In this document: positions 1 to 56,958 of the stretch, one piece after another | Layout: each line of letters begins with the position of its first letter | How positions within the stretch are numbered: the first letter of the stretch is position 1 | NCBI GenBank assembly: GCA_017546505.1 | Contig: JAFYWV010000089.1 | Location: forward strand, 1-56,958 | From: Bacteroidaceae bacterium | GTDB lineage: Bacteria > Bacteroidota > Bacteroidia > Bacteroidales > Bacteroidaceae | Length of the DNA stretch: 56,958 bases | Direction of reading: 5' to 3' | Notes under the pieces: model-generated | Database searches by the model: none | Told to the model about the DNA's origin: nothing | Seen by the model: only the letters and a program-made list of their open reading frames with translations | Translations under genes and position numbers: made by a program

Positions 1-27
1 CTGCTTTCTGCTTTCTGCTTTCTGCAG
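1..27. repeat. Heptanucleotide tandem repeat (CTGCTTT)n in the 3' part of birA
   Basis: Three perfect copies of CTGCTTT are followed by a partial copy (CTGC). The array starts at the first base of the window, so its true copy number is unknown. A 7-base unit is not a multiple of three, so gain or loss of one copy would shift the birA frame. Confidence 0.75.
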
Positions 28-504
28 CATCTTCATTGAAACAGGTATTCTGTCCATTGGCGGGAATGTGTCTTGGTTGACGTTGATGCCAATGCCTATT
101 ATCGCTTGCTCTACAAATGCACCCGAGTAATCGAGTTCCAGAAGTATTCCTGCCAGTTTGCGTTTGCCTGCATAGATGTCGTTGGGCCATTTTAGTTGCA
201 CTTCAATACCGTAATATCCCATAACATCGTGTATGGTCAATGCAACAGCCTGTGACAAAACAAATTGCTTTGAAGCCTCCAACGTTTGCCCTGGGCGCAC
301 AAGGATGGAGAGTAGCAGGTTTTTGCCGGGCTGGGAGTGCCAGGTGTTTCCTCTTTGCCCTCGTCCGGATGTCTGATGCCCGGCTGTGACAACGGCAAAA
401 TCGTTGTTGCCACGCTCTCTCCACAACGACTCGGCCTCGTCTCGCGCATAGCGGTTGGTGGAGTCTGTTGAGTCGAGTCTTTTTATGTATATGCTATCGG
501 CCAT
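1..504 (-). CDS. birA: Biotin--[acetyl-CoA-carboxylase] ligase, partial (C-terminus beyond window)
   Basis: This enzyme activates biotin with ATP and attaches it to the carrier lysine of biotin-dependent carboxylases in the cytoplasm. The visible 168 residues include the biotin/ATP-loop GRGQRG (residues 59-64), KWPND in the core and GIGINVNQ further on. It starts directly with the catalytic domain, so it is the short form without a DNA-binding repressor domain. The ATG at 504 overlaps the end of the upstream mmcQ-like gene by 11 bases, which implies translational coupling in a yraN-mmcQ-birA operon. Oddity: at the window edge the reading frame enters a 7-base tandem repeat where homologues normally continue into the C-terminal domain. 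Whether the gene is intact cannot be judged here. Confidence 0.9.
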   Translation of the reverse strand, partial: MADSIYIKRLDSTDSTNRYARDEAESLWRERGNNDFAVVTAGHQTSGRGQRGNTWHSQPGKNLLLSILVRPGQTLEASKQFVLSQAVALTIHDVMGYYGIEVQLKWPNDIYAGKRKLAGILLELDYSGAFVEQAIIGIGINVNQDTFPPMDRIPVSMKMLQKAESRKQ

Positions 505-841
505 ATTTTATGCGTGTCTTTTTGGGAAGTTTCTTCAGTACCTCGTCGTATGAGTGGTCTACAAGCGAATAGAACAACCCGTCGTCCAATGCGGCAATGT
601 CAAGCTGGTTCCAGTACTTCTTGTTCATATGCCAGGCCGGTGTAATCTGCGGATAGCGGTCGCGCAGTTCCACGGCGTAGTCGGCGTCACACTTCACACA
701 GAACCACTTTGTGTTTTCAAGGTCTGTGATTGCAAAAATCCTGTTCTCGACCCTGAATGCCAATGTGGTTTCGTCAAAAGGAAAGTCCTCGATGGCATTC
801 TGTTTGCTCAGGCAATATATGCGTGCGTCTTCAATGTTCAT
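494..841 (-). CDS. MmcQ/YjbR family protein
   Basis: A 115-residue cytoplasmic protein of the MmcQ/YjbR family (CyaY-like fold). The features are the N-terminal MNIEDARIYCLSK helix, a central strand region ending in KWFCVKCD, the family-typical ITPAWHMNKKYWNQL segment (about residues 66-80) and the C-terminal SYDEVLKKLPKK. The family is proposed to bind DNA or protein, but its biochemical role is unsettled. It lies 9 bases after yraN and overlaps birA by 11 bases, so it is the middle gene of a three-gene operon. Length is normal for the family. Confidence 0.85.
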   Translation of the reverse strand: MNIEDARIYCLSKQNAIEDFPFDETTLAFRVENRIFAITDLENTKWFCVKCDADYAVELRDRYPQITPAWHMNKKYWNQLDIAALDDGLFYSLVDHSYDEVLKKLPKKTRIKYGR

Positions 842-850
842 AGGTGTTGC

Positions 851-1213
851 TTACCATTCGGGGTAGAATGCATCTTCAATATGTTCTATTTTATACGGTT
901 CTCCTTCGCCGGTTACGGTGATGATGTCGAAGCGGAACTTGAGGTCTATGCTGTATTTGTTGATATATGCCTGTGCCGCAGATATCAGCAACTTTATCTT
1001 CTTGTTGTCGACAGCATCGTAGGCATTCCCGAACTCCTCGCTTGTGCGGCTTTTGACCTCGACAAAGACAAGCGTGTCGCGTTGCTGCGCTATGATGTCA
1101 ATCTCCTTGTGTCCGCAGCGCCAGTTATGGTGGTGAATGGCATATCCTTTGTCCAGTAGGTATCTCGATGCAAGCATCTCGCCCTTGTTGCCAAGCAGAT
1201 TGTGTTGTGCCAT
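851..1213 (-). CDS. yraN: YraN/UPF0102 family endonuclease-like protein
   Basis: A 120-residue protein with a PD-(D/E)XK-like nuclease fold of the UPF0102 family. The visible core is GNKGEMLASRYLLDKGY, followed by HKEIDIIAQQ and LVFVEVKSR, which carry the D, E and K of the active site. The family resembles Holliday-junction resolvases, but its cellular substrate is unknown. It is the first gene of the operon that continues into the MmcQ-like gene and birA. A minus-strand promoter lies just upstream. Confidence 0.88.
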   Translation of the reverse strand: MAQHNLLGNKGEMLASRYLLDKGYAIHHHNWRCGHKEIDIIAQQRDTLVFVEVKSRTSEEFGNAYDAVDNKKIKLLISAAQAYINKYSIDLKFRFDIITVTGEGEPYKIEHIEDAFYPEW

Positions 1214-1250
1214 ATTGGGTATGTGAATGTCTTTTTTAACAAATTCTTAG

Positions 1251-1321
1251 CGAAGATACTATTTACAAAGCTCAAAAGCAAATGAAAAACTTGCATTTGC
1301 TGCAAAGATGGAGTATTTTTG
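1251..1321. promoter_or_regulatory. Divergent promoters for the yraN operon and the RHH-tadA pair
   Basis: On the minus strand, CGAAGATA (1251-1258) is a -7 TATCTTCG box, with CAAA (1279-1282, i.e. TTTG) exactly 20 bases upstream. On the plus strand, TATTTTTG (1314-1321) is a -7 box with TTG at 1291-1293, also 20 bases away. Both match the Bacteroidetes consensus. Confidence 0.6.
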
Positions 1322-1349
1322 CGCAGAGAAAGAAGCCATTTTATATACA

Positions 1350-1589
1350 ATGAGCACAAAGAAAGCGAAAAGTCCCAAAGCCACCACTGCACGCACGCAA
1401 CCAGTGCGTCATTCGCGTATCGTGTGTCTTGTGAGTGACGAGGAGATGAAAATCATTGACGATTACCTGAAAAAGTACCGCATCAATAACAAGAGCAATT
1501 GGATGCGCGAGACTTTGTTGTCGTTCATATACAAGAATTTGGATGAAGATTATCCCACGCTTTTTGGGGAGCACGATATGCGCCGATAG
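1350..1589 (+). CDS. Small basic protein, probable ribbon-helix-helix DNA-binding protein
   Basis: A 79-residue protein with a lysine/threonine-rich N-terminus followed by SRIVCLVSDEEMKIIDDYLKKY and NKSNWMRETLLSFIYKNL, a beta-strand plus two-helix pattern typical of MetJ/Arc-type ribbon-helix-helix proteins. The ATG at 1350 is preferred over an in-frame ATG at 1308, because 1308 lies upstream of the predicted promoter's -7 box. It ends 3 bases before tadA, so the two are cotranscribed. DNA binding is inferred from fold pattern only, and no target is known. A role as autoregulator or as an orphan relative of plasmid accessory proteins are both possible. Confidence 0.7.
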   Translation: MSTKKAKSPKATTARTQPVRHSRIVCLVSDEEMKIIDDYLKKYRINNKSNWMRETLLSFIYKNLDEDYPTLFGEHDMRR

Positions 1590-1592
1590 AGG

Positions 1593-2027
1593 ATGATGAC
1601 AGATGTTGACTATATGAAGATGGCGCTTGTTGAGGCGCAGAGGGCATTTGATGAGGATGAAGTGCCCATTGGGGCTGTGATAGTGTGCAAGGGACATATA
1701 ATTGCCCGCGCACACAATCTCACCGAGATGCTCAATGATGTAACTGCCCACGCCGAGATGCAGGCTATAACTGCTGCGGCATCGAACATCGGTGGAAAAT
1801 ACCTGAACGACTGTACGCTCTATGTCACCGTTGAGCCTTGTCCTATGTGTGCCGGTGCAATTGCCTGGGCGCAGATGGGTAGGGTGGTATATGGTGCCGA
1901 GGATGAGAAACGAGGCTATCATCGCTATGCCCCCGATGTAATGCATCCGAAGACCGAGGTGGTGAGCGGAGTCTGCGCCGATGAGGCTACGGCACTGATG
2001 AAGAAGTTCTTTGCAAGCAAGAGATAA
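1593..2027 (+). CDS. tadA: tRNA-specific adenosine deaminase
   Basis: Deaminates adenosine 34 of the tRNA-Arg(ACG) anticodon to inosine. The 144-residue protein has the cytidine-deaminase fold with the zinc ligands and proton shuttle in HAE (residues 53-55) and PCPMC (82-86). The C-terminal region carries HRYAPDVMHPK, as in bacterial TadA proteins rather than guanine deaminases. ATG codons at 1593 and 1596 are both possible starts. It follows the ribbon-helix-helix gene by 3 bases and is closed by a strong hairpin shared with the convergent gene. A broader nucleoside deaminase role is less likely. Confidence 0.88.
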   Translation: MMTDVDYMKMALVEAQRAFDEDEVPIGAVIVCKGHIIARAHNLTEMLNDVTAHAEMQAITAAASNIGGKYLNDCTLYVTVEPCPMCAGAIAWAQMGRVVYGAEDEKRGYHRYAPDVMHPKTEVVSGVCADEATALMKKFFASKR

Positions 2028-2031
2028 ATAC

Positions 2032-2076
2032 AAAAAAGCGAGGTGCTGAAAACAACTTTCAGCACCTCGCTTTTTT
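2032..2076. terminator. Bidirectional intrinsic terminator between tadA and the Cthe_2159-type gene
   Basis: A perfect 20-base inverted repeat (2032-2051 with 2057-2076) with a 5-base loop. The stem ends in A6 on the left and T6 on the right, so it works as a terminator on either strand. Confidence 0.9.
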
Positions 2077-2092
2077 GTATGTTAAGTTTTTT

Positions 2093-3751
2093 TTATTCGT
2101 AATCCTGTGTCAACAGCCAGCCACCGGTCTGTGTAGCATCGGTGTCGAGTGCCGTGTCGCTTGTGCTGTGTACATTGACTGTTCCACCATTTATTTCTAT
2201 TGACATCTGTACCGACATTGCGTGGTTATAGGCCTTTGCAATGAGTGTGCCACCGTTGACGATGATGCCGTCTGCTGTGATTGCGCGTGTCTTTTTGTCA
2301 TTAGCAATGTCGGTGTAATTCTCGGCTGTTGCAAGCAAGGTGACCTTGCCGCTGTTGATGACTACGTCATAGTCGCAGTTGATGGCTTTTGCACCCTTGC
2401 CGTTGCATTCTATGCCAACAGTGGCATCTGTTATGGTTAGTGTACCGTAGCTCTTTATGCCGCCGGCCGATGATTCATCGGCAGAGACTGTTCCGTTGGC
2501 GATGCCGGTGAGCTTGCCGCCACTGATGGTAGTTGTGCCATCGCTGTTGATGATTTTTGAACCGTTGCCGTTGACAGTGGCCTGTATGATGCCGCCATTT
2601 TGAGTGTAATTGCCGGTAGTCTGTATTGCCGAGCTCTTTTCACCGGTTGTGGTAATGTTTATGTAACCGCCATTGATGTAGGCATCGGGGATTACGGCTG
2701 GGTCGGTCTCTTCGTACACAACTTTGATGCCTTCGCCACCTGATGTGATGTCGAGCTTGCCGGCCTCTATGGTCAATGTACCCTCGGTGCACTCAATGCC
2801 ATTGCTTGTGGCATTGATTGTTATATTGGGTGAGCAGGCCTCGGCTCTACCGATTACGAATTTGTCCTTTGTGCGGAAACCATCCTTTGCTGCAGAGAGG
2901 ATGTTGATGTTGCCACCTCGCACTCTTATGTAGTCGTCGCTGCAAATTGCGTGGCCTCCAAGGCTGGTTACGTTGAGGGTGCCGGCACCGTTGATAATCA
3001 ACTGTCCCTCGCTGAAGATTGTTCCTTTCTGGTCCTCTTCTTCACCGTTGCTGCCAACAACCGGCGCATTGTATGTCGCACCGTCGCATAGGGTGTTGTT
3101 GGAGTTTGTCAAGAGTGTGAAATATACTGTTTTTCCACTCTGTATGTTTATTGCGGGGCCTGTGGGGTTTGTCAGGCTAAGCCCTAGCATCATAATCTGA
3201 AATTTCTTGTCGCTGTAAATCTTCAACGAGCCGTTGCTACAGGTTCCTTTTACTCTGTAGCCGATTTTGCTGAGTGTTGAGTTGATGACAATGTGTCCGC
3301 CATTGATGGTGGCTGTGATGCCACTGGGCAAGGCGGTTGTCTTTACGCCTGTCTCGCTGAATGTGATTGTTATGATGCGCGAGGTTGAGTAGTTCTCTAC
3401 AAAATCGCCATACTCGTCGTCAAGTTCATCGGTGGGGATAGCCTGGGTTATTTCGTTGAAATTCTCCTTGTCTGTGGCATCAAAAGCAACGGTCGGGTTA
3501 AGGTCGTATGTCAACTCTGTTCCGTTGTTCGAAACAGGAGCTATGTTTGTTATCCCGGTTGTTGAGAATTGGCTTGCTATGCCATTGCCCAATTCAATGC
3601 GGATGAGTTGCTGTTCCTCGTTGAAGGTTATGTCGCCGGTTGTCTTGGTGTCAATCTCTTGGTATGTGCCGTTACTGTTGTTTACGTACAATACCTGTGC
3701 CTGTGCAAAAGATGCTGCAAGCACCCCGAAAAGAAATAGTGCCTTTTTCAT
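2093..3751 (-). CDS. Secreted right-handed beta-helix protein, Cthe_2159-type carbohydrate-binding domain
   Basis: A 552-residue exported protein with a signal peptide ending at AQA (about residue 19). Residues 20-75 form a short beta module (QEIDTKTTGDITFN...). From about residue 120 it consists of repeated INGG and IxSxGxL turns, such as LIINGAGTLNV and VVINSGKVTL, as in the Cthe_2159 family of beta-helix proteins that bind cellulose or acidic pectin. It is the last gene of the five-gene unit, and its ATG overlaps the preceding gene by 4 bases (ATGA). It has no C-terminal sorting tail of its own. Polysaccharide binding is inferred from the family, and the ligand is unknown. A polyphosphate or host-glycan ligand cannot be excluded. 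Confidence 0.8.
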   Translation of the reverse strand: MKKALFLFGVLAASFAQAQVLYVNNSNGTYQEIDTKTTGDITFNEEQQLIRIELGNGIASQFSTTGITNIAPVSNNGTELTYDLNPTVAFDATDKENFNEITQAIPTDELDDEYGDFVENYSTSRIITITFSETGVKTTALPSGITATINGGHIVINSTLSKIGYRVKGTCSNGSLKIYSDKKFQIMMLGLSLTNPTGPAINIQSGKTVYFTLLTNSNNTLCDGATYNAPVVGSNGEEEDQKGTIFSEGQLIINGAGTLNVTSLGGHAICSDDYIRVRGGNINILSAAKDGFRTKDKFVIGRAEACSPNITINATSNGIECTEGTLTIEAGKLDITSGGEGIKVVYEETDPAVIPDAYINGGYINITTTGEKSSAIQTTGNYTQNGGIIQATVNGNGSKIINSDGTTTISGGKLTGIANGTVSADESSAGGIKSYGTLTITDATVGIECNGKGAKAINCDYDVVINSGKVTLLATAENYTDIANDKKTRAITADGIIVNGGTLIAKAYNHAMSVQMSIEINGGTVNVHSTSDTALDTDATQTGGWLLTQDYE

Positions 3752-4206
3752 CTTTTTATGATTTTTGTGGTTCTTTCATTAGCTTTTACAATGTATATTC
3801 CTTTGGGAAGGTTTGCGATGCTTATTGCACTGCCTTGTGCGTTGATGCGCTTGGTGAGCAGTGATGCGCCAGTAAGGCTGTATATGCTGACTGCTGAACC
3901 TGCATCTGCATTTATGGCAATCTCATCGGCCGACAGATATTCTACCAGATTGTCGTCTTGTTGCTGGATGTCGGCAATTGATGACAAGTCGCTGAAATAG
4001 ATGCGGTTGATGTTGCCCATAGTGGTGCTGTTCTTTGTTCCATCGTTCTGCTCTATGTTCACGGTGATGCCGTCAAATGTTATCTGTTTAAGATTGTCAA
4101 GTGTGACAATCTCATTGTCAACCCCGGTCTTTTCCACCACAAGATGCTGTGCTGCAGCTGTGGTTGCAAGGGTGATTAATGATACAATGAGTAATATCTT
4201 TTTCAT
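3748..4206 (-). CDS. Small secreted protein with type A T9SS-like C-terminal sorting domain
   Basis: A 152-residue protein with a signal peptide (cleavage after AAAQ, about residue 20), a short beta module around KQITFDG and INRIYF (residues 35-75), and a C-terminal domain (about 92-152). The C-terminal domain has the pattern SVSIYSLTGASL, ISIANLPKGIYIVK and a final TTKIIKR, matching the Por-secretion-tail type A signal of the type IX system. Almost nothing is left as cargo besides the N-terminal module. That module resembles the N-terminus of the next gene's product, suggesting a shared assembly or docking element. It lies 12 bases after the DUF2490 gene and overlaps the beta-helix gene by 4 bases. 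Function is unknown. Confidence 0.75.
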   Translation of the reverse strand: MKKILLIVSLITLATTAAAQHLVVEKTGVDNEIVTLDNLKQITFDGITVNIEQNDGTKNSTTMGNINRIYFSDLSSIADIQQQDDNLVEYLSADEIAINADAGSAVSIYSLTGASLLTKRINAQGSAISIANLPKGIYIVKANERTTKIIKR

Positions 4207-4218
4207 AATATGAGTTTA

Positions 4219-5085
4219 TTAAAGGTCAATAGAGTACTCTAATCCAATTGCGTGTCCACCGGGCTCATCATCGTCATTGACGCTTTGATAGAGGTAGAAT
4301 AAAGAAATTGAGTTCTTCTTGTTTATCTTGTAGCTTCCGCCTATGCGGTATCGTAATTTGTCATATCCTTTCCACTCGTCGAGACGGGTATATAGTTCCA
4401 CCGATGCAAATGGGTTGATTTTGCAGTTTGGAATGTCGTATTTGACGTTGAGACGTGAACGAAGGGTCAAGTTGTGTTTTGCTTTTTTTGTTTCGGCATT
4501 CTTCTCGACCTCAAGAACAGGTGGTAGGTCGTTGCCTTCGTCGTCTATCTGCTCATACCAGCGGTATTTTGTTTCGTCTGTTGTGGCAGAGCCGGTATGT
4601 GTGTATTGCAGTCGTTCGCGCAGGCCAATCTCAAAGCGTCCGATCTTGTATTCTCCGCTGATGGTTGCATATACTCGATTGCGTATTACCCAATAGTCGT
4701 GGTCGACGTTTTTATCATAAAGAAGTACGGTTTCTCCATTTTCGTCAAGAATCTCCTTTGTGTCTTTGATGCTTGTCTCCTCGGGCTTATGGGTGTACAT
4801 AAAACTATAACCGACATTTGCCTTCAGCCATTTGAGTATCTTGTATTCAACCTTTGCGCCGATGGTGGCACGCTCTATGTTCTTTACAAAATCGTATGTG
4901 CGCAACTCGGCATCTGCAACGACCTTGAACTCTTTGTTTATTTTTTTGGACGCTTCAAATGTTGCCCAAATTCCAAATTCGTCATTGTTGCCCTGTGCAT
5001 TGGCATTGCAGGATGGAGCGAGCAAAAACATTGCTAAGAGCAATGTGAGTATGCCTCTGAAATTATTCTTTAAGTTTGTATTCAT
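4219..5085 (-). CDS. DUF2490 family outer-membrane beta-barrel protein
   Basis: A 288-residue protein with a signal peptide (to about residue 31, ANAQ) followed by alternating amphipathic strands, for example FKVVADAELRTYDF, FEIGLRERLQYTH and the terminal AIGLEYSIDL. The strand pattern and aromatic-poor terminal Leu fit a small outer-membrane barrel of the DUF2490 family, whose function is not known. Its start lies 23 bases inside the DUF4956 gene, so the two are translationally coupled. It probably forms the outer-membrane part of the five-gene unit; this is inference from topology and position. Confidence 0.78.
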   Translation of the reverse strand: MNTNLKNNFRGILTLLLAMFLLAPSCNANAQGNNDEFGIWATFEASKKINKEFKVVADAELRTYDFVKNIERATIGAKVEYKILKWLKANVGYSFMYTHKPEETSIKDTKEILDENGETVLLYDKNVDHDYWVIRNRVYATISGEYKIGRFEIGLRERLQYTHTGSATTDETKYRWYEQIDDEGNDLPPVLEVEKNAETKKAKHNLTLRSRLNVKYDIPNCKINPFASVELYTRLDEWKGYDKLRYRIGGSYKINKKNSISLFYLYQSVNDDDEPGGHAIGLEYSIDL

Positions 5086-5935
5086 CTGTAGGGGTTTTAA
5101 GTATTGTGTCTACTGAATTGTTTGCCTCGTTGCTTTTGTAATACATCTTTACTATTGCGGCGTCCTTGAGGAAGTCGATTGCACCGACTTCGACCTTGAC
5201 GACTTTCAGCCCTGTGCGCTTTTCAAGGTCGGCAATCAGTTCCTCTCGCTTCTCGGGGGTGATGAGGCTGATGTTGTCATATTTTATGACTTTGTATGAG
5301 TAGTGGCTGATGAGCAGCCTGCTCTCGCAAATGATGATGGCTATGATGAACAGGATGTTTATGATGATTACCTCGCCAAGGCTAAGCTCACTGATTGTGA
5401 GTCCGTTGATGGCGCTCAGTGCAATGATGATGAACAGGTATGTCATCTCGCGGATAGCTATCTGCTCGGTGCGGTAACGTATGATGCTGAACATAGCAAA
5501 GAGACCAAGTGCAATGCCGGCCTTCAGCTTTACATCGCCAAGCACGTATATGAGCATAAAGGTGCTGATGGCAATGAGTATGTAGGTGAAGAAGAACTCT
5601 CCACGTTTGCATTTGGGGTAGTAGAGCCAACGGACAATTATCATAATGGCCACCAGGTTAATCAGGAATGCCAACAGTAGTTTGTAGACGTGGTCTGTGT
5701 CTATGAATTTGTCGGTCTGGCGTTTTTGCTTCACCGACACGGACATCTTCTCGTGTTGGTTGAGCTCGTCGTCGTAGTCGATGAAGACATTGACAGCTTC
5801 GGCCTTTTTGATTTCAGAAGCTACGGTACTTACTGTCTCTAACGCATTTGTTTCTGTTGCACTTGTGTTCTCGACTTCCTGTGCTTGCACGTACATTGTC
5901 GAGAAAATTAAGAGTAGGGTAGTTAAAAGTTTCAT
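5063..5935 (-). CDS. DUF4956 polytopic inner-membrane protein with added signal peptide and periplasmic N-terminus
   Basis: A 290-residue membrane protein. Residues 84-205 hold about five membrane segments and the DUF4956 signature around IIRYRTEQIAIREM (151-164). A soluble C-terminal region (about 210-290) resembles a small alpha/beta regulatory domain. DUF4956 genes often sit beside VTC-domain genes, as here (10 bases from the VTC gene). Unusually, the protein begins with a cleavable-looking signal peptide (MKLLTTLLLI...VQAQ) and about 60 polar residues before the first membrane helix, where typical family members start near the helix. Its function is unknown; a channel or accessory subunit for the VTC enzyme is a reasonable guess. 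Confidence 0.82.
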   Translation of the reverse strand: MKLLTTLLLIFSTMYVQAQEVENTSATETNALETVSTVASEIKKAEAVNVFIDYDDELNQHEKMSVSVKQKRQTDKFIDTDHVYKLLLAFLINLVAIMIIVRWLYYPKCKRGEFFFTYILIAISTFMLIYVLGDVKLKAGIALGLFAMFSIIRYRTEQIAIREMTYLFIIIALSAINGLTISELSLGEVIIINILFIIAIIICESRLLISHYSYKVIKYDNISLITPEKREELIADLEKRTGLKVVKVEVGAIDFLKDAAIVKMYYKSNEANNSVDTILKTPTDEYKLKE

Positions 5936-5945
5936 TATTATAGCT

Positions 5946-6710
5946 TTATCGTTTGTTTTCCATTTTCTTTATCATTGTCAGGCGTTCCTTGAAGTTGTTA
6001 CGCTTGAGTTTGCTGTTTGTAAGTGCACTGCCAATGCAGTATTTGCTGAACCCGGAGCGTTTTATGCGTGTGTCGCGCAAAAGGTCAAGTGCGGGCGACG
6101 GGACATTGCCATCGCGTTTCAGTTCAATGATGGCGATATGTTGTAGCCGGTCGTGGTCATCGCTCTTCAGGTGATGGAAACGGAGGTTGAAGTCAATTGT
6201 CAGTCTCTCGGTCTTTTCATAGTTTACCAATGTGATGCGGTTGAACCAGTTCTCTATGACGGGGGAAATCTCGTCAATAGTGTACCACGCGTGCTTTGCC
6301 ATAAAGGGTACAATGCTCTCGTGCTCCTGTTCTACAGTGTCGTGCCCGCTGATAGAGATACGTTTTTTCTTTGTGCGGCCGTGGTTGTTCTTGTTCTTAA
6401 TTTCAAAGAATGTGTCGTCGCTGTCAAGGTACGTGCGAACGCGTATCTTCTCCCTCACTTGACGTCCGGCGTGGTGTATGCCGTACATCTGGTAGTCGGA
6501 TGTGTCAAAATAGGTTGTGTGATAACTTGCGATGCGCTTGTCGTTGATTTCCTGGATGTAATACTTGCCGCGGACAGCGGTGAGGAACGAATGCAATTGC
6601 TCAATGGTGGCCACAAATTTTGTGTCCGTTCTGTTCATTAGCTTTATTCCCGACATCTCTTCCAAAGTGATTGGTGGGAGCCGGAGCGTTTTTTCGGCTA
6701 TTTTTTTCAT
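5946..6710 (-). CDS. VTC-domain protein, predicted polyphosphate polymerase
   Basis: A 254-residue soluble protein of the VTC family (CYTH/triphosphate-tunnel fold). In yeast the VTC domain makes polyphosphate from ATP. Tunnel-type residues are kept: K31 in TDTKF, YFDT (67-70), the basic run R86/K88/R90/R92, E103 and K105 in FEIKNK, K114-R117, R177 in DFNLRF, E196-K198 in IIELK, and K223 in FSKYCIG. It has no membrane segment and no SPX domain, so it is the bacterial stand-alone form. It is the first gene of the five-gene unit and probably acts with the DUF4956 membrane protein. Another nucleotide-derived polymer is possible as product. Confidence 0.82.
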   Translation of the reverse strand: MKKIAEKTLRLPPITLEEMSGIKLMNRTDTKFVATIEQLHSFLTAVRGKYYIQEINDKRIASYHTTYFDTSDYQMYGIHHAGRQVREKIRVRTYLDSDDTFFEIKNKNNHGRTKKKRISISGHDTVEQEHESIVPFMAKHAWYTIDEISPVIENWFNRITLVNYEKTERLTIDFNLRFHHLKSDDHDRLQHIAIIELKRDGNVPSPALDLLRDTRIKRSGFSKYCIGSALTNSKLKRNNFKERLTMIKKMENKR

Positions 6711-6740
6711 TGTTTTGCTTGGATATAGTCCTCACTTTCG

Positions 6741-6748
6741 CAAAGATA
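6741..6748 (-). promoter_or_regulatory. -7 box of the VTC/DUF4956 operon
   Basis: CAAAGATA on the plus strand is TATCTTTG on the minus strand, a match to the Bacteroidetes -7 element, about 30 bases upstream of the VTC start. A -33 element at the right spacing is not clear. Confidence 0.5.
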
Positions 6749-6863
6749 GTTAAAATTATTAGACAAGCAATGCTTATATTGCTTTTTTATACTTGCGAGT
6801 GTATGAACCGGCTTGTTTAATGTATGAAACGTTTTGTCCGATGTGTTAAAAGATTGCTGTTTT

Positions 6864-6894
6864 TTTGTGGAGTTTGATAAAAATTGTATCTTCG
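6864..6894 (+). promoter_or_regulatory. Promoter of the HD-domain gene
   Basis: TTTG at 6864-6867 and TATCTTCG at 6887-6894 are separated by 19 bases, and the ATG at 6918 lies 23 bases after the -7 box. The promoter diverges from that of the VTC unit. Confidence 0.6.
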
Positions 6895-6917
6895 GTAAAT
6901 ATTTGAAACAATATTCT

Positions 6918-7466
6918 ATGGCAGAGATTGATGTAAAGGGGGTAATCAATCTGTATTATCCCGAGGACAATGAATTGAAGAATATTTATAATATCCACGC
7001 AGAGAAGGTTGCTTCGTTTGCTTTGGAATTGGCTGCCGGACATCCCGAACTGGACATTGACATACAATTTGTAGAGGAGGCGGCAATGTTGCACGACTTG
7101 GGCATATTCCTGACAGATGCTCCACGCATATATTGTTGTGGCAGTGAACCTTATATCTGTCACGGTTATCTAGGCGCCGAGTTGCTCAGAACATTGGGGC
7201 TTGAGCGTCACGCCAGGGTGTGTGAACGTCATACCGGGGTTGGCTTGACAAAGGAACAGATTGTGGCAAACGGATGGAGGTTGCCGGTAAAGGATTTTGT
7301 CCCTGAGACTATTGAAGAGCAACTGATTTGTTTTGCCGACAAGTTCTATTCTAAGACCAAATTCCTTGAGGTGAGGCGCACTTTTGAGCAGGTGCTGGAC
7401 AGTATGGCAAAAATTTCGCCCGAGGCAGTGGAGAAGGTCTCTTTGTGGGCAAAAATGTTTATGTAG
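6918..7466 (+). CDS. HD-domain protein, putative phosphohydrolase
   Basis: A 182-residue cytoplasmic protein with the metal-binding HD pattern: H27 in NIHAEK, H59-D60 in AAMLHDLGIF, H98 and H105 in the RHARVCERH stretch, and D in CFADKFYSKT near residue 143. The family hydrolyses phosphate esters, often of nucleotides, but the substrate here is not known. The ATG at 6918 is chosen over an upstream in-frame one because a promoter -7 box lies between them. It stands alone between the divergent VTC unit and lptD. Confidence 0.75.
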   Translation: MAEIDVKGVINLYYPEDNELKNIYNIHAEKVASFALELAAGHPELDIDIQFVEEAAMLHDLGIFLTDAPRIYCCGSEPYICHGYLGAELLRTLGLERHARVCERHTGVGLTKEQIVANGWRLPVKDFVPETIEEQLICFADKFYSKTKFLEVRRTFEQVLDSMAKISPEAVEKVSLWAKMFM

Positions 7467-7588
7467 AGCTTGGGGTCTATCATTGCTTGCGCGTGTTTTT
7501 TTATGGCATCTGTGTTTTTTTATCTTAAAAAGTGGAAAAACCTCCTTTTTATTTAGTAATTTTGTCGCTTGTATTGACGATTTGATAA

Positions 7589-10324
7589 ATGAGACGTAAG
7601 GCATTGGGGCTTTTGTTGGCAATTATGTTGCAGGTGGTCGCTTCTATTGGGGTGTCCGCCGGTGACTTGTCGTTTTTGTCAGATGCTGTTACATTCTCTC
7701 TTTCGGATACTCTGGCGGTTGACACTTCTGTCGTGTCGGTTGATACTTTAGAGGTTAAGGCACCAAAAAAGGATGCCATTGATGCACCGGTCTTTTACGA
7801 GAGTGCCGACTCGATGGTGTGGTCTACGGATGGTAATGCCTTTTTGTATGGTAGCGGAAAAGTTGTCTACGACAAGATAGAGTTGACGGCGGATGTCATT
7901 TCAATGAATATGGACAGCAGTGTGGTTCACGCATTCGGACGTGCCGATTCGGCCGGCGTGGTGAGCGGGCTTCCGGTGTTTGTCGATGGAGGCACTCCAT
8001 ACGAGTCGGACAAGATGAGCTACAACTTCAAGAGCCGAAAGGGATTTATCAGCAATGTCTACACTCAACAGGGTGATGGTTTCCTGATGGGTGGAAAGGC
8101 TAAAAAGGATTCTACTGATGTCTTTTATTCACAAGATGGTATGTACACCACCTGTGATGCCGAGCATCCGCATTTTTATATCAAACTGACTCGTGCCAAG
8201 GTGCGCCCCAAGAAGGATGTGGTGTCGGGTCCTTTATATCTGGTGATAGAGGATGTGCCTTTGCCTTTGGCTCTGCCATTCGGTTATTTCCCCTTTACAA
8301 GCAAATACTCCTCGGGTATTATTATGCCGACTTATGGCGATGAACTGGAACGCGGCTTTTATCTGCGTGACGGTGGATACTATTTTGCCATCAGTGACAA
8401 GTTTGACCTTAAACTCACAGGTGAGATTTATACAAAGGGCTCTTGGGGTGTAGGGGCTGCATCGACGTATGCCAAGCGTTACAGGTTCTCGGGTAGTGTA
8501 AACTTCAGCTATCTTGTGACCAAGAGTGGTGAAAGGGGATTGCCCGACTATTCGGTCGGAAAGAACTTCAGGATTGCCTGGAATCATAGGCAGGATGCCA
8601 AGGCCCGTCCCAACAGCAGTTTCTCGGCAAGTGTAAACTTCTCTACCGCCAACTATGAGCGTGCAAACCTGACGAGTCTCTATAATCCGGTGCTCAGTTC
8701 GCAGAGTATGAGAACTTCGAGTGTAAGCTATTCGTACACATTCCCGTCGATTGGCCTTACATTGTCGTCTACGATGAACCTTTCACAGAATGTAAGGGAT
8801 TCCATCATTTCGTTGAATTTGCCAAGCCTTAATGTGTCGCTGTCTAAGAAGTATCCCTTTAAACGCAAAAAACGCAAGGGCGACGAACGTTGGTATGAAA
8901 AGATTTCTTTGTCGTACAGCGGACAATTCAGTAATAGCATATCTACAAAGGAGTATAAACTCCTGAAGTCTGATTTGTTGAAGGATTGGAATAATGGTGT
9001 AAAGCATAATATTCCGATAAGCGCTACATTCCAGTTGTTTGACCATATAAACATAACGCCAAGTTTCAATTACACCGAGCGCTGGTACTTTAAAAAGGTG
9101 AACCAGTCGTGGGATGACGTCAGGAACAGCGTGGTGCGTGATACGGTGGGTGGTTTCCATAGGGTGTATAATTATAATTTGTCAATTTCTGCCAATACTA
9201 CATTGTATGGTTTCTATAAGCCCGCCGCGTTTATGAAGAAGAGCCGCATACACACTGTGCGACACGTGTTCAAGCCCTCTGTGTCGTTCAGCTATGCTCC
9301 TGATTTTGGAAGCGACAGGTATGGTTATTACGATACGTACGTATACACTGACGAGAAAGGTGAGGTGCGCACGGTTGAATATTCTCCCTATCAGGGTGCT
9401 ATGTATGGATTGCCGTCAAAGGGCAAGACCGGCAGCATTTCAATGAGTGTCAGCAATAATCTTGAGATGAAATGGCGCACGAAGAATGATTCTTTGAAAA
9501 AAATCAGTCTTATTGATGAGATTGGAGCGTCGCTCTCGTATAATCTTGCTGCAAAGACAAAGCCTTGGAGTAACCTGTCGACACGATTGAGGTTGAAATT
9601 GACAAAGAACTATACCTTTAACTTCAATGCGACGTGGGCTACCTATGCCTATACATTCAATGATAATGGTCAGGTGGTCGTAGGCGACAGGACCGAGTGG
9701 TCTTATGGACGTTTCGGACGTTTCCAGGGTATGAGTCAGAATTTGTCGTACACCTTCAACAACAGTACTTTTACAAAGATTAAGGAGTGGTTTGAGAAAA
9801 GACGCAATGGAAGTGATGGGGGCGAAGGTGATGCTGGTGCTAAAGTGGGTGATGCCCCAAATGGTATTGAGAAAAAGCCCGGTGGCAGTATCCGCAATAA
9901 GGAGAAGGCGAAGAGTGCCGATGTCGATGATGACGGATATATGCCTTTCAAGTTCCCATGGAGTTTGTCGCTATCCTACGGTATAACGATGGCCGAGGAC
10001 AGGAGTGCCGAGATAAATTTGAGAAATATGCGCTACCCATATAAGTTTACACAGAACTTGAATATATCGGGCAATATCGGCATCTCGGACAATTGGCGCA
10101 TAAACTTTACATCGGGATATAACTTCGAGTACAAGAAGTTGACAACAACAACAATGAATATTTCGCGCGATTTGCACTGTTTTGAGATGTCGTGCGGTAT
10201 TGTGCTGGCGCCTTACACTTCGTTCAATTTCAGCTTCCGTGCTACTTCGCAGATGCTTGCAGATGCGCTGAAGATTGACAAGCGCAGTAGTCGTAGCTCA
10301 AATATCCAATGGTATAACGATTAA
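7589..10324 (+). CDS. lptD: LPS-assembly outer-membrane protein LptD, Bacteroidetes type
   Basis: Inserts lipopolysaccharide into the outer leaflet of the outer membrane together with LptE. The 911-residue protein has a signal peptide (to about residue 25), a periplasmic OstA/LptA-like beta-jellyroll (about 60-190, with GSGKVVYDKIELTADVISMN), and a large beta-barrel from about 210 to the end built of alternating strands. The sequence GPLYLVIEDVPLPLALPFGYFPF matches the jellyroll-barrel joint of LptD. A linker rich in G, D and K (about 730-785) interrupts the barrel, probably as a loop. A -7 box TAATTTTG lies at 7557-7564. The LptE partner is encoded at 30341-30868, not adjacent. Confidence 0.85.
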   Translation: MRRKALGLLLAIMLQVVASIGVSAGDLSFLSDAVTFSLSDTLAVDTSVVSVDTLEVKAPKKDAIDAPVFYESADSMVWSTDGNAFLYGSGKVVYDKIELTADVISMNMDSSVVHAFGRADSAGVVSGLPVFVDGGTPYESDKMSYNFKSRKGFISNVYTQQGDGFLMGGKAKKDSTDVFYSQDGMYTTCDAEHPHFYIKLTRAKVRPKKDVVSGPLYLVIEDVPLPLALPFGYFPFTSKYSSGIIMPTYGDELERGFYLRDGGYYFAISDKFDLKLTGEIYTKGSWGVGAASTYAKRYRFSGSVNFSYLVTKSGERGLPDYSVGKNFRIAWNHRQDAKARPNSSFSASVNFSTANYERANLTSLYNPVLSSQSMRTSSVSYSYTFPSIGLTLSSTMNLSQNVRDSIISLNLPSLNVSLSKKYPFKRKKRKGDERWYEKISLSYSGQFSNSISTKEYKLLKSDLLKDWNNGVKHNIPISATFQLFDHINITPSFNYTERWYFKKVNQSWDDVRNSVVRDTVGGFHRVYNYNLSISANTTLYGFYKPAAFMKKSRIHTVRHVFKPSVSFSYAPDFGSDRYGYYDTYVYTDEKGEVRTVEYSPYQGAMYGLPSKGKTGSISMSVSNNLEMKWRTKNDSLKKISLIDEIGASLSYNLAAKTKPWSNLSTRLRLKLTKNYTFNFNATWATYAYTFNDNGQVVVGDRTEWSYGRFGRFQGMSQNLSYTFNNSTFTKIKEWFEKRRNGSDGGEGDAGAKVGDAPNGIEKKPGGSIRNKEKAKSADVDDDGYMPFKFPWSLSLSYGITMAEDRSAEINLRNMRYPYKFTQNLNISGNIGISDNWRINFTSGYNFEYKKLTTTTMNISRDLHCFEMSCGIVLAPYTSFNFSFRATSQMLADALKIDKRSSRSSNIQWYND

Positions 10325-10366
10325 TCCCGCTCTCACTCTTTGGAGTGGAACGGGATTATTTGTTTT
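10323..10366 (+). terminator. Terminator after lptD, facing ung
   Basis: AATCCCG at 10323-10329 pairs with CGGGATT at 10351-10357, with an inner CACTC/GAGTG stem, followed by a T-rich run. The stem includes the lptD stop codon. Confidence 0.75.
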
Positions 10367-10382
10367 TATTGTTTTTTCTCTT

Positions 10383-11048
10383 TTACCAGATTATTTCGCT
10401 TTTTCCCTGTTCTTTCAGGTATCTGTTTGCCGTGCTGAAGTGGTGATTGCCAAAAAATCCTTGATATGCCGAGAGTGGTGAGGGGTGTGGTGACGACAGG
10501 ACAAGGTGTCGGTTGCGGTCAATGAATGCTCCTTTCTTCTGCGCATAGCTACCCCATAGGATGAAGACAATGCCGTTGCGTCGTGAGGCCAGTTCACGTA
10601 TTGCTGCATCGGTGAACTCCTCCCATCCGCGACGTTGGTGTGAACCGGCTTGCGCGGCGCGCACTGTCAATGTCGCATTAAGCAACAACACACCCTGGTC
10701 GCTCCAACGGGTGAGGTCACCATCTTGTGGAATGGGTGTTCCAAGGTCGTTCTCAATCTCCTTGAATATGTTTAGCAGTGAAGGCGGAAAGGGAATGCCT
10801 TTGTTGACCGAGAAACAGAGTCCGTTGGCCTGTCCGGCACCGTGGTAGGGGTCCTGTCCCAATATTACAACCTTCACTTTCTCAAAAGGACAGTGGTCGA
10901 AGGCGTTGAATATGAGTCTTGCAGGAGGGTATATCGGTGTTCCGCTGTTGTACTCCTCTTTCACGAATTGTGTGAGTCTTGTGAAATAATCCTTCTCGAA
11001 TTCGTTTGCAAGTATCTCTTTCCAACTCTGTTCAATTCTTACGTCCAT
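10383..11048 (-). CDS. ung: Uracil-DNA glycosylase, family 1
   Basis: Removes uracil from DNA at the start of base excision repair. The 221-residue protein has all family-1 motifs: GQDPYHG with catalytic D66 (64-70), LLLN with N124, and the leucine-intercalation loop HPSPLSA with H188. Length matches Escherichia coli Ung. It ends close to lptD on the opposite strand and follows asnA by 4 bases, so the two are probably cotranscribed. Confidence 0.96.
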   Translation of the reverse strand: MDVRIEQSWKEILANEFEKDYFTRLTQFVKEEYNSGTPIYPPARLIFNAFDHCPFEKVKVVILGQDPYHGAGQANGLCFSVNKGIPFPPSLLNIFKEIENDLGTPIPQDGDLTRWSDQGVLLLNATLTVRAAQAGSHQRRGWEEFTDAAIRELASRRNGIVFILWGSYAQKKGAFIDRNRHLVLSSPHPSPLSAYQGFFGNHHFSTANRYLKEQGKSEIIW

Positions 11049-11052
11049 ATAA

Positions 11053-12090
11053 TTATATAATAGGTATATTCATCTCCTTGCATCTTTGACGCATCTCTTC
11101 GGGCCAGATGCTGGACTGGATTTCTCCGATATGTGCTTTCTTCAGCAGCAGCATACAGAGACGGGACTGTCCGATACCGCCACCTATGCTCAGTGGAAGT
11201 TCGTTGTTCAACATTCTGCGGTGAAAGTAGAGCTCCTTGCGCTCCTCCTTGCCGGACATCTTCAGCTGACGAAGTAGTGCGTCACGGTCTACTCTAATTC
11301 CCATTGACGAGAGTTCCATTGCTTTGCCAAGGACATTGCTCCATATCATCAAATCGCCATTTAGTCCGTAAAAGCCATCCTCGTTTGCGGTACTGTAGTC
11401 ATCGTAGTCAGGTGCTCTGTTGTCGTGTGGTATGCCGTCGCCTAGTTTGTTGCCGATACCAATGATAAATACAGCACCGTGTTTTTTTGTTATTGCCTCT
11501 TCGCGCTCTTTGGGTGAGAGTGTGGGGTATTTCAAGCGTAGCTCCTCACTGTGTATGAATGTGATTTTCTCGGGGAGTGATGGCTTTAATTGTGGATAGC
11601 TTTCGCTGAGGGCAAATTCCGTGTGCAGGATGGCCGAATAGATGTCGCTGACAATTTTGCGCAGGAATTCAACTGTGCGCTCTTTGTTGCTGATTACTCG
11701 CTCCCAGTCCCATTGGTCAACATATAGTGAGTGCAGATTGTCCAATTCCTCGTGTGCCCTGATTGCGTTCATATCGGTGTATATACCATAGCCTTGTGAT
11801 ATATTATACTCGGCAAGTGTCACTCGTTTCCATTTTGCCAATGAGTGTACAACTTCGGCAACTGCACCATTCATATCCTGTATGGGAAAGCTGACAGCGT
11901 TCTCATAGCCATTGAGGTCGTCGTTCAATCCGGTTCCTTGTAATACAAACAGTGGGGCTGTTACTCGGCGCAGACGGAGTGACGATGATAGATTGAGCTG
12001 AAATGTCTCCTTTATCTGCTTGATTGCCAATTCGGTCTGTTTTAGGTCGAGCAGTGGAGTGTACTCTTGTGGTAAATTGTATAATTTCAT
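11053..12090 (-). CDS. asnA: Aspartate--ammonia ligase (asparagine synthetase A)
   Basis: Makes asparagine from aspartate, ammonia and ATP. The 345-residue protein has the class II synthetase-like AsnA fold: RVTAPLFV near residue 43, FPIQDMNGAVAEVVHSLAKWKR, GIYTDMNAIR, and the C-terminal SIGGGIGQSRLCMLLL. Length is typical. It precedes ung by 4 bases. A minus-strand -7 box (CAAAGATA, 12177-12184) lies upstream at some distance from the start. Confidence 0.95.
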   Translation of the reverse strand: MKLYNLPQEYTPLLDLKQTELAIKQIKETFQLNLSSSLRLRRVTAPLFVLQGTGLNDDLNGYENAVSFPIQDMNGAVAEVVHSLAKWKRVTLAEYNISQGYGIYTDMNAIRAHEELDNLHSLYVDQWDWERVISNKERTVEFLRKIVSDIYSAILHTEFALSESYPQLKPSLPEKITFIHSEELRLKYPTLSPKEREEAITKKHGAVFIIGIGNKLGDGIPHDNRAPDYDDYSTANEDGFYGLNGDLMIWSNVLGKAMELSSMGIRVDRDALLRQLKMSGKEERKELYFHRRMLNNELPLSIGGGIGQSRLCMLLLKKAHIGEIQSSIWPEEMRQRCKEMNIPII

Positions 12091-12277
12091 TGTTGTTTTT
12101 GACAGATTGCTATGATATAGTTTTGTTTTATTGCGTTTTTAATGTGCTAGCTTTTCTTTTGCTGTCTTATTTGTGGCAAAGATATGGATATTGTTCTAAA
12201 AATGCTAATATTTTGTGGCGAAACTATCCTGTTCTTTGTTATTTATTGCAGAATTCTTTTTTTTTGTCATTTTTGCA

Positions 12278-12308
12278 ATTGTTTCTTTGTAATTTATTGT
12301 TATCTTCG
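12278..12308 (+). promoter_or_regulatory. Promoter of tRNA-Arg
   Basis: ATTG at 12278-12281 and TATCTTCG at 12301-12308, with a 19-base spacer, lie 25 bases before the tRNA 5' end. Confidence 0.55.
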
Positions 12309-12333
12309 CAGTCGCAATTGAAAATGACTGACT

Positions 12334-12410
12334 GGCCCTGTAGCTTAGCTGAATAGAGCATTAGATTCCGGTTCTGAAGGTCGTGGGTTTGAATCCCACC
12401 GGGGTCACCA
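12334..12410 (+). tRNA. tRNA-Arg, anticodon CCG
   Basis: The 77 bases fold into a full cloverleaf: acceptor GGCCCTG with CGGGGTC, D-stem GCTT/GAGC, anticodon stem TTAGA/TCTGA with loop TTCCGGT (anticodon CCG at 12368-12370), and T-arm GTGGG-TTTGAAT-CCCAC. The 3' CCA is encoded. It reads CGG codons. It stands alone, without neighbouring tRNA genes and without an integrase. Confidence 0.95.
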
Positions 12411-12420
12411 TTTTTTACAT

Positions 12421-12459
12421 AAACAAAGAGAAATAACGGTCCGTTATTTCTCTTTGTTT
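12421..12459. terminator. Long palindromic terminator between tRNA-Arg and the convergent glycosyltransferase
   Basis: A perfect 19-base inverted repeat (12421-12439 with 12441-12459) with one central base. The last codons and stop of the glycosyltransferase (12444) lie inside the right arm. Confidence 0.8.
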
Positions 12460-13205
12460 GCTCTTATAGCTTTTTCCATCATCTTTGTTACTACAAAAAC
12501 CTGGTACGTAGCATTCATATATGCCTTTATGAGTCCTCGTCGTCCTTGCAGAATTTCACCTTTTATAAAATAGGTGCGAAAGAAACTCCAGAGTGGACGA
12601 TAAATAAGTGCCACAATGCCATATTTCTTGTGTGCCTTTCTTACAACTTCATTGTCGCTGTATGTGTTGGCTTTATTGATGAACTGTTGTATGGTTTCAT
12701 CGGCCAGATGCATTATCTTGAACTGCAAAGGTGCTTTTTCTATAGTGCCGTCAATGCGTGGAACCGCGTGTATGGTCGGTGGCCAATCAACCTTGTCACG
12801 TTTCATAAAACGCAACTGGAAATCGGTCGCAAACCTCTCTTTTTCGTGTTGTCCCAAATACATATTCAGCCTTGAAATGAACATTCCTGTAGGGCATTCC
12901 GGCTGTTCAATTCTTTTATATAGATAATCGCGCAATTCAGGTGTTATTATTTCGTCTGCGTCAACAACCAGAACCCACTCGTGGCTTGCTTGCTGTATTG
13001 CGAAATTACGTGCAGGCTCAACAATGGTGATGTTTCCTTTGGGGAATGTGACAATTTTACAGCCGTATTTTTTTGCAATCCCGATGGTGTTGTCGGTGCT
13101 TTCCATATCGCACACGACAATCTCATCGAAATCTTTCAAAGCGTCAAGCACCTGTTCTAAGTGCTTTTCGGCATTGTATGTGTTTACTACTGCTGATATC
13201 GGCAT
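12444..13205 (-). CDS. Glycosyltransferase family 2 (WaaE/KdtX-like)
   Basis: A 253-residue cytoplasmic or peripheral-membrane sugar transferase using a nucleotide sugar. It has the GT-A start MPISAVVNTYNAEKHL, EIVVCDMESTDNT, and the metal-binding D82-A-D84 in VVDADEI. Its similarity pattern (RFMKRDKVDWPPTIHAVPR) is that of lipopolysaccharide-core or lipooligosaccharide glucosyltransferases. A basic, aromatic C-terminus (IYRPLWSFFRTYFIKG) may bind the membrane. It starts 15 bases downstream of proS and is probably cotranscribed with it. The sugar donor and acceptor are not known. Confidence 0.85.
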   Translation of the reverse strand: MPISAVVNTYNAEKHLEQVLDALKDFDEIVVCDMESTDNTIGIAKKYGCKIVTFPKGNITIVEPARNFAIQQASHEWVLVVDADEIITPELRDYLYKRIEQPECPTGMFISRLNMYLGQHEKERFATDFQLRFMKRDKVDWPPTIHAVPRIDGTIEKAPLQFKIMHLADETIQQFINKANTYSDNEVVRKAHKKYGIVALIYRPLWSFFRTYFIKGEILQGRRGLIKAYMNATYQVFVVTKMMEKAIRANKEK

Positions 13206-13220
13206 AGTTCTTAGTAGATA

Positions 13221-14699
13221 TTAATATGCTCTTGCAAAAAGAACACGGCGTGCCGATGGCTTGCCTGTTACCATACAGGTGCCGGGTGTCTCGTCCCAAC
13301 CCAAAGGTATGCATCGAATTGTTGCCTTTGTGTCGTTCTTTATTTGCTCCTCTGTCTCGGGTGTACCATCCCAGTGTGCAAAGATGAAACCGCCCTTTTC
13401 AATTTCGGTCTTGAACTCATCGTATGTGTCAACAGTGCGTGTGTTGGCTTCGCGCATAGCAAGTGCCTTACGGTGCAGGTTGGTCTGTATGTCATCCAAA
13501 AGTTCCTTTACATAGCCTGTAATGCCTTCGATTGAGCGTGTCTCCTTCTCGAGTGTGTCGCGGCGCATAACTTCAATTGTTCCGTTCTCAATGTCGCGTG
13601 CACCAAGAACAAGACGCACAGGTACACCCTTTAGTTCGTATTCGGCAAACTTGAAACCGGGACGCTTGTTGTCGGCGTCGTCGAACTTCACGGTGATGCC
13701 CATCTTCTTTAGTTCGGCAATCATCGGATCGGTTGTCTCCTTTATCTTTGCAAGCTGCTCCTCGTTCTTGCAGATTGGCACGATGACTACCTGTATCGGT
13801 GCAAGTGCCGGTGGCAGAACAAGGCCGTTGTCATCGGAGTGTGTCATAATCAACGCACCCATCAGGCGGGTTGATACGCCCCAAGATGTTGCCCATACGT
13901 ACTCCAAGTTGTTGTTCTTGTCTACAAATTGCACATTGAATGCCTTTGCGAAATTCTGGCCCAGGAAGTGTGATGTTCCGCATTGCAATGCCTTGCCGTC
14001 CTGCATCATACCCTCAATGGTGTATGTGTCCAAAGCTCCGGCGAAACGCTCGTTTGCCGATTTTACACCCATAACGACAGGCAGGGCCATATAGTTGTTG
14101 GCAAAGTCGTTATACACGTGCAACATTGTCTGAGCCTCTTTCTCGGCCTCTTCGCGTGTGGCGTGTGCAGTGTGTCCCTCCTGCCACAAGAACTCGGCTG
14201 TACGCAGGAAAAGACGTGTGCGCATCTCCCAGCGCATAACATTCGCCCACTGGTTAACCATAATCGGAAGGTCGCGATACGACTGTATCCAGTTCTTATA
14301 AGTGCTCCAAATGATAGTTTCAGATGTGGGTCGTATAATCATCTCCTCTTCAAGCTTTGCAGCTGGGTCTACTACGACGCCGCTGCCGTCCTCGGCATTC
14401 TTCAGGCGGTAGTGTGTCACAACGGCGCACTCCTTGGCAAAGCCCTCGACGTGCTCGGCTTCGCGGCTGAGGTATGATTTTGGTATCAGCATCGGGAAAT
14501 ATGCATTGACGTGTCCGGTCTCTTTAAACATATCGTCCAGTGTACGCTGTATCTTTTCCCAGATGGCGTAGCCATAAGGCTTGATTACCATACAGCCTCT
14601 CACAGGAGATTGTTCTGCAAGGTCTGCTTTAATCACCAAGTCGTTGTACCACTGCGAGTAGCTCTCGCTGCGCTTTGTAAGATTTTTTAATTCTGCCAT
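13221..14699 (-). CDS. proS: Prolyl-tRNA synthetase, archaeal/eukaryote-like short form
   Basis: Charges tRNA-Pro with proline. The 492-residue class II synthetase has the proline-site TSETIIW, motif 2 [25 protein letters not shown]-like region (residues about 158-182), motif 3 with [12 protein letters not shown], and the anticodon-binding domain from about 290. It lacks the INS editing domain of the long bacterial form. This ProRS type is the one generally found in Bacteroidetes. A -7 box (CAAAAGTA, 14739-14746 on the plus strand) lies upstream. Confidence 0.95.
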
Positions 14700-14827
14700 A
14701 TATTTGAGTTTTTATTTATGTCTTTTTGCTTCTATCTGCAAAAGTATAAAAATATATTAACATAATAGCGAAAATCGTATGGCTGTTTTTTGTTCATATA
14801 CTAATTTATGTTCATTTAAAGTTAGAG

Positions 14828-14860
14828 TGTTGCTTGAAAATATATTTTTAGTTAACTTTG
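14828..14860 (+). promoter_or_regulatory. Promoter of the OmpA-type lipoprotein gene
   Basis: TGTTG at 14828-14832 and TAACTTTG at 14853-14860 are 20 bases apart, giving a short leader before the ATG at 14892. Confidence 0.6.
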
Positions 14861-14891
14861 CCAAAGGTTTGAATTTATAAAGATTATAGAT

Positions 14892-15599
14892 ATGAAATTT
14901 GTAAAAAGTATTTGTATTGTGGTTTGTTCAGCACTCGTTCTTTCAAGTTGTGGTAGCTGGAATAATTTGGCAAAGGGTAGTGTAATCGGTGCTGCCGGCG
15001 GTGCTGCGGGTGGCGCGGCTATTGGTGCATTGATTGGCAAGTTGACCGGTAATACAGGCGCCGGCGCAGCTATCGGAGCTGCTGTAGGTACGGCTGTCGG
15101 TGCCGGAACCGGTGCTTTGATTGGTAAAAGAATGGATAATGCGGCCGAGGCTGCTGCTATGGTTGAGAATGCCACTGTGCAGACTATTACCGATGCAAAT
15201 AATCTTACGGCAGTGAAGGTTACTTTTGACTCAGGTGTGCTCTTTGCTACCAACAAACATTCTTTGAACAAGAGTGCAAAGGACAATCTTGCCGAGTTTG
15301 CAAAAGTGCTGATGGAGTACAGTGATGCAGATGTCGTGATATATGGTCATACAGACTCTACCGGTAGTGATGCCATCAATGACCCGTTGTCGGTGAAGCG
15401 TGCCGTGGCTGTGTCTGAGTATCTTTTGTCAAAGGGCGTGGCTGAGAAACAGATAAAGAGTGTCGAGGGATTCGGCTCAAAGCAACCTGTGGCAGACAAT
15501 GCTACTGCAGAAGGCCGTGCCGAGAATCGTCGTGTTGAAATTTATATGTATGCAAGCGCAGAGATGATTGATGCGGCAAATAACGGTACATTGGAATAA
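14892..15599 (+). CDS. OmpA-family lipoprotein with glycine zipper
   Basis: A 235-residue cell-envelope protein. It has a lipoprotein signal with lipobox LSSC (C20), a glycine-zipper segment (about 27-87, repeated GAAxG and GxxxG steps) that probably inserts in or packs against membrane, and a C-terminal OmpA peptidoglycan-binding domain (about 105-225) with TFDSGVLFATNKHSLN, IYGHTDSTG and the final AENRRVEIYM. It probably links the outer membrane to peptidoglycan. It is monocistronic, with its own promoter and terminator. This layout resembles YiaD-type lipoproteins. Confidence 0.88.
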   Translation: MKFVKSICIVVCSALVLSSCGSWNNLAKGSVIGAAGGAAGGAAIGALIGKLTGNTGAGAAIGAAVGTAVGAGTGALIGKRMDNAAEAAAMVENATVQTITDANNLTAVKVTFDSGVLFATNKHSLNKSAKDNLAEFAKVLMEYSDADVVIYGHTDSTGSDAINDPLSVKRAVAVSEYLLSKGVAEKQIKSVEGFGSKQPVADNATAEGRAENRRVEIYMYASAEMIDAANNGTLE

Positions 15600-15620
15600 A
15601 TGAATGTTTATATATTATGT

Positions 15621-15646
15621 CAAAGCCCGGATTTGTTCCGGGCTTT
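15621..15646 (+). terminator. Terminator after the OmpA-type lipoprotein gene
   Basis: An AAAGCCCGGA/TCCGGGCTTT stem with a short TTTGT loop, 20 bases after the stop codon. Confidence 0.8.
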
Positions 15647-15725
15647 GGTGTATAAACCGTTATGCTAGTGTGTCGGGGGTTGTCAATTATAGTGTTCTAC
15701 TCTTTTTATTTTGAAAAAATATGTA

Positions 15726-15733
15726 TACTTTTG
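15726..15733 (+). promoter_or_regulatory. -7 box upstream of the LpxL-like gene
   Basis: TACTTTTG fits TAnnTTTG. The leader to the start codon would be about 110 bases, in which no further structure was recognised. Confidence 0.4.
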
Positions 15734-15850
15734 CCACACTTGGAGTTTAACCGTTGTCTGATTATATTTGTCGCTTTGATAAGTTGTTGTGTGTCAGCGA
15801 TATTTTGAACGGGTAAGCATTTTATGCAGTATGTTGTATATGTTCATCTT

Positions 15851-16804
15851 ATGAAAGGAATTCTGTATTATATCTCATTGTCGTTGCTGTTTGTCCTGAA
15901 CAAACTGCCTTTTTTTGTTCTATACATTCTCTCGGATATTATATACTTTCTTGTTTATTATCTGGTGCGTTATCGTAGAAAGATTGTGCGGGATAATCTG
16001 GTAAAATCCTTTCCCGAGAAGAGTTTGAAGGAGATAAAGAGTATTGAACGTAAATTCTACTCTGTGCTGTGCGACTATTTTGTCGAGACGATAAAGCTGT
16101 ATGGCTTGAGTGAAAAGCAGATATCCAAGAGGATGGTTTTTACGGGGGTCGAGGATGTTAACCGTATGTTGTCCGAGGGGCGTTCGTGTGTCTGCTATAT
16201 GGGACATTTTATAAATTGGGAGTATGCCACTTCTATTCCTCTTCATTTCAATCCCGAGAATGTGGTTATTGGAGATATTTACCATCCGCTCGAAAACAAG
16301 CGTTTCGATGCTTTGATGAAAAAGATGCGCGAGCAGTATGGGGCTGAAGCTATAACGATGGCTAATACCTTGCGTAGGATAGTGCAGATTTTAAAGGATA
16401 AGAAACAATATCTGATAGGTTTCATCGCCGACCAGGTTCCTACGTGGGAGTCTATAAACTATTGGCTTGATTTTCTGCACCGAGAGACACCTGTCTTTAC
16501 CGGAACAGAGAAGATTGCACAGCGTACACAGGCAGCGCTTTTCTTTTTAAGGTATAAGCGTGTGAAACGTGGTTATTACACAGCACATTTTGAGCTGTTT
16601 GCCGAGGATGCGTCCAAGATGCCTGAATACGGGCCTACCAACCGCTATTATGAGTTGCTTGAGAAGGAGATAAAGGAAAATCCGGAGTTGTGGCTATGGA
16701 CTCACAATAGATGGAAACGCACCCGTGCAGCCTATGAGCAGCACGAACAGTTGCGTGCCGAGGGGCGCAAGCGCCTGTATAAAAATGATGACCCGAGTGC
16801 TTGA
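15851..16804 (+). CDS. Lipid A biosynthesis acyltransferase, LpxL/HtrB family
   Basis: Adds a secondary acyl chain to the lipid A precursor at the inner membrane. The 317-residue protein has an N-terminal membrane anchor (ILYYISLSLLFVLNKLPFFVLYILSD) and the family's HX4(D/E) active site in MGHFINWE. A conserved IGFIADQVP block and the C-terminal WLWTHNRWKRTR also fit. The ATG at 15851 is preferred over 15824 because MKGILYY matches the usual family start. The upstream ATG would add nine residues before the anchor. It could also act on another glycolipid. Confidence 0.87.
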   Translation: MKGILYYISLSLLFVLNKLPFFVLYILSDIIYFLVYYLVRYRRKIVRDNLVKSFPEKSLKEIKSIERKFYSVLCDYFVETIKLYGLSEKQISKRMVFTGVEDVNRMLSEGRSCVCYMGHFINWEYATSIPLHFNPENVVIGDIYHPLENKRFDALMKKMREQYGAEAITMANTLRRIVQILKDKKQYLIGFIADQVPTWESINYWLDFLHRETPVFTGTEKIAQRTQAALFFLRYKRVKRGYYTAHFELFAEDASKMPEYGPTNRYYELLEKEIKENPELWLWTHNRWKRTRAAYEQHEQLRAEGRKRLYKNDDPSA

Positions 16805-16822
16805 TTTTGCCGGTTGTGATGT

Positions 16823-17671
16823 CTAGAAAACGGCTCTGAAGACTCTAATGCCGGTGTGGCGTTTGTTTCTGATGATATAGTCACGAAAGGGCTCGGTCTC
16901 TTTTGTGACTTTTTCTTTTCCGCTTGATGCGTGAAAGAGGCACAGTGTGCCTTCATTGTAGTAAACAAAGCCTATGTGTGTTACGTCTAGCCCTTGAATG
17001 GATGTTGTTATGGCTATAATGTCTCCGTTTTTGATGTTCTCGTCTCCGTTCGTGCCTATACTATCCTTTGGTATATAACTGACCTCTATGTCTCGGTAGG
17101 GGTTCTCCAAACTTTCGATCTCCTTTACAAGGTGAGGGTTTTCGGCAAGTATGGGGTAACTGTTTGGGTGGGTGCTCATAAAGTTAAGGGTGAGGGGCTG
17201 TTTGTTGCTGCTGATGTGTGATGTCACATCTTCAATAATGCCTTTTTGTGCATTGTCGGCCACCCACCAGCTAATATAATGCAGACGGCTTGTATAGCCG
17301 TTGTTCTTGCCGTTGCGGTAACGTATCCTCTCGAGGTTGCGACAGACGTCGTTGAAATGTGTGCTGCCTTCATCGGCTGTCATTGCAATTGCAAGAACCA
17401 GTTCTACAAAGGTGGTGCAGTCCAGTTTTGTGCAACTGATGAACAGCGGTTCTTCAATACCTTGCTCCAATGTGCCGGCTATATATTTCTCGCCTATGAG
17501 TTTGTCGGCAATGGCTATGAGCAGTTCGCCGGTGTTGTTGCTTTTGTTGTGCTCCACGCTGTGCAGGATATGTTCAATTCTGGTGCTGTCTGCTTTTTCG
17601 TAGACTTTTTTCTGTGCCATAGCCACAATTGGTACCAGGGCGTAAAATATTATTGCAAATACTCTTTTCAC
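16823..17671 (-). CDS. DUF1460 protein, predicted periplasmic N-acetylmuramoyl-L-alanine amidase
   Basis: A 282-residue exported protein of the DUF1460 family, an NlpC/P60-related fold reported to include peptidoglycan amidases. It has a signal peptide (to AMAQ, residue 20), the probable nucleophile C85 in KLDCTTFVELVLA, and a later histidine in VTHIGFVYY followed by FHASSGK, giving a cysteine/histidine active site. It probably takes part in cell-wall turnover or recycling. It stands alone, convergent with the acyltransferase gene and divergent from the DUF5103 gene. Confidence 0.82.
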   Translation of the reverse strand: MKRVFAIIFYALVPIVAMAQKKVYEKADSTRIEHILHSVEHNKSNNTGELLIAIADKLIGEKYIAGTLEQGIEEPLFISCTKLDCTTFVELVLAIAMTADEGSTHFNDVCRNLERIRYRNGKNNGYTSRLHYISWWVADNAQKGIIEDVTSHISSNKQPLTLNFMSTHPNSYPILAENPHLVKEIESLENPYRDIEVSYIPKDSIGTNGDENIKNGDIIAITTSIQGLDVTHIGFVYYNEGTLCLFHASSGKEKVTKETEPFRDYIIRNKRHTGIRVFRAVF

Positions 17672-17712
17672 GTTGCTTTTAGTTACTGTGTATCATAAAT
17701 TATGTAAATATA

Positions 17713-17743
17713 CAAAAATATTGTTTTTAAATGCTTATCTTCG
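17713..17743. promoter_or_regulatory. Divergent -7 boxes for the DUF1460 and DUF5103 genes
   Basis: CAAAAATA (17713-17720) is TATTTTTG on the minus strand for the amidase gene. TATCTTCG (17736-17743) is the plus-strand -7 box for the DUF5103 gene, 18 bases before its ATG. Confidence 0.5.
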
Positions 17744-17760
17744 CTATATAAAAAACGGAT

Positions 17761-19005
17761 ATGCTTAGAAGTGTTGTAATTAGCCTTGCTTTGTTTGTGG
17801 TGCTGGCTGTCAATGCGCAGTCTTCACGTTCTTTTCTGCCGTCGGTGCGCTCTGCGCAGGTGCTGCTTAACGGTGAGTGGGGAACGTTGCCTGTTATGCG
17901 TTTGGGTGGAGATGATATGTTGCATTTTTCGTTTGATGAGTTGTCTCATATATATCACCGTTACACCTATCGTGTCGTTCATTGCAATGCCGATTGGTCT
18001 CCTTCTGATTTGTTGGAGATTGATTATATTGAGGGTTTTAACGATGTCCTCATAGAAGAATGGGAGAATTCAGTAAACACAAATCAATTATATACGCACT
18101 ATGCGTTTACTATCCCCAATGAAAATATGTCGCTTAAACTCTCGGGCAATTATCGTGTGGAAGTATTTGATGATGAGGCCGAAGAAGATGTACCCGTTGC
18201 GTCGTTTGACTTTTCGGTTGTTGAGCCTCTTGTCTCATTCGAGGCCGGGGTGAGCGGTGATACTGATATCTCTTTCAACGAGAGGCATCAACAGGTGTCG
18301 TTTGCAGTGCATTACCCATCTTTTGTCTCTTCTCCGTCCGCAGAATTGAAAGCTGTTGTCTATCAGAACGGCAGGCGCGACAATGTGGTGCGGGACATTC
18401 TTCCAACATATATCACAAATGGGGTGGTTGAATATGTGAATAATGAAAAATTGATATTTGACGCCGGTAATGAGTATAGGCGCTTTGAGATTACTGACCC
18501 GAATTCTCCGGGTGAAGGTGTTGAAGAGGTTGTTTATGCAGGTGGCTTGTATAATGTGATTCTGTATATGGACAAGCCTCGTGTTTCTCATTCGAATTAT
18601 CGTGATGAGAACGGTCGTTTTCTGGTAAATACATTTGAGGGGTTCGGAACGCAAATTGAGGCCGATTATGTCAATGTGCATTTTGCGCTTGATGTTCCCC
18701 GTATTGCTGACGGTGAGCTTTATCTGCTTGGTGATTTTTGCGGTAATGGGTTTACACCTGCCAACAAACTCAGTTATGATGATGAGGATGGTTACTATTT
18801 CACATCACAGCTTTTGAAGATGGGGGTATACAACTATCGTTATCTATGGCTGTCGTCAGTGAACGGAAAGGTGCTTGATGCTCCGGCCGATGGTAATTTT
18901 TATGAAACGGAGAATGAATATTCCATATACATATATTACAGAGGTATTGGTGACAGAGCAGACAGGTTGTTGGGAGTGCACTCTGTTGTGTATGGAGCGA
19001 GATGA
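17761..19005 (+). CDS. DUF5103 protein, T9SS plug-protein family
   Basis: A 414-residue exported protein with a signal peptide ending NAQ (residue 20), an N-terminal beta domain and a C-terminal immunoglobulin-like domain (about 300-390, LYLLGDFCGNGFTPANKLSYDD...GVYNYRYLW). The family includes the Plug protein that closes the SprA channel of the type IX secretion system in Flavobacterium. Homologues also occur in Bacteroidales, so presence alone does not prove a working T9SS. No other T9SS gene is in this window, but a cargo-type sorting tail is encoded at 3748-4206. Monocistronic, ended by a strong hairpin. Confidence 0.8.
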   Translation: MLRSVVISLALFVVLAVNAQSSRSFLPSVRSAQVLLNGEWGTLPVMRLGGDDMLHFSFDELSHIYHRYTYRVVHCNADWSPSDLLEIDYIEGFNDVLIEEWENSVNTNQLYTHYAFTIPNENMSLKLSGNYRVEVFDDEAEEDVPVASFDFSVVEPLVSFEAGVSGDTDISFNERHQQVSFAVHYPSFVSSPSAELKAVVYQNGRRDNVVRDILPTYITNGVVEYVNNEKLIFDAGNEYRRFEITDPNSPGEGVEEVVYAGGLYNVILYMDKPRVSHSNYRDENGRFLVNTFEGFGTQIEADYVNVHFALDVPRIADGELYLLGDFCGNGFTPANKLSYDDEDGYYFTSQLLKMGVYNYRYLWLSSVNGKVLDAPADGNFYETENEYSIYIYYRGIGDRADRLLGVHSVVYGAR

Positions 19006-19023
19006 TGTTGGGTAACTACATAT

Positions 19024-19068
19024 ATTACCACAGCGGGCAATACTATTTGTATTGCCCGCTGTGGTAAT
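19024..19068. terminator. Bidirectional terminator between the DUF5103 gene and the WecA-like gene
   Basis: A perfect 20-base stem (19024-19043 with 19049-19068) and a 5-base loop, placed between two convergent genes. Confidence 0.85.
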
Positions 19069-19076
19069 AATGTTAC

Positions 19077-20246
19077 TTATAATTTGTCAATCATTTGTTG
19101 AATTGTGTGCCATATTCCTTTCTTTTCAATATGCAATATTTTTGCTATGCTCTTGAATGTTGCAAGTGCTTTTGTATTCTTCTCTATTTGTCGTTTTGCA
19201 TACCAATAGAAAACGAATGTGAACAGGAAACTTGTTGCCACGACAATATATAACTGCGCATCAACAGATGCTCCTAATTTGTACGAGAGAAACCATATTG
19301 CAACTACAATGAAATTGAGTGACAAGATTGAGATGGTTGTGCCTATGTGTGAGAATCCCAAGTCGATAAACATATGGTGCAGGTGTGTCTTGTCCGGGTA
19401 AAAGATTGGCTTCTTGTTGATGAAACGGGTTGACATAACTCGCAGTGTGTCCGAAACTGGTATTGACAAGACGGCCAATGCAAACGGTATAAGTCCCAGG
19501 CCTTTTGCAACAATCAGGTTGCAACCTGATTTTACATCGAGAATGTTTATGACAAACATTGCCAACATCGTTCCTATTACAAGTGTTCCTCCGTCGCCTA
19601 TGAACATTTTTGTGCTTTGCCCGAATACATTGTGCAAAAAGAAGGGGATGATGGCTCCGGCTGCGGACAACGCAAATAATGTCATTGGTTGGTTGCCTGT
19701 GACGTAGAAGAATATTGCAAAGAGCACTGATGACATAAAACAGTAGCCCGATGACAAGCCATTGACACCGTCTATGAGGTTTATGGCATTTATTATTCCA
19801 ACTGCTGCAAAAATAGTCAGCGCATACGAAACCCACAGGGGGATTGCTCCTATGCCCCATAGACCCCAGAAACAGTTTATTGATGAATTGTTTGCGTACA
19901 TAAACCAAGCGACGACGATTATCTCTATCAGAAAACGTATGCTTGGTGACAGACCGATAATATCGTCTGTAGTGCCGATGTACAGCATAATCAGCATTGC
20001 TGCTATAAAGATGAATGTGTGGGCGTTGTTTAACATTGCAGGTGAACAGCAAAGCCCAATGATTATTCCAAAGAACACTGCAACACCGCCCAGAACGGGC
20101 ACGGGATTGCGTTGGAGTTTTCTTGCATCGGGGTTGTCAACAATGTTTTTCAGTATTGCTATATTAAGAACTTTAGGGTGTATCCATAGAGTTCCTGCAA
20201 AAGCCAAAAAAGCTGGCAATATGATGTTTACGATATTTTCTGACAT
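19077..20246 (-). CDS. WecA/MraY-family undecaprenyl-phosphate sugar-1-phosphate transferase
   Basis: Transfers a sugar-1-phosphate, probably N-acetylglucosamine or similar, from a UDP-sugar to undecaprenyl phosphate, starting a surface polysaccharide or O-antigen. The 389-residue polytopic protein has about ten membrane helices and the family motifs: D94-D95 in TTDDIIGL, NAINLIDGVNGL (D159), FIGDGGT, and the histidine-rich KTHLHHMFIDLGF typical of the WecA branch rather than MraY. A nucleotide-sugar gene (mannose-1-phosphate guanylyltransferase) is next, divergently transcribed. A -7 box lies at 20288-20295 (TATTTTTG on the minus strand). Confidence 0.88.
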   Translation of the reverse strand: MSENIVNIILPAFLAFAGTLWIHPKVLNIAILKNIVDNPDARKLQRNPVPVLGGVAVFFGIIIGLCCSPAMLNNAHTFIFIAAMLIMLYIGTTDDIIGLSPSIRFLIEIIVVAWFMYANNSSINCFWGLWGIGAIPLWVSYALTIFAAVGIINAINLIDGVNGLSSGYCFMSSVLFAIFFYVTGNQPMTLFALSAAGAIIPFFLHNVFGQSTKMFIGDGGTLVIGTMLAMFVINILDVKSGCNLIVAKGLGLIPFALAVLSIPVSDTLRVMSTRFINKKPIFYPDKTHLHHMFIDLGFSHIGTTISILSLNFIVVAIWFLSYKLGASVDAQLYIVVATSFLFTFVFYWYAKRQIEKNTKALATFKSIAKILHIEKKGIWHTIQQMIDKL

Positions 20247-20404
20247 AACAAAAATGGATTTTTAAAAATCTCTAATTTTTATTTTTACAAAAATAACCAT
20301 TTTTTTTCTAAAGAAAAGGGATTTGATTTATTTTTCGGTAAATTCTGTATTTTCTCTGATAAAAAGCTAATAATCTTCTATATTATAATAATTTGTATTT
20401 CTAG

Positions 20405-20435
20405 TTGTGTTGTTTACTGTTTTTATATACCTTTG
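20405..20435 (+). promoter_or_regulatory. Promoter of the mannose-1-phosphate guanylyltransferase gene
   Basis: TTG at 20405-20407 and TACCTTTG at 20428-20435 with a 20-base spacer, about 70 bases before the ATG. The rest of the A/T-rich gap 20247-20503 shows nothing else recognisable. Confidence 0.6.
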
Positions 20436-20503
20436 CATAGGTTTTATTGTTTTTGATAACAAAAGCATAGTGTGCTTTGTTGAAAAAAAATTAATGAGTA
20501 GAT

Positions 20504-21568
20504 ATGGCAAGTCTTAATCATCTGGTGATTATGGCGGGTGGAGTAGGGAGCCGTTTTTGGCCTATGAGTACCGCTGATTGTCCCAAACAGTTTATTGATG
20601 TGTTGGGGTGTGGTAGGTCGTTGTTGCAGCTTACTGTTGACCGTTTTGCCGGAATTTGTCCGGTTGAGAATATATGGGTGCTCACGAATGAAAAGTATGC
20701 TCCGATTGTAAAGGAACAACTGCCGATGATATTGGAGGATAATATATTGAAAGAGCCTTGTCGTCGCAACACTGCACCCTGTATCGCTTATGCCGCGTGG
20801 AAGATAAAGAAACGCTGTCCTAATGCGAATATGGTTGTTACCCCCAGTGACCACTTTGTTGCTGATGTACCGGAATTTCAACGTGTAATAAAGTCGTCGC
20901 TCAATTTTGTTGCCGACTCGGATGCTATTTTGACTTTGGGAGTAAAACCGACACGTCCCGAGACCGGGTATGGTTACATAGAGGCTGTTCTGGGTAGTGC
21001 GTCGTTGGCAAACAAAGAAATTTTCCGTGTCGATTCTTTCAAAGAGAAACCATCATTGGAGGTTGCTCAGTCGTATGTTGCCAAGAATAATTTCTATTGG
21101 AATTCCGGTATCTTTATCTGGAATGTATCGACAATAGTTAATGCTTTCAGAATATATCAGTCTCCGATTGCTTCAATTTTTGAATCGTTGACGCCTTACT
21201 ATTATACAGATGAAGAACAGGAAAAATTGAATAGCTGTTTCCCTGATTGTCGTAGTATCTCTGTCGATTATGCGATAATGGAACGTGCTGAAGAGATTTT
21301 TGTTTTCCCATCAAACTTTGGCTGGAGTGACCTTGGTACTTGGATGTCATTGTATTGCAATGTCCCCAAGGATGTGAACGGCAATGTAGCTTTGGGTGGT
21401 GACGTGAAATTTGCCGATGCACATAACTGCATTGTGAACAGTCGTGGTATGAAGAGTGTGGTGGTGATTGGCATTGATGATTGTATCGTTGCCGAGAAAG
21501 AGGGGAATTTGTTGGTGTGTAAAATATCTGATGAAAATCGTATAAAGGAGTTCTCTGAAGAGAAATGA
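20504..21568 (+). CDS. manC: Mannose-1-phosphate guanylyltransferase
   Basis: Makes GDP-mannose from mannose-1-phosphate and GTP for surface glycans. The 354-residue cytoplasmic protein has the nucleotidyltransferase signature GGVGSRFWP (12-20) with PKQF following, the TPSDHFV metal/nucleotide block, FKEKP for the catalytic lysine, and NSGIFIWN. It is the short form without the phosphomannose isomerase domain. It lies divergent from the WecA-like gene. The symbol follows the common usage for this family, where rfbM or manC are both in use. Confidence 0.9.
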   Translation: MASLNHLVIMAGGVGSRFWPMSTADCPKQFIDVLGCGRSLLQLTVDRFAGICPVENIWVLTNEKYAPIVKEQLPMILEDNILKEPCRRNTAPCIAYAAWKIKKRCPNANMVVTPSDHFVADVPEFQRVIKSSLNFVADSDAILTLGVKPTRPETGYGYIEAVLGSASLANKEIFRVDSFKEKPSLEVAQSYVAKNNFYWNSGIFIWNVSTIVNAFRIYQSPIASIFESLTPYYYTDEEQEKLNSCFPDCRSISVDYAIMERAEEIFVFPSNFGWSDLGTWMSLYCNVPKDVNGNVALGGDVKFADAHNCIVNSRGMKSVVVIGIDDCIVAEKEGNLLVCKISDENRIKEFSEEK

Positions 21569-21618
21569 TTATAAAATGATAATGTCCAAGGTCGTAGCTT
21601 TGGTTCTTATAACAATTT

Positions 21619-21643
21619 TGGGGTGACTCTTTGGAGTTGCCCC
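21619..21643. terminator. Hairpin between manC and the TPR gene
   Basis: GGGGTGACTC pairs with GAGTTGCCCC (with two G-T pairs) around a TTTG loop, followed by a T-rich stretch. It ends one base before the convergent TPR gene's stop codon. Confidence 0.7.
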
Positions 21644-21644
21644 T

Positions 21645-23051
21645 TTATTGTTCTATTTGGCTTGTGAATGCCTGTGAACTGATGTTGGCGTTGTATGGGA
21701 CGTCGAATAGCTCGAACAGGGTGTTTGAACGGCCGTCGAGCGCATTTTCTATGTATTGTATTGCTTCGTCTTTTTTGCCTGCTGTCCACAAAATGTGAGC
21801 AAGGTAGGCGTCAATGTCGGCTTTGTCGTAGCTTAGGTCGCGGCAGTATTTTAGCACCCTTTTGCCCAATTCAGGGTGGTGGTGGTTGACAAGGTGTACT
21901 CCAAGTTTGTAAAGGGTCTCTTCGGTGCTCCACTCTTTGGTTTCTATGATATTCATATCATCGAACGTGAGATTTTCCTTGTCGCGCAGTTCGTATAGGT
22001 GATTTCCGGTTAACACCAATTGTTTCATATTGTCTGGGTGCATAAGAAGTGCCATTGACATTGCATCGTCTGCAACCGACTTCTCTCCCGAAATGTCCAG
22101 CAGTATTGCTTTGTTTATTCTAGCAAGCATCATTGCAATGGTGCCTTCCTGTGCATTGCTGATGGCTATGTCGAATGCATTTATAGCATCGTTAAGCAAT
22201 CCCTGACGGTAATGGCATAGCCCGATGTAGAAAATAGGCGTTACGGTGTTCTTGTACTTCTCGGCAAGTGTGGCAAAGATTTTCTTTGCAGAATCGTAGT
22301 CGCGCAGATAGTAGTAGCAGTATGCTTGCATCATATACGAGTATTCAATATCTTCGTTTATGGCGCTTTCGTATTCGAAACACTCCAGGCTCTTGCCGAA
22401 CTTCTTTACCATATAGTATATGTGTCCCAACTGTTCCCAATAGAATGTAGAGTAGGAGTTGTCGTCAAGCAATTCGTTGTATATTTTTACTGCTTCGTTG
22501 ATGCGTTGGAGTTCTATCAGACACTCAGCCTTGACCTCATACAGGCTTATCTGGTGTGGGGCGGCTTTCAGTGCCGTTTCGCATATTTCCAATGCGTCGA
22601 GTGCAAAGCCGCAGTCCAACAGTATCTCAAGGCCTTCGTATATGCTCTCTTGTCCGGGTGTGGATTTTTGCAACAGCTCTATTGCTATGTCGTGGGCTTG
22701 CCTGAACTTTCTTAAAGCGACCATTATCTCTGCCTTGATGCTCAATGCTTCCAGTTCGTCAACATACTTCAGTTCACCGAACAGTTCCAGGGCTTTTTCG
22801 GGATCGCCGTTGTAGAGCAGTAGCTTGATGCCCATTTTGATATTCTCGGGAGCTGTGGGGTGCAACCGCCTTGCAGCATCGAGTATGTTGGCTGCTTCGT
22901 CACTTTTGTCTACGGATAGGTAGTACGACAACAGGTCCACGAACTCATCTATGCCAAAATATGAGTTTATCCCAAGTCTTGTGGAATTCTCATATTTGGC
23001 AAGAAGTTCGCGGAATTCAGGAGATTCAAAATATCCTTTGTCGTAATTCAT
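21645..23051 (-). CDS. Tetratricopeptide-repeat protein
   Basis: A 468-residue all-helical protein without signal peptide, made of about 11-12 TPR-like helical pairs such as NAYDSAKKIFATLAEKY-type and LLNDAINAFDIAISNAQ segments. It probably acts as a cytoplasmic protein-protein scaffold; no enzymatic motif is seen. The start MNYDKGYF at 23051 is chosen because the longer frame reads antisense-like, arginine/proline-rich sequence overlapping glnS. It lies 26 bases after glnS on the same strand, so cotranscription is likely. Function is not known. Confidence 0.82.
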   Translation of the reverse strand: MNYDKGYFESPEFRELLAKYENSTRLGINSYFGIDEFVDLLSYYLSVDKSDEAANILDAARRLHPTAPENIKMGIKLLLYNGDPEKALELFGELKYVDELEALSIKAEIMVALRKFRQAHDIAIELLQKSTPGQESIYEGLEILLDCGFALDALEICETALKAAPHQISLYEVKAECLIELQRINEAVKIYNELLDDNSYSTFYWEQLGHIYYMVKKFGKSLECFEYESAINEDIEYSYMMQAYCYYYLRDYDSAKKIFATLAEKYKNTVTPIFYIGLCHYRQGLLNDAINAFDIAISNAQEGTIAMMLARINKAILLDISGEKSVADDAMSMALLMHPDNMKQLVLTGNHLYELRDKENLTFDDMNIIETKEWSTEETLYKLGVHLVNHHHPELGKRVLKYCRDLSYDKADIDAYLAHILWTAGKKDEAIQYIENALDGRSNTLFELFDVPYNANISSQAFTSQIEQ

Positions 23052-23077
23052 TGCTACCGTTGAGTGTTGACAGACAA

Positions 23078-24820
23078 TTATTTCCCTTTCAATTTGTTCC
23101 AGGTGTCTTTCAATGACACGGTGCGGTTGAAGATGAGGTTGCCCGGTGTTGATGCGGGGTCGATGTTGAAATATCCGATACGCTGGAACTGCAGGTAGTC
23201 GAGTGGCTTGCCTTGGGCAAGGTATTTCTCGACCTTGCAATTCTTGAGCACCTTGAGCGAGTCGGGATTAATCATCTCTTTCATTGCAGTGAGTGCATCG
23301 CAGTTCTTTGCTTCACGTATTGCAGCCATCTCGTCGCGTGGGTTTTCGGCGCTCCACAAACGGTCATAGAGACGCACCTCGGCATCAAGGCAATGGCGAC
23401 GGCTCACCCAGTGGATTGTGCTCTTAACCTTGCGGTTGGCATCGGCCTCGCCGGTCTTTGTCTGTGGAATGTATTCGCAGAGTACCTCTGTTACGTTGCC
23501 GTTCTCGTCCTTGTTGCAGCCTGTGCAAAGGACGATGTAAGCGTTCTTGAGACGTACTTCGCGACCGGGAGTGAGACGGAAATAGTTCTTTGGTGCATCT
23601 TCCATAAAGTCATCGCTCTCAATCCATAGTTCGCGGCAGAACTCGATGGTGTGTGTGCCGTCCTCGGGGCGCTCTGGGTTGTTTATGGCTGTCAGTTCCT
23701 CGACCATCTCCTCGGGGTAGTTGGTGATTGTGAGCTTTACGGGGTTTATGACAGCCGAAACACGTGTGGCGCGGCTGTTGAGGTCTTCGCGTACGGCACT
23801 CTCAAGCAGTGCAAAGTCATTTAGCGCATCGTATGTTGTGTAACCTATCTTATCGACAAAATTTCTTATAGACTCGGGTGAATAGCCGCGACGTCGGAAA
23901 CCGCAGAGTGTCGGCATACGGGGGTCGTCCCAGCCGTTAACAAGGCCCTCTTTCACAAGTATCAGCAGGTTGCGTTTGCTCATAAGTGTGTAGTTGAGGT
24001 TCAGCTTGTTGAACTCATACTGACGCGGGCGGTTGTCATCCAGGTCTTTACCATCCTTTACCCAATCCACGAACAGGTCGTACAACGGGCGATGAGGCAC
24101 GAATTCCAATGTACACAGTGAGTGTGTAACGCCTTCGAAATAGTCGCTTTGTCCGTGCGCGAAGTCGTACATTGGGTATGCTTTCCACTTTTCGCCTGTG
24201 CGGTGGTGTGCCGCCTTTACGACACGGTATATGATAGGGTCGCGGAAGTGCATATTGGGGCTTGCCATATCAATCTTTGCGCGTAGCACCATCTTGCCCT
24301 CCTCAATCTCGCCTGTGTTCATCTTCTGGAACAGCTCAAGGCTCTCCTCAATGGGGCGGTTGCGGTAAGGGCTGTCTGTTCCTGGCTGGGTGGGTGTGCC
24401 TTTCTGCTCGGCAATCTGCTCGGCGCTCTGCTCGTCGATGTATGCCTTGCCCTCTTTGATGAGCTTGATGGCAAAATCCCAAAGCTGGTCGAAGTAGTCC
24501 GATGCATAATATACGTTGGCCCAATCGAAACCAAGCCATTTGATGTCCTCCATAATTGCGTCTACATACTCCACATCCTCCTTTGTCGGGTTGGTGTCGT
24601 CGAAGCGTAGGTTGCATATACCATTATACTTCTGTGCCATACCAAAGTCCATACATATTGCCTTTGCGTGGCCAATGTGAAGGTAACCGTTTGGTTCGGG
24701 CGGGAAACGTGTCTGTACTTTTGAGCCGTTCTTGCCTTTTTCAAGGTCGTTTACAATAATCTGCTCTATAAAACTGATGCTTTTTTTCTCGTTCTTTTCA
24801 GTTTCGTTTGTTGTAGTCAT
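23078..24820 (-). CDS. glnS: Glutaminyl-tRNA synthetase
   Basis: Charges tRNA-Gln directly with glutamine, so the organism need not use the amidotransferase route for this tRNA. The 580-residue class I synthetase has PPEPNGYLHIGHAKAI (HIGH motif, about 42-57), a LMSKR (KMSKS-like) signature, RFDDTNP, and the two beta-barrel anticodon-binding domains in the C-terminal third. Length is typical. The TPR gene follows on the same strand. Confidence 0.96.
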   Translation of the reverse strand: MTTTNETEKNEKKSISFIEQIIVNDLEKGKNGSKVQTRFPPEPNGYLHIGHAKAICMDFGMAQKYNGICNLRFDDTNPTKEDVEYVDAIMEDIKWLGFDWANVYYASDYFDQLWDFAIKLIKEGKAYIDEQSAEQIAEQKGTPTQPGTDSPYRNRPIEESLELFQKMNTGEIEEGKMVLRAKIDMASPNMHFRDPIIYRVVKAAHHRTGEKWKAYPMYDFAHGQSDYFEGVTHSLCTLEFVPHRPLYDLFVDWVKDGKDLDDNRPRQYEFNKLNLNYTLMSKRNLLILVKEGLVNGWDDPRMPTLCGFRRRGYSPESIRNFVDKIGYTTYDALNDFALLESAVREDLNSRATRVSAVINPVKLTITNYPEEMVEELTAINNPERPEDGTHTIEFCRELWIESDDFMEDAPKNYFRLTPGREVRLKNAYIVLCTGCNKDENGNVTEVLCEYIPQTKTGEADANRKVKSTIHWVSRRHCLDAEVRLYDRLWSAENPRDEMAAIREAKNCDALTAMKEMINPDSLKVLKNCKVEKYLAQGKPLDYLQFQRIGYFNIDPASTPGNLIFNRTVSLKDTWNKLKGK

Positions 24821-24926
24821 CGTTGTATATCGTTTTTTTGATTCGTATTCTTCCTAATATCTCGCGAATTTAACTAATAAATCCGTAAAATCCATAAAAA
24901 TGTCGGATTATTCGGATTTTTATAGT

Positions 24927-24934
24927 TATCTTCG
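24927..24934 (+). promoter_or_regulatory. -7 box of the GT-B glycosyltransferase gene
   Basis: TATCTTCG lies 24 bases before the ATG at 24959. No clear -33 element. Confidence 0.45.
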
Positions 24935-24958
24935 CTTCAGACACATCTTTTTTAGTTG

Positions 24959-26023
24959 ATGAAGGCGGCAATAATAATACTTGGAAATTCGTGGGTATGT
25001 CCCTATGTGAACACCTACAGGCGCATTCTTGAAAAGCAGGGATGTGTATATGATGTCATTCTTTGGGATAGGGACGGGAGCGATGCGGCTGCGCCAATAA
25101 GGTACTCCTCGGGCAAGGCAAATCTTGCCAATCCGCTTGTAAAGGCATACCACTATCTGAAATATGCCGATTTCATCAAAAGAACGATATTGGAGAATGG
25201 CTACGACAGGCTTGTTGTTTCCGGGCCGCATCTTGCAATATTGCTTTCGGGTGTCTTGCGTAAAAAATATAAAGGACGCTATATAATCGATTATCGGGAT
25301 ATATCCGTTGAGCAGCATCTGCTGCTTGGTGGTGTGTATTCAAAGGTACTTGAAAGCAGTTTCTGCAATGTGATTTCATCGCCAGGTTTTAGAAAATATC
25401 TGCCTGCCGGGTACGATTATCTCATTTCGCATAATTTCAGTATTGATGTGGCTATGGAGTCTTTAAAGAGTGATTCTTCAAATTTTACGAAATCCTTACC
25501 GCTGGAAATCCTTACTGTCGGGTATATCCGTAATTATAATTCAAATGTAAAAGTAATCCAATCGCTTGGCGGTAATGCTGACTACTCTTTGAGCTTTGTG
25601 GGGCGTGGCGATGCAGCTGCATCCTTGCAGGAGTTCGCGGCGGCAAAAGGTTATGCGAATGTCGGCTTCAAGGGTTTCTATAAAAAAGAGGATGAGGCTG
25701 CCATTGTTTCATCGTGTGATTTTATAAATATCTTTTTCCCTGACGACGTGGAACACTCGCCAATTATGTCGAACCGTTTCTATCTTGCCCTCATTTATAA
25801 GAAGCCGATGATTGTGACCGAGGGTTCTGTGCAAGCCGCGTTGGTCAAGGAGTATGGCCTAGGTGTGGTAACGGGGGATTGCAGTACTCTTGATGCTGAC
25901 ATCAGAGAGTTTTGCTCGGCCTATAACCATACTGTCTTTTGTAATAAATGTAAAGATTTGCTTGAACTTTTTGTTGAAGAATATCGTGTTTTTGAACAGT
26001 CTGTAATAAATTTTCTGCAGTAG
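24959..26023 (+). CDS. Glycosyltransferase, GT-B fold (family 4-like)
   Basis: A 354-residue protein with two Rossmann-like halves. The N-terminal half starts MKAAIIILGNSWVCPYVNTYRRIL, and the donor-binding half has LEILTVGYIRNYNSN, FVGRGD, VGFKGFYKKEDEAAI and the late FPDDVEHSPIMSNRFYLALIYKKP region. It probably transfers a sugar in surface glycan synthesis. The E(X7)E motif of the family is only loosely visible. The ATG at 24959 is chosen over the preceding TTG. It has its own promoter and no adjacent glycan genes. Donor and acceptor are not known. Confidence 0.75.
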   Translation: MKAAIIILGNSWVCPYVNTYRRILEKQGCVYDVILWDRDGSDAAAPIRYSSGKANLANPLVKAYHYLKYADFIKRTILENGYDRLVVSGPHLAILLSGVLRKKYKGRYIIDYRDISVEQHLLLGGVYSKVLESSFCNVISSPGFRKYLPAGYDYLISHNFSIDVAMESLKSDSSNFTKSLPLEILTVGYIRNYNSNVKVIQSLGGNADYSLSFVGRGDAAASLQEFAAAKGYANVGFKGFYKKEDEAAIVSSCDFINIFFPDDVEHSPIMSNRFYLALIYKKPMIVTEGSVQAALVKEYGLGVVTGDCSTLDADIREFCSAYNHTVFCNKCKDLLELFVEEYRVFEQSVINFLQ

Positions 26024-26102
26024 CAATTTGTGTGCCGGTATTCTTTTCATTCTTCTTCTCGCAATTATTGTTCAAAGCGTCTGATTTTTAAATATTTTTT
26101 CG

Positions 26103-26110
26103 TATCTTCG
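26103..26110 (+). promoter_or_regulatory. -7 box of fhs
   Basis: TATCTTCG lies 41 bases before the fhs ATG. Confidence 0.5.
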
Positions 26111-26151
26111 CATTATTATACAGAAGTATTCATTAAAACAAATATCAGACT

Positions 26152-27813
26152 ATGAAGAGTGACATCCAGATTGCTCACGAAACAAAACTTGAGCGCATTG
26201 AGAACGTGGCTGCCCAGATTGGCATTGATGCCAACGACCTGGAACACTATGGCAAGTACATTGCCAAGTTGCCCCTAAACCTCATTGGTAAACAGAAGGG
26301 TAAACTTATCCTTGTTACCGCGATTACTGCAACAAAGGCCGGTATTGGAAAGACAACTGTTTCAATTGGTCTTGCATTGGGTTTGAACAAGATTGGCAAG
26401 AAGGCTGTCGTAGCTCTTCGTGAGCCTTCGCTCGGTCCCTGCTTTGGAATGAAGGGTGGTGCTGCCGGTGGCGGTTATGCACAGGTGTTGCCTATGGAGA
26501 AAATTAACCTCCATTTTACAGGTGACTTCCACGCTATCACATCGGCCCACAATATGATTTCGGCGTTGCTCGACAATTATCTCTATCAGCACGCGAAGGA
26601 TGGCTTTGGCCTCAAGGAAATTCTATGGCGTCGTGTGCTTGATGTGAATGACCGCTCTTTGCGTTCTATAATAACAGGTCTTGGTCCTGCTACAAACGGT
26701 ATTGTGGAGCAGGCCGGTTTCGACATCACTCCTGCGTCGGAGCTTATGGCAATCCTTTGCCTTGCGAGTGACGAGGAGGATTTGCGCCGCCGCATCGAGA
26801 ATATTATGCTCGGTTACACATATACGGGTGAGCCTTTTACAGTGAAAGACCTTGGTGTTGCTGGTGCTATTATGGTGTTGCTCAAGGATGCTATCCAGCC
26901 AAACCTGGTGCAGACAACCGAGAATACTCCTGCAATTATACACGGTGGTCCGTTCGCAAATATTGCTCACGGTTGTAACTCGCAGTTGGCTACCAAGATG
27001 GCTTTGGCGCATAGTGAATACACCATCACCGAGGCTGGTTTCGGTGCTGACCTTGGTGCTGAGAAATTTTACAATATCCTCTGTCGCAAAAGTGGCTTGC
27101 AGCCCGATGCAACAGTTATCGTTGCAACAGCTCAGGGCTTGAAGATGCACGGTGGTGTGGAACTTGACAAGATTAAAGAACCGGATATGGAGGGTTTGCG
27201 CAATGGTCTTGCCAACCTCGACCGTCACGTCGCAAATCTTCGCTCGTTCGGTCAGTCAGTTATTGTGGTGTTCAACCGTTTTGCTACCGATACCGATGAG
27301 GAGATGGCTCTGTTGCGCAACCACTGCGAGCAGGAGCTCGGTTTGCCTTTCGTAATCAACAATGCTTTCGCTCAGGGTGGCGAGGGTGCTGTTGAGATGG
27401 CGCAGATTGTTGTTGACACAATTGAGAACAATCCTTCAAAAACTCTGGAGTTTACATACAATGACGAGGATAGTGTGCAGACAAAGATTGAGAAGGTTGC
27501 GAAGAAAATCTACGGTGCAGCGTCTGTCACATTTGCAAAACCTGCGCTCGACCGCATAAAGCTTGCCGAGAAATATGGTTTGGCAAAATTCCCCGTATGT
27601 ATTGCAAAGACGCAGTTCTCGTTCAGTGCTGATGCTACTAAATATGGCGCTGTAAAGGATTTTAACCTACAGATTCGTGATGTTGTCCTTAATGCCGGTG
27701 CCGAGATGATTGTTGCCATTGCCGGTGATATTATCCGTATGCCGGGTTTGCCAAAGGTGCCACAGGCGAATTGTATTGATTTTGTTGATGGCGAGATCGT
27801 TGGCTTGAGCTAA
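26152..27813 (+). CDS. fhs: Formate--tetrahydrofolate ligase
   Basis: Joins formate to tetrahydrofolate using ATP, feeding one-carbon units into purine and serine/glycine metabolism. The 553-residue protein has the P-loop in TKAGIGKTT (the place of the usual TPAGEGKTT), [23 protein letters not shown]-type active-site region, the HFTGDFHAI block, and the C-terminal [11 protein letters not shown]. Length is typical. It has its own promoter and a strong terminator. Confidence 0.96.
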
Positions 27814-27833
27814 TCAAAAAATAAAAAAATATG

Positions 27834-27862
27834 ACGGCGCGCATTTGTGCGCGCCGTTTTTT
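27834..27862 (+). terminator. Terminator after fhs
   Basis: The ACGGCGCGCA/TGCGCGCCGT stem (27834-27843 with 27848-27857), TTTG loop and T6 tail form a textbook intrinsic terminator. Confidence 0.92.
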
Positions 27863-27875
27863 ATAATTCAAAGTT

Positions 27876-29156
27876 ATGGCACAACCATTGGCGGAGCGCT
27901 TGCGCCCCACGTCGTTTGATAATTATGTTGGTCAGCAGCATCTTGTTGGAGATGGTGCTGTTCTACGTCGTATGATAGATTCGGGTAGAATTTTGTCATT
28001 TATAATGTGGGGTCCTCCGGGAACTGGCAAGACTACTATTGCCAGAATAATTGCAAACACCTTAAATCGCCCGTTCTATACGTTGAACGCGGTGTCGGCC
28101 GGTGTCAAAGAGGTGCGTGAGGTTATTGAAAAGGCGAAGAATTCTCCGCTTTTCTCACGCGGCAGTGCCATATTGTTTATAGATGAAATTCATCGTTTCA
28201 GCAAGTCGCAGCAGGACTCGCTGTTGAGTGCCGTGGAGACAGGAACGGTCACTCTCATTGGCGCAACAACGGAGAATCCGTCGTTCGAGGTCATACGTCC
28301 GTTGCTTTCGCGTTGCCAGCTATATGTTCTCAAGTCGCTTGAACAGGAGGATTTGATGCGGTTGCTTGAGTATGCGATATGCAATGATAATATATTGAAA
28401 GAGCGTGGTGTGGTGTTAAGGGAGACTGCGGCCATTATGCGCTACAGCGGTGGCGATGCGCGCAAACTGCTCAATATTCTTGAGCTTGTTGTCGAGAGCG
28501 ACCCTGAAACGCCGGTTGTGATTACTGATGAGAAGGTGAAGAGTTCACTGCAGCAGAATCCTGCGGCCTACGACAAGGATGGCGAGATGCACTACGATAT
28601 CATCTCGGCATTCATAAAGTCGATACGTGGAAGTGACCCCGATGCTGCTCTCTATTGGATGGCGCGTATGATTGAGGGTGGTGAAGACCCGGCTTTCATA
28701 GCTCGTCGTATAGTGATTTCGGCGTCGGAGGATGTTGGTCTTGCCAACCCGAACGCTCTGCTGCTTGCCAATGCCGCTTTTGATGCTGTGACAAAGATTG
28801 GTTGGCCCGAGGGACGTATTCCTCTTGCACAGGCTGTGGTGTATCTTGCCACGTCGCCTAAGAGTAATTCGGCGTATATGGGTATCAACAGGGCTTTGCA
28901 GACGGTGCGTGAGACCGGTAATCTGCCTGTTCCTCTTCATTTGCGCAATGCTCCCACGAAATTGATGGCGGAACTGGGTTATGCCGATGGCTATAAATAT
29001 TCCCACGATTATCCCGGGCATTTTGTCAAGCAGCAGTTCCTGCCCGATGGAGGTGAGTCTTTCTCGTTTTGGTTGCCACAGGATAATCCTGTCGAAGCGA
29101 AAGCAAAGGCGTGGATGCAGCAGTGTTGGGGTGATGATAAACCATTCAGCAAGTAA
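27876..29156 (+). CDS. rarA: Replication-associated recombination protein A (MgsA/Mgs1 AAA ATPase)
   Basis: A 426-residue clamp-loader-like ATPase acting at stalled replication forks. Residues show Walker A GPPGTGKTT (about 46-54), Walker B ILFIDEIHRF, sensor 1 LIGATTENPSF, an arginine finger in RPLLSRCQ, and the C-terminal tetramerisation region with YKYSHDYPGHFVKQQFLP. Length matches the family. It starts 14 bases after the fhs terminator. Confidence 0.94.
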   Translation: MAQPLAERLRPTSFDNYVGQQHLVGDGAVLRRMIDSGRILSFIMWGPPGTGKTTIARIIANTLNRPFYTLNAVSAGVKEVREVIEKAKNSPLFSRGSAILFIDEIHRFSKSQQDSLLSAVETGTVTLIGATTENPSFEVIRPLLSRCQLYVLKSLEQEDLMRLLEYAICNDNILKERGVVLRETAAIMRYSGGDARKLLNILELVVESDPETPVVITDEKVKSSLQQNPAAYDKDGEMHYDIISAFIKSIRGSDPDAALYWMARMIEGGEDPAFIARRIVISASEDVGLANPNALLLANAAFDAVTKIGWPEGRIPLAQAVVYLATSPKSNSAYMGINRALQTVRETGNLPVPLHLRNAPTKLMAELGYADGYKYSHDYPGHFVKQQFLPDGGESFSFWLPQDNPVEAKAKAWMQQCWGDDKPFSK

Positions 29157-29245
29157 ACGTGCTTCTTTGAGTAGGGTTTGTCTTGGTTGTGTGAAATGGT
29201 TGCTTGTTTGCCGGTTTTGCTTGGGTATTGGGTCTTTTTTTTGAC

Positions 29246-29296
29246 ACAAACATATACAGAGGATATGCAAATTGCATATCCTCTGTATATGTTTGT
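29246..29296. terminator. Very long palindromic bidirectional terminator between rarA and secG
   Basis: A perfect 25-base inverted repeat (29246-29270 with 29272-29296) around one central base, preceded by T8 on the left and lying between convergent genes. Confidence 0.8.
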
Positions 29297-29324
29297 TGTC
29301 TATCGGTCTAAAACCTATTCTTGA

Positions 29325-29636
29325 TTATTCCTCAACAGGGAATGTTGGTGCTGCAGCGTTGTTGCCCGATGCGTCAGAATACGAAATCTCAGTAGCCTGC
29401 TCGCTTGCTTTCTCTGATGACAAAGCGTGAGCCGAGAAGATGCTGAACGCAACCATCAAGACAGCGATAGTCCAAGTAGCCTTCTCAAGGAAATCTGTAG
29501 TCTTTCTGACGCCCATAATCTGATTTGAAGATGCAAAACCTGATGCAAGGCCACCGCCTTTTGAATTCTGGATTAGCACGATGAGGCACATCAATATTGA
29601 GGCCAAAACAATGAGTAGTACAAAGAATGTAAACAT
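29325..29636 (-). CDS. secG: Preprotein translocase subunit SecG
   Basis: A 103-residue auxiliary subunit of the SecYEG inner-membrane channel. It has two membrane helices (about 2-21 and 54-71) joined by NSKGGGLASGFASSNQIMG, the conserved SecG loop, and a polar C-terminal tail (SEKASEQATEIS...). The last gene of a four-gene minus-strand operon; it starts 1 base after the TPR gene stop. Confidence 0.93.
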   Translation of the reverse strand: MFTFFVLLIVLASILMCLIVLIQNSKGGGLASGFASSNQIMGVRKTTDFLEKATWTIAVLMVAFSIFSAHALSSEKASEQATEISYSDASGNNAAAPTFPVEE

Positions 29637-29637
29637 A

Positions 29638-30339
29638 TTATTCTTTTTTTGTATGTTTTATTATAATTTCTAAAAATCTTATTTGGTCTGCAAAGTAACG
29701 ATTTTTATTCGGAAATTCCAAATATAATCGTTTAATTATTTCAAGAGCTTTGCTATATTTTCCTTGCTTTATATAAATGTTTGCCAAAGTCTCGGTGAAG
29801 AATGATGTTTCGGCATTCGTTTCGTCGGGGATTGGTTCCTTTTCCGCTTCGGTCGGAGTGTTCAAGTCTAGTGATATTCTTTCATTCTCTGTGGCGAGAA
29901 AATTGTCTATCAGGTGTTGTCCGCGGAGCTCTGGCACATTGCTTGTGTTTGGGCTCTCTTTTAAATAGGTGGATACATAATCCACTGCGGCAGCTCCTTC
30001 AGCTTCAAGCGAAAGTGTATCGCCGGGGATTGTCTCAAGGAAAGCGTCTATGAGCGCCATTGTCCTATCAATGGGAATGTCTGCAGGTGCTTCCTCAATC
30101 GTGGGGGTGCTGCCGTATCCGGCCATCAGTTCAAAGATTGGCCAGCGACTTTTTAGGTAGATGGCTGCCTTGCGCATCTCTTTTCCGAATTCAATGTCGT
30201 GCAGTAGATAGAGGTTCTTGAGCATAAGCAAACGTGCTACATCAAAATGGGGGTATTTGCCCACTATCATACGTAGCTCGTAGAGTGTGTCTCTGTTGAG
30301 CCTTTCCGGGTGTGATATGTATGAGGATAGTTTTTCCAT
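29638..30339 (-). CDS. Tetratricopeptide-repeat-like protein between LptE and SecG
   Basis: A 233-residue cytoplasmic protein. The N-terminal helical half (ERLNRDTLYELRMIVGKYPHFDVARLLMLKN) and a C-terminal TPR-like pair (FFTETLANIYIKQGKYSKALEIIKRLYLEFP, positions 182-212 approx.) flank an acidic linker. No enzyme motif is seen. It lies 1 base from both neighbours (lptE and secG), so it is tightly coupled to envelope transport genes. Function is not known. Confidence 0.75.
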   Translation of the reverse strand: MEKLSSYISHPERLNRDTLYELRMIVGKYPHFDVARLLMLKNLYLLHDIEFGKEMRKAAIYLKSRWPIFELMAGYGSTPTIEEAPADIPIDRTMALIDAFLETIPGDTLSLEAEGAAAVDYVSTYLKESPNTSNVPELRGQHLIDNFLATENERISLDLNTPTEAEKEPIPDETNAETSFFTETLANIYIKQGKYSKALEIIKRLYLEFPNKNRYFADQIRFLEIIIKHTKKE

Positions 30340-30340
30340 A

Positions 30341-30868
30341 TTACCAGTTGGCTACAGCTGCATTGAATATTGCTTCAACTATCTCTTCTATCATTTGGCT
30401 TACAAGCTCCTCCTGTACCGAGTCGAGGGATTGTGTGGCGTCGAAGTCACGTGTTGAACTGAACTGGCGTTCGAAGTCCTCGTCGTGGTTTGTGTTGTTT
30501 GTGAAGCGCACGTTTACTGTCATCTTCAACTGCACCATAGATGAGTAGCCGTCGGACGAGATTGATTTGTTGTACTGGTCGTATGCGGTGATTTCGCCCG
30601 CGAACTGCATATCTCCTCCGCGCGCCACTTGCTGTAGCTTTGTCTGTTGTATGAATTTGTCGTTCAACGCTTCGTTGAACATTGTCGCCATAGGGCCCCA
30701 TTGGTATGCTGCACGGTTCTGGAATGTTTCGAATGACACTGTCTTGACTTTGGTGTAGTCAATGGATGCTCCCGTGAATTTATAGCTCACCGTGCAGCTT
30801 GTGATAATTATTACTGCCAGCAGTGTTGCGGCGTGTGTTATTTTTTGCAAAAGATTATTCAATGCCAT
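30341..30868 (-). CDS. lptE: LPS-assembly lipoprotein, LptE family
   Basis: Outer-membrane lipoprotein that plugs the LptD barrel and helps insert LPS. The 175-residue protein has a lipoprotein signal with lipobox ITSC (Cys at about 25), then TVSYKFTGASIDYTKVKTVSFETF, the Bacteroidetes LptE pattern, and alternating strands ending in a C-terminal helix (QMIEEIVEAIFNAA). It overlaps the sigma-54 activator gene by 14 bases and precedes the TPR gene by 1 base. Its partner LptD is at 7589-10324. Confidence 0.85.
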   Translation of the reverse strand: MALNNLLQKITHAATLLAVIIITSCTVSYKFTGASIDYTKVKTVSFETFQNRAAYQWGPMATMFNEALNDKFIQQTKLQQVARGGDMQFAGEITAYDQYNKSISSDGYSSMVQLKMTVNVRFTNNTNHDEDFERQFSSTRDFDATQSLDSVQEELVSQMIEEIVEAIFNAAVANW

Positions 30869-32084
30869 ATTCCTTGATTTTTCTGTATAGTGTGCGTTCC
30901 GAGATATTCAGCTCTTTTGCTGCATATCGGCGTTTGCCATTGTTTCTTTCGAGCGCGAGCTGTATAGTCTTTTTTTCTACATCGTTGAGCGAAAGCGTCT
31001 CTTCGATATACTCATCCACGACATTTTCAACTTGCTCGTAGTGTATTTGAGAAGGCTGAATCTGGAATGAGGGTTGTATCGGGTGTTGTACTACCGGCAT
31101 TTCGTCGGGCTCGGTGTAATATGCCGTTGTGCTTTGTGTGTTTTTTTGTGAAGAGCGCAGGATTTCTATCTGGTTCTTCAAATCGGTAATGTCGCGGCGC
31201 ATATCGAACAGTACGCTGTACAGTATCTCCCGTTCACTTTCAAAGGTCTTGCCGTTATTCTTGTGTCCGGCGATTGTCGGCAGGTTGTTGCTATGCTCTT
31301 TGGGAAGGTAACGCGACACGACCTCACCGTCAATCTCGCGGTTAAGTTCAAGGATTGAAATTTGTTCTGCGATATTTTTAAGTTGACGTATGTTGCCTGG
31401 CCAAGAGTATTCGATTATGGCTCTTTGTGCGCTGTCGTTGAGCTGTATCTTTGGAACGTTGTATTTTGTTGCAAAATCCATTGAGAATTTCTTGAAGAGC
31501 AGCACTGCATCGTCGCCGCGTTTGCGCAATGGCGGTATGTTGATGGGGACAGTGCTGAGGCGGTAGTATAGGTCTTCTCTGAAACGTCCATCGGCAATAG
31601 CCTCGGCAAGATTTACATTCGTGGCGCAGACAATGCGGACATCGGTCTTTTCAACATCGGATGAGCCGACTCTTATGAACTCGCCATTCTCAAGCACGCG
31701 CAACAAGCGGGCTTGTGTAGACAATGGCAACTCGGCAACCTCGTCCAGGAATATCGTGCCGCCATCGGCCTCGCTAAAGTAGCCTTTACGTTCGTTGACA
31801 GCTCCTGTGAACGCGCCTTTTACGTGTCCGAAAAGTTCTGAGTCAATGGTTCCCTCCGGGATTGCACCGCAGTTCACGGCAATATATTTCCCGTGCTTGC
31901 GCACACTGTTGGTGTGTACAATCTTTGGAAAGAACTCCTTGCCGACTCCGCTCTCACCGGTTATGAGCACAGATAAGTCGGTATGTGCCACTTGTATGGC
32001 GGTGTCTATTGCTCGCAACAATGCGGAATCGTTGCCTATTATGCCGAACTGTTGTTTTACCTTCTGTACATCAGCTAAATTCAT
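30855..32084 (-). CDS. Sigma-54-dependent transcriptional activator without receiver domain
   Basis: A 409-residue enhancer-binding protein. It begins almost directly with the AAA+ domain: Walker A GESGVGKE, the sigma-54 contact loop GAFTGA, Walker B GGTIFLDEVAEL, and FREDLYYRL. A C-terminal Fis-type helix-turn-helix (NGKRRYAAKELNISERTLYRKIKE region) follows a 120-residue linker. No response-regulator or sensing domain is present, so activity is likely set by its amount or a partner. The ATG at 32084 is chosen over a TTG at 32105, which lies in the -7 box (32103-32110). It is the first gene of an operon with lptE, a TPR gene and secG. Confidence 0.9.
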   Translation of the reverse strand: MNLADVQKVKQQFGIIGNDSALLRAIDTAIQVAHTDLSVLITGESGVGKEFFPKIVHTNSVRKHGKYIAVNCGAIPEGTIDSELFGHVKGAFTGAVNERKGYFSEADGGTIFLDEVAELPLSTQARLLRVLENGEFIRVGSSDVEKTDVRIVCATNVNLAEAIADGRFREDLYYRLSTVPINIPPLRKRGDDAVLLFKKFSMDFATKYNVPKIQLNDSAQRAIIEYSWPGNIRQLKNIAEQISILELNREIDGEVVSRYLPKEHSNNLPTIAGHKNNGKTFESEREILYSVLFDMRRDITDLKNQIEILRSSQKNTQSTTAYYTEPDEMPVVQHPIQPSFQIQPSQIHYEQVENVVDEYIEETLSLNDVEKKTIQLALERNNGKRRYAAKELNISERTLYRKIKEYGIE

Positions 32085-32102
32085 ATCGTAGTGTTTTGCT
32101 GA

Positions 32103-32110
32103 CAAAATTA
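32103..32110 (-). promoter_or_regulatory. -7 box of the sigma-54 activator/lptE/secG operon
   Basis: CAAAATTA on the plus strand is TAATTTTG on the minus strand, 18 bases before the ATG. Confidence 0.45.
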
Positions 32111-32153
32111 CTTATTTATCATTATAAATAGGCGATTTTGGCAGTTTTTTCAA

Positions 32154-33998
32154 TTAAAAAGGGAATAACAAGGGCAAGATGAATATCATAATGACTCCCA
32201 AAATTATCTGCAACGGTAGTCCAACCTTGATGTAGTCGGAGAATGTGTATTGTCCGGCCGGTTTTACCAATGCGTTGGGCGGTGTTGAGAATGGTGATGC
32301 AAAGCATAGACTTGCTCCCAGTGTTACGGCAAAGAGCATCGGTACCGGGTTTACGCCAAGTGACTGGGCACAACTCATAGCCATTGGTGCCATAAGCACA
32401 GCTGTTGCAGTGTTGCTTATAAACATTGTGAGCAATGAAGTCGTGAAATATATTGCCGCAAGCAGCACCATCGGATTATAGTCTCCAAGTGTCGTTACAA
32501 GTGATTGTGATATGAGTTGTGAAACGCCTGTTTTTTGCAGGGCGGTAGACATTGGCAGCATTGCTGCTATGAGTACAATGCTTTCCCAATTTATGGTCTT
32601 GTATGCAGCTTCGACGTTGCGGAAACAGCCTGTGAGTACCATAAGCAAGCCTGCGAGTATTACGGCTGTTACCGGTGCTATGGGTATGAAATCGAATACC
32701 ATCACTGCAATCATTGCCAGCATAATCACTGCTGCGACCGGTGCTTTGTAGTCGAGAGTTACCTTGGCAGCTTCCTCGAGCGGACGTCCGACAACAATCC
32801 ATTCGTTGGTCTCCTTTTCCAGGTTGGCAATATTGCTCCAGGTGCCTTGTACCAGCAAAACGTCGCCGGTGTGTATTGTTTCATCGGCAAGCCCTTGTAG
32901 TATATAATTGTTCTTTCTGCATATACCAAGTATGCTTACATTGTATTTTGTACGGAATTCGACCTCTTTGATGGTTTTGTTCAGTACCGATGAAGATGGC
33001 ATCAACACAATCTCGGCAACGCCTATGTCGTAGAAATCAAGGTTTTTGGATTCGTTATCCGTGATGAGTTCAAGATTGTAGTCACCCACGAACTTCTTGA
33101 CAAGTTCCTCGGCACCCGAGATGTATAGAATATCGTCTGCACGTAGCATCGTGTCGGAGTCGGCAGCCTGCTGCACAATGGTCTTTGTGAGAAGGTTACG
33201 CTGTCCTCTTTCAATGTGTCGCACCTCGATAATGTTCAGGCTATACTCCTTTCTTATGTTCAGTTCGCCAATCATCTTTCCGGCAGCAAGTGAATTCTGG
33301 TTGACTTGTACCTTGTGCAGGTTGTTGGCTATTCCATACTCTTTTACTAAAGTCTTGAGCGATTTTGCGCTACTTGCGCTTTTACTGCTGAGTGAACCGG
33401 GTTTGGAGAGATATTTTTTGCTCAGTGGGAGCAGGATGATGGTTCCTGCAAAGGCGCATATTAAGCCGACGGGCAGGAATGTGAAGAAGCCGAGTCCTTC
33501 GTATCCGTTTTTGATGAGCTCTTCGTTTATGACGAGGTTGGGCGGAGTACCGATCAGTGTCATCATACCACTCATACTGCTGGCAAAGGCGAGTGGCATC
33601 AACAAAAGGCTGGGGTTCATCTTCACGCTCATTGCCATACTGACCACTATAGGTATCATAATGGCAACCGTTCCTGTGTTGCTCACAAAAGCACCCATCA
33701 GTGAGGTTACGGCCATAACCAATATGAACAGACGTGTCTCGCTGTTGCCGGCGAGACGCATCAGTTTTGAACTTATCATCTTTGCCAGTCCTGTCTGAAA
33801 TATAGCCCCACCTACTACAAAAAGTCCTATCATCATAATTACTACCGTGTTGGAGAAACCGGCAAGAGCCTCCTCGGGGGTCAGTATTCCCAATACTATA
33901 AGTGTCGCAAGTGCGCACAAGGCAACAATGTCCGAACGTATTTTGCCGGTGATGAAAAAGACCATTGTCAAAAACAGAATGACTAACGTTTCTATCAT
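32154..33998 (-). CDS. SLC13/DASS-family anion transporter with RCK_C domains
   Basis: A 614-residue inner-membrane permease of the divalent anion:sodium symporter group, which carries dicarboxylates or sulfate. The N-terminal helices start MIETLVILFLTMVFFITGKI. The helix-hairpin GTPPNLVINEEL and the C-terminal TPPNALVKPAGQYTF carry the family's conserved turns. Between the two membrane halves, residues about 210-390 hold two TrkA-C-type regulatory domains, each with VxEIV or NIIEVRH patterns. The ATG at 33998 is chosen because the upstream in-frame extension is lysine-rich and passes through the promoter. Substrate is not known. Confidence 0.85.
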   Translation of the reverse strand: MIETLVILFLTMVFFITGKIRSDIVALCALATLIVLGILTPEEALAGFSNTVVIMMIGLFVVGGAIFQTGLAKMISSKLMRLAGNSETRLFILVMAVTSLMGAFVSNTGTVAIMIPIVVSMAMSVKMNPSLLLMPLAFASSMSGMMTLIGTPPNLVINEELIKNGYEGLGFFTFLPVGLICAFAGTIILLPLSKKYLSKPGSLSSKSASSAKSLKTLVKEYGIANNLHKVQVNQNSLAAGKMIGELNIRKEYSLNIIEVRHIERGQRNLLTKTIVQQAADSDTMLRADDILYISGAEELVKKFVGDYNLELITDNESKNLDFYDIGVAEIVLMPSSSVLNKTIKEVEFRTKYNVSILGICRKNNYILQGLADETIHTGDVLLVQGTWSNIANLEKETNEWIVVGRPLEEAAKVTLDYKAPVAAVIMLAMIAVMVFDFIPIAPVTAVILAGLLMVLTGCFRNVEAAYKTINWESIVLIAAMLPMSTALQKTGVSQLISQSLVTTLGDYNPMVLLAAIYFTTSLLTMFISNTATAVLMAPMAMSCAQSLGVNPVPMLFAVTLGASLCFASPFSTPPNALVKPAGQYTFSDYIKVGLPLQIILGVIMIFILPLLFPF

Positions 33999-34318
33999 AC
34001 TAAAATAACAGTTATTTGTTTTTTTGATAAATAATTGCAAAGTTAGTGAATTTGCTTGGGTTTTTAAAATAAAAAGCTTGCCGTGAAGGTGAAAATTGTT
34101 CTTTGTTGCTTTTTTTTTTAAACTTTTGGCTTTTTGGATAATCTTTATGTCAAACGTTGCGGTGCTTTTGCTTTTTTTGTGGAAAAAGAGCGTTTTTGTC
34201 GTGTAAAAAGAGTATATTCGCGTCAATTTTCGTGTGATGCGATATTGTAAATCGGTGATAGAATAAAAAACGACAGCCTATTAAGTTCTTTAAATACATA
34301 TTCGGAACGGTTGCGGTG
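33999..34318. other. Intergenic region between the SLC13 gene and TamB
   Basis: This 320-base A/T-rich gap separates two divergent genes. It contains a minus-strand -7 box CAAAGTTA (34038-34045, TAACTTTG) for the SLC13 gene and a plus-strand TATATTCG (34213-34220) for TamB. The last 55 bases read open in the TamB frame (see finding on its start). No RNA gene or terminator was recognised. Confidence 0.55.
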
Positions 34319-37300
34319 ATGACAATATTATTGTTGTTGCTGTTTTTCTCAATGAGGTTCGACGAGGTGAAGCATCGTCTGGCTTCATACGTCTCTGTTG
34401 AATTGACCGACAATTATGGTATACCCCTTGATGTGAAGTCGGTTGAAGTGCGCAGTCTTAATGATTTGCGTCTCAAGGATGTCGTGCTTTTTGACCTTGC
34501 CGGTGATACGGTGTTGTATGCCGATGAGGCTCGCGTCTACTTACAGACAAAAATGTTGCTTGAGAATGTGGTGAGGGTGAATACTTTGGTGTTTGCTGCA
34601 CCTGATATAAGGTTGAGACGTGAAACGCCGGACAGCGACTTGAATATACAATTTATTATTGATATTATAAACGGCAATAAAAAAGAAGATACCAATATCG
34701 ATTTGAGCATAAATCAACTTCTGGTGTATGATGGACGTTTTACCTATGATGTCTTGAGTGAGAAACAGTGTGTTGGTGCTTTTGACCCAAACCACATATC
34801 TGTGTCTGATTTTGCTTGTAATCTGTCGTTGAATAAATTTAGAGACAACGAACTCGATCTCTTTATCCGCTCCATAAGCGGAAAGGAGCGTTGTGGCTTG
34901 AGCGTGGAGAGGTTGAGAAGTCACGTAAAAGGCGTTGGACGTGACTACTGTTTTGAAAATCTGGATTTGAGACTGCCTGTGAGCCGTGTCGTTGCCGATA
35001 AGGTAGAGATTAGTGCTGATAGTGCTTGGAGTGACATCACTTTCAGAGGTGGTATACGAAGTGACCTCTTTGCTATTGATGATGTTGCGCCGTTTGTAAA
35101 ATTTCCTTATGAGGGTTGCCCGGCTGTGGCATTCAGTGTAGATGGTTTCTGCAGCAGGGACAGTGTCAGTGCCGATGTGTCGGCATTTGCCGTTGATAAT
35201 AGCTTTGGACTAAAGAGCAATATTCTTGTCTCGGCACCTTTTACCGATAAAAGAAAGGGATGTGTTGTCATTGATGAGTGTTTTGCTATGAGCAATATAA
35301 CAGAAGCACTGATAGCTCATTCAAAGCTCGATACACTAAAGTATGATGTCGCCGACAAGTTAGGTGATTTGTATCTCAAAGGCAGTGCCTCTTTCGGCAA
35401 GGGCAAGATACAGGGCAAGGCTATGGTCGATTGTAGGAACGGAAGTCTGGCGCTGGGTGGCTCGATGGCCTCGGACGGACACTATAGTTTGACTATGCAA
35501 GGAATTGATTTGCAGTTGAAGGCTCTTACCGGTGTTGATAGACTATCAAGTGGTGAGATAAATCTGGTGGCTACGGGTAACATTAAGGATAAATCCAATT
35601 TGTTGAATGTCAACGGCGATGTCAGGAATCTTGTTTACAACGACTATGAGTATGCTCCGCTTGCTTTTAATGGAGAATATAATGCCGAGGCTGTTGCTGC
35701 AAAGATTGTGGCTGATGACCCTAATGTACAAATGCAATTGACGGCGAGATATAATATCAAGAAGGATAAATCGCTGAAACTGTATTTGAAGTCTGATAGA
35801 TTTGTTCCGGCAAATCTGAATCTTTACAAGTCTGAGAAAACTCAGGTCTTTGCATTTGACCTTAATGGGGATTACATCGATTATGGTGACGGGAAAAGCA
35901 TCGTAAATGCCAAAATTGACAATTTATCTTTAATAGATGATAGTGACACGACTTTTGTACGCAATTTCTATGTCAGCGACAATAGTGCAGGTGATGAGAG
36001 GTTGCTTATGGTGACATCTGATTTTGCCAATGTAAGTATCACAGGAGAGTTTGATTTCAAGAGTATTATAGGTGGTTTGACAGATGCTCTGATGTCTCAT
36101 TTGCCTGTGCTGGAAATTGCATCGGGTAAAAGCGAGCCTCCATTGTCTGTCAATGATTTTTATTACGATGTTTCCATAAGGAACACAATTCCATTGACAA
36201 AAATCCTCAATTTGCCGGTGACTGTGCTTGAGCCATCAAGCATCAGTGGCGCTTTCAGTGAGAGTAAAAATATCTTTACGGTAGATGCAAATATAAATAA
36301 AATAGATTTTGATGGCGGGTTGGTGCGTTCTGTTAGAGTGAATGGTATGTCGCACAATAGTGGTCTTAAGTTGGAAGTGCAATCAAATGTGCCCATAGTG
36401 AAGGGGATTGATAACTTTGACTACAATAGTTTTGAAGAAGATATTGTTGTGAGGGCCAGTGCCAATGTCGCATCTGACAATATTAATGGTGTTGTCGCTT
36501 GGAATAATTATAAGGCCGATGATGTGATGACCGGTACGGTGCGTATGAATGTTGATTTCAGCAGAAATCTTGAACACGAATTGGAATTGGCTGCGAGGAT
36601 TAGTAAGGACAACATTGTGCACAAGAACAAAGTATGGCACATCAATGAGGGTATAATATATGGCGAAATTGACAAACTTTTTGTTGAGAACGTAGGCCTC
36701 TCAAGTGATATGCAGGAATTGAAGGTTGATGGAGTTATCGGCAGGGAGCAGAGTGATAGTTTGAACGCCTATCTGAAGAATGTCGATGTGGCCACAGTCT
36801 TTGATTTTATTAAACTTCGTGTTTTGGAATTTGGTGGTAAGGCTACCGGTACGGCACACCTGACTGGATTGTTGTCGTCGCCTAATGCCGGTGGTCGTCT
36901 CAGCGTCAGCAATTTCAGTATCGACGGTGCAGTTCTGGGTCTGGGCGATATATATGTCGGTTGGGAGGATGCAAGCAAAAGTATAGTGCTTGATGCCGGT
37001 ATATATAACAAAAAAAATGAAGTAACTACGGTAAAAGGTTTCTTGTCACAGCCTAACGATACGATAACCTTGATGATTGATGCCAATAATCTGAATGTTG
37101 CATTCCTTGACAAGAAACTGCGCAAATTCTTGTCTGACTTGGATGGAACGGGTAGTGGCCGGGTGCACCTCAGTGGAGGTTGGCGTGCTGTGGACTTGGA
37201 GGGTGCTGTTGCATTGCATTGTTCGGCAAAGGTGAATGCCAATAATACCAGATACTATTTTAACGGCGATTCGCTGAGGTTTGCAAAGGGAGTAATGACC

Positions 37301-38767
37301 TTTGGGAATACAAGATTATTTGATAAATTTGGCAATAAAGGCAGTATATCCGGTGCATTGAAACATCAAAATCTAGGGAACTGGGCTTGTGACTTCAATA
37401 TTTATGCAGATAGAATGTTGGTGTATGACACCAATGATTTCGGTCAGTTGCCATTTTACGGTACAGTGTTTGCTACCGGCAATGCCCTGATAAAGAGCGA
37501 TGCCTCGGGCTTTTTGTTGAAGACAAATAATATGAGGACAATGCCGGGCTCGCGTTTTGTCTATGACTCGAACGAGGCGAGCGGTGCGCGTGATAACAGC
37601 TTTGTGACATTTACCGATAACAGCAAGGGTAGGAAGTTGGATGTAAAGTCGTATGGCGAGCCGCTTGTCAAGGAGCCTGTAAAGACTTCATCGGGCAATA
37701 TGACGCTTGACTTTATGTTTGACATAAACGAATCGCTTGAATTGAAGGTCTACACAAATCGGCAAAATGACGATTACATAAGCCTTTATGGCAATGGTCC
37801 TATTAATGCAGTATACAACAACAAGACCGGATTTAGTATGAAGGGTAATCTGAATTTGGCGCGTGGTTCTTACAAATTCACTATCCAGGATATATTCCCT
37901 AAAGTCTTTGAAATTTCCAAGGGTAGTACACTGTCATTCAATGGTGACCCATATAAAGCCGAACTGAATTTGAAGACAAAGTATCTTGTTCCTTCGGCAT
38001 CTCTAAGCGACCTTACAACAGAAATTGCCAAGCGCAAGACTGTTAAAGTAAATTGCTTGATGAATATTACAGGTAGTCTCGAATCACCCGACCTGGAGTT
38101 TGACCTTGAACTTCCTGAGGGCAGTGAAGAAGAACGTGAACTGCTTGCCAGTGTGGCAAGTACTCCCGACCAAAAGAATATGCAATTTGTATATCTGTTG
38201 GGTGTAGGTAAGTTCTATACTTTCGATGCCAACAATGCTCAGACTGATGAATCAAGCCATTCATCTACAGCAATGGAGTCATTAATCTCAAATACAATAT
38301 CCGGCCAGTTGAATAATATGTTGGGAAAGATTATAAACAGCGCAAACTGGAATATCTCAGGTAATATAGCTACCAGTGAACGCGGATGGAACAGTATGGA
38401 GGTTGAGGGTATGCTTCGCGGTCGTCTGCTTAATAATCGTCTGCAGATAAACGGAAATCTCGGTTATCGTGAAAATCCGATAGCCAACAGAAACTTTATC
38501 GGAGATTTTGAATTGCTTTGGCTGCTGAGCCCTAAATATAATTGGAATATAAAGGCTTACAGCAAGACAAACGACCGTTATTTTTCAAAGACCGACCTGA
38601 CAACACAGGGTGTGGGAACATCTATCCTGTTTGAATTCGACCGTTGGAAGTGGTGGGGCGACAAGAAGAATAAAAAGAAGGATAAAAAGAAAAAGAACAA
38701 GTTGTCTGGCGGCGTTGATAATGGCTCGTTAGAGGAGAATGCAGTTGTGAATGTGGATAACGAATAA
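34319..38767 (+). CDS. tamB: TamB/YtfN-family translocation and assembly module protein
   Basis: A large periplasm-spanning protein of the AsmA-like/TamB superfamily that helps assemble the outer membrane or move phospholipid. About 1482 residues: an N-terminal membrane anchor (TILLLLLFFSM), a very long stretch of short beta strands (beta-taco groove), and a C-terminal DUF490 domain with KFTIQDIFPKVFEISKGSTLSFNGDP and ITGSLESPDLEFDLELP. It ends in an unusual lysine-rich tail (KNKKKDKKKKNK). The ATG at 34319 is the first ATG, but the frame is open 55 bases upstream with anchor-like sequence, so the real start is uncertain. It is followed 18 bases later by argF'. Confidence 0.85.
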   Translation: MTILLLLLFFSMRFDEVKHRLASYVSVELTDNYGIPLDVKSVEVRSLNDLRLKDVVLFDLAGDTVLYADEARVYLQTKMLLENVVRVNTLVFAAPDIRLRRETPDSDLNIQFIIDIINGNKKEDTNIDLSINQLLVYDGRFTYDVLSEKQCVGAFDPNHISVSDFACNLSLNKFRDNELDLFIRSISGKERCGLSVERLRSHVKGVGRDYCFENLDLRLPVSRVVADKVEISADSAWSDITFRGGIRSDLFAIDDVAPFVKFPYEGCPAVAFSVDGFCSRDSVSADVSAFAVDNSFGLKSNILVSAPFTDKRKGCVVIDECFAMSNITEALIAHSKLDTLKYDVADKLGDLYLKGSASFGKGKIQGKAMVDCRNGSLALGGSMASDGHYSLTMQGIDLQLKALTGVDRLSSGEINLVATGNIKDKSNLLNVNGDVRNLVYNDYEYAPLAFNGEYNAEAVAAKIVADDPNVQMQLTARYNIKKDKSLKLYLKSDRFVPANLNLYKSEKTQVFAFDLNGDYIDYGDGKSIVNAKIDNLSLIDDSDTTFVRNFYVSDNSAGDERLLMVTSDFANVSITGEFDFKSIIGGLTDALMSHLPVLEIASGKSEPPLSVNDFYYDVSIRNTIPLTKILNLPVTVLEPSSISGAFSESKNIFTVDANINKIDFDGGLVRSVRVNGMSHNSGLKLEVQSNVPIVKGIDNFDYNSFEEDIVVRASANVASDNINGVVAWNNYKADDVMTGTVRMNVDFSRNLEHELELAARISKDNIVHKNKVWHINEGIIYGEIDKLFVENVGLSSDMQELKVDGVIGREQSDSLNAYLKNVDVATVFDFIKLRVLEFGGKATGTAHLTGLLSSPNAGGRLSVSNFSIDGAVLGLGDIYVGWEDASKSIVLDAGIYNKKNEVTTVKGFLSQPNDTITLMIDANNLNVAFLDKKLRKFLSDLDGTGSGRVHLSGGWRAVDLEGAVALHCSAKVNANNTRYYFNGDSLRFAKGVMTFGNTRLFDKFGNKGSISGALKHQNLGNWACDFNIYADRMLVYDTNDFGQLPFYGTVFATGNALIKSDASGFLLKTNNMRTMPGSRFVYDSNEASGARDNSFVTFTDNSKGRKLDVKSYGEPLVKEPVKTSSGNMTLDFMFDINESLELKVYTNRQNDDYISLYGNGPINAVYNNKTGFSMKGNLNLARGSYKFTIQDIFPKVFEISKGSTLSFNGDPYKAELNLKTKYLVPSASLSDLTTEIAKRKTVKVNCLMNITGSLESPDLEFDLELPEGSEEERELLASVASTPDQKNMQFVYLLGVGKFYTFDANNAQTDESSHSSTAMESLISNTISGQLNNMLGKIINSANWNISGNIATSERGWNSMEVEGMLRGRLLNNRLQINGNLGYRENPIANRNFIGDFELLWLLSPKYNWNIKAYSKTNDRYFSKTDLTTQGVGTSILFEFDRWKWWGDKKNKKKDKKKKNKLSGGVDNGSLEENAVVNVDNE

Positions 38768-38785
38768 CATACACCTAATTAATAT

Positions 38786-39742
38786 ATGAGAAACTTTGTT
38801 TCAGTGAATGATATATGTGACCTGGGGAAGGCACTTGATGAGGCTTTTGAGATAAAGGCCGATCGTTTCAAATATTGCAATCTTGGCAGGAACAAGACAT
38901 TGATGATGGTTTTCTTTAATTCAAGCTTGCGTACCAGGCTGAGCACACAAAAGGCTGCCTTGAACCTTGGGATGAATGTCATTGTTCTTGACATTAACCA
39001 GGGTGCCTGGAAACTTGAGACTGAGCGCGGAGTGATTATGGATGGTGATAAACCTGAACATATTCTTGAAGCTATTCCCGTTATGGGAAGCTATTGCGAT
39101 GTGATAGGTGTACGTTCGTTTGCGCGTTTCGAGAATAAGAGCGATGATTACAACGAGGTTATACTCAATCAGTTTATCAAATATTCGGGACGTCCTGTGT
39201 TTTCAATGGAGGCTGCAACCCGTCATCCTTTGCAGAGTTTTGCCGACCTTATAACTATTGAAGAGTACAAGACAAAACCTCGTCCAAAAGTCGTTCTTAC
39301 TTGGGCACCACATCCAAAAGCGCTGCCACAGGCTGTTCCCAACTCTTTCGCCGAGTGGATGAACGCGGCCGATTATGATTTTGTAATCACCCACCCTAAA
39401 GGCTATGAACTTGACCCTGCTTTTGTCGGTAATGCTCGTGTAGAGTATGACCAGATGAAGGCTTTTGAGGGAGCAGACTTTGTTTATGCCAAGAACTGGG
39501 CTGCATATAGCGGTGACAACTATGGCAAGGTGCTTTCAACCGACCGCGACTGGACCGTGAGTGACCGCCAGATGGCTGTGACAGACAATGCCTATTTTAT
39601 GCACTGCCTGCCCGTAAGGCGCAATATGATTGTTACGGATGATGTGATTGAGAGTGAACGTTCCTTGGTTATTCCTCAGGCTGCCAATCGTGAGATTTCG
39701 GCAACGGTGGTGCTGAAGAAGATACTTGAAGGATTGAAATAA
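38786..39742 (+). CDS. argF': N-succinylornithine carbamoyltransferase
   Basis: Transfers carbamoyl phosphate to an N-acylated ornithine in arginine synthesis. The 318-residue protein has the carbamoyl-phosphate site SSLRTR (46-51), the acyl-ornithine clamp region around WKLETERGVIMDGDKPEHI, and HCLPVRR near the end. Residue 90 is proline, the position that separates N-succinylornithine enzymes (Pro90, as in Bacteroides fragilis) from N-acetylornithine enzymes (Glu). Specificity is therefore predicted as succinyl. No other arginine gene is nearby. Confidence 0.9.
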   Translation: MRNFVSVNDICDLGKALDEAFEIKADRFKYCNLGRNKTLMMVFFNSSLRTRLSTQKAALNLGMNVIVLDINQGAWKLETERGVIMDGDKPEHILEAIPVMGSYCDVIGVRSFARFENKSDDYNEVILNQFIKYSGRPVFSMEAATRHPLQSFADLITIEEYKTKPRPKVVLTWAPHPKALPQAVPNSFAEWMNAADYDFVITHPKGYELDPAFVGNARVEYDQMKAFEGADFVYAKNWAAYSGDNYGKVLSTDRDWTVSDRQMAVTDNAYFMHCLPVRRNMIVTDDVIESERSLVIPQAANREISATVVLKKILEGLK

Positions 39743-39747
39743 GTTCG

Positions 39748-39779
39748 GGAGCTACCTTTCCGGGGCAGCTCCGCTTTTT
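39748..39779. terminator. Terminator between argF' and the DoxX gene
   Basis: GGAGCTACC (39748-39756) pairs with GGCAGCTCC (39764-39772) with one mismatch, followed by GCTTTTT. Confidence 0.75.
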
Positions 39780-39787
39780 GTATGGGC

Positions 39788-40219
39788 TCATAAAAATCTC
39801 TTTAGAAAACCATCGACAGAGTATCGTCCCGGGCCGGTGATGTACAGGAGAACGAAGACAGTAAGGTATATGAATGAAAGCTCCTTTGTCGCCAAAGGGT
39901 CTCCCGCGTGTATCACAAAGAATGCAATGCACATTGTGAATATCATTGGTATAAGGCAAAGACGGAACAGACTGCCTAGTATGAAGCCGAACGAACATAT
40001 AATCTCGGCAAACAGCACAAGCCATAAAGACAATCTACTTCCAATCCCTATCGGGTTTGGAAATGTTTCGGGGTATTCACTGTAGATGTGTAGCTTGGCT
40101 ATACCGTGGCTGAGGAATAGAAAACCAAAAATTAAACGTGCCAGTAGGAGTATCATTGATTTTGTAGATGACGATACCGGCTCGCTGAACAGTGATTTCA
40201 GTAATTTCTTTCTAAACAT
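39788..40219 (-). CDS. DoxX-family membrane protein
   Basis: A 143-residue inner-membrane protein with four helices: MILLLARLIFGFLFLSHG (with the conserved HGIAKL), LSLWLVLFAEIICSFGFILG, LCLIPMIFTMCIAFFVIH and FIYLTVFVLLYITG. The DoxX family is linked to quinone or oxidant handling, but its reaction is unknown. The ATG at 40219 is chosen over 40252, which would start inside a hairpin. It may be cotranscribed with the SIMPL gene upstream, unless the hairpin terminates. Confidence 0.85.
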   Translation of the reverse strand: MFRKKLLKSLFSEPVSSSTKSMILLLARLIFGFLFLSHGIAKLHIYSEYPETFPNPIGIGSRLSLWLVLFAEIICSFGFILGSLFRLCLIPMIFTMCIAFFVIHAGDPLATKELSFIYLTVFVLLYITGPGRYSVDGFLKRFL

Positions 40220-40220
40220 A

Positions 40221-40254
40221 ATATGCGGTGTTTTTTGTGTGAAACACCGCATAT
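40221..40254. terminator. Hairpin between the SIMPL and DoxX genes, touching the DoxX start
   Basis: A perfect 13-base inverted repeat (40221-40233 with 40242-40254) with an 8-base loop, one base upstream of the DoxX ATG. It could end SIMPL transcription or control DoxX translation. It lacks a strong U-tract on the minus strand. Confidence 0.55.
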
Positions 40255-40282
40255 CGTAATATTGTTCGTGCTGTTAAAGGCT

Positions 40283-40999
40283 TTATTTGAGCTCAAAACG
40301 GACATTTACTGTAAAGCGATAGGCTGTCTTCCCGATGCTTATTACAGGGGCACCTGCTGAATTTTCAATGATTGCTTCATCGCTGACATTTTGTGCGCGT
40401 GCTTTGTACATTCTCGGTTGTGACTGATTGCTGTTCATCCAGTAGCTTATTGTTATAGCCTTGCCTGCTGTCTGCCCGATTGCGCCTGCCAAAGTCTCGG
40501 CTTCTGCTTTTGCCTGTTTCATTGCCTCTATGCTCATCTCTGCTTTAAGCTCTTTCTCGGCAGTGTATCTTGTACGCACCAATTCAATGTCTGATATTTG
40601 TCTCTCCTCCAATGAAGCTATTACATTCTGCATTGTCGCCGCATCGTGAAGTTTCAGCATATATGTGGCTTCAGTCCGGGTCTTTATGTTTTTTGATAAG
40701 GCCTTGTAGCCTATTTCACTGCCCATATAGTTGAGTGTAAGGCACTCGGAGACGTCAATACGGTTTGCTTTTAGTGCTCCTATCATTGCCGCCTGCATCT
40801 CTTCGAGAGTTTTTTTGCACTTGTAGTCATTCTCATTTATGGTTATCATAAGATATAACTCATTGGGCGTAACTTCTCGCTCGACAGTGGTGTTTATGTC
40901 AATATAAGACTCGGCTGTATTCTGCGCCGTGCTCTTTGATGGCAATGCAAAAAGTATTATTGTGGCTATAATACTTGCTGTGAGGATTTTTCTTTTCAT
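40283..40999 (-). CDS. SIMPL-domain (DUF541) exported protein
   Basis: A 238-residue protein with a signal peptide (to STAQ, about residue 25) and a SIMPL domain: YIDINTTVEREVTPNELYLMITINE, ERQISDIELVRTRY, and the final ISIGKTAYRFTVNVRFELK. Family members are periplasmic or surface proteins of unknown role, linked to stress or signalling. The conserved helix AKAEAETLAGAIGQTAGKAITISY is present. It is followed by a hairpin and the DoxX gene. A -7 box (CAAAAATA, 41007-41014) lies just upstream. Confidence 0.82.
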   Translation of the reverse strand: MKRKILTASIIATIILFALPSKSTAQNTAESYIDINTTVEREVTPNELYLMITINENDYKCKKTLEEMQAAMIGALKANRIDVSECLTLNYMGSEIGYKALSKNIKTRTEATYMLKLHDAATMQNVIASLEERQISDIELVRTRYTAEKELKAEMSIEAMKQAKAEAETLAGAIGQTAGKAITISYWMNSNQSQPRMYKARAQNVSDEAIIENSAGAPVISIGKTAYRFTVNVRFELK

Positions 41000-41116
41000 A
41001 TAGCTTCAAAAATATGGTTATACAATATGTGCTTTATGTGAAACATCACGCAAGTTGGCAAATATTATTGTGAGAAACAAGTCGGCAACTTTAGAATTAT
41101 GGATTTTTTGATTGAA

Positions 41117-42028
41117 TTAATCTTTTTTAAAGCTTTGCTTGCGGAATTCAAGTGGGGAAGTGCCACATCTCTTTTTGAAAAATGTCGAAAACTGTCCAAT
41201 ACACTCAAAATGCAGTTTTGATGATATTTCTGCAATACTCATATTTGTGGTAAGGAGCATCTCCTTGGCTTTTGTAAACTTCAGTTCCATACGGTACTGC
41301 CCCGGGGATATACCGCACTTTTTTTTGAATTCACGGCGGAACAGGGAGTAACTTATGTCAAGCGACTGTGCTATCTCCTCCAACGGGACATTGTTTGCCA
41401 AATCCTCCTTCATTACTGCTTTTGCCTGATTTATGATACGCTGAATATATGTGTCGCCGTATGTGTGATTGATGTCTTCGTAATGTATGCGTCCAATCAG
41501 TGATATGGCAAGGCTTGCAATGACTTGCTGATAGCCTCTCTTTTCCTCTGTGGCAATGTCTATGATTTCGTGGAATGTGTCTATTATTCTTGTGTCTATT
41601 CCAACTTTGAACACGCAGTTCTTGAATGTGAAAAAACCGCCTCTGATTTTGTCGTCCATAAAACTGCCGTTAAAGCCAATCCAATGGTCGTCCCAGCCTG
41701 TCTCGGGGTTAGGGGCAAAGGTGTGCCATTCGCCGGGGAAGAGTATGAACATCATTCCTGCCTCAATTTTTGTTCGGGAGCAGGATGCACTTTCAAAGTA
41801 TCCCGAACCTCGGGTTATGTAGAAAAGTTGGTATTCATTCAGGGTTCGTCGGCCGTTCTCGGAGAACTTGTAACCGTCTGGATAGGGAGAGAGTGGGTAG
41901 CTGTCGCCCGGGTGAATGTGCTGATAGCCGGCAGTTGTGATTGCCAGGCCCCACGATTTGTCTCGTGGTGATATCTGCAGATATTTCAGATGTTCAACTT
42001 TTTCCTTTACTGTCGTGCTTTCTGTCAT
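41117..42028 (-). CDS. AraC-family transcriptional regulator
   Basis: A 303-residue one-component regulator. The N-terminal half is an AraC-type cupin for a small ligand, probably a sugar (FYITRGSGYFESASCSRTKIEAGMMFILFPGEWHTFAPN). The C-terminal 100 residues hold two helix-turn-helix motifs (IAQSLDISYSLFRREFKKKCGISPGQY and IAEISSKLHFECIGQFSTFFKKRCGTSPLEFR). The ATG at 42028 is used, rather than an upstream GTG. It is divergent from the DcaP-like porin gene, its likely target. Activator or repressor role is not determinable. Confidence 0.9.
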   Translation of the reverse strand: MTESTTVKEKVEHLKYLQISPRDKSWGLAITTAGYQHIHPGDSYPLSPYPDGYKFSENGRRTLNEYQLFYITRGSGYFESASCSRTKIEAGMMFILFPGEWHTFAPNPETGWDDHWIGFNGSFMDDKIRGGFFTFKNCVFKVGIDTRIIDTFHEIIDIATEEKRGYQQVIASLAISLIGRIHYEDINHTYGDTYIQRIINQAKAVMKEDLANNVPLEEIAQSLDISYSLFRREFKKKCGISPGQYRMELKFTKAKEMLLTTNMSIAEISSKLHFECIGQFSTFFKKRCGTSPLEFRKQSFKKD

Positions 42029-42225
42029 AATCAACACTGTTGTCGGGTTTTTTATGCTTGGCGGTTACATTGGTTATGCAAAGGAAACAATAAGTTTTGA
42101 ATATGTATTCTTTTCTCTAAATAAAAATAGGTGGAGTGTGACTTTTTTTGTTTGGCTGCTATAGTTTAAACAAAATTCCACTTCGGGTGTTTAAATTGCT
42201 GTATTCATATAAAATGTTACAAGTT

Positions 42226-43509
42226 ATGAAAAAGATTTCAAAATTTATTTTGTTGCCGGCTTTTGGCATTTTTACAGCAGTACCGGCCAATGCGCAGAGT
42301 TGGGTAGAGGTTGCTGATGATGCAACACCTGTAATTTGTATCAGTGAGACGATCAATGAGGCACCCGATGTGGTGGAGATTTTCCAGACAACGCAGAGCC
42401 CCTATCACAACGATCCTCGTGCTCCTCGCTTTGTCCTTGTTGACCAGAAAGGTAAATGGGGATTGGGCATCGGTGGTTATCTGCAGACAAAAATTGAGTA
42501 TGACTTTGACAGGGCTGTCGACAATGTCGACTTCTTGCCCTCTGCCATACAGCGTGGCGGAGCACCTTCGAGCCAGTTCAGGATGGATATGACAAACTCT
42601 GTCATTTTTATGAAGCTTGTCGGAACAAGCCGCTTCTTGGGCGATTTCGAGGTGTACACGTCGGCAAACTGGAGGGGTAGTGGCCTTGGTCTGCAGTTGC
42701 AGAATGCTTATATGAGCAACAAGTATCTGAAGATTGGTTACACAGTGGGTTCATTTATGGACATTGCTGCAATTCCCATTACGATTGACTACGGTGGTCC
42801 TTGTGGTATGACCTTCTACCGTGCAACACAGGTTATGCTGCGTTATGCTTTTGATTTTGGTCTCTCAATGGGTATAAGTCTCGAAGCACCTGATGTCAAT
42901 GCCACAGAGAACGAGTCTTTTACAATCGATGCACAGCGTGTTCCTAATATACCGGTTTATGTACAATATAATCTTATGGGAAATCCTCTCAATCACATTC
43001 GCTTGGGCGCTGTGATGCGTGATATTTCTTATGTTGACAAAGTGAGCGGTAAGGATAATGACAAAGTCGGTTGGGGTACTCAGGCGAGTATGCTTGCTAC
43101 AATGGGACCGGTGCAGTTGCGTGGCCAATACACAGTGGGTGAGGGTATAGGCTCACTTGTGAATAATATTTCCAATGTAGGGGTAGATGTTGTCCCCGAC
43201 CCGACTACGCCGGGAAAGGCAATGATGCTCACCAGTGAGACGTGGTATGCCGGCGTGCAGTATAACTTCAGCAAACGTTTCTTTGCTTCGGCTACGTATA
43301 GTCAGACAGTGCTCCATTCCCGTAAAGGGTACGCCGAGGCAAATCCCGGTAGTTACCGTAAGGGACAATACCTTGCTGCGAACTTCTTCTATAATGCAAC
43401 GGATAATTTGCAGTTCGGTATAGAGTATCTGCACGGTTGGCGAATGGATTTCGATGAAAAGACCTATAATGCAAACAGAATAAACCTCTCGGCAAGGTAT
43501 GATTTCTGA
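42226..43509 (+). CDS. DcaP-like outer-membrane porin
   Basis: A 427-residue outer-membrane barrel with a signal peptide (MKKISKFILLPAFGIFTAVPANAQ, cut after residue 24 or so). The mature part starts with a linker, then alternating strands such as GKWGLGIGGYLQTKIEYDF and SSQFRMDMTNSVIFMKLVG, ending in RINLSARYDF with the terminal Phe typical of outer-membrane proteins. The DcaP family forms trimeric channels for organic anions. The ATG at 42226 is chosen because the longer frame has 26 non-signal residues in front. Substrate unknown; the divergent AraC gene suggests inducible uptake. Confidence 0.83.
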   Translation: MKKISKFILLPAFGIFTAVPANAQSWVEVADDATPVICISETINEAPDVVEIFQTTQSPYHNDPRAPRFVLVDQKGKWGLGIGGYLQTKIEYDFDRAVDNVDFLPSAIQRGGAPSSQFRMDMTNSVIFMKLVGTSRFLGDFEVYTSANWRGSGLGLQLQNAYMSNKYLKIGYTVGSFMDIAAIPITIDYGGPCGMTFYRATQVMLRYAFDFGLSMGISLEAPDVNATENESFTIDAQRVPNIPVYVQYNLMGNPLNHIRLGAVMRDISYVDKVSGKDNDKVGWGTQASMLATMGPVQLRGQYTVGEGIGSLVNNISNVGVDVVPDPTTPGKAMMLTSETWYAGVQYNFSKRFFASATYSQTVLHSRKGYAEANPGSYRKGQYLAANFFYNATDNLQFGIEYLHGWRMDFDEKTYNANRINLSARYDF

Positions 43510-43531
43510 AAACTGGCTTGAAGTAGAGTGC

Positions 43532-43564
43532 AACTCCGGATTACAATTGTAATTCGGAGTTTTT
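43532..43564 (+). terminator. Terminator after the DcaP-like porin gene
   Basis: AACTCCGGATTACAA (43532-43546) pairs with TTGTAATTCGGAGTT (43547-43561, one G-T pair), with a T-rich tail. Confidence 0.8.
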
Positions 43565-43660
43565 CGTTGCTTGAGACTTCGTTTTGTTTTTTTTAAATAT
43601 ATAGTGATAGTGTATTGCCATTTTTTTGGAAATATTATTTTGTTTTTTGAATTTTATGAA

Positions 43661-43668
43661 TATTTTTG
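43661..43668 (+). promoter_or_regulatory. -7 box of the PiT transporter gene
   Basis: TATTTTTG, with TTTG at 43639-43642 (18-base spacer), about 87 bases before the ATG. The rest of the gap 43565-43754 shows nothing further. Confidence 0.45.
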
Positions 43669-43754
43669 TGACATATTTGCGGCAATGCGGTAATGGGGGT
43701 ATGCCTTTTATCTGAATATGTCGTGTTGGCTTGAAAAACATTATTCAATAATAT

Positions 43755-46058
43755 ATGGATTTCTTTAACAACATTATCTCTTACCTATCGGGGCTAGGCT
43801 CTTTAGAGCTCTCGTATATGTTTGTGATAGCTTTTATGTTTGTCCTTGCCATTATTGACCTCACTGTAGGTGTGAGCAATGACGCTGTTAATTTCTTGAG
43901 TTCGGCAGTCGGTTCAAGGGCTGCAAAAATCAAACACGTGCTTATTGTGGCTGCTGTGGGTGTCTTTGTGGGTGCTTCATTCAGCAGTGGTATGATGGAT
44001 GTTGCGCGTCACGGTATTTTTGACCCGAGTTTTTTCACTTTTGAAAATGTGATGTGCATCTATCTTGCTGTAGTCATTAGCGACGTGTTCCTGCTTGACT
44101 TGTTCAATTCGCTCGGTCTGCCAACGTCTACAACTGTGTCGATGGTGTTTGAGTTGCTGGGAGCTTCGTTCATAACAGCCTTGCTTGCTTCATCGGGTGA
44201 GGGATTGGGAATGCTCAATACCGACAGGGCAATGACAATTATCATTTCAATATTCCTTTCTGTTGCCATAGCGTTTATCTTCGGTCTTATTGTCCAGTGG
44301 ATTTCTCGTGTGATATTTACATTCCACTACCGTAAGAATCTTGGGCGCAAGATTGGACTTTATGGTGGTTTTGCTTCTACGGCAATCCTCTATTTTATGA
44401 TTGTAAAGGGATTGAAAGGCAGTTCGCTGAAAGCTATGCTTCCCGTTGTTGTGCAGGATTTTGTCTTTGAAGATACAGTAAAGTTCATTCTTTGTGCTTT
44501 TGTCGTTATGACTGTTCTGATGCAGCTTCTGCATTTCTGCAAGGTTAATGTATTGAAGATTGTCGTGCTTATGGGAACATTCTCGCTGGCTATGGCATTT
44601 GCGGGAAATGACCTTGTGAACTTCATTGGTGTTACACTTGCCGGTCTTGAGTCTTTCCAGACATTCGTTTCTCAGGGTGGAAATGTCGGTATGACTATGG
44701 AGTCGCTTAATTTGCCGGCGACAACAAATATCCTTTTCCTCATTGGTGCCGGTGCCGTTATGGTATATGCCCTTTTTACAAGCAAGAAGGCCCGCAAGGT
44801 TTTGCAGACTTCAATCGACCTCTCAAGCCAGCAGAACGAGGAGAATGAGATGTTCGGTACATCATCTGTTGCACGCAACATTGTACGTGCGGTGACAAAG
44901 ATGTCCGATGCAGTGATACGTAATACCCCGGAAGTCGTGAAAACGTGGGTTGGTAGGCGTTTTATCCCACTCGAAGAGCGTGAGGATGTTGCATTTGACC
45001 TTGTGCGTGCATCGGTGAACCTGGTGCTTGCCGGTCTGCTCATTGCTGTCGGAACGTCTCTCAAGTTACCGCTTTCAACTACTTATGTGACATTTATGGT
45101 AGGTATGGGTTCTTCGCTTGCCGACCGTGCTTGGGGTAGGGAGAGTGCTGTATACCGTGTCACCGGTGTTGTTTCGGTAATCGGTGGTTGGTTCATCACT
45201 GCCGGTGCTGCATTTATCATTGCAGCACTTGTTGCAACAGTTATGAATTATGGTGGTATTGTTGCAATGTACATAATGATTGCTGTTGTCATTTACCTGC
45301 TTGTCCGTAGCCACATCAATTACAACAAGAAGAAATCGGCCGAGAAGGTAGATGAAAAGATGAATGTCATCCTGAAGTCCGAGAACCAGACAGAGGTGTG
45401 GGATAATCTCAAAGCTCATACGTCCGAGACTCTCGCCCATACACTGGAATTTTCGGCTGAGGCCTACAAGAAGATGTTCGAGTCTTTCTCTAAGGATGCT
45501 TTACGCCCCTTGAAGAGTACTCTCATAAAGATTGTAGAGGAGAAAGCCTTGATGAAAAAACAGCGCCGTGCCGAGACACGTGGCTTGCAACGTATTGACC
45601 AGCAGATGGCGTTTGAGCGTAGTACCTGGTATCATCTGTGTACAAACAGTTGTCAGCAGATGCTCAATACACTTACACGTATTGGTGAACCGATGAGGGA
45701 ACACGCTGACAATAGTTTCAACCCATTGTCAAAGAGCTATGTCGAGGAGTTTGCTCCATATTGCAGTGATGTCTATAAAGTGTTGAAGGATATTAATGAC
45801 ATTATTGCAACGGGTGACTACACCAATGCCGAGGAGGTTTCTGCAAGAGCCAAGAATTTGAAGCATAAGCTTGCAAATCTGCGCAAGGAGCAGACTATGC
45901 GCCTGCACCAAAGCAATGGCAGCTTGCGAATGGACTTTGTATATCTGAACCTTATACAAGAGAGTCACGAGCTTCTCAGTGAGGTGCGTAACCTGTTGCG
46001 TGGCGGTAACAAATTCTTTGCTCTGCAGGTGACTGCTGCCGAAGAACCAAAACTTTGA
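43755..46058 (+). CDS. Inorganic phosphate transporter (PiT family) with C-terminal PhoU-like helical domain
   Basis: A 767-residue inner-membrane cation:phosphate symporter. The PiT repeats show DLTVGVSNDAVNFLSSAVGSRAAK (about 36-59, with the family's NDxxN) and, in the second half, FAGNDLVNFIGVTLAG; about 12 membrane helices reach residue 520. Residues about 535-767 are a cytoplasmic helical bundle similar to PhoU/DUF47, with AHTLEFSAEAYKKMFESFSKD and SVQQMLNTLTRIGEP-type heptads. Fusion of transporter and regulator is known in Bacteroidetes. It may supply phosphate for a VTC polymerase encoded elsewhere in the window, but no direct link is seen. Confidence 0.88.
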   Translation: MDFFNNIISYLSGLGSLELSYMFVIAFMFVLAIIDLTVGVSNDAVNFLSSAVGSRAAKIKHVLIVAAVGVFVGASFSSGMMDVARHGIFDPSFFTFENVMCIYLAVVISDVFLLDLFNSLGLPTSTTVSMVFELLGASFITALLASSGEGLGMLNTDRAMTIIISIFLSVAIAFIFGLIVQWISRVIFTFHYRKNLGRKIGLYGGFASTAILYFMIVKGLKGSSLKAMLPVVVQDFVFEDTVKFILCAFVVMTVLMQLLHFCKVNVLKIVVLMGTFSLAMAFAGNDLVNFIGVTLAGLESFQTFVSQGGNVGMTMESLNLPATTNILFLIGAGAVMVYALFTSKKARKVLQTSIDLSSQQNEENEMFGTSSVARNIVRAVTKMSDAVIRNTPEVVKTWVGRRFIPLEEREDVAFDLVRASVNLVLAGLLIAVGTSLKLPLSTTYVTFMVGMGSSLADRAWGRESAVYRVTGVVSVIGGWFITAGAAFIIAALVATVMNYGGIVAMYIMIAVVIYLLVRSHINYNKKKSAEKVDEKMNVILKSENQTEVWDNLKAHTSETLAHTLEFSAEAYKKMFESFSKDALRPLKSTLIKIVEEKALMKKQRRAETRGLQRIDQQMAFERSTWYHLCTNSCQQMLNTLTRIGEPMREHADNSFNPLSKSYVEEFAPYCSDVYKVLKDINDIIATGDYTNAEEVSARAKNLKHKLANLRKEQTMRLHQSNGSLRMDFVYLNLIQESHELLSEVRNLLRGGNKFFALQVTAAEEPKL

Positions 46059-46078
46059 AAAACTTTAGATGATTTATA

Positions 46079-46129
46079 ATGCCGGCAGGGTTAAATTCTG
46101 ATAAATTGGCCTCTGCCGGCATATTTTTT
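46079..46129 (+). terminator. Terminator after the PiT gene
   Basis: ATGCCGGCAG (46079-46088) pairs with CTGCCGGCAT (46113-46122) around a 24-base loop, followed by T6. A possible -7 box (TATTTTAG, 46132-46139) for nfo follows directly. Confidence 0.7.
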
Positions 46130-46157
46130 ACTATTTTAGCAAAAACGAAGAATTTAT

Positions 46158-46991
46158 ATGAAATTTATAGGACCTCACGTATCGGCAAGTGGCGGTGTAG
46201 AGAATGCTCCGCTCAATGCTACGGCAGTAGGCGCAAATGCCTTTGCCCTATTTACCAAGAACCAACGTCAGTGGGTGGCGCCTCCACTCACTGCAAAGAG
46301 TATAGAACTTTTCAAGGAGAACTGCGCTAAGGGGGGCTTTGCCCCGCAATATATTTTGCCTCACGACAGTTACCTGATAAATTTGGGTAACCCCGATGAA
46401 GAGGCTATTCAGAAATCGCGTGCGGCATTCCTCGATGAGATGCAGCGTTGCGAGCAGCTTGGGCTCACGATGCTCAACTTCCACCCCGGCAGCCATTTGA
46501 ACAAGATTTCTGTTGAGCAGTGCCTTGATGAGATTGCGGCGAACATAAATTTGGCACTTTCAAAGACTAAGGGAGTGACCGCTGTAATTGAGAATACTGC
46601 AGGGCAGGGTAGCAATGTGGGCAATAAATTGGAGGAAATCCGCTATATCATAGACCGCGTGGATGACAAGAGCCGCGTGGGTGTGTGCATCGATACCTGT
46701 CACTTCTATTCTGCCGGCTATGACATTGTAGGCGATTACGACGGCGCTTTCGGTGAGCTGGAGAGAGTGATAGGTTTGGAATATTTGAAGGCGATACACC
46801 TCAATGATACCAAGAAACCGCTTGGCTCACGTGTTGACAGACACGACAGCGTAGGCATAGGTCTGCTTGGCATCGACTTTTTCAAGCGTTTTATGAAAGA
46901 CCCCCGTTTCGACAATATGCCCATTATTCTTGAGACTCCCGATGAGGCTCGTTGGGCCGAGGAAATAGCACTTTTGCGCTCGTTCGAGTAA
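46158..46991 (+). CDS. nfo: Deoxyribonuclease IV (AP endonuclease)
   Basis: Cuts DNA 5' to abasic sites in base excision repair, using three zinc ions. The 277-residue TIM-barrel protein has [65 protein letters not shown] and ILETP, all metal-ligand motifs. Length is typical. With ung at 10383-11048, the window encodes two steps of uracil repair, though they are not linked. Confidence 0.95.
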
Positions 46992-47030
46992 TAGCTAGAG
47001 CTTAGAGTTTAACCACGGCTTCTGATATAT

Positions 47031-47070
47031 AATTTGCCCCGCTGACATTGTGATGTCTGCGGGGCAAATT
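47031..47070. terminator. Bidirectional terminator between nfo and the sialidase gene
   Basis: AATTTGCCCCGCTGACAT (47031-47048) pairs with ATGTCTGCGGGGCAAATT (47053-47070) with one mismatch. AACCAC/GTGGTT may extend the stem outward. Confidence 0.8.
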
Positions 47071-47095
47071 TATGTGGTTTGGCTTATTCTTTTTT

Positions 47096-49165
47096 TTACA
47101 TATCATCAATAAGAAGGACTATTGTTTTGCACTCCAAACCTTTCTTGCATTTGTCGCAACGGAACGGCAAATAGCAGCAGTATGTCATACAGTCGAGTTT
47201 GTTGGCCAATTCAATAGGTACGTATACCATTGAGTAGCCGCCGGGCTCCTCTTCGTAGTAGAGACCAATGTTGCCGTCGGGCAGTATGCACATCGATGAG
47301 TAGGCCGACTCGCGGTCGGTTATCTGAATCTTTCTCCACCCATTTGACAGTTCTGTCGGTGTATATGTGGCAGGGTCATCAGAAAGTGTCTTGTAGAAGA
47401 TTGACACGCCACTGCGGTTGTTGCCAGTGGGTACAGATTGGAACAGTACGTTGCCAATGCGCAAAGGCTCGCCGTTGGTGTCGTTGCTGCCGAATTTCAG
47501 GTTGCCCACCTGGTCGGTTGCCACAGCGCCGTCCCAATAGCCTTCGGCTTTCTCAAAGTTGGTGTAGTGGAACACATTGAAGTAGCGGCCATATCCCTTG
47601 CGGCTGCTCAAGAGCACACTGCCGTCGGGTAGCTCCTCGCATTTGGGCTCGTTGCCGTAGGGTGCCGGGCTGTCGTTGAAATCGTTGCCAAGCTCGCCAA
47701 GCAGGTTCCAGGTCTTGCCAAAGTCGTCGGAGTAGAGCGCGTAGTTATGGTGGCGGTAGCTTCCTGTCTCAACAGCCCACACTGCGCAGTATATGCGGTA
47801 GTAGTCGCCGACCTTTATCATACTGCTCTGTGCTATGCGGCCGGCGCCAATGAACATTGAGCCCACGTGTGACTTGCCGTCCTTGTCTTTGAAAAGTGGA
47901 TAGATGTCGTATGTAACCTCTTCGGGTTCTGTTGCTTCCCACTTGCCGCTCTCCTCATTATATATTATGCGCAGGCGTGCCATACGGTTGGGGTTCTCGG
48001 GGTTCTCCTCTGTTCCGGCACCGTAGTTGCCGTGCCAGCACAGGCGGTTTCCGCACACGCTCATTACTAGGATTTCGTTACGTTCGCGGTCGGCTACTAT
48101 TGCCGGGTCACCAAATCCTGTAAGCCAGGTCTCGGCAGCCTCCTTGCCAACGCCGTCGGCAATCTTCACGGGTGCGGTCCACGATGTGCCGTCCCACTCC
48201 TCACCGGCCTTTGTGCTGTGGCGCATAACAAGGTCCACCTCGCCAAAGCCTATGTCATTGCCACAAGGACGGTAGTCGTTGATGGCGAATACATAACCGT
48301 TTGCTGTTGTTGTGATGGCGGGGATGCGGTAGGGTACTCCCTTTTCGTCGGGCGAGTAGTAGAGATACTGGTAACGGTTCTCCTTGTCGGCTGTGATGTT
48401 GATTGCCACTTGCAAGCCCTTCTCGGGCAGTGTCTGCTCGGCAATCTCTTCATTGCCGTTAATCTCCATCTTCCAACCGTGATATGCTTTCTTGCAGGAT
48501 ATGCCCACCTTTGCATCCTTGGGCAGGTAACATACTGTTTTCTTGGGGATATTGTTGCGGTCAAGTGTTATTGCTCCGCTCTGTCCGTCTATTGAGATTG
48601 AAATTTCTCCTATCTTATAATTTGTTTCAAGTGCGCCTTCACAGTTTGCATTGTATTCAATTTCAAGTGCACGGCTCATATCAACGGGCTTGAAATTCCA
48701 ATGTCCACCTTTGTCGCTGCTGGAGTAGAGCTTGATGTCCTTGCCTGCACCACCAAACATATTGAAACTTTGCTCGGGCGCATCCTTGGGCGAAATTGCA
48801 TAGCTGCCATCATCCTGTGCGGTGATTGTGAGCAGCGTCGCTTCATTCTCGCTTGTCATTATTACTGCAGCGCCGCTTTCGTTGCTTTCCAGTTTCAATG
48901 CATATTTTTTACCTGACGCCTGATTGTAGAGTTTGAAACACTCTTGGTTGCCTACAAGATACCATATCTCGTCGGTGGTGTATGACGATTTTCCGCTCTT
49001 GATATTCTGGCCGGGCTTGCCGGCCTTTATGGCAAACGCCTTGTCGCGGTTGTTTGATATGTGCACGGGAGTGCCCTCTTTAAATGTCTTCGAGAAAATC
49101 TCCTGTGCATTTGTTGATGATATGCCTGCGATGAAGAGCAGTGCATAGAATAAAACTTTTTTCAT
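47096..49165 (-). CDS. Secreted sialidase (GH33) with N-terminal lectin-like domain and cysteine-rich tail
   Basis: Releases terminal sialic acid from host glycans. The 689-residue protein has a signal peptide (to TNAQ, residue 21), a lectin-like beta domain (about 25-160), a second beta domain (about 165-260) and the six-bladed propeller with PYRIPAI (arginine of the triad), Asp-box SDDFGKTW, and the late nucleophile region TDRESAYSSMCILPDG. After the last blade (VYVPIELANKLD) there is an unexpected 31-residue tail with six cysteines. No sialic-acid transport or catabolism genes are near. It is divergent from rpe. Confidence 0.9.
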   Translation of the reverse strand: MKKVLFYALLFIAGISSTNAQEIFSKTFKEGTPVHISNNRDKAFAIKAGKPGQNIKSGKSSYTTDEIWYLVGNQECFKLYNQASGKKYALKLESNESGAAVIMTSENEATLLTITAQDDGSYAISPKDAPEQSFNMFGGAGKDIKLYSSSDKGGHWNFKPVDMSRALEIEYNANCEGALETNYKIGEISISIDGQSGAITLDRNNIPKKTVCYLPKDAKVGISCKKAYHGWKMEINGNEEIAEQTLPEKGLQVAINITADKENRYQYLYYSPDEKGVPYRIPAITTTANGYVFAINDYRPCGNDIGFGEVDLVMRHSTKAGEEWDGTSWTAPVKIADGVGKEAAETWLTGFGDPAIVADRERNEILVMSVCGNRLCWHGNYGAGTEENPENPNRMARLRIIYNEESGKWEATEPEEVTYDIYPLFKDKDGKSHVGSMFIGAGRIAQSSMIKVGDYYRIYCAVWAVETGSYRHHNYALYSDDFGKTWNLLGELGNDFNDSPAPYGNEPKCEELPDGSVLLSSRKGYGRYFNVFHYTNFEKAEGYWDGAVATDQVGNLKFGSNDTNGEPLRIGNVLFQSVPTGNNRSGVSIFYKTLSDDPATYTPTELSNGWRKIQITDRESAYSSMCILPDGNIGLYYEEEPGGYSMVYVPIELANKLDCMTYCCYLPFRCDKCKKGLECKTIVLLIDDM

Positions 49166-49272
49166 ATATTATCACTGTTTGTTTATGCTTGCATCTATCT
49201 GCAAAATAAATAAAAAAATGGCATAAAACCAATACTCAATCTAGGGTGATGGCTATTTTGCCCCTCTTTACT

Positions 49273-49304
49273 TTTGTTTTTCCACTACCTTTGTACTATC
49301 TTCG
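49273..49304 (+). promoter_or_regulatory. Promoter of the rpe-comEC operon
   Basis: TTTG (49273-49276) and TATCTTCG (49297-49304) are 20 bases apart, 21 bases before the rpe ATG. A second TACCTTTG (49286-49293) may be an alternative -7 box. Confidence 0.6.
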
Positions 49305-49324
49305 CATCAGAAATAAAAAATAAT

Positions 49325-49975
49325 ATGGCACAGATAGTTTCACCATCGCTGTTGTCGGCGAATTTCGGCAACTTGCAAGAGGATTTGAAAATGATTAACA
49401 GCAGCACTTGCGAGTGGCTGCACATTGATATTATGGATGGCGTATTCGTCCCGAATTTGTCTTTTGGCCCTCCGGTGCTCAAATATGTTGCCGAGTTGTG
49501 CGAGAAACCGCTCGATGTGCACCTGATGGTTGTTGAACCAATGAATTATCTGCCTGCAGTGAAAGAATTGGGTGCAAAGATTATGAATATACACTATGAG
49601 GCTTGCACTCACCTGCATCGTGCAGTTACACAGATAAAGGATGCCGGTATGATGGCCGGTGTTACCTTGAACCCATCAACACCTGTACACTTGTTAAAGG
49701 ATATAATCCACGAACTCGACCTGGTTCTTTTGATGAGCGTAAACCCCGGTTTCGGTGGTCAGAAGTTCATTCCTCACACTGTAAACAAGGTGCGCGAGCT
49801 TCGCGAACTCATTGACTCGACAGGTTCGAAGGCTCTCATTGAGGTTGATGGCGGAGTGAATGTCGAGACAGGCAAACTGCTTGCCGGTGCCGGTTCGGAT
49901 GCTCTTGTTGCCGGCAATGCTGTGTTCAAGGATGCCGACCCACACGCTGTTATATCGGCATTACGTGCCCTATAA
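49325..49975 (+). CDS. rpe: Ribulose-phosphate 3-epimerase
   Basis: Interconverts ribulose-5-phosphate and xylulose-5-phosphate in the pentose phosphate pathway. The 216-residue TIM barrel has SPSLLSANFGNL, LHIDIMDGVFVPNLSFGPPVL (metal ligands H and D), VNPGFGGQKFIP and VDGGV. The ATG at 49325 is chosen because upstream codons overlap the promoter. First gene of a plus-strand run to comEC. Confidence 0.95.
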   Translation: MAQIVSPSLLSANFGNLQEDLKMINSSTCEWLHIDIMDGVFVPNLSFGPPVLKYVAELCEKPLDVHLMVVEPMNYLPAVKELGAKIMNIHYEACTHLHRAVTQIKDAGMMAGVTLNPSTPVHLLKDIIHELDLVLLMSVNPGFGGQKFIPHTVNKVRELRELIDSTGSKALIEVDGGVNVETGKLLAGAGSDALVAGNAVFKDADPHAVISALRAL

Positions 49976-49994
49976 ATAAAACGTTCAATACATA

Positions 49995-52109
49995 GTGGCC
50001 GGAAATCAACTGCTCAGTGGTAACCCCTTGCTGAAATTGTCAATGCCGATGGTAATTGGTATTGTCATTTCTTGGTATTGCGGCTTGGGGGCGGTCGAGC
50101 TTTTGCCCTTATCGGCTGTCTCTTTGTTTATTTTGCTGTTCGGGCTGTCGAAGAAATCTCCTCGGTGGCTATTCGGTGTAGGCGCGCTCATCTTTATGTT
50201 TGCGGCAGGAGCTTTTGTCGAGTATAAGCAACGTTTGACGATGGAGCCGCAGTGGCCCGACGGTACTCGTATCTATGAAGCGCAATTGCTTGAGGTTCCG
50301 CAGCACAAGGGGGCTTCTACTAAAGTTCTTTCAGATGTCGTTGATGTTGACAGCTCAACTGTTACGGGTGCTCGCACACGTGGTGAAGTGTATATCTATC
50401 TGCCGCGTTCGGTTGAAGCTGACGCGCTTGAGGTGGGTGATGTCTTGCGTTTTAAATCTGAGGTTCGTTCGCCTGAAAATGCCGGTAATCCGGCCGAATT
50501 TGATGTCGAAGGATACTATTATGTAAAAGGGATAACGGGTTCAACATATCTTTGGGGTGACAGTTGGAGTTTGCTCCGAAAAGGAGAAAAGACACTTGTT
50601 ATGCGTGCCTTGTCGGCTCGTGAGAGGATTGTGAACCTGTATCGTGAATTTGGCTTTGAGGGTGACAGACTGTCTCTTTTGTCTGCATTGACTGTTGGCG
50701 AGAAACGTGATTTCTCGCGCGAACTTAAGGAGGAGTATGCCGTGGCCGGTGCAAGTCACATCCTTGCCCTTTCCGGTTTGCATTTGGGTATTTTTTATCT
50801 AATTCTTACAGTTTTGCTCCCTTTTAAAGGGCGCAGTCGCAGGGTTGTAGTCCCGCGCGAAATGATTATTGTAGCTGTGCTTTGGGCTTTTGTTTACATT
50901 GCAGGCTTCTCGGCGTCGGTGGTGCGTTCTGCAATTCTCTTTACATTGATGTCGCTGGGCCGTTGTCTGCGTCAGGATGCGTCGTCTGTAAGTTCGCTTG
51001 CTTTTGCTGCAATCGTTATGCTGTTGTTCTCTCCGCACTCGCTGTTTGATGTCAGCTTTCAACTGTCGTTCTCGGCCGTGTTTGCCATATTAATGCTGGC
51101 TCCTCACTTGCAACGTCTCTTCAAGGTCGCCGAGCGTGGGGTGGTTTACCGATATGTTGTCAATCTGCTCATTATGTCGTTTGCGGCGCAGTTGGGTACT
51201 ATGCCTTTTGTCTGGTATCACTTTGGGGTTTTGCCACTCAATTCACTGTTGACAAATATTTTTGTCGTGCCACTGGCTTTTGTCCTGATTGCCCTGGCGC
51301 TTATGCTGCTTGCCACCCATTTTTTTCTTCCTTTCAGGGTGTTGTTTACTTGCTTGCTGCAATATGTTGTTGATATGTTGAATACAGGTGTCTCCTTCAT
51401 TGCATCATTGCCCGGTGTGTCATTGGCTTTGCCGCCGATAGGGGTGCTTGGGGGGTGCTGTGTGATGTTGCTGCTTGTATTGCTTTCTTATTTTTTGATA
51501 AACCGCAAATGGCTGTTTGCATTGTTTGTCGTGTGCTGTTCTGTGTTGCTTGGGGGTGTTGCAATTGCTGTATGTGATGGAAAAGAGGCCTCGCCGGGTT
51601 TGATTGTGTATAACAATAATAAAAATCCATTGTTGCACATTGTTGCTTCCGGTGGTGAAAATTGGCTTTTGTCGACAGTGCCGCAAATGGATGCTGAATA
51701 TGAATATGTGTCGACGCCTTATATAAAGCGCGAGGGGCTTTGCGAGCCTTTGTGGATTAACGGGGATTATGAATGTGATGAGTTTGTTCATAAAAGAGGG
51801 GTGCTTGAATATGGTGGGTTGAAGATAAAATTGCTTGCTGATGACCTATGGCGCAAAAATATATTTACAGAGCCGGTGGATATCGTCTTGCTTTGTAGGG
51901 GATTTCTTGGTCCGATAAAGGAGCTGCAAGAGGTCTATCCGGCCGGGTGTGTGCTGCTGGATGCTTCGCTCTACAAACGTAGCAGGGAAAGGATTTTGCG
52001 CGAAAGTGTTGTGACGGGTGTTGAAGTAGTTGATATTTCAAGGAGTGGAGGGGTGGCAATAGTGCCGCATAGTGATAGCTTTGAGATTGTCCCTTTGCGT
52101 GAGAAATAA
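49995..52109 (+). CDS. comEC: ComEC/Rec2-family membrane protein with degenerate C-terminal domain
   Basis: A 704-residue inner-membrane protein of the DNA-uptake channel family. The N-terminal DUF4131 region (about 15-190) is followed by the Competence domain with ALSGLHLGIFYLILT and RSAILFTLMSLGRC, and about ten membrane helices. The C-terminal 180 residues resemble the ComEC metallo-beta-lactamase part but lack the HxHxDH metal site (VDIVLLCRGF... only). A GTG at 49995 is the likely start, since GNQLLSGNPLLKLSMP aligns with the usual family beginning; an ATG at 50043 is possible. It starts 19 bases after rpe. DNA uptake is inferred. Confidence 0.87.
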   Translation: MAGNQLLSGNPLLKLSMPMVIGIVISWYCGLGAVELLPLSAVSLFILLFGLSKKSPRWLFGVGALIFMFAAGAFVEYKQRLTMEPQWPDGTRIYEAQLLEVPQHKGASTKVLSDVVDVDSSTVTGARTRGEVYIYLPRSVEADALEVGDVLRFKSEVRSPENAGNPAEFDVEGYYYVKGITGSTYLWGDSWSLLRKGEKTLVMRALSARERIVNLYREFGFEGDRLSLLSALTVGEKRDFSRELKEEYAVAGASHILALSGLHLGIFYLILTVLLPFKGRSRRVVVPREMIIVAVLWAFVYIAGFSASVVRSAILFTLMSLGRCLRQDASSVSSLAFAAIVMLLFSPHSLFDVSFQLSFSAVFAILMLAPHLQRLFKVAERGVVYRYVVNLLIMSFAAQLGTMPFVWYHFGVLPLNSLLTNIFVVPLAFVLIALALMLLATHFFLPFRVLFTCLLQYVVDMLNTGVSFIASLPGVSLALPPIGVLGGCCVMLLLVLLSYFLINRKWLFALFVVCCSVLLGGVAIAVCDGKEASPGLIVYNNNKNPLLHIVASGGENWLLSTVPQMDAEYEYVSTPYIKREGLCEPLWINGDYECDEFVHKRGVLEYGGLKIKLLADDLWRKNIFTEPVDIVLLCRGFLGPIKELQEVYPAGCVLLDASLYKRSRERILRESVVTGVEVVDISRSGGVAIVPHSDSFEIVPLREK

Positions 52110-52165
52110 TTGTGTCGGGGTTGAAAATATTTAGCCTAAAATATGTTTTTTTGCTTCTGATGTAA

Positions 52166-52173
52166 TATCTTCG
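52166..52173 (+). promoter_or_regulatory. -7 box of nrnA
   Basis: TATCTTCG lies 24 bases before the nrnA ATG. -33 element unclear. Confidence 0.45.
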
Positions 52174-52196
52174 TGCGTGAATTAAAAGAATGACGA

Positions 52197-53228
52197 ATGA
52201 TTGAAAATTTGATATCTGAACAAAATGTGGATGCTGTCGGTAAGATTATGAAAAATGCCGACAGATTTGTTGTGGTTGCTCATAAGAACCCCGATGGCGA
52301 TGCTGTTGGCTCGTCGCTGGCAATGTACCGCTATTTGCGTAACATTGGCAAGGATGTCAAAGTTGTGTTGCCTAATGCGTTTCCGGCTTTTTTGAATTGG
52401 ATGCCGGGTGCTGATGAAATCTTGTTCTATGATGCAGACAAGGATACTTGTGATAATGTAATAGCATCTGCCGATGTGCTTGTCTGTCTTGACTTCAATG
52501 TCTTTTCGCGTACCGGAGATATGGCATCACAGCTGCTGGCATCCACGGCTACAAAGGTGTTGGTTGACCATCATCTTCAACCGTCGGCGGAGTTCGATAT
52601 TCTAATCTCGCACCCCGAGGCTTGCTCTACTTGTGAATTGGTGTTCAGGGTTGTGAATGCTCTGGGTGCTTGTGATGCTATGGATTTTGAATTTGCGCAG
52701 TGTGTCTACACGGGAATGATGACCGATACCGGTGCTTTTGCCTATGCCTCTACCCGCAAGGATGTGTATCTGATAATAGCAGAACTGTTAGATAAGGGTA
52801 TTGACAAAGATTGGATATATCGAAAGGTGTTCTATAACTTCTCAGTCACAAAAATGCGTTTGTGGGGCTATGCAATGTATGACAAACTTAAAGTCTATAA
52901 CAAATATAATGCGGCGTTGATTACACTGTCCCACGGTGAATTGATGCGCTTCTACGCTTCAAAGGGTGATACGGAAGGGCTAGTGAACCAACCGCTTCAA
53001 ATAAAGGGGTTGCGCTTCTCTTGTTTCTTGCGTGAGGAGTCGCCCGGCAAGGTGAACGTGTCGTTGCGCAGTGTCGATGATTTCCCGTGCAACAGTGTGG
53101 CTGCTGAGTTCTTTAACGGTGGCGGTCACAAGAATGCCTCGGGTGGTGAAATCTACGGTACGATGGAGATGGCTGTTGAACGTTTTAGACAGGCGCTGCA
53201 GAAGTACAAGGCCGAGTTGACTGAATGA
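52197..53228 (+). CDS. nrnA: DHH-family phosphoesterase, NrnA-like
   Basis: Degrades short RNA (nanoRNA) or pAp, or hydrolyses cyclic-dinucleotide products. The 343-residue cytoplasmic protein has the DHH signature motifs HKNPDGDAVGSS, LDFN, VDHH and TDTGAFAY, and the DHHA1 domain with GGGHKNASGG near the end. Length fits stand-alone NrnA. A lipoprotein gene follows after about 50 bases. Exact substrate cannot be decided from sequence. Confidence 0.9.
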   Translation: MIENLISEQNVDAVGKIMKNADRFVVVAHKNPDGDAVGSSLAMYRYLRNIGKDVKVVLPNAFPAFLNWMPGADEILFYDADKDTCDNVIASADVLVCLDFNVFSRTGDMASQLLASTATKVLVDHHLQPSAEFDILISHPEACSTCELVFRVVNALGACDAMDFEFAQCVYTGMMTDTGAFAYASTRKDVYLIIAELLDKGIDKDWIYRKVFYNFSVTKMRLWGYAMYDKLKVYNKYNAALITLSHGELMRFYASKGDTEGLVNQPLQIKGLRFSCFLREESPGKVNVSLRSVDDFPCNSVAAEFFNGGGHKNASGGEIYGTMEMAVERFRQALQKYKAELTE

Positions 53229-53281
53229 GCCCCGTTGTTTTGATACATTTGATTGTTTTTTATCCGATAATTTTTTTAACT

Positions 53282-53608
53282 ATGAAAAAGATACTATTGC
53301 TTGTAACCTCTCTATTTTTGTTCTCTGCCTGTGGTGAAAATGTCTATGATAAGACTATCTCTGTTTTTGATGATGCAACAGAGCAGATTGTTGCAGTAAA
53401 GGACAAGGAAGAACTCCGTCAAGTCAATCGTAAGCTCAATGCCGAGTATTCAGCCCTGTTGCGTGAACACTCTGAAGAGTTTGCAGAACTGAGGCGGAAA
53501 GCTATGGATGGGGACAAGAAAGTTGAGCGTCAGTTTGAAAAGGTTAAAGAAGCCAAACGTCTCTATAGGAGGGCTAAAAAGAACAAACTTGATGAGTTGA
53601 GAGATTGA
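53282..53608 (+). CDS. Small lipoprotein, alpha-helical
   Basis: A 108-residue lipoprotein. The signal MKKILLLVTSLFLFSAC has lipobox FSAC (Cys 17); the rest is highly charged and helical, with heptad-like runs (KEELRQVNRKLNAEYSALLR and FEKVKEAKRLYRRAKKNK), suggesting a coiled coil. The start at 53282 is chosen because it begins the lipoprotein signal; the longer frame adds 19 residues without a sensible signal. Unknown function. It follows nrnA and precedes the DUF4827 gene. Confidence 0.75.
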   Translation: MKKILLLVTSLFLFSACGENVYDKTISVFDDATEQIVAVKDKEELRQVNRKLNAEYSALLREHSEEFAELRRKAMDGDKKVERQFEKVKEAKRLYRRAKKNKLDELRD

Positions 53609-53741
53609 TAGAAACCTTTTTATGTAGAGTGCGGCTTTGGATGATGTGCTTTATAATCTGCATTCTTTTTACTTTTTGTGTAAAAAACGTTATTTTGTGA
53701 TTATTTGCTGAATAAGTTCGGATTTTTTGCTTTTGTTTTTG

Positions 53742-53749
53742 TATCTTCG
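53742..53749 (+). promoter_or_regulatory. -7 box of the DUF4827 gene
   Basis: TATCTTCG, with TTCG at 53717-53720 as a weak -33 element. It sets the translation start at 53768 or later. Confidence 0.5.
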
Positions 53750-53800
53750 CAAAAAGTTGTATTATTGATGAATTTTATATCACAAGTTTTGAATATCGGT

Positions 53801-54445
53801 ATGTTGAAAGATAAGTTGAACGGTTTTTTATTTCTTTTGCTTTTTGCGCTCACTTTTGCATCGTGCGACAAATCCGTTACCTACTCCGAGATGAAGGAGA
53901 AGGAGCGCGAGGCTGTAAGTGATTACATCAACGAGATGAAGATTAACGTTATTCCGTATGAGACGTTTGTTGAGAATGACTATACTACGGACGTTGATAA
54001 CAATGAGTTTGTATTGGTTGACGATGTGTATATGCAGATTATCAACAATCCGATAAAGACGGATTCTACGGCATATAGCATAAAAGATGGGGATAATATT
54101 GATTTGTTGGTCGAGTTCTATGAGTATAATATCCAGGAGGGTGATACAATATCCGGTAATCTGTATGCAGCCGATGATGATGAGATGCGTGTGACGAACA
54201 ATAGTGGTTCTTATACGGCGACATTCACTTATGGTGTGATGAAGGAGTATTACGGCAGTTCTGTGCCGACCGGTTGGCTTGTGCCGCTTAGATTTCTCAC
54301 TTTTACACGCAAACAGAGCAATTTGGCAAAAGTTAAAATAATTGTGCCGCACACCAAGGGAACTTCTACTGCGGCAACTTATGTCTACCCTTGCCTTTAC
54401 CAGATAAGATTGCAACCGGCAAATCAGGTGCTGATGGATGAATAA
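53801..54445 (+). CDS. DUF4827 lipoprotein
   Basis: A 214-residue lipoprotein of the Bacteroidales family DUF4827. It has a signal (MLKDKLNGFLFLLLFALTFASC, lipobox FASC) and a mature part with KEREAVSDYINEMKINVIPYETF and the C-terminal KVKIIVPHTKGTSTAATYVYPCLYQIRL, reminiscent of FKBP-like folds found in neighbouring families. ATG 53801 is preferred because it begins the lipoprotein signal; ATG 53768 is possible. It lies 17 bases before glmM. Function is unknown. Confidence 0.8.
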   Translation: MLKDKLNGFLFLLLFALTFASCDKSVTYSEMKEKEREAVSDYINEMKINVIPYETFVENDYTTDVDNNEFVLVDDVYMQIINNPIKTDSTAYSIKDGDNIDLLVEFYEYNIQEGDTISGNLYAADDDEMRVTNNSGSYTATFTYGVMKEYYGSSVPTGWLVPLRFLTFTRKQSNLAKVKIIVPHTKGTSTAATYVYPCLYQIRLQPANQVLMDE

Positions 54446-54462
54446 CCTTAAATTAACTATAA

Positions 54463-55851
54463 ATGACACTAATTAAATCTATTTCGGGTATCAGAGGTAC
54501 CATCGGCGGTAGAGCCGATGAAGGTTTGACTCCTCTTGATGTTGTGAAGTTGACATCGGCGTACGCAGCGCTGATACGTAAGACAACCACAAAGACAACA
54601 AACAAGATTGTTGTGGGCCGTGATGCCCGTCTCTCGGGTGAGATGGTCAACAAGATTGTCTGCGGTACACTTATGGGTATGGGCTTTGATGTTGTTGACA
54701 TAGGCTTGGCTTCTACTCCTACAACGGAGGTCGCTGTTACAATGGAGGATGCTTGTGGTGGTATAATCCTCACAGCCAGCCACAACCCACGCCAGTGGAA
54801 CGCGCTCAAGCTTCTGAATGAGAAGGGTGAGTTCCTGAATGCTGCAGAGGGTCAGGAGGTTCTCCGCATTGCAGCTGCCGAGGAATTTGACTATGCCGAT
54901 GTAGAGACTCTTGGTAAATACCGTCTTGACGAGTCGTATGACGACAAGCATATTGAGGCTGTCCTTGCTTTGCCTTTGGTTGATGTTGAGGCTATCAAGG
55001 CTGCCGGTTTCAAGGTTGCCATTGACTGTGTGAACTCGGTAGGTGGTGTGATACTGCCAAAACTTTTCGAGAAGTTGGGCATTACAAAGGTAGACAAGCT
55101 CTATTGCGAGCCAACAGGTGACTTCCAGCACAACCCCGAGCCGCTTGCAAAGAACCTCGGCGACATTATGGGCCTGATGGCAAAGGGTGGCAACGATGTT
55201 GCTTTTGTTGTTGACCCCGACGTTGACCGTCTGGCTATCATCTGTGAGAATGGTGAGATGTATGGCGAGGAGTATACACTCGTTACTGTTGCCGATTATG
55301 TTTTGAAGCACACTCCCGGCAACACCGTTTCAAACCTCAGTTCAACACGTGCGCTCCGCGACGTTACAAATGCTCACGGTTGCACATACACAGCATCGGC
55401 TGTGGGTGAGGTGAATGTGGTTACCAAGATGCGCGAGACAAATGCCATCATCGGCGGCGAAGGTAACGGTGGCGTCATCTATCCTGCTTGCCACGCCGGC
55501 CGAGATGCTTTGGTAGGTATCTGCTTGTTCTTAAGCCATCTTGCCCACGAGAAGAAGACCGTAAGCGAACTTCGTGCAACATACCCTGCTTACTTTATGG
55601 GCAAGAACCGCATTGATTTGAAACCTGGTTGTGATGTAGATGCTATCCTTGAGAAAATCAAGGCCACATACGCAGGCAAGGCCGAAATCAATACGGTCGA
55701 TGGTGTGAAGCTCGATTTCCCCGAGACTTGGGTCCACTTGCGCAAGAGCAACACCGAGCCAATCATCCGCATCTATTCCGAGGGTCCCACACAGGAGGCA
55801 GCCGATGCAATCGGTGAGGAGATTCTCGCACTTGCAAACAGCTTGATGTAA
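54463..55851 (+). CDS. glmM: Phosphoglucosamine mutase
   Basis: Converts glucosamine-6-phosphate to glucosamine-1-phosphate for peptidoglycan and LPS. The 462-residue protein has the phosphoserine loop TASHNP (S106), the metal-binding loop DPDVDR, the sugar loop GEGNGGVIYP and the phosphate-binding loop RKSNTEPIIRIYSEG. Phosphomannomutase activity cannot be excluded, but the GlmM-like length and SGIRGTIGG start fit. It is in a run with the DUF4827 gene and has a strong terminator. Confidence 0.9.
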   Translation: MTLIKSISGIRGTIGGRADEGLTPLDVVKLTSAYAALIRKTTTKTTNKIVVGRDARLSGEMVNKIVCGTLMGMGFDVVDIGLASTPTTEVAVTMEDACGGIILTASHNPRQWNALKLLNEKGEFLNAAEGQEVLRIAAAEEFDYADVETLGKYRLDESYDDKHIEAVLALPLVDVEAIKAAGFKVAIDCVNSVGGVILPKLFEKLGITKVDKLYCEPTGDFQHNPEPLAKNLGDIMGLMAKGGNDVAFVVDPDVDRLAIICENGEMYGEEYTLVTVADYVLKHTPGNTVSNLSSTRALRDVTNAHGCTYTASAVGEVNVVTKMRETNAIIGGEGNGGVIYPACHAGRDALVGICLFLSHLAHEKKTVSELRATYPAYFMGKNRIDLKPGCDVDAILEKIKATYAGKAEINTVDGVKLDFPETWVHLRKSNTEPIIRIYSEGPTQEAADAIGEEILALANSLM

Positions 55852-55872
55852 TTGAAGCTATAAATTAGAATG

Positions 55873-55908
55873 TCGGAGTGTCCGTTTGGATACTCCGATT
55901 TTTTTTGT
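55873..55908 (+). terminator. Terminator after glmM
   Basis: TCGGAGTGTCC (55873-55883) pairs with GGATACTCCGA (55888-55898, one G-T pair), loop GTTT, then T8. Confidence 0.9.
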
Positions 55909-55950
55909 GTGTATTATTTTTCTATTCTCCAGAAAATAATCAAAAAAATA

Positions 55951-55982
55951 TTTGGTTTATAATATAAACCACTTTATATTTG
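55951..55982 (+). promoter_or_regulatory. Consensus promoter with embedded palindrome upstream of the membrane-protein/regulator pair
   Basis: TTTG (55951-55954), 20 bases, then TATATTTG (55975-55982) is an ideal Bacteroidetes promoter. Inside the spacer, GGTTTAT-AAT-ATAAACC (55954-55970) is a perfect 7-base inverted repeat, placed as expected for an operator of a dimeric repressor. Confidence 0.65.
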
Positions 55983-56030
55983 TTGCGGATATCCATTTAT
56001 ACTTGATGTGTTACAAATAAAATTATTATT

Positions 56031-56654
56031 ATGGAAGAAAGAAAAATGAATGAGGCCGAAAGTCTTGAACTTATTACCTCAATGATAAATGACTCACGTG
56101 CGCGAATGGGACGGGATTTTGGAACGCCTTTTCTTATCTGGGGGTACACGACTGTGCTTGTTTCTATTATACAGGCTTTGATTGTGGCTTTTGCTGATGA
56201 CTTTATGCCATACCTGTGGTTATGGGGTGCGATACCTTTGATAGGATGGCCGCTTATGCTTTGCCTGAACAGGCAGGAGAGAGGTGCGGTAAACTACATA
56301 GACCGTTGTGTGGGTGCTGTGTGGACAGGTATCGGCATTGCATCGGTGTTTATCCCTTTCTACTGCGGTTTCGGTGTTGGTGTCTTTCCCACAATTGTTG
56401 TGTTGATGGGCGTGGGTACATACGTGACAGCTGTTGTCATTAAGGATAAGGTTGTAAAAAGGAGTGGAGTGGTTGCGATAATCTCGCCGGTGGCATTCGC
56501 CATTGCTGAGTTTGCTTATGTACGTTCCCATACAGTCCAAGATGTCGCTTATTATGGTGGGCTTTATTTGACAGAATGTATTATCTTTGCAGTGATAATA
56601 TTTATGTTGCTTGTTGTTCCAGGTCACATTCTTAACCGTAAGAAAGATGTTTAA
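56031..56654 (+). CDS. Small polytopic membrane protein in a pair with a winged-helix regulator
   Basis: A 207-residue protein with a soluble N-terminus (MEERKMNEAESLELITSMIN) and about six membrane helices, for example TPFLIWGYTTVLVSIIQALIVAF, YLWLWGAIPLIGWPLML, and the last LTECIIFAVIIFMLLVVPGHIL. It lacks recognised motifs. It overlaps the next gene by 8 bases, so the pair is translationally coupled. It resembles the membrane partners often found beside small winged-helix regulators, which may sense membrane state or an exported compound. Confidence 0.75.
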   Translation: MEERKMNEAESLELITSMINDSRARMGRDFGTPFLIWGYTTVLVSIIQALIVAFADDFMPYLWLWGAIPLIGWPLMLCLNRQERGAVNYIDRCVGAVWTGIGIASVFIPFYCGFGVGVFPTIVVLMGVGTYVTAVVIKDKVVKRSGVVAIISPVAFAIAEFAYVRSHTVQDVAYYGGLYLTECIIFAVIIFMLLVVPGHILNRKKDV

Positions 56655-56937
56655 AGAACTGAATCCGTTGTTGCACTCCGAGTTGCGTCTTGCTGTCATT
56701 TCTTTACTTATTAGTGTGGAGAGTGCCGACTTTGTATACATAAAAGAACAGACAAAGGCTACGGCCGGTAACCTAAGCGTGCAGATTGATAAGTTGCAGA
56801 AGGCCGGCTATATAAGTGTGGAGAAAAGTTTCAAGGGGAAGCTGCCGTGTACAACGTGTTCAATTACACCCGATGGGGTCTCGGCTTTTGAGGAGTATGT
56901 TATGGCTTTAAAAAGCTATTTGGGAGATCGAATCTGA
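56647..56937 (+). CDS. Winged-helix transcriptional regulator (HTH_34/MarR-like)
   Basis: A 96-residue DNA-binding protein. It has the winged-helix pattern LLHSELRLAVISLLISVESADFVYIKEQTKATAGNLSVQIDKLQKAGYISVEKSFKGKLPCTTCSITPDGVSAFEEYV (key parts: recognition helix TAGNLSVQIDKLQ, wing GKLPCTTCSIT). No ligand domain is present. The start at 56647 is chosen because it overlaps the preceding gene by 8 bases and begins the family-typical MFKELNPLLHSELR. It is likely to bind the palindrome in its own promoter region and repress the pair, but this is inference. The gene ends 21 bases before the window edge. Confidence 0.85.
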   Translation: MFKELNPLLHSELRLAVISLLISVESADFVYIKEQTKATAGNLSVQIDKLQKAGYISVEKSFKGKLPCTTCSITPDGVSAFEEYVMALKSYLGDRI

Positions 56938-56958
56938 TAACGACAATCGCAGCGGGCA

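Follow-up and report, generated by a model that had tools for sequence, protein, structure and literature searches.

How might a bacterial VTC enzyme dispose of its product? The question is raised by a five-gene cluster at 6710-2093 on the minus strand of a 56,958-nucleotide stretch of DNA (hereafter the window) from a ruminant-gut Bacteroidaceae bacterium. The spacings between its genes, in order 10, -23, 12 and -4 bases, are exactly those claimed in an initial annotation of this DNA, and Pfam and NCBIfam profile matches bore out all five family assignments made there, including that of the DUF2490 barrel (Table 1). The five genes look like a single transcript. The element TATCTTTG upstream of the cluster fits a Bacteroidetes-type -7 promoter box, the consensus of which we take to be TAnnTTTG; as the promoter box of the operon it is suggestive only, and the pattern is frequent in the window (70 matches vs 47 expected). 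A hairpin beyond the last gene is a predicted terminator common to the operon and a convergent deaminase gene. A tRNA was the sole Rfam match over the window.

Table 1. Genes and candidate flanking signals of the five-gene locus
Feature	Coordinates	Strand	Evidence
VTC protein, 254 aa, without signal peptide	5946..6710	-	PF09359 E 7.2e-30
DUF4956 inner-membrane protein, 290 aa	5063..5935	-	PF16316 E 4.8e-54
DUF2490 outer-membrane barrel, 288 aa	4219..5085	-	PF10677 E 2.4e-31; OMP_b-brl weak, below cut-off
Small secreted T9SS-tail protein, 152 aa	3748..4206	-	PF18962 E 4.6e-07; TIGR04183 E 5.9e-09, over cut-off
Cthe_2159-type beta-helix, 552 aa	2093..3751	-	PF14262 E 8.9e-49; PDB 4peu E 2.5e-08
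Promoter-like -7 box TATCTTTG	6741..6748	-	pattern match; 30 bases upstream of VTC start codon
20-pair hairpin, T runs on both sides	2031..2077		terminator scan; between operon and convergent deaminase gene

Recurrence of the five-gene order

Our sample of the bacterium's GTDB family comprised 151 genomes. Of these, 90, the window genome included, encode a VTC protein, and we fetched 80 of the 89 VTC loci besides the window, several of them ending at a contig edge. In this neighbourhood survey, which the initial annotation had itself called for, the order VTC, DUF4956, DUF2490, tail protein, beta-helix is kept in 53 of the 80 loci, a count that takes in rows with an additional gene copy at either end. 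The remaining loci comprise 9 without the tail protein, 6 that end after three genes, 4 that end after the tail protein, 3 with the last two genes swapped and 5 other variants, contig ends accounting for some share of the incomplete ones. A second collection of 80 named loci, partly overlapping with the first, has the five-gene order in 43, and its nearest loci come from ruminant-gut Bacteroidaceae and Bacteroidales MAGs. The recurrence of the order is more than chance.

The VTC protein

A wide profile built from 42 diverse relatives of the VTC protein matched chains of yeast Vtc4 in the PDB (E 1.2e-20); no Vtc4 match was obtained when the PDB query was the window sequence alone or a profile built from close relatives. 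Among solved structures the protein is closest to the polymerase Vtc4, of which it is a distant relative. Its residues R90, R92 and E196, which correspond to R264, R266 and E426 of Vtc4, are kept in 42, 41 and 41 of the 42 aligned relatives, respectively. The positions of Vtc4 K200, K281, K294, R361 and K458, which we take to count among the catalytic tunnel residues, are likewise kept. The earlier claim that the tunnel residues are conserved stands. The structure model of the window protein is of high confidence (pLDDT 96.3). In the available text of a study of the yeast enzyme, R264, R266 and E426 are the residues replaced in catalytically impaired Vtc4 (PMC9911596).

Given this homology and the kept residues, we concur with the reading of the protein as a polymerase and predict it to be a cytosolic polyphosphate polymerase of the triphosphate-tunnel type, the product itself being a prediction. 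We detected neither an SPX domain nor membrane helices of its own in this protein, PF09359 being its sole domain match, and DUF4956 is encoded by a separate gene. PPK1 and PPK2 gave no match in the organism's own genome (86% complete), and VTC is therefore the sole polyphosphate-making candidate found there; PPK1 was likewise not found in any of 21 genomes of the genus, own genome included.

DUF4956 and DUF2490 as gene neighbours of VTC

In every one of the 81 family rows (80 loci and the window), DUF4956 is the next gene after VTC. From other families of the phylum we fetched 56 of 63 VTC matches, and there it immediately follows VTC in 50 of the 56 loci; in three of the six exceptions no DUF4956 was seen, and in the other three it lies a few kilobases upstream. 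This constancy agrees with the earlier proposal of an inner-membrane DUF4956 protein as the partner of VTC. Its structure model (pLDDT 78.8) consists of five long helices (residues 80-109, 113-132, 137-155, 161-180 and 186-204) followed by a small alpha/beta domain, and R111, R155 and R162 are invariant. When its profile was compared with the PDB only chance-level matches were returned, with no recognisable solved relative. The window copy has a signal-like N-terminal extension.

In yeast, as described in the available text of PMC9911596, synthesis of the chain is coupled to its translocation through a membrane channel; by analogy, DUF4956 would be the natural counterpart of that channel. DUF2490 accompanies the VTC-DUF4956 pair in 80 of the 81 rows from the family, including those without the surface genes, and is absent from most of the phylum loci beyond class-level relatives. 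Were DUF2490 to serve in export, such an absence would be expected only if another outer route exists in those distant lineages.

The tail protein and the beta-helix

The tail protein comprises a signal peptide (its N-terminus being judged from sequence), an N-domain of about 55 residues and a T9SS type A sorting tail, which is the best tail match in its own genome. The beta-helix protein comprises a signal peptide, an N-domain, an acidic linker and the beta-helix, with neither a T9SS tail nor a lipobox; only one of 159 beta-helices scanned (L074) bears a T9SS tail of its own. The genes of the two proteins share 4 bases or are closely spaced in most loci. Profile-profile comparison relates the two N-domains, which open the mature proteins, with a probability of 96.1 (E 3.4e-9, 18% identity), with 62 for a reversed control and values below 6 for four other controls, and a strict N-domain profile matched only 7 of 157 beta-helices. 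Another class of beta-helix, with a dockerin-like N-terminus, occurs in several loci, mostly beside a lipoprotein copy.

The anchor of the beta-helix covaries with the tail gene: it is mostly a lipoprotein in loci that lack this gene and mostly has an ordinary signal peptide in loci that possess it. Among 141 beta-helices, 90 non-lipid and 6 lipid forms accompany a tail gene, and 15 non-lipid and 30 lipid forms lack one. For the 125 loci placed on a VTC tree, from which near-identical VTC rows were dropped and 52 rows without a beta-helix near VTC omitted (28 short phylum loci and 24 family loci), the same four counts are 88, 5, 7 and 25, becoming 91, 2, 3 and 29 with hand-corrected anchors. 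It should be noted that the lipobox rule behind both sets of counts is crude: in the tree set, L095, L096 and L102 are scored as lipid though seemingly non-lipidated, L093 and L223 as non-lipid though seemingly lipidated, and L211 and L220, each with both a dockerin-type and a lipoprotein copy, as non-lipid. With the labels as they stood before hand correction, the tree yielded nine supported independent pairs differing in the tail gene, in which the anchor was on average concordant in about 7.5 and discordant in 0.0 over 200 random pairings (median p 0.008, p range 0.008-0.070). With pairs chosen instead by a difference in anchor type, there were 12, of which 7.7 had the same direction, 0.0 the other and 4.3 no difference. 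True exceptions are L067, L071 and L225, in which the beta-helix is lipidated despite a tail gene, and L188, L189 and L209, in which an N-domain-type beta-helix lacks one. We favour reading the small tail protein as a targeting adaptor for the tail-less beta-helix.

The secretion system and possible ligands of the beta-helix

The presence of a T9SS was judged from the translocon component SprA together with tail matches. The organism's own genome has SprA_N in a 2466-aa frame (E 1.7e-199) and 13 tail matches, 11 of them over the cut-off. The tail protein thus combines the features of a T9SS type A cargo, namely a signal peptide, a C-terminal sorting domain and a T9SS in the same genome. SprA does not separate the loci, being found with 59 of 62 that have a tail gene vs 16 of 19 that lack it, and it gave no match in three tail-bearing genomes (G010, G131 and G134), the first of which has a listed completeness of 100%.

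The beta-helix carries a net negative charge in 98% of 137 relatives, which makes sugars, or polyanions held through metal, more likely ligands than polyanions bound by charge. The suggestion that the surface protein binds a polyanion accordingly finds no support as charge binding. Cellulose and polygalacturonic acid are the ligands given for Cthe_2159 proteins in the available parts of PMC6712302.

CotH in the genome and across the phylum

The locus had been described as lacking CotH. This holds for the operon and for the window's contig, on which PF08757 has no match, and fails for the genome, where four matches lie on other contigs. Two of these, 1144 and 1568 aa long, are full-length, and each has a signal-like N-terminus and a T9SS tail; the former has a ricin-type lectin domain and the latter F5/8 type C and dockerin matches, both below cut-off. 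A third match lies among phage tail and endolysin genes and the fourth is divided between two ORFs. Absence of CotH from the organism was therefore rejected, and secreted, T9SS-tailed CotH proteins are present in trans.

The family sample divides into 83 genomes with VTC and CotH together, 7 with VTC alone, 22 with CotH alone and 39 with neither gene (Fisher p 1.9e-13), the 7 of 90 VTC genomes that lack CotH coming from four genera. Stratified by genus, the association loses its significance (odds ratio 1.87, chi2 0.40), in a test that omits 12 genomes without a known genus, all negative for both VTC and CotH. In a sample of 395 genomes from the phylum, CotH was found in 55 of 57 genomes with VTC (the two others being G032 and G453) vs 80 of 338 without it and, counted by genus, in 38 of 39 with VTC vs 55 of 132 without. 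The link between VTC and CotH is thus broad, and its signal lies between lineages rather than within genera. CotH falls inside the fetched VTC flanks in 18 of 56 phylum loci and within the operon in 1 of 80 family loci (L062). A hydrophobic N-terminus is seen in 20 of the 21 CotH proteins from these 19 loci vs 17 of 247 VTC proteins. The lone CotH protein without one, in L300, may have a wrongly assigned start codon.

A proposed export pathway and its alternatives

As a tentative reading, to which we give somewhat less than an even chance, we propose that the operon is a coupled line for polyphosphate synthesis and export through the two-membrane envelope, with an adaptor-borne surface module and CotH acting in trans. 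Judging by its homology and kept residues, the cytosolic VTC protein would polymerise phosphate from nucleotide triphosphate; its constant partner DUF4956 would carry the growing chain across the inner membrane, as the Vtc1/3/4 channel does in yeast, and the DUF2490 barrel would form the outer part of the route. The N-domain of the adaptor would pair with that of the beta-helix and thereby lend it a surface sorting signal, as the homology and the tree-corrected covariation suggest. The secreted CotH kinase-fold proteins, whose presence and tails are observed, may act on the same surface although encoded elsewhere.

Alternatively, and in our view with a limited chance of being correct, VTC, DUF4956 and CotH could phosphorylate an envelope glycan or a coat protein, the beta-helix being a cellulose or pectin adhesin and free polyphosphate not being exported. 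The ligands of Cthe_2159 proteins (PMC6712302, available parts), the acidity of the beta-helix and the lectin domain and sub-threshold F5/8 type C and dockerin matches of the organism's own CotH proteins would all suit such a role. So would the proximity of CotH, polyphosphate polymerase and DUF4956 to Pel exopolysaccharide genes in Gram-positives (PMC7112168, in its available portion). However, the operon has no glycosyltransferase or polysaccharide gene, and the polymerase residues of VTC are kept.

Returning to polyphosphate export, an extension that we regard as unlikely would make the exported chain the phosphate donor for extracellular CotH, ATP being scarce outside the cell and CotH being T9SS cargo or lipoproteins. 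The VTC operon and CotH would then make up an extracellular phosphorylation system with a T9SS adaptor for the beta-helix.

It is rather improbable that VTC is an ordinary intracellular polyphosphate or triphosphate enzyme, with DUF4956 as a mere anchor and the other three genes as a separate co-transcribed surface module. Sequence reveals neither the direction of polymerisation nor export, the tunnel enzymes also include triphosphatases, and three-gene and two-gene versions of the locus exist; nevertheless, DUF2490 stays with VTC-DUF4956 almost throughout the family, whether or not the surface genes are gone, and a polymerase is the closest solved structure. Very unlikely, finally, is the view that the tail protein and the beta-helix are independent secreted proteins, the latter using another route or staying in the periplasm and the covariation reflecting shared locus ancestry: the low N-domain identity, the few strict-profile matches and the six exceptional loci would suit it, but it is opposed by the overlap or closeness of the two genes, the joint switching of tail gene and anchor type on separate branches and the near-universal lack of a tail on the beta-helix itself.

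The proposed export pathway offers testable answers to three questions: the fate of what a bacterial VTC enzyme makes, the roles of DUF4956 and DUF2490, and the possible source of phosphate for secreted CotH kinase-fold proteins. A further prediction is a type of T9SS adaptor that is recognisable from the genome.

Comparison with known systems

A literature search that reached few subscription papers or preprints yielded no description of this five-gene unit, of T9SS-tailed CotH encoded in trans to VTC or of the adaptor. The partnership of VTC, DUF4956 and CotH is itself already on record. The available parts of PMC7112168 describe CotH, polyphosphate polymerase and DUF4956 as accessory genes beside Gram-positive pel operons. 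The window resembles that cluster in having a VTC-type polymerase adjoining DUF4956, with CotH in the same genome, and differs in that CotH lies outside the cluster and that DUF2490, the T9SS-tail protein and the beta-helix stand in place of pel/DUF4832. VTC-domain proteins also occur with a CotH protein in NELoc-2 of C. perfringens; this locus, so far as the available parts of PMC2879425 and PMC11677781 describe it, belongs to a monoderm host and has a tubulin/FtsZ-like annotation and chitin synthase-type genes, with no T9SS or barrel. In B. thetaiotaomicron the neighbours BT3498-BT3499 represent the same DUF4956 and DUF2490 families; they figure as an expression table entry with no function given, and VTC and the surface genes are not named in the available parts of that source (PMC10434189).

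The beta-helix belongs to the same family as Cthe_2159 of Clostridium thermocellum (PDB 4peu), to which the window protein adds the N-domain, the acidic linker and a T9SS-tailed partner. With the yeast VTC complex (Vtc1/Vtc3/Vtc4) the locus shares a tunnel-type polymerase domain with its catalytic residues kept and, as proposed here, a membrane partner. It differs from that complex in having no SPX and no fused membrane domain, the putative partner being the separate and unrelated DUF4956, and in the addition of an outer-membrane barrel and a surface module.

Beta-helix proteins of related loci

Ten of the loci fetched from relatives around the VTC gene (L186, L192, L194, L196, L198, L200, L206, L211, L214 and L220) encode beta-helix proteins with a dockerin-like N-terminus, in the form of GDVNGDGE repeats, and in most of this set a separate lipoprotein beta-helix shares the locus with the dockerin-like copy. 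In a further relative (L074), the beta-helix protein itself carries a weakly matching T9SS-type tail (E 2.2e-4).

CotH genes elsewhere in the genome

One of the CotH matches in the genome that the window comes from (L328) is flanked by phage tail, tail-fibre and endolysin genes, which indicates that it is part of a prophage-like region. At another CotH locus (L329), we noted a tail-like C-terminus at the end of the second of two ORFs.

Surroundings of the operon

The promoter-like word TANNTTTG was found 70 times in the window (1-56958) as against 47 expected, a count above those of all 100 shuffles. The LptD-type gene lies immediately past the HD-domain gene that adjoins the operon.

Features located in the window, in a relative and on other contigs of the genome
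Feature	Location	Details
LptD-type outer-membrane protein gene	window 7589-10324	PF19838, E 3e-167
Beta-helix, 331 aa	L074:679-1674	strand opposite to VTC operon, ~4 kb away
CotH-domain protein, 625 aa	L328:6108-7985	contig C66
CotH gene	L329:4413-5847	contig C93; apparently split across two overlapping ORFs
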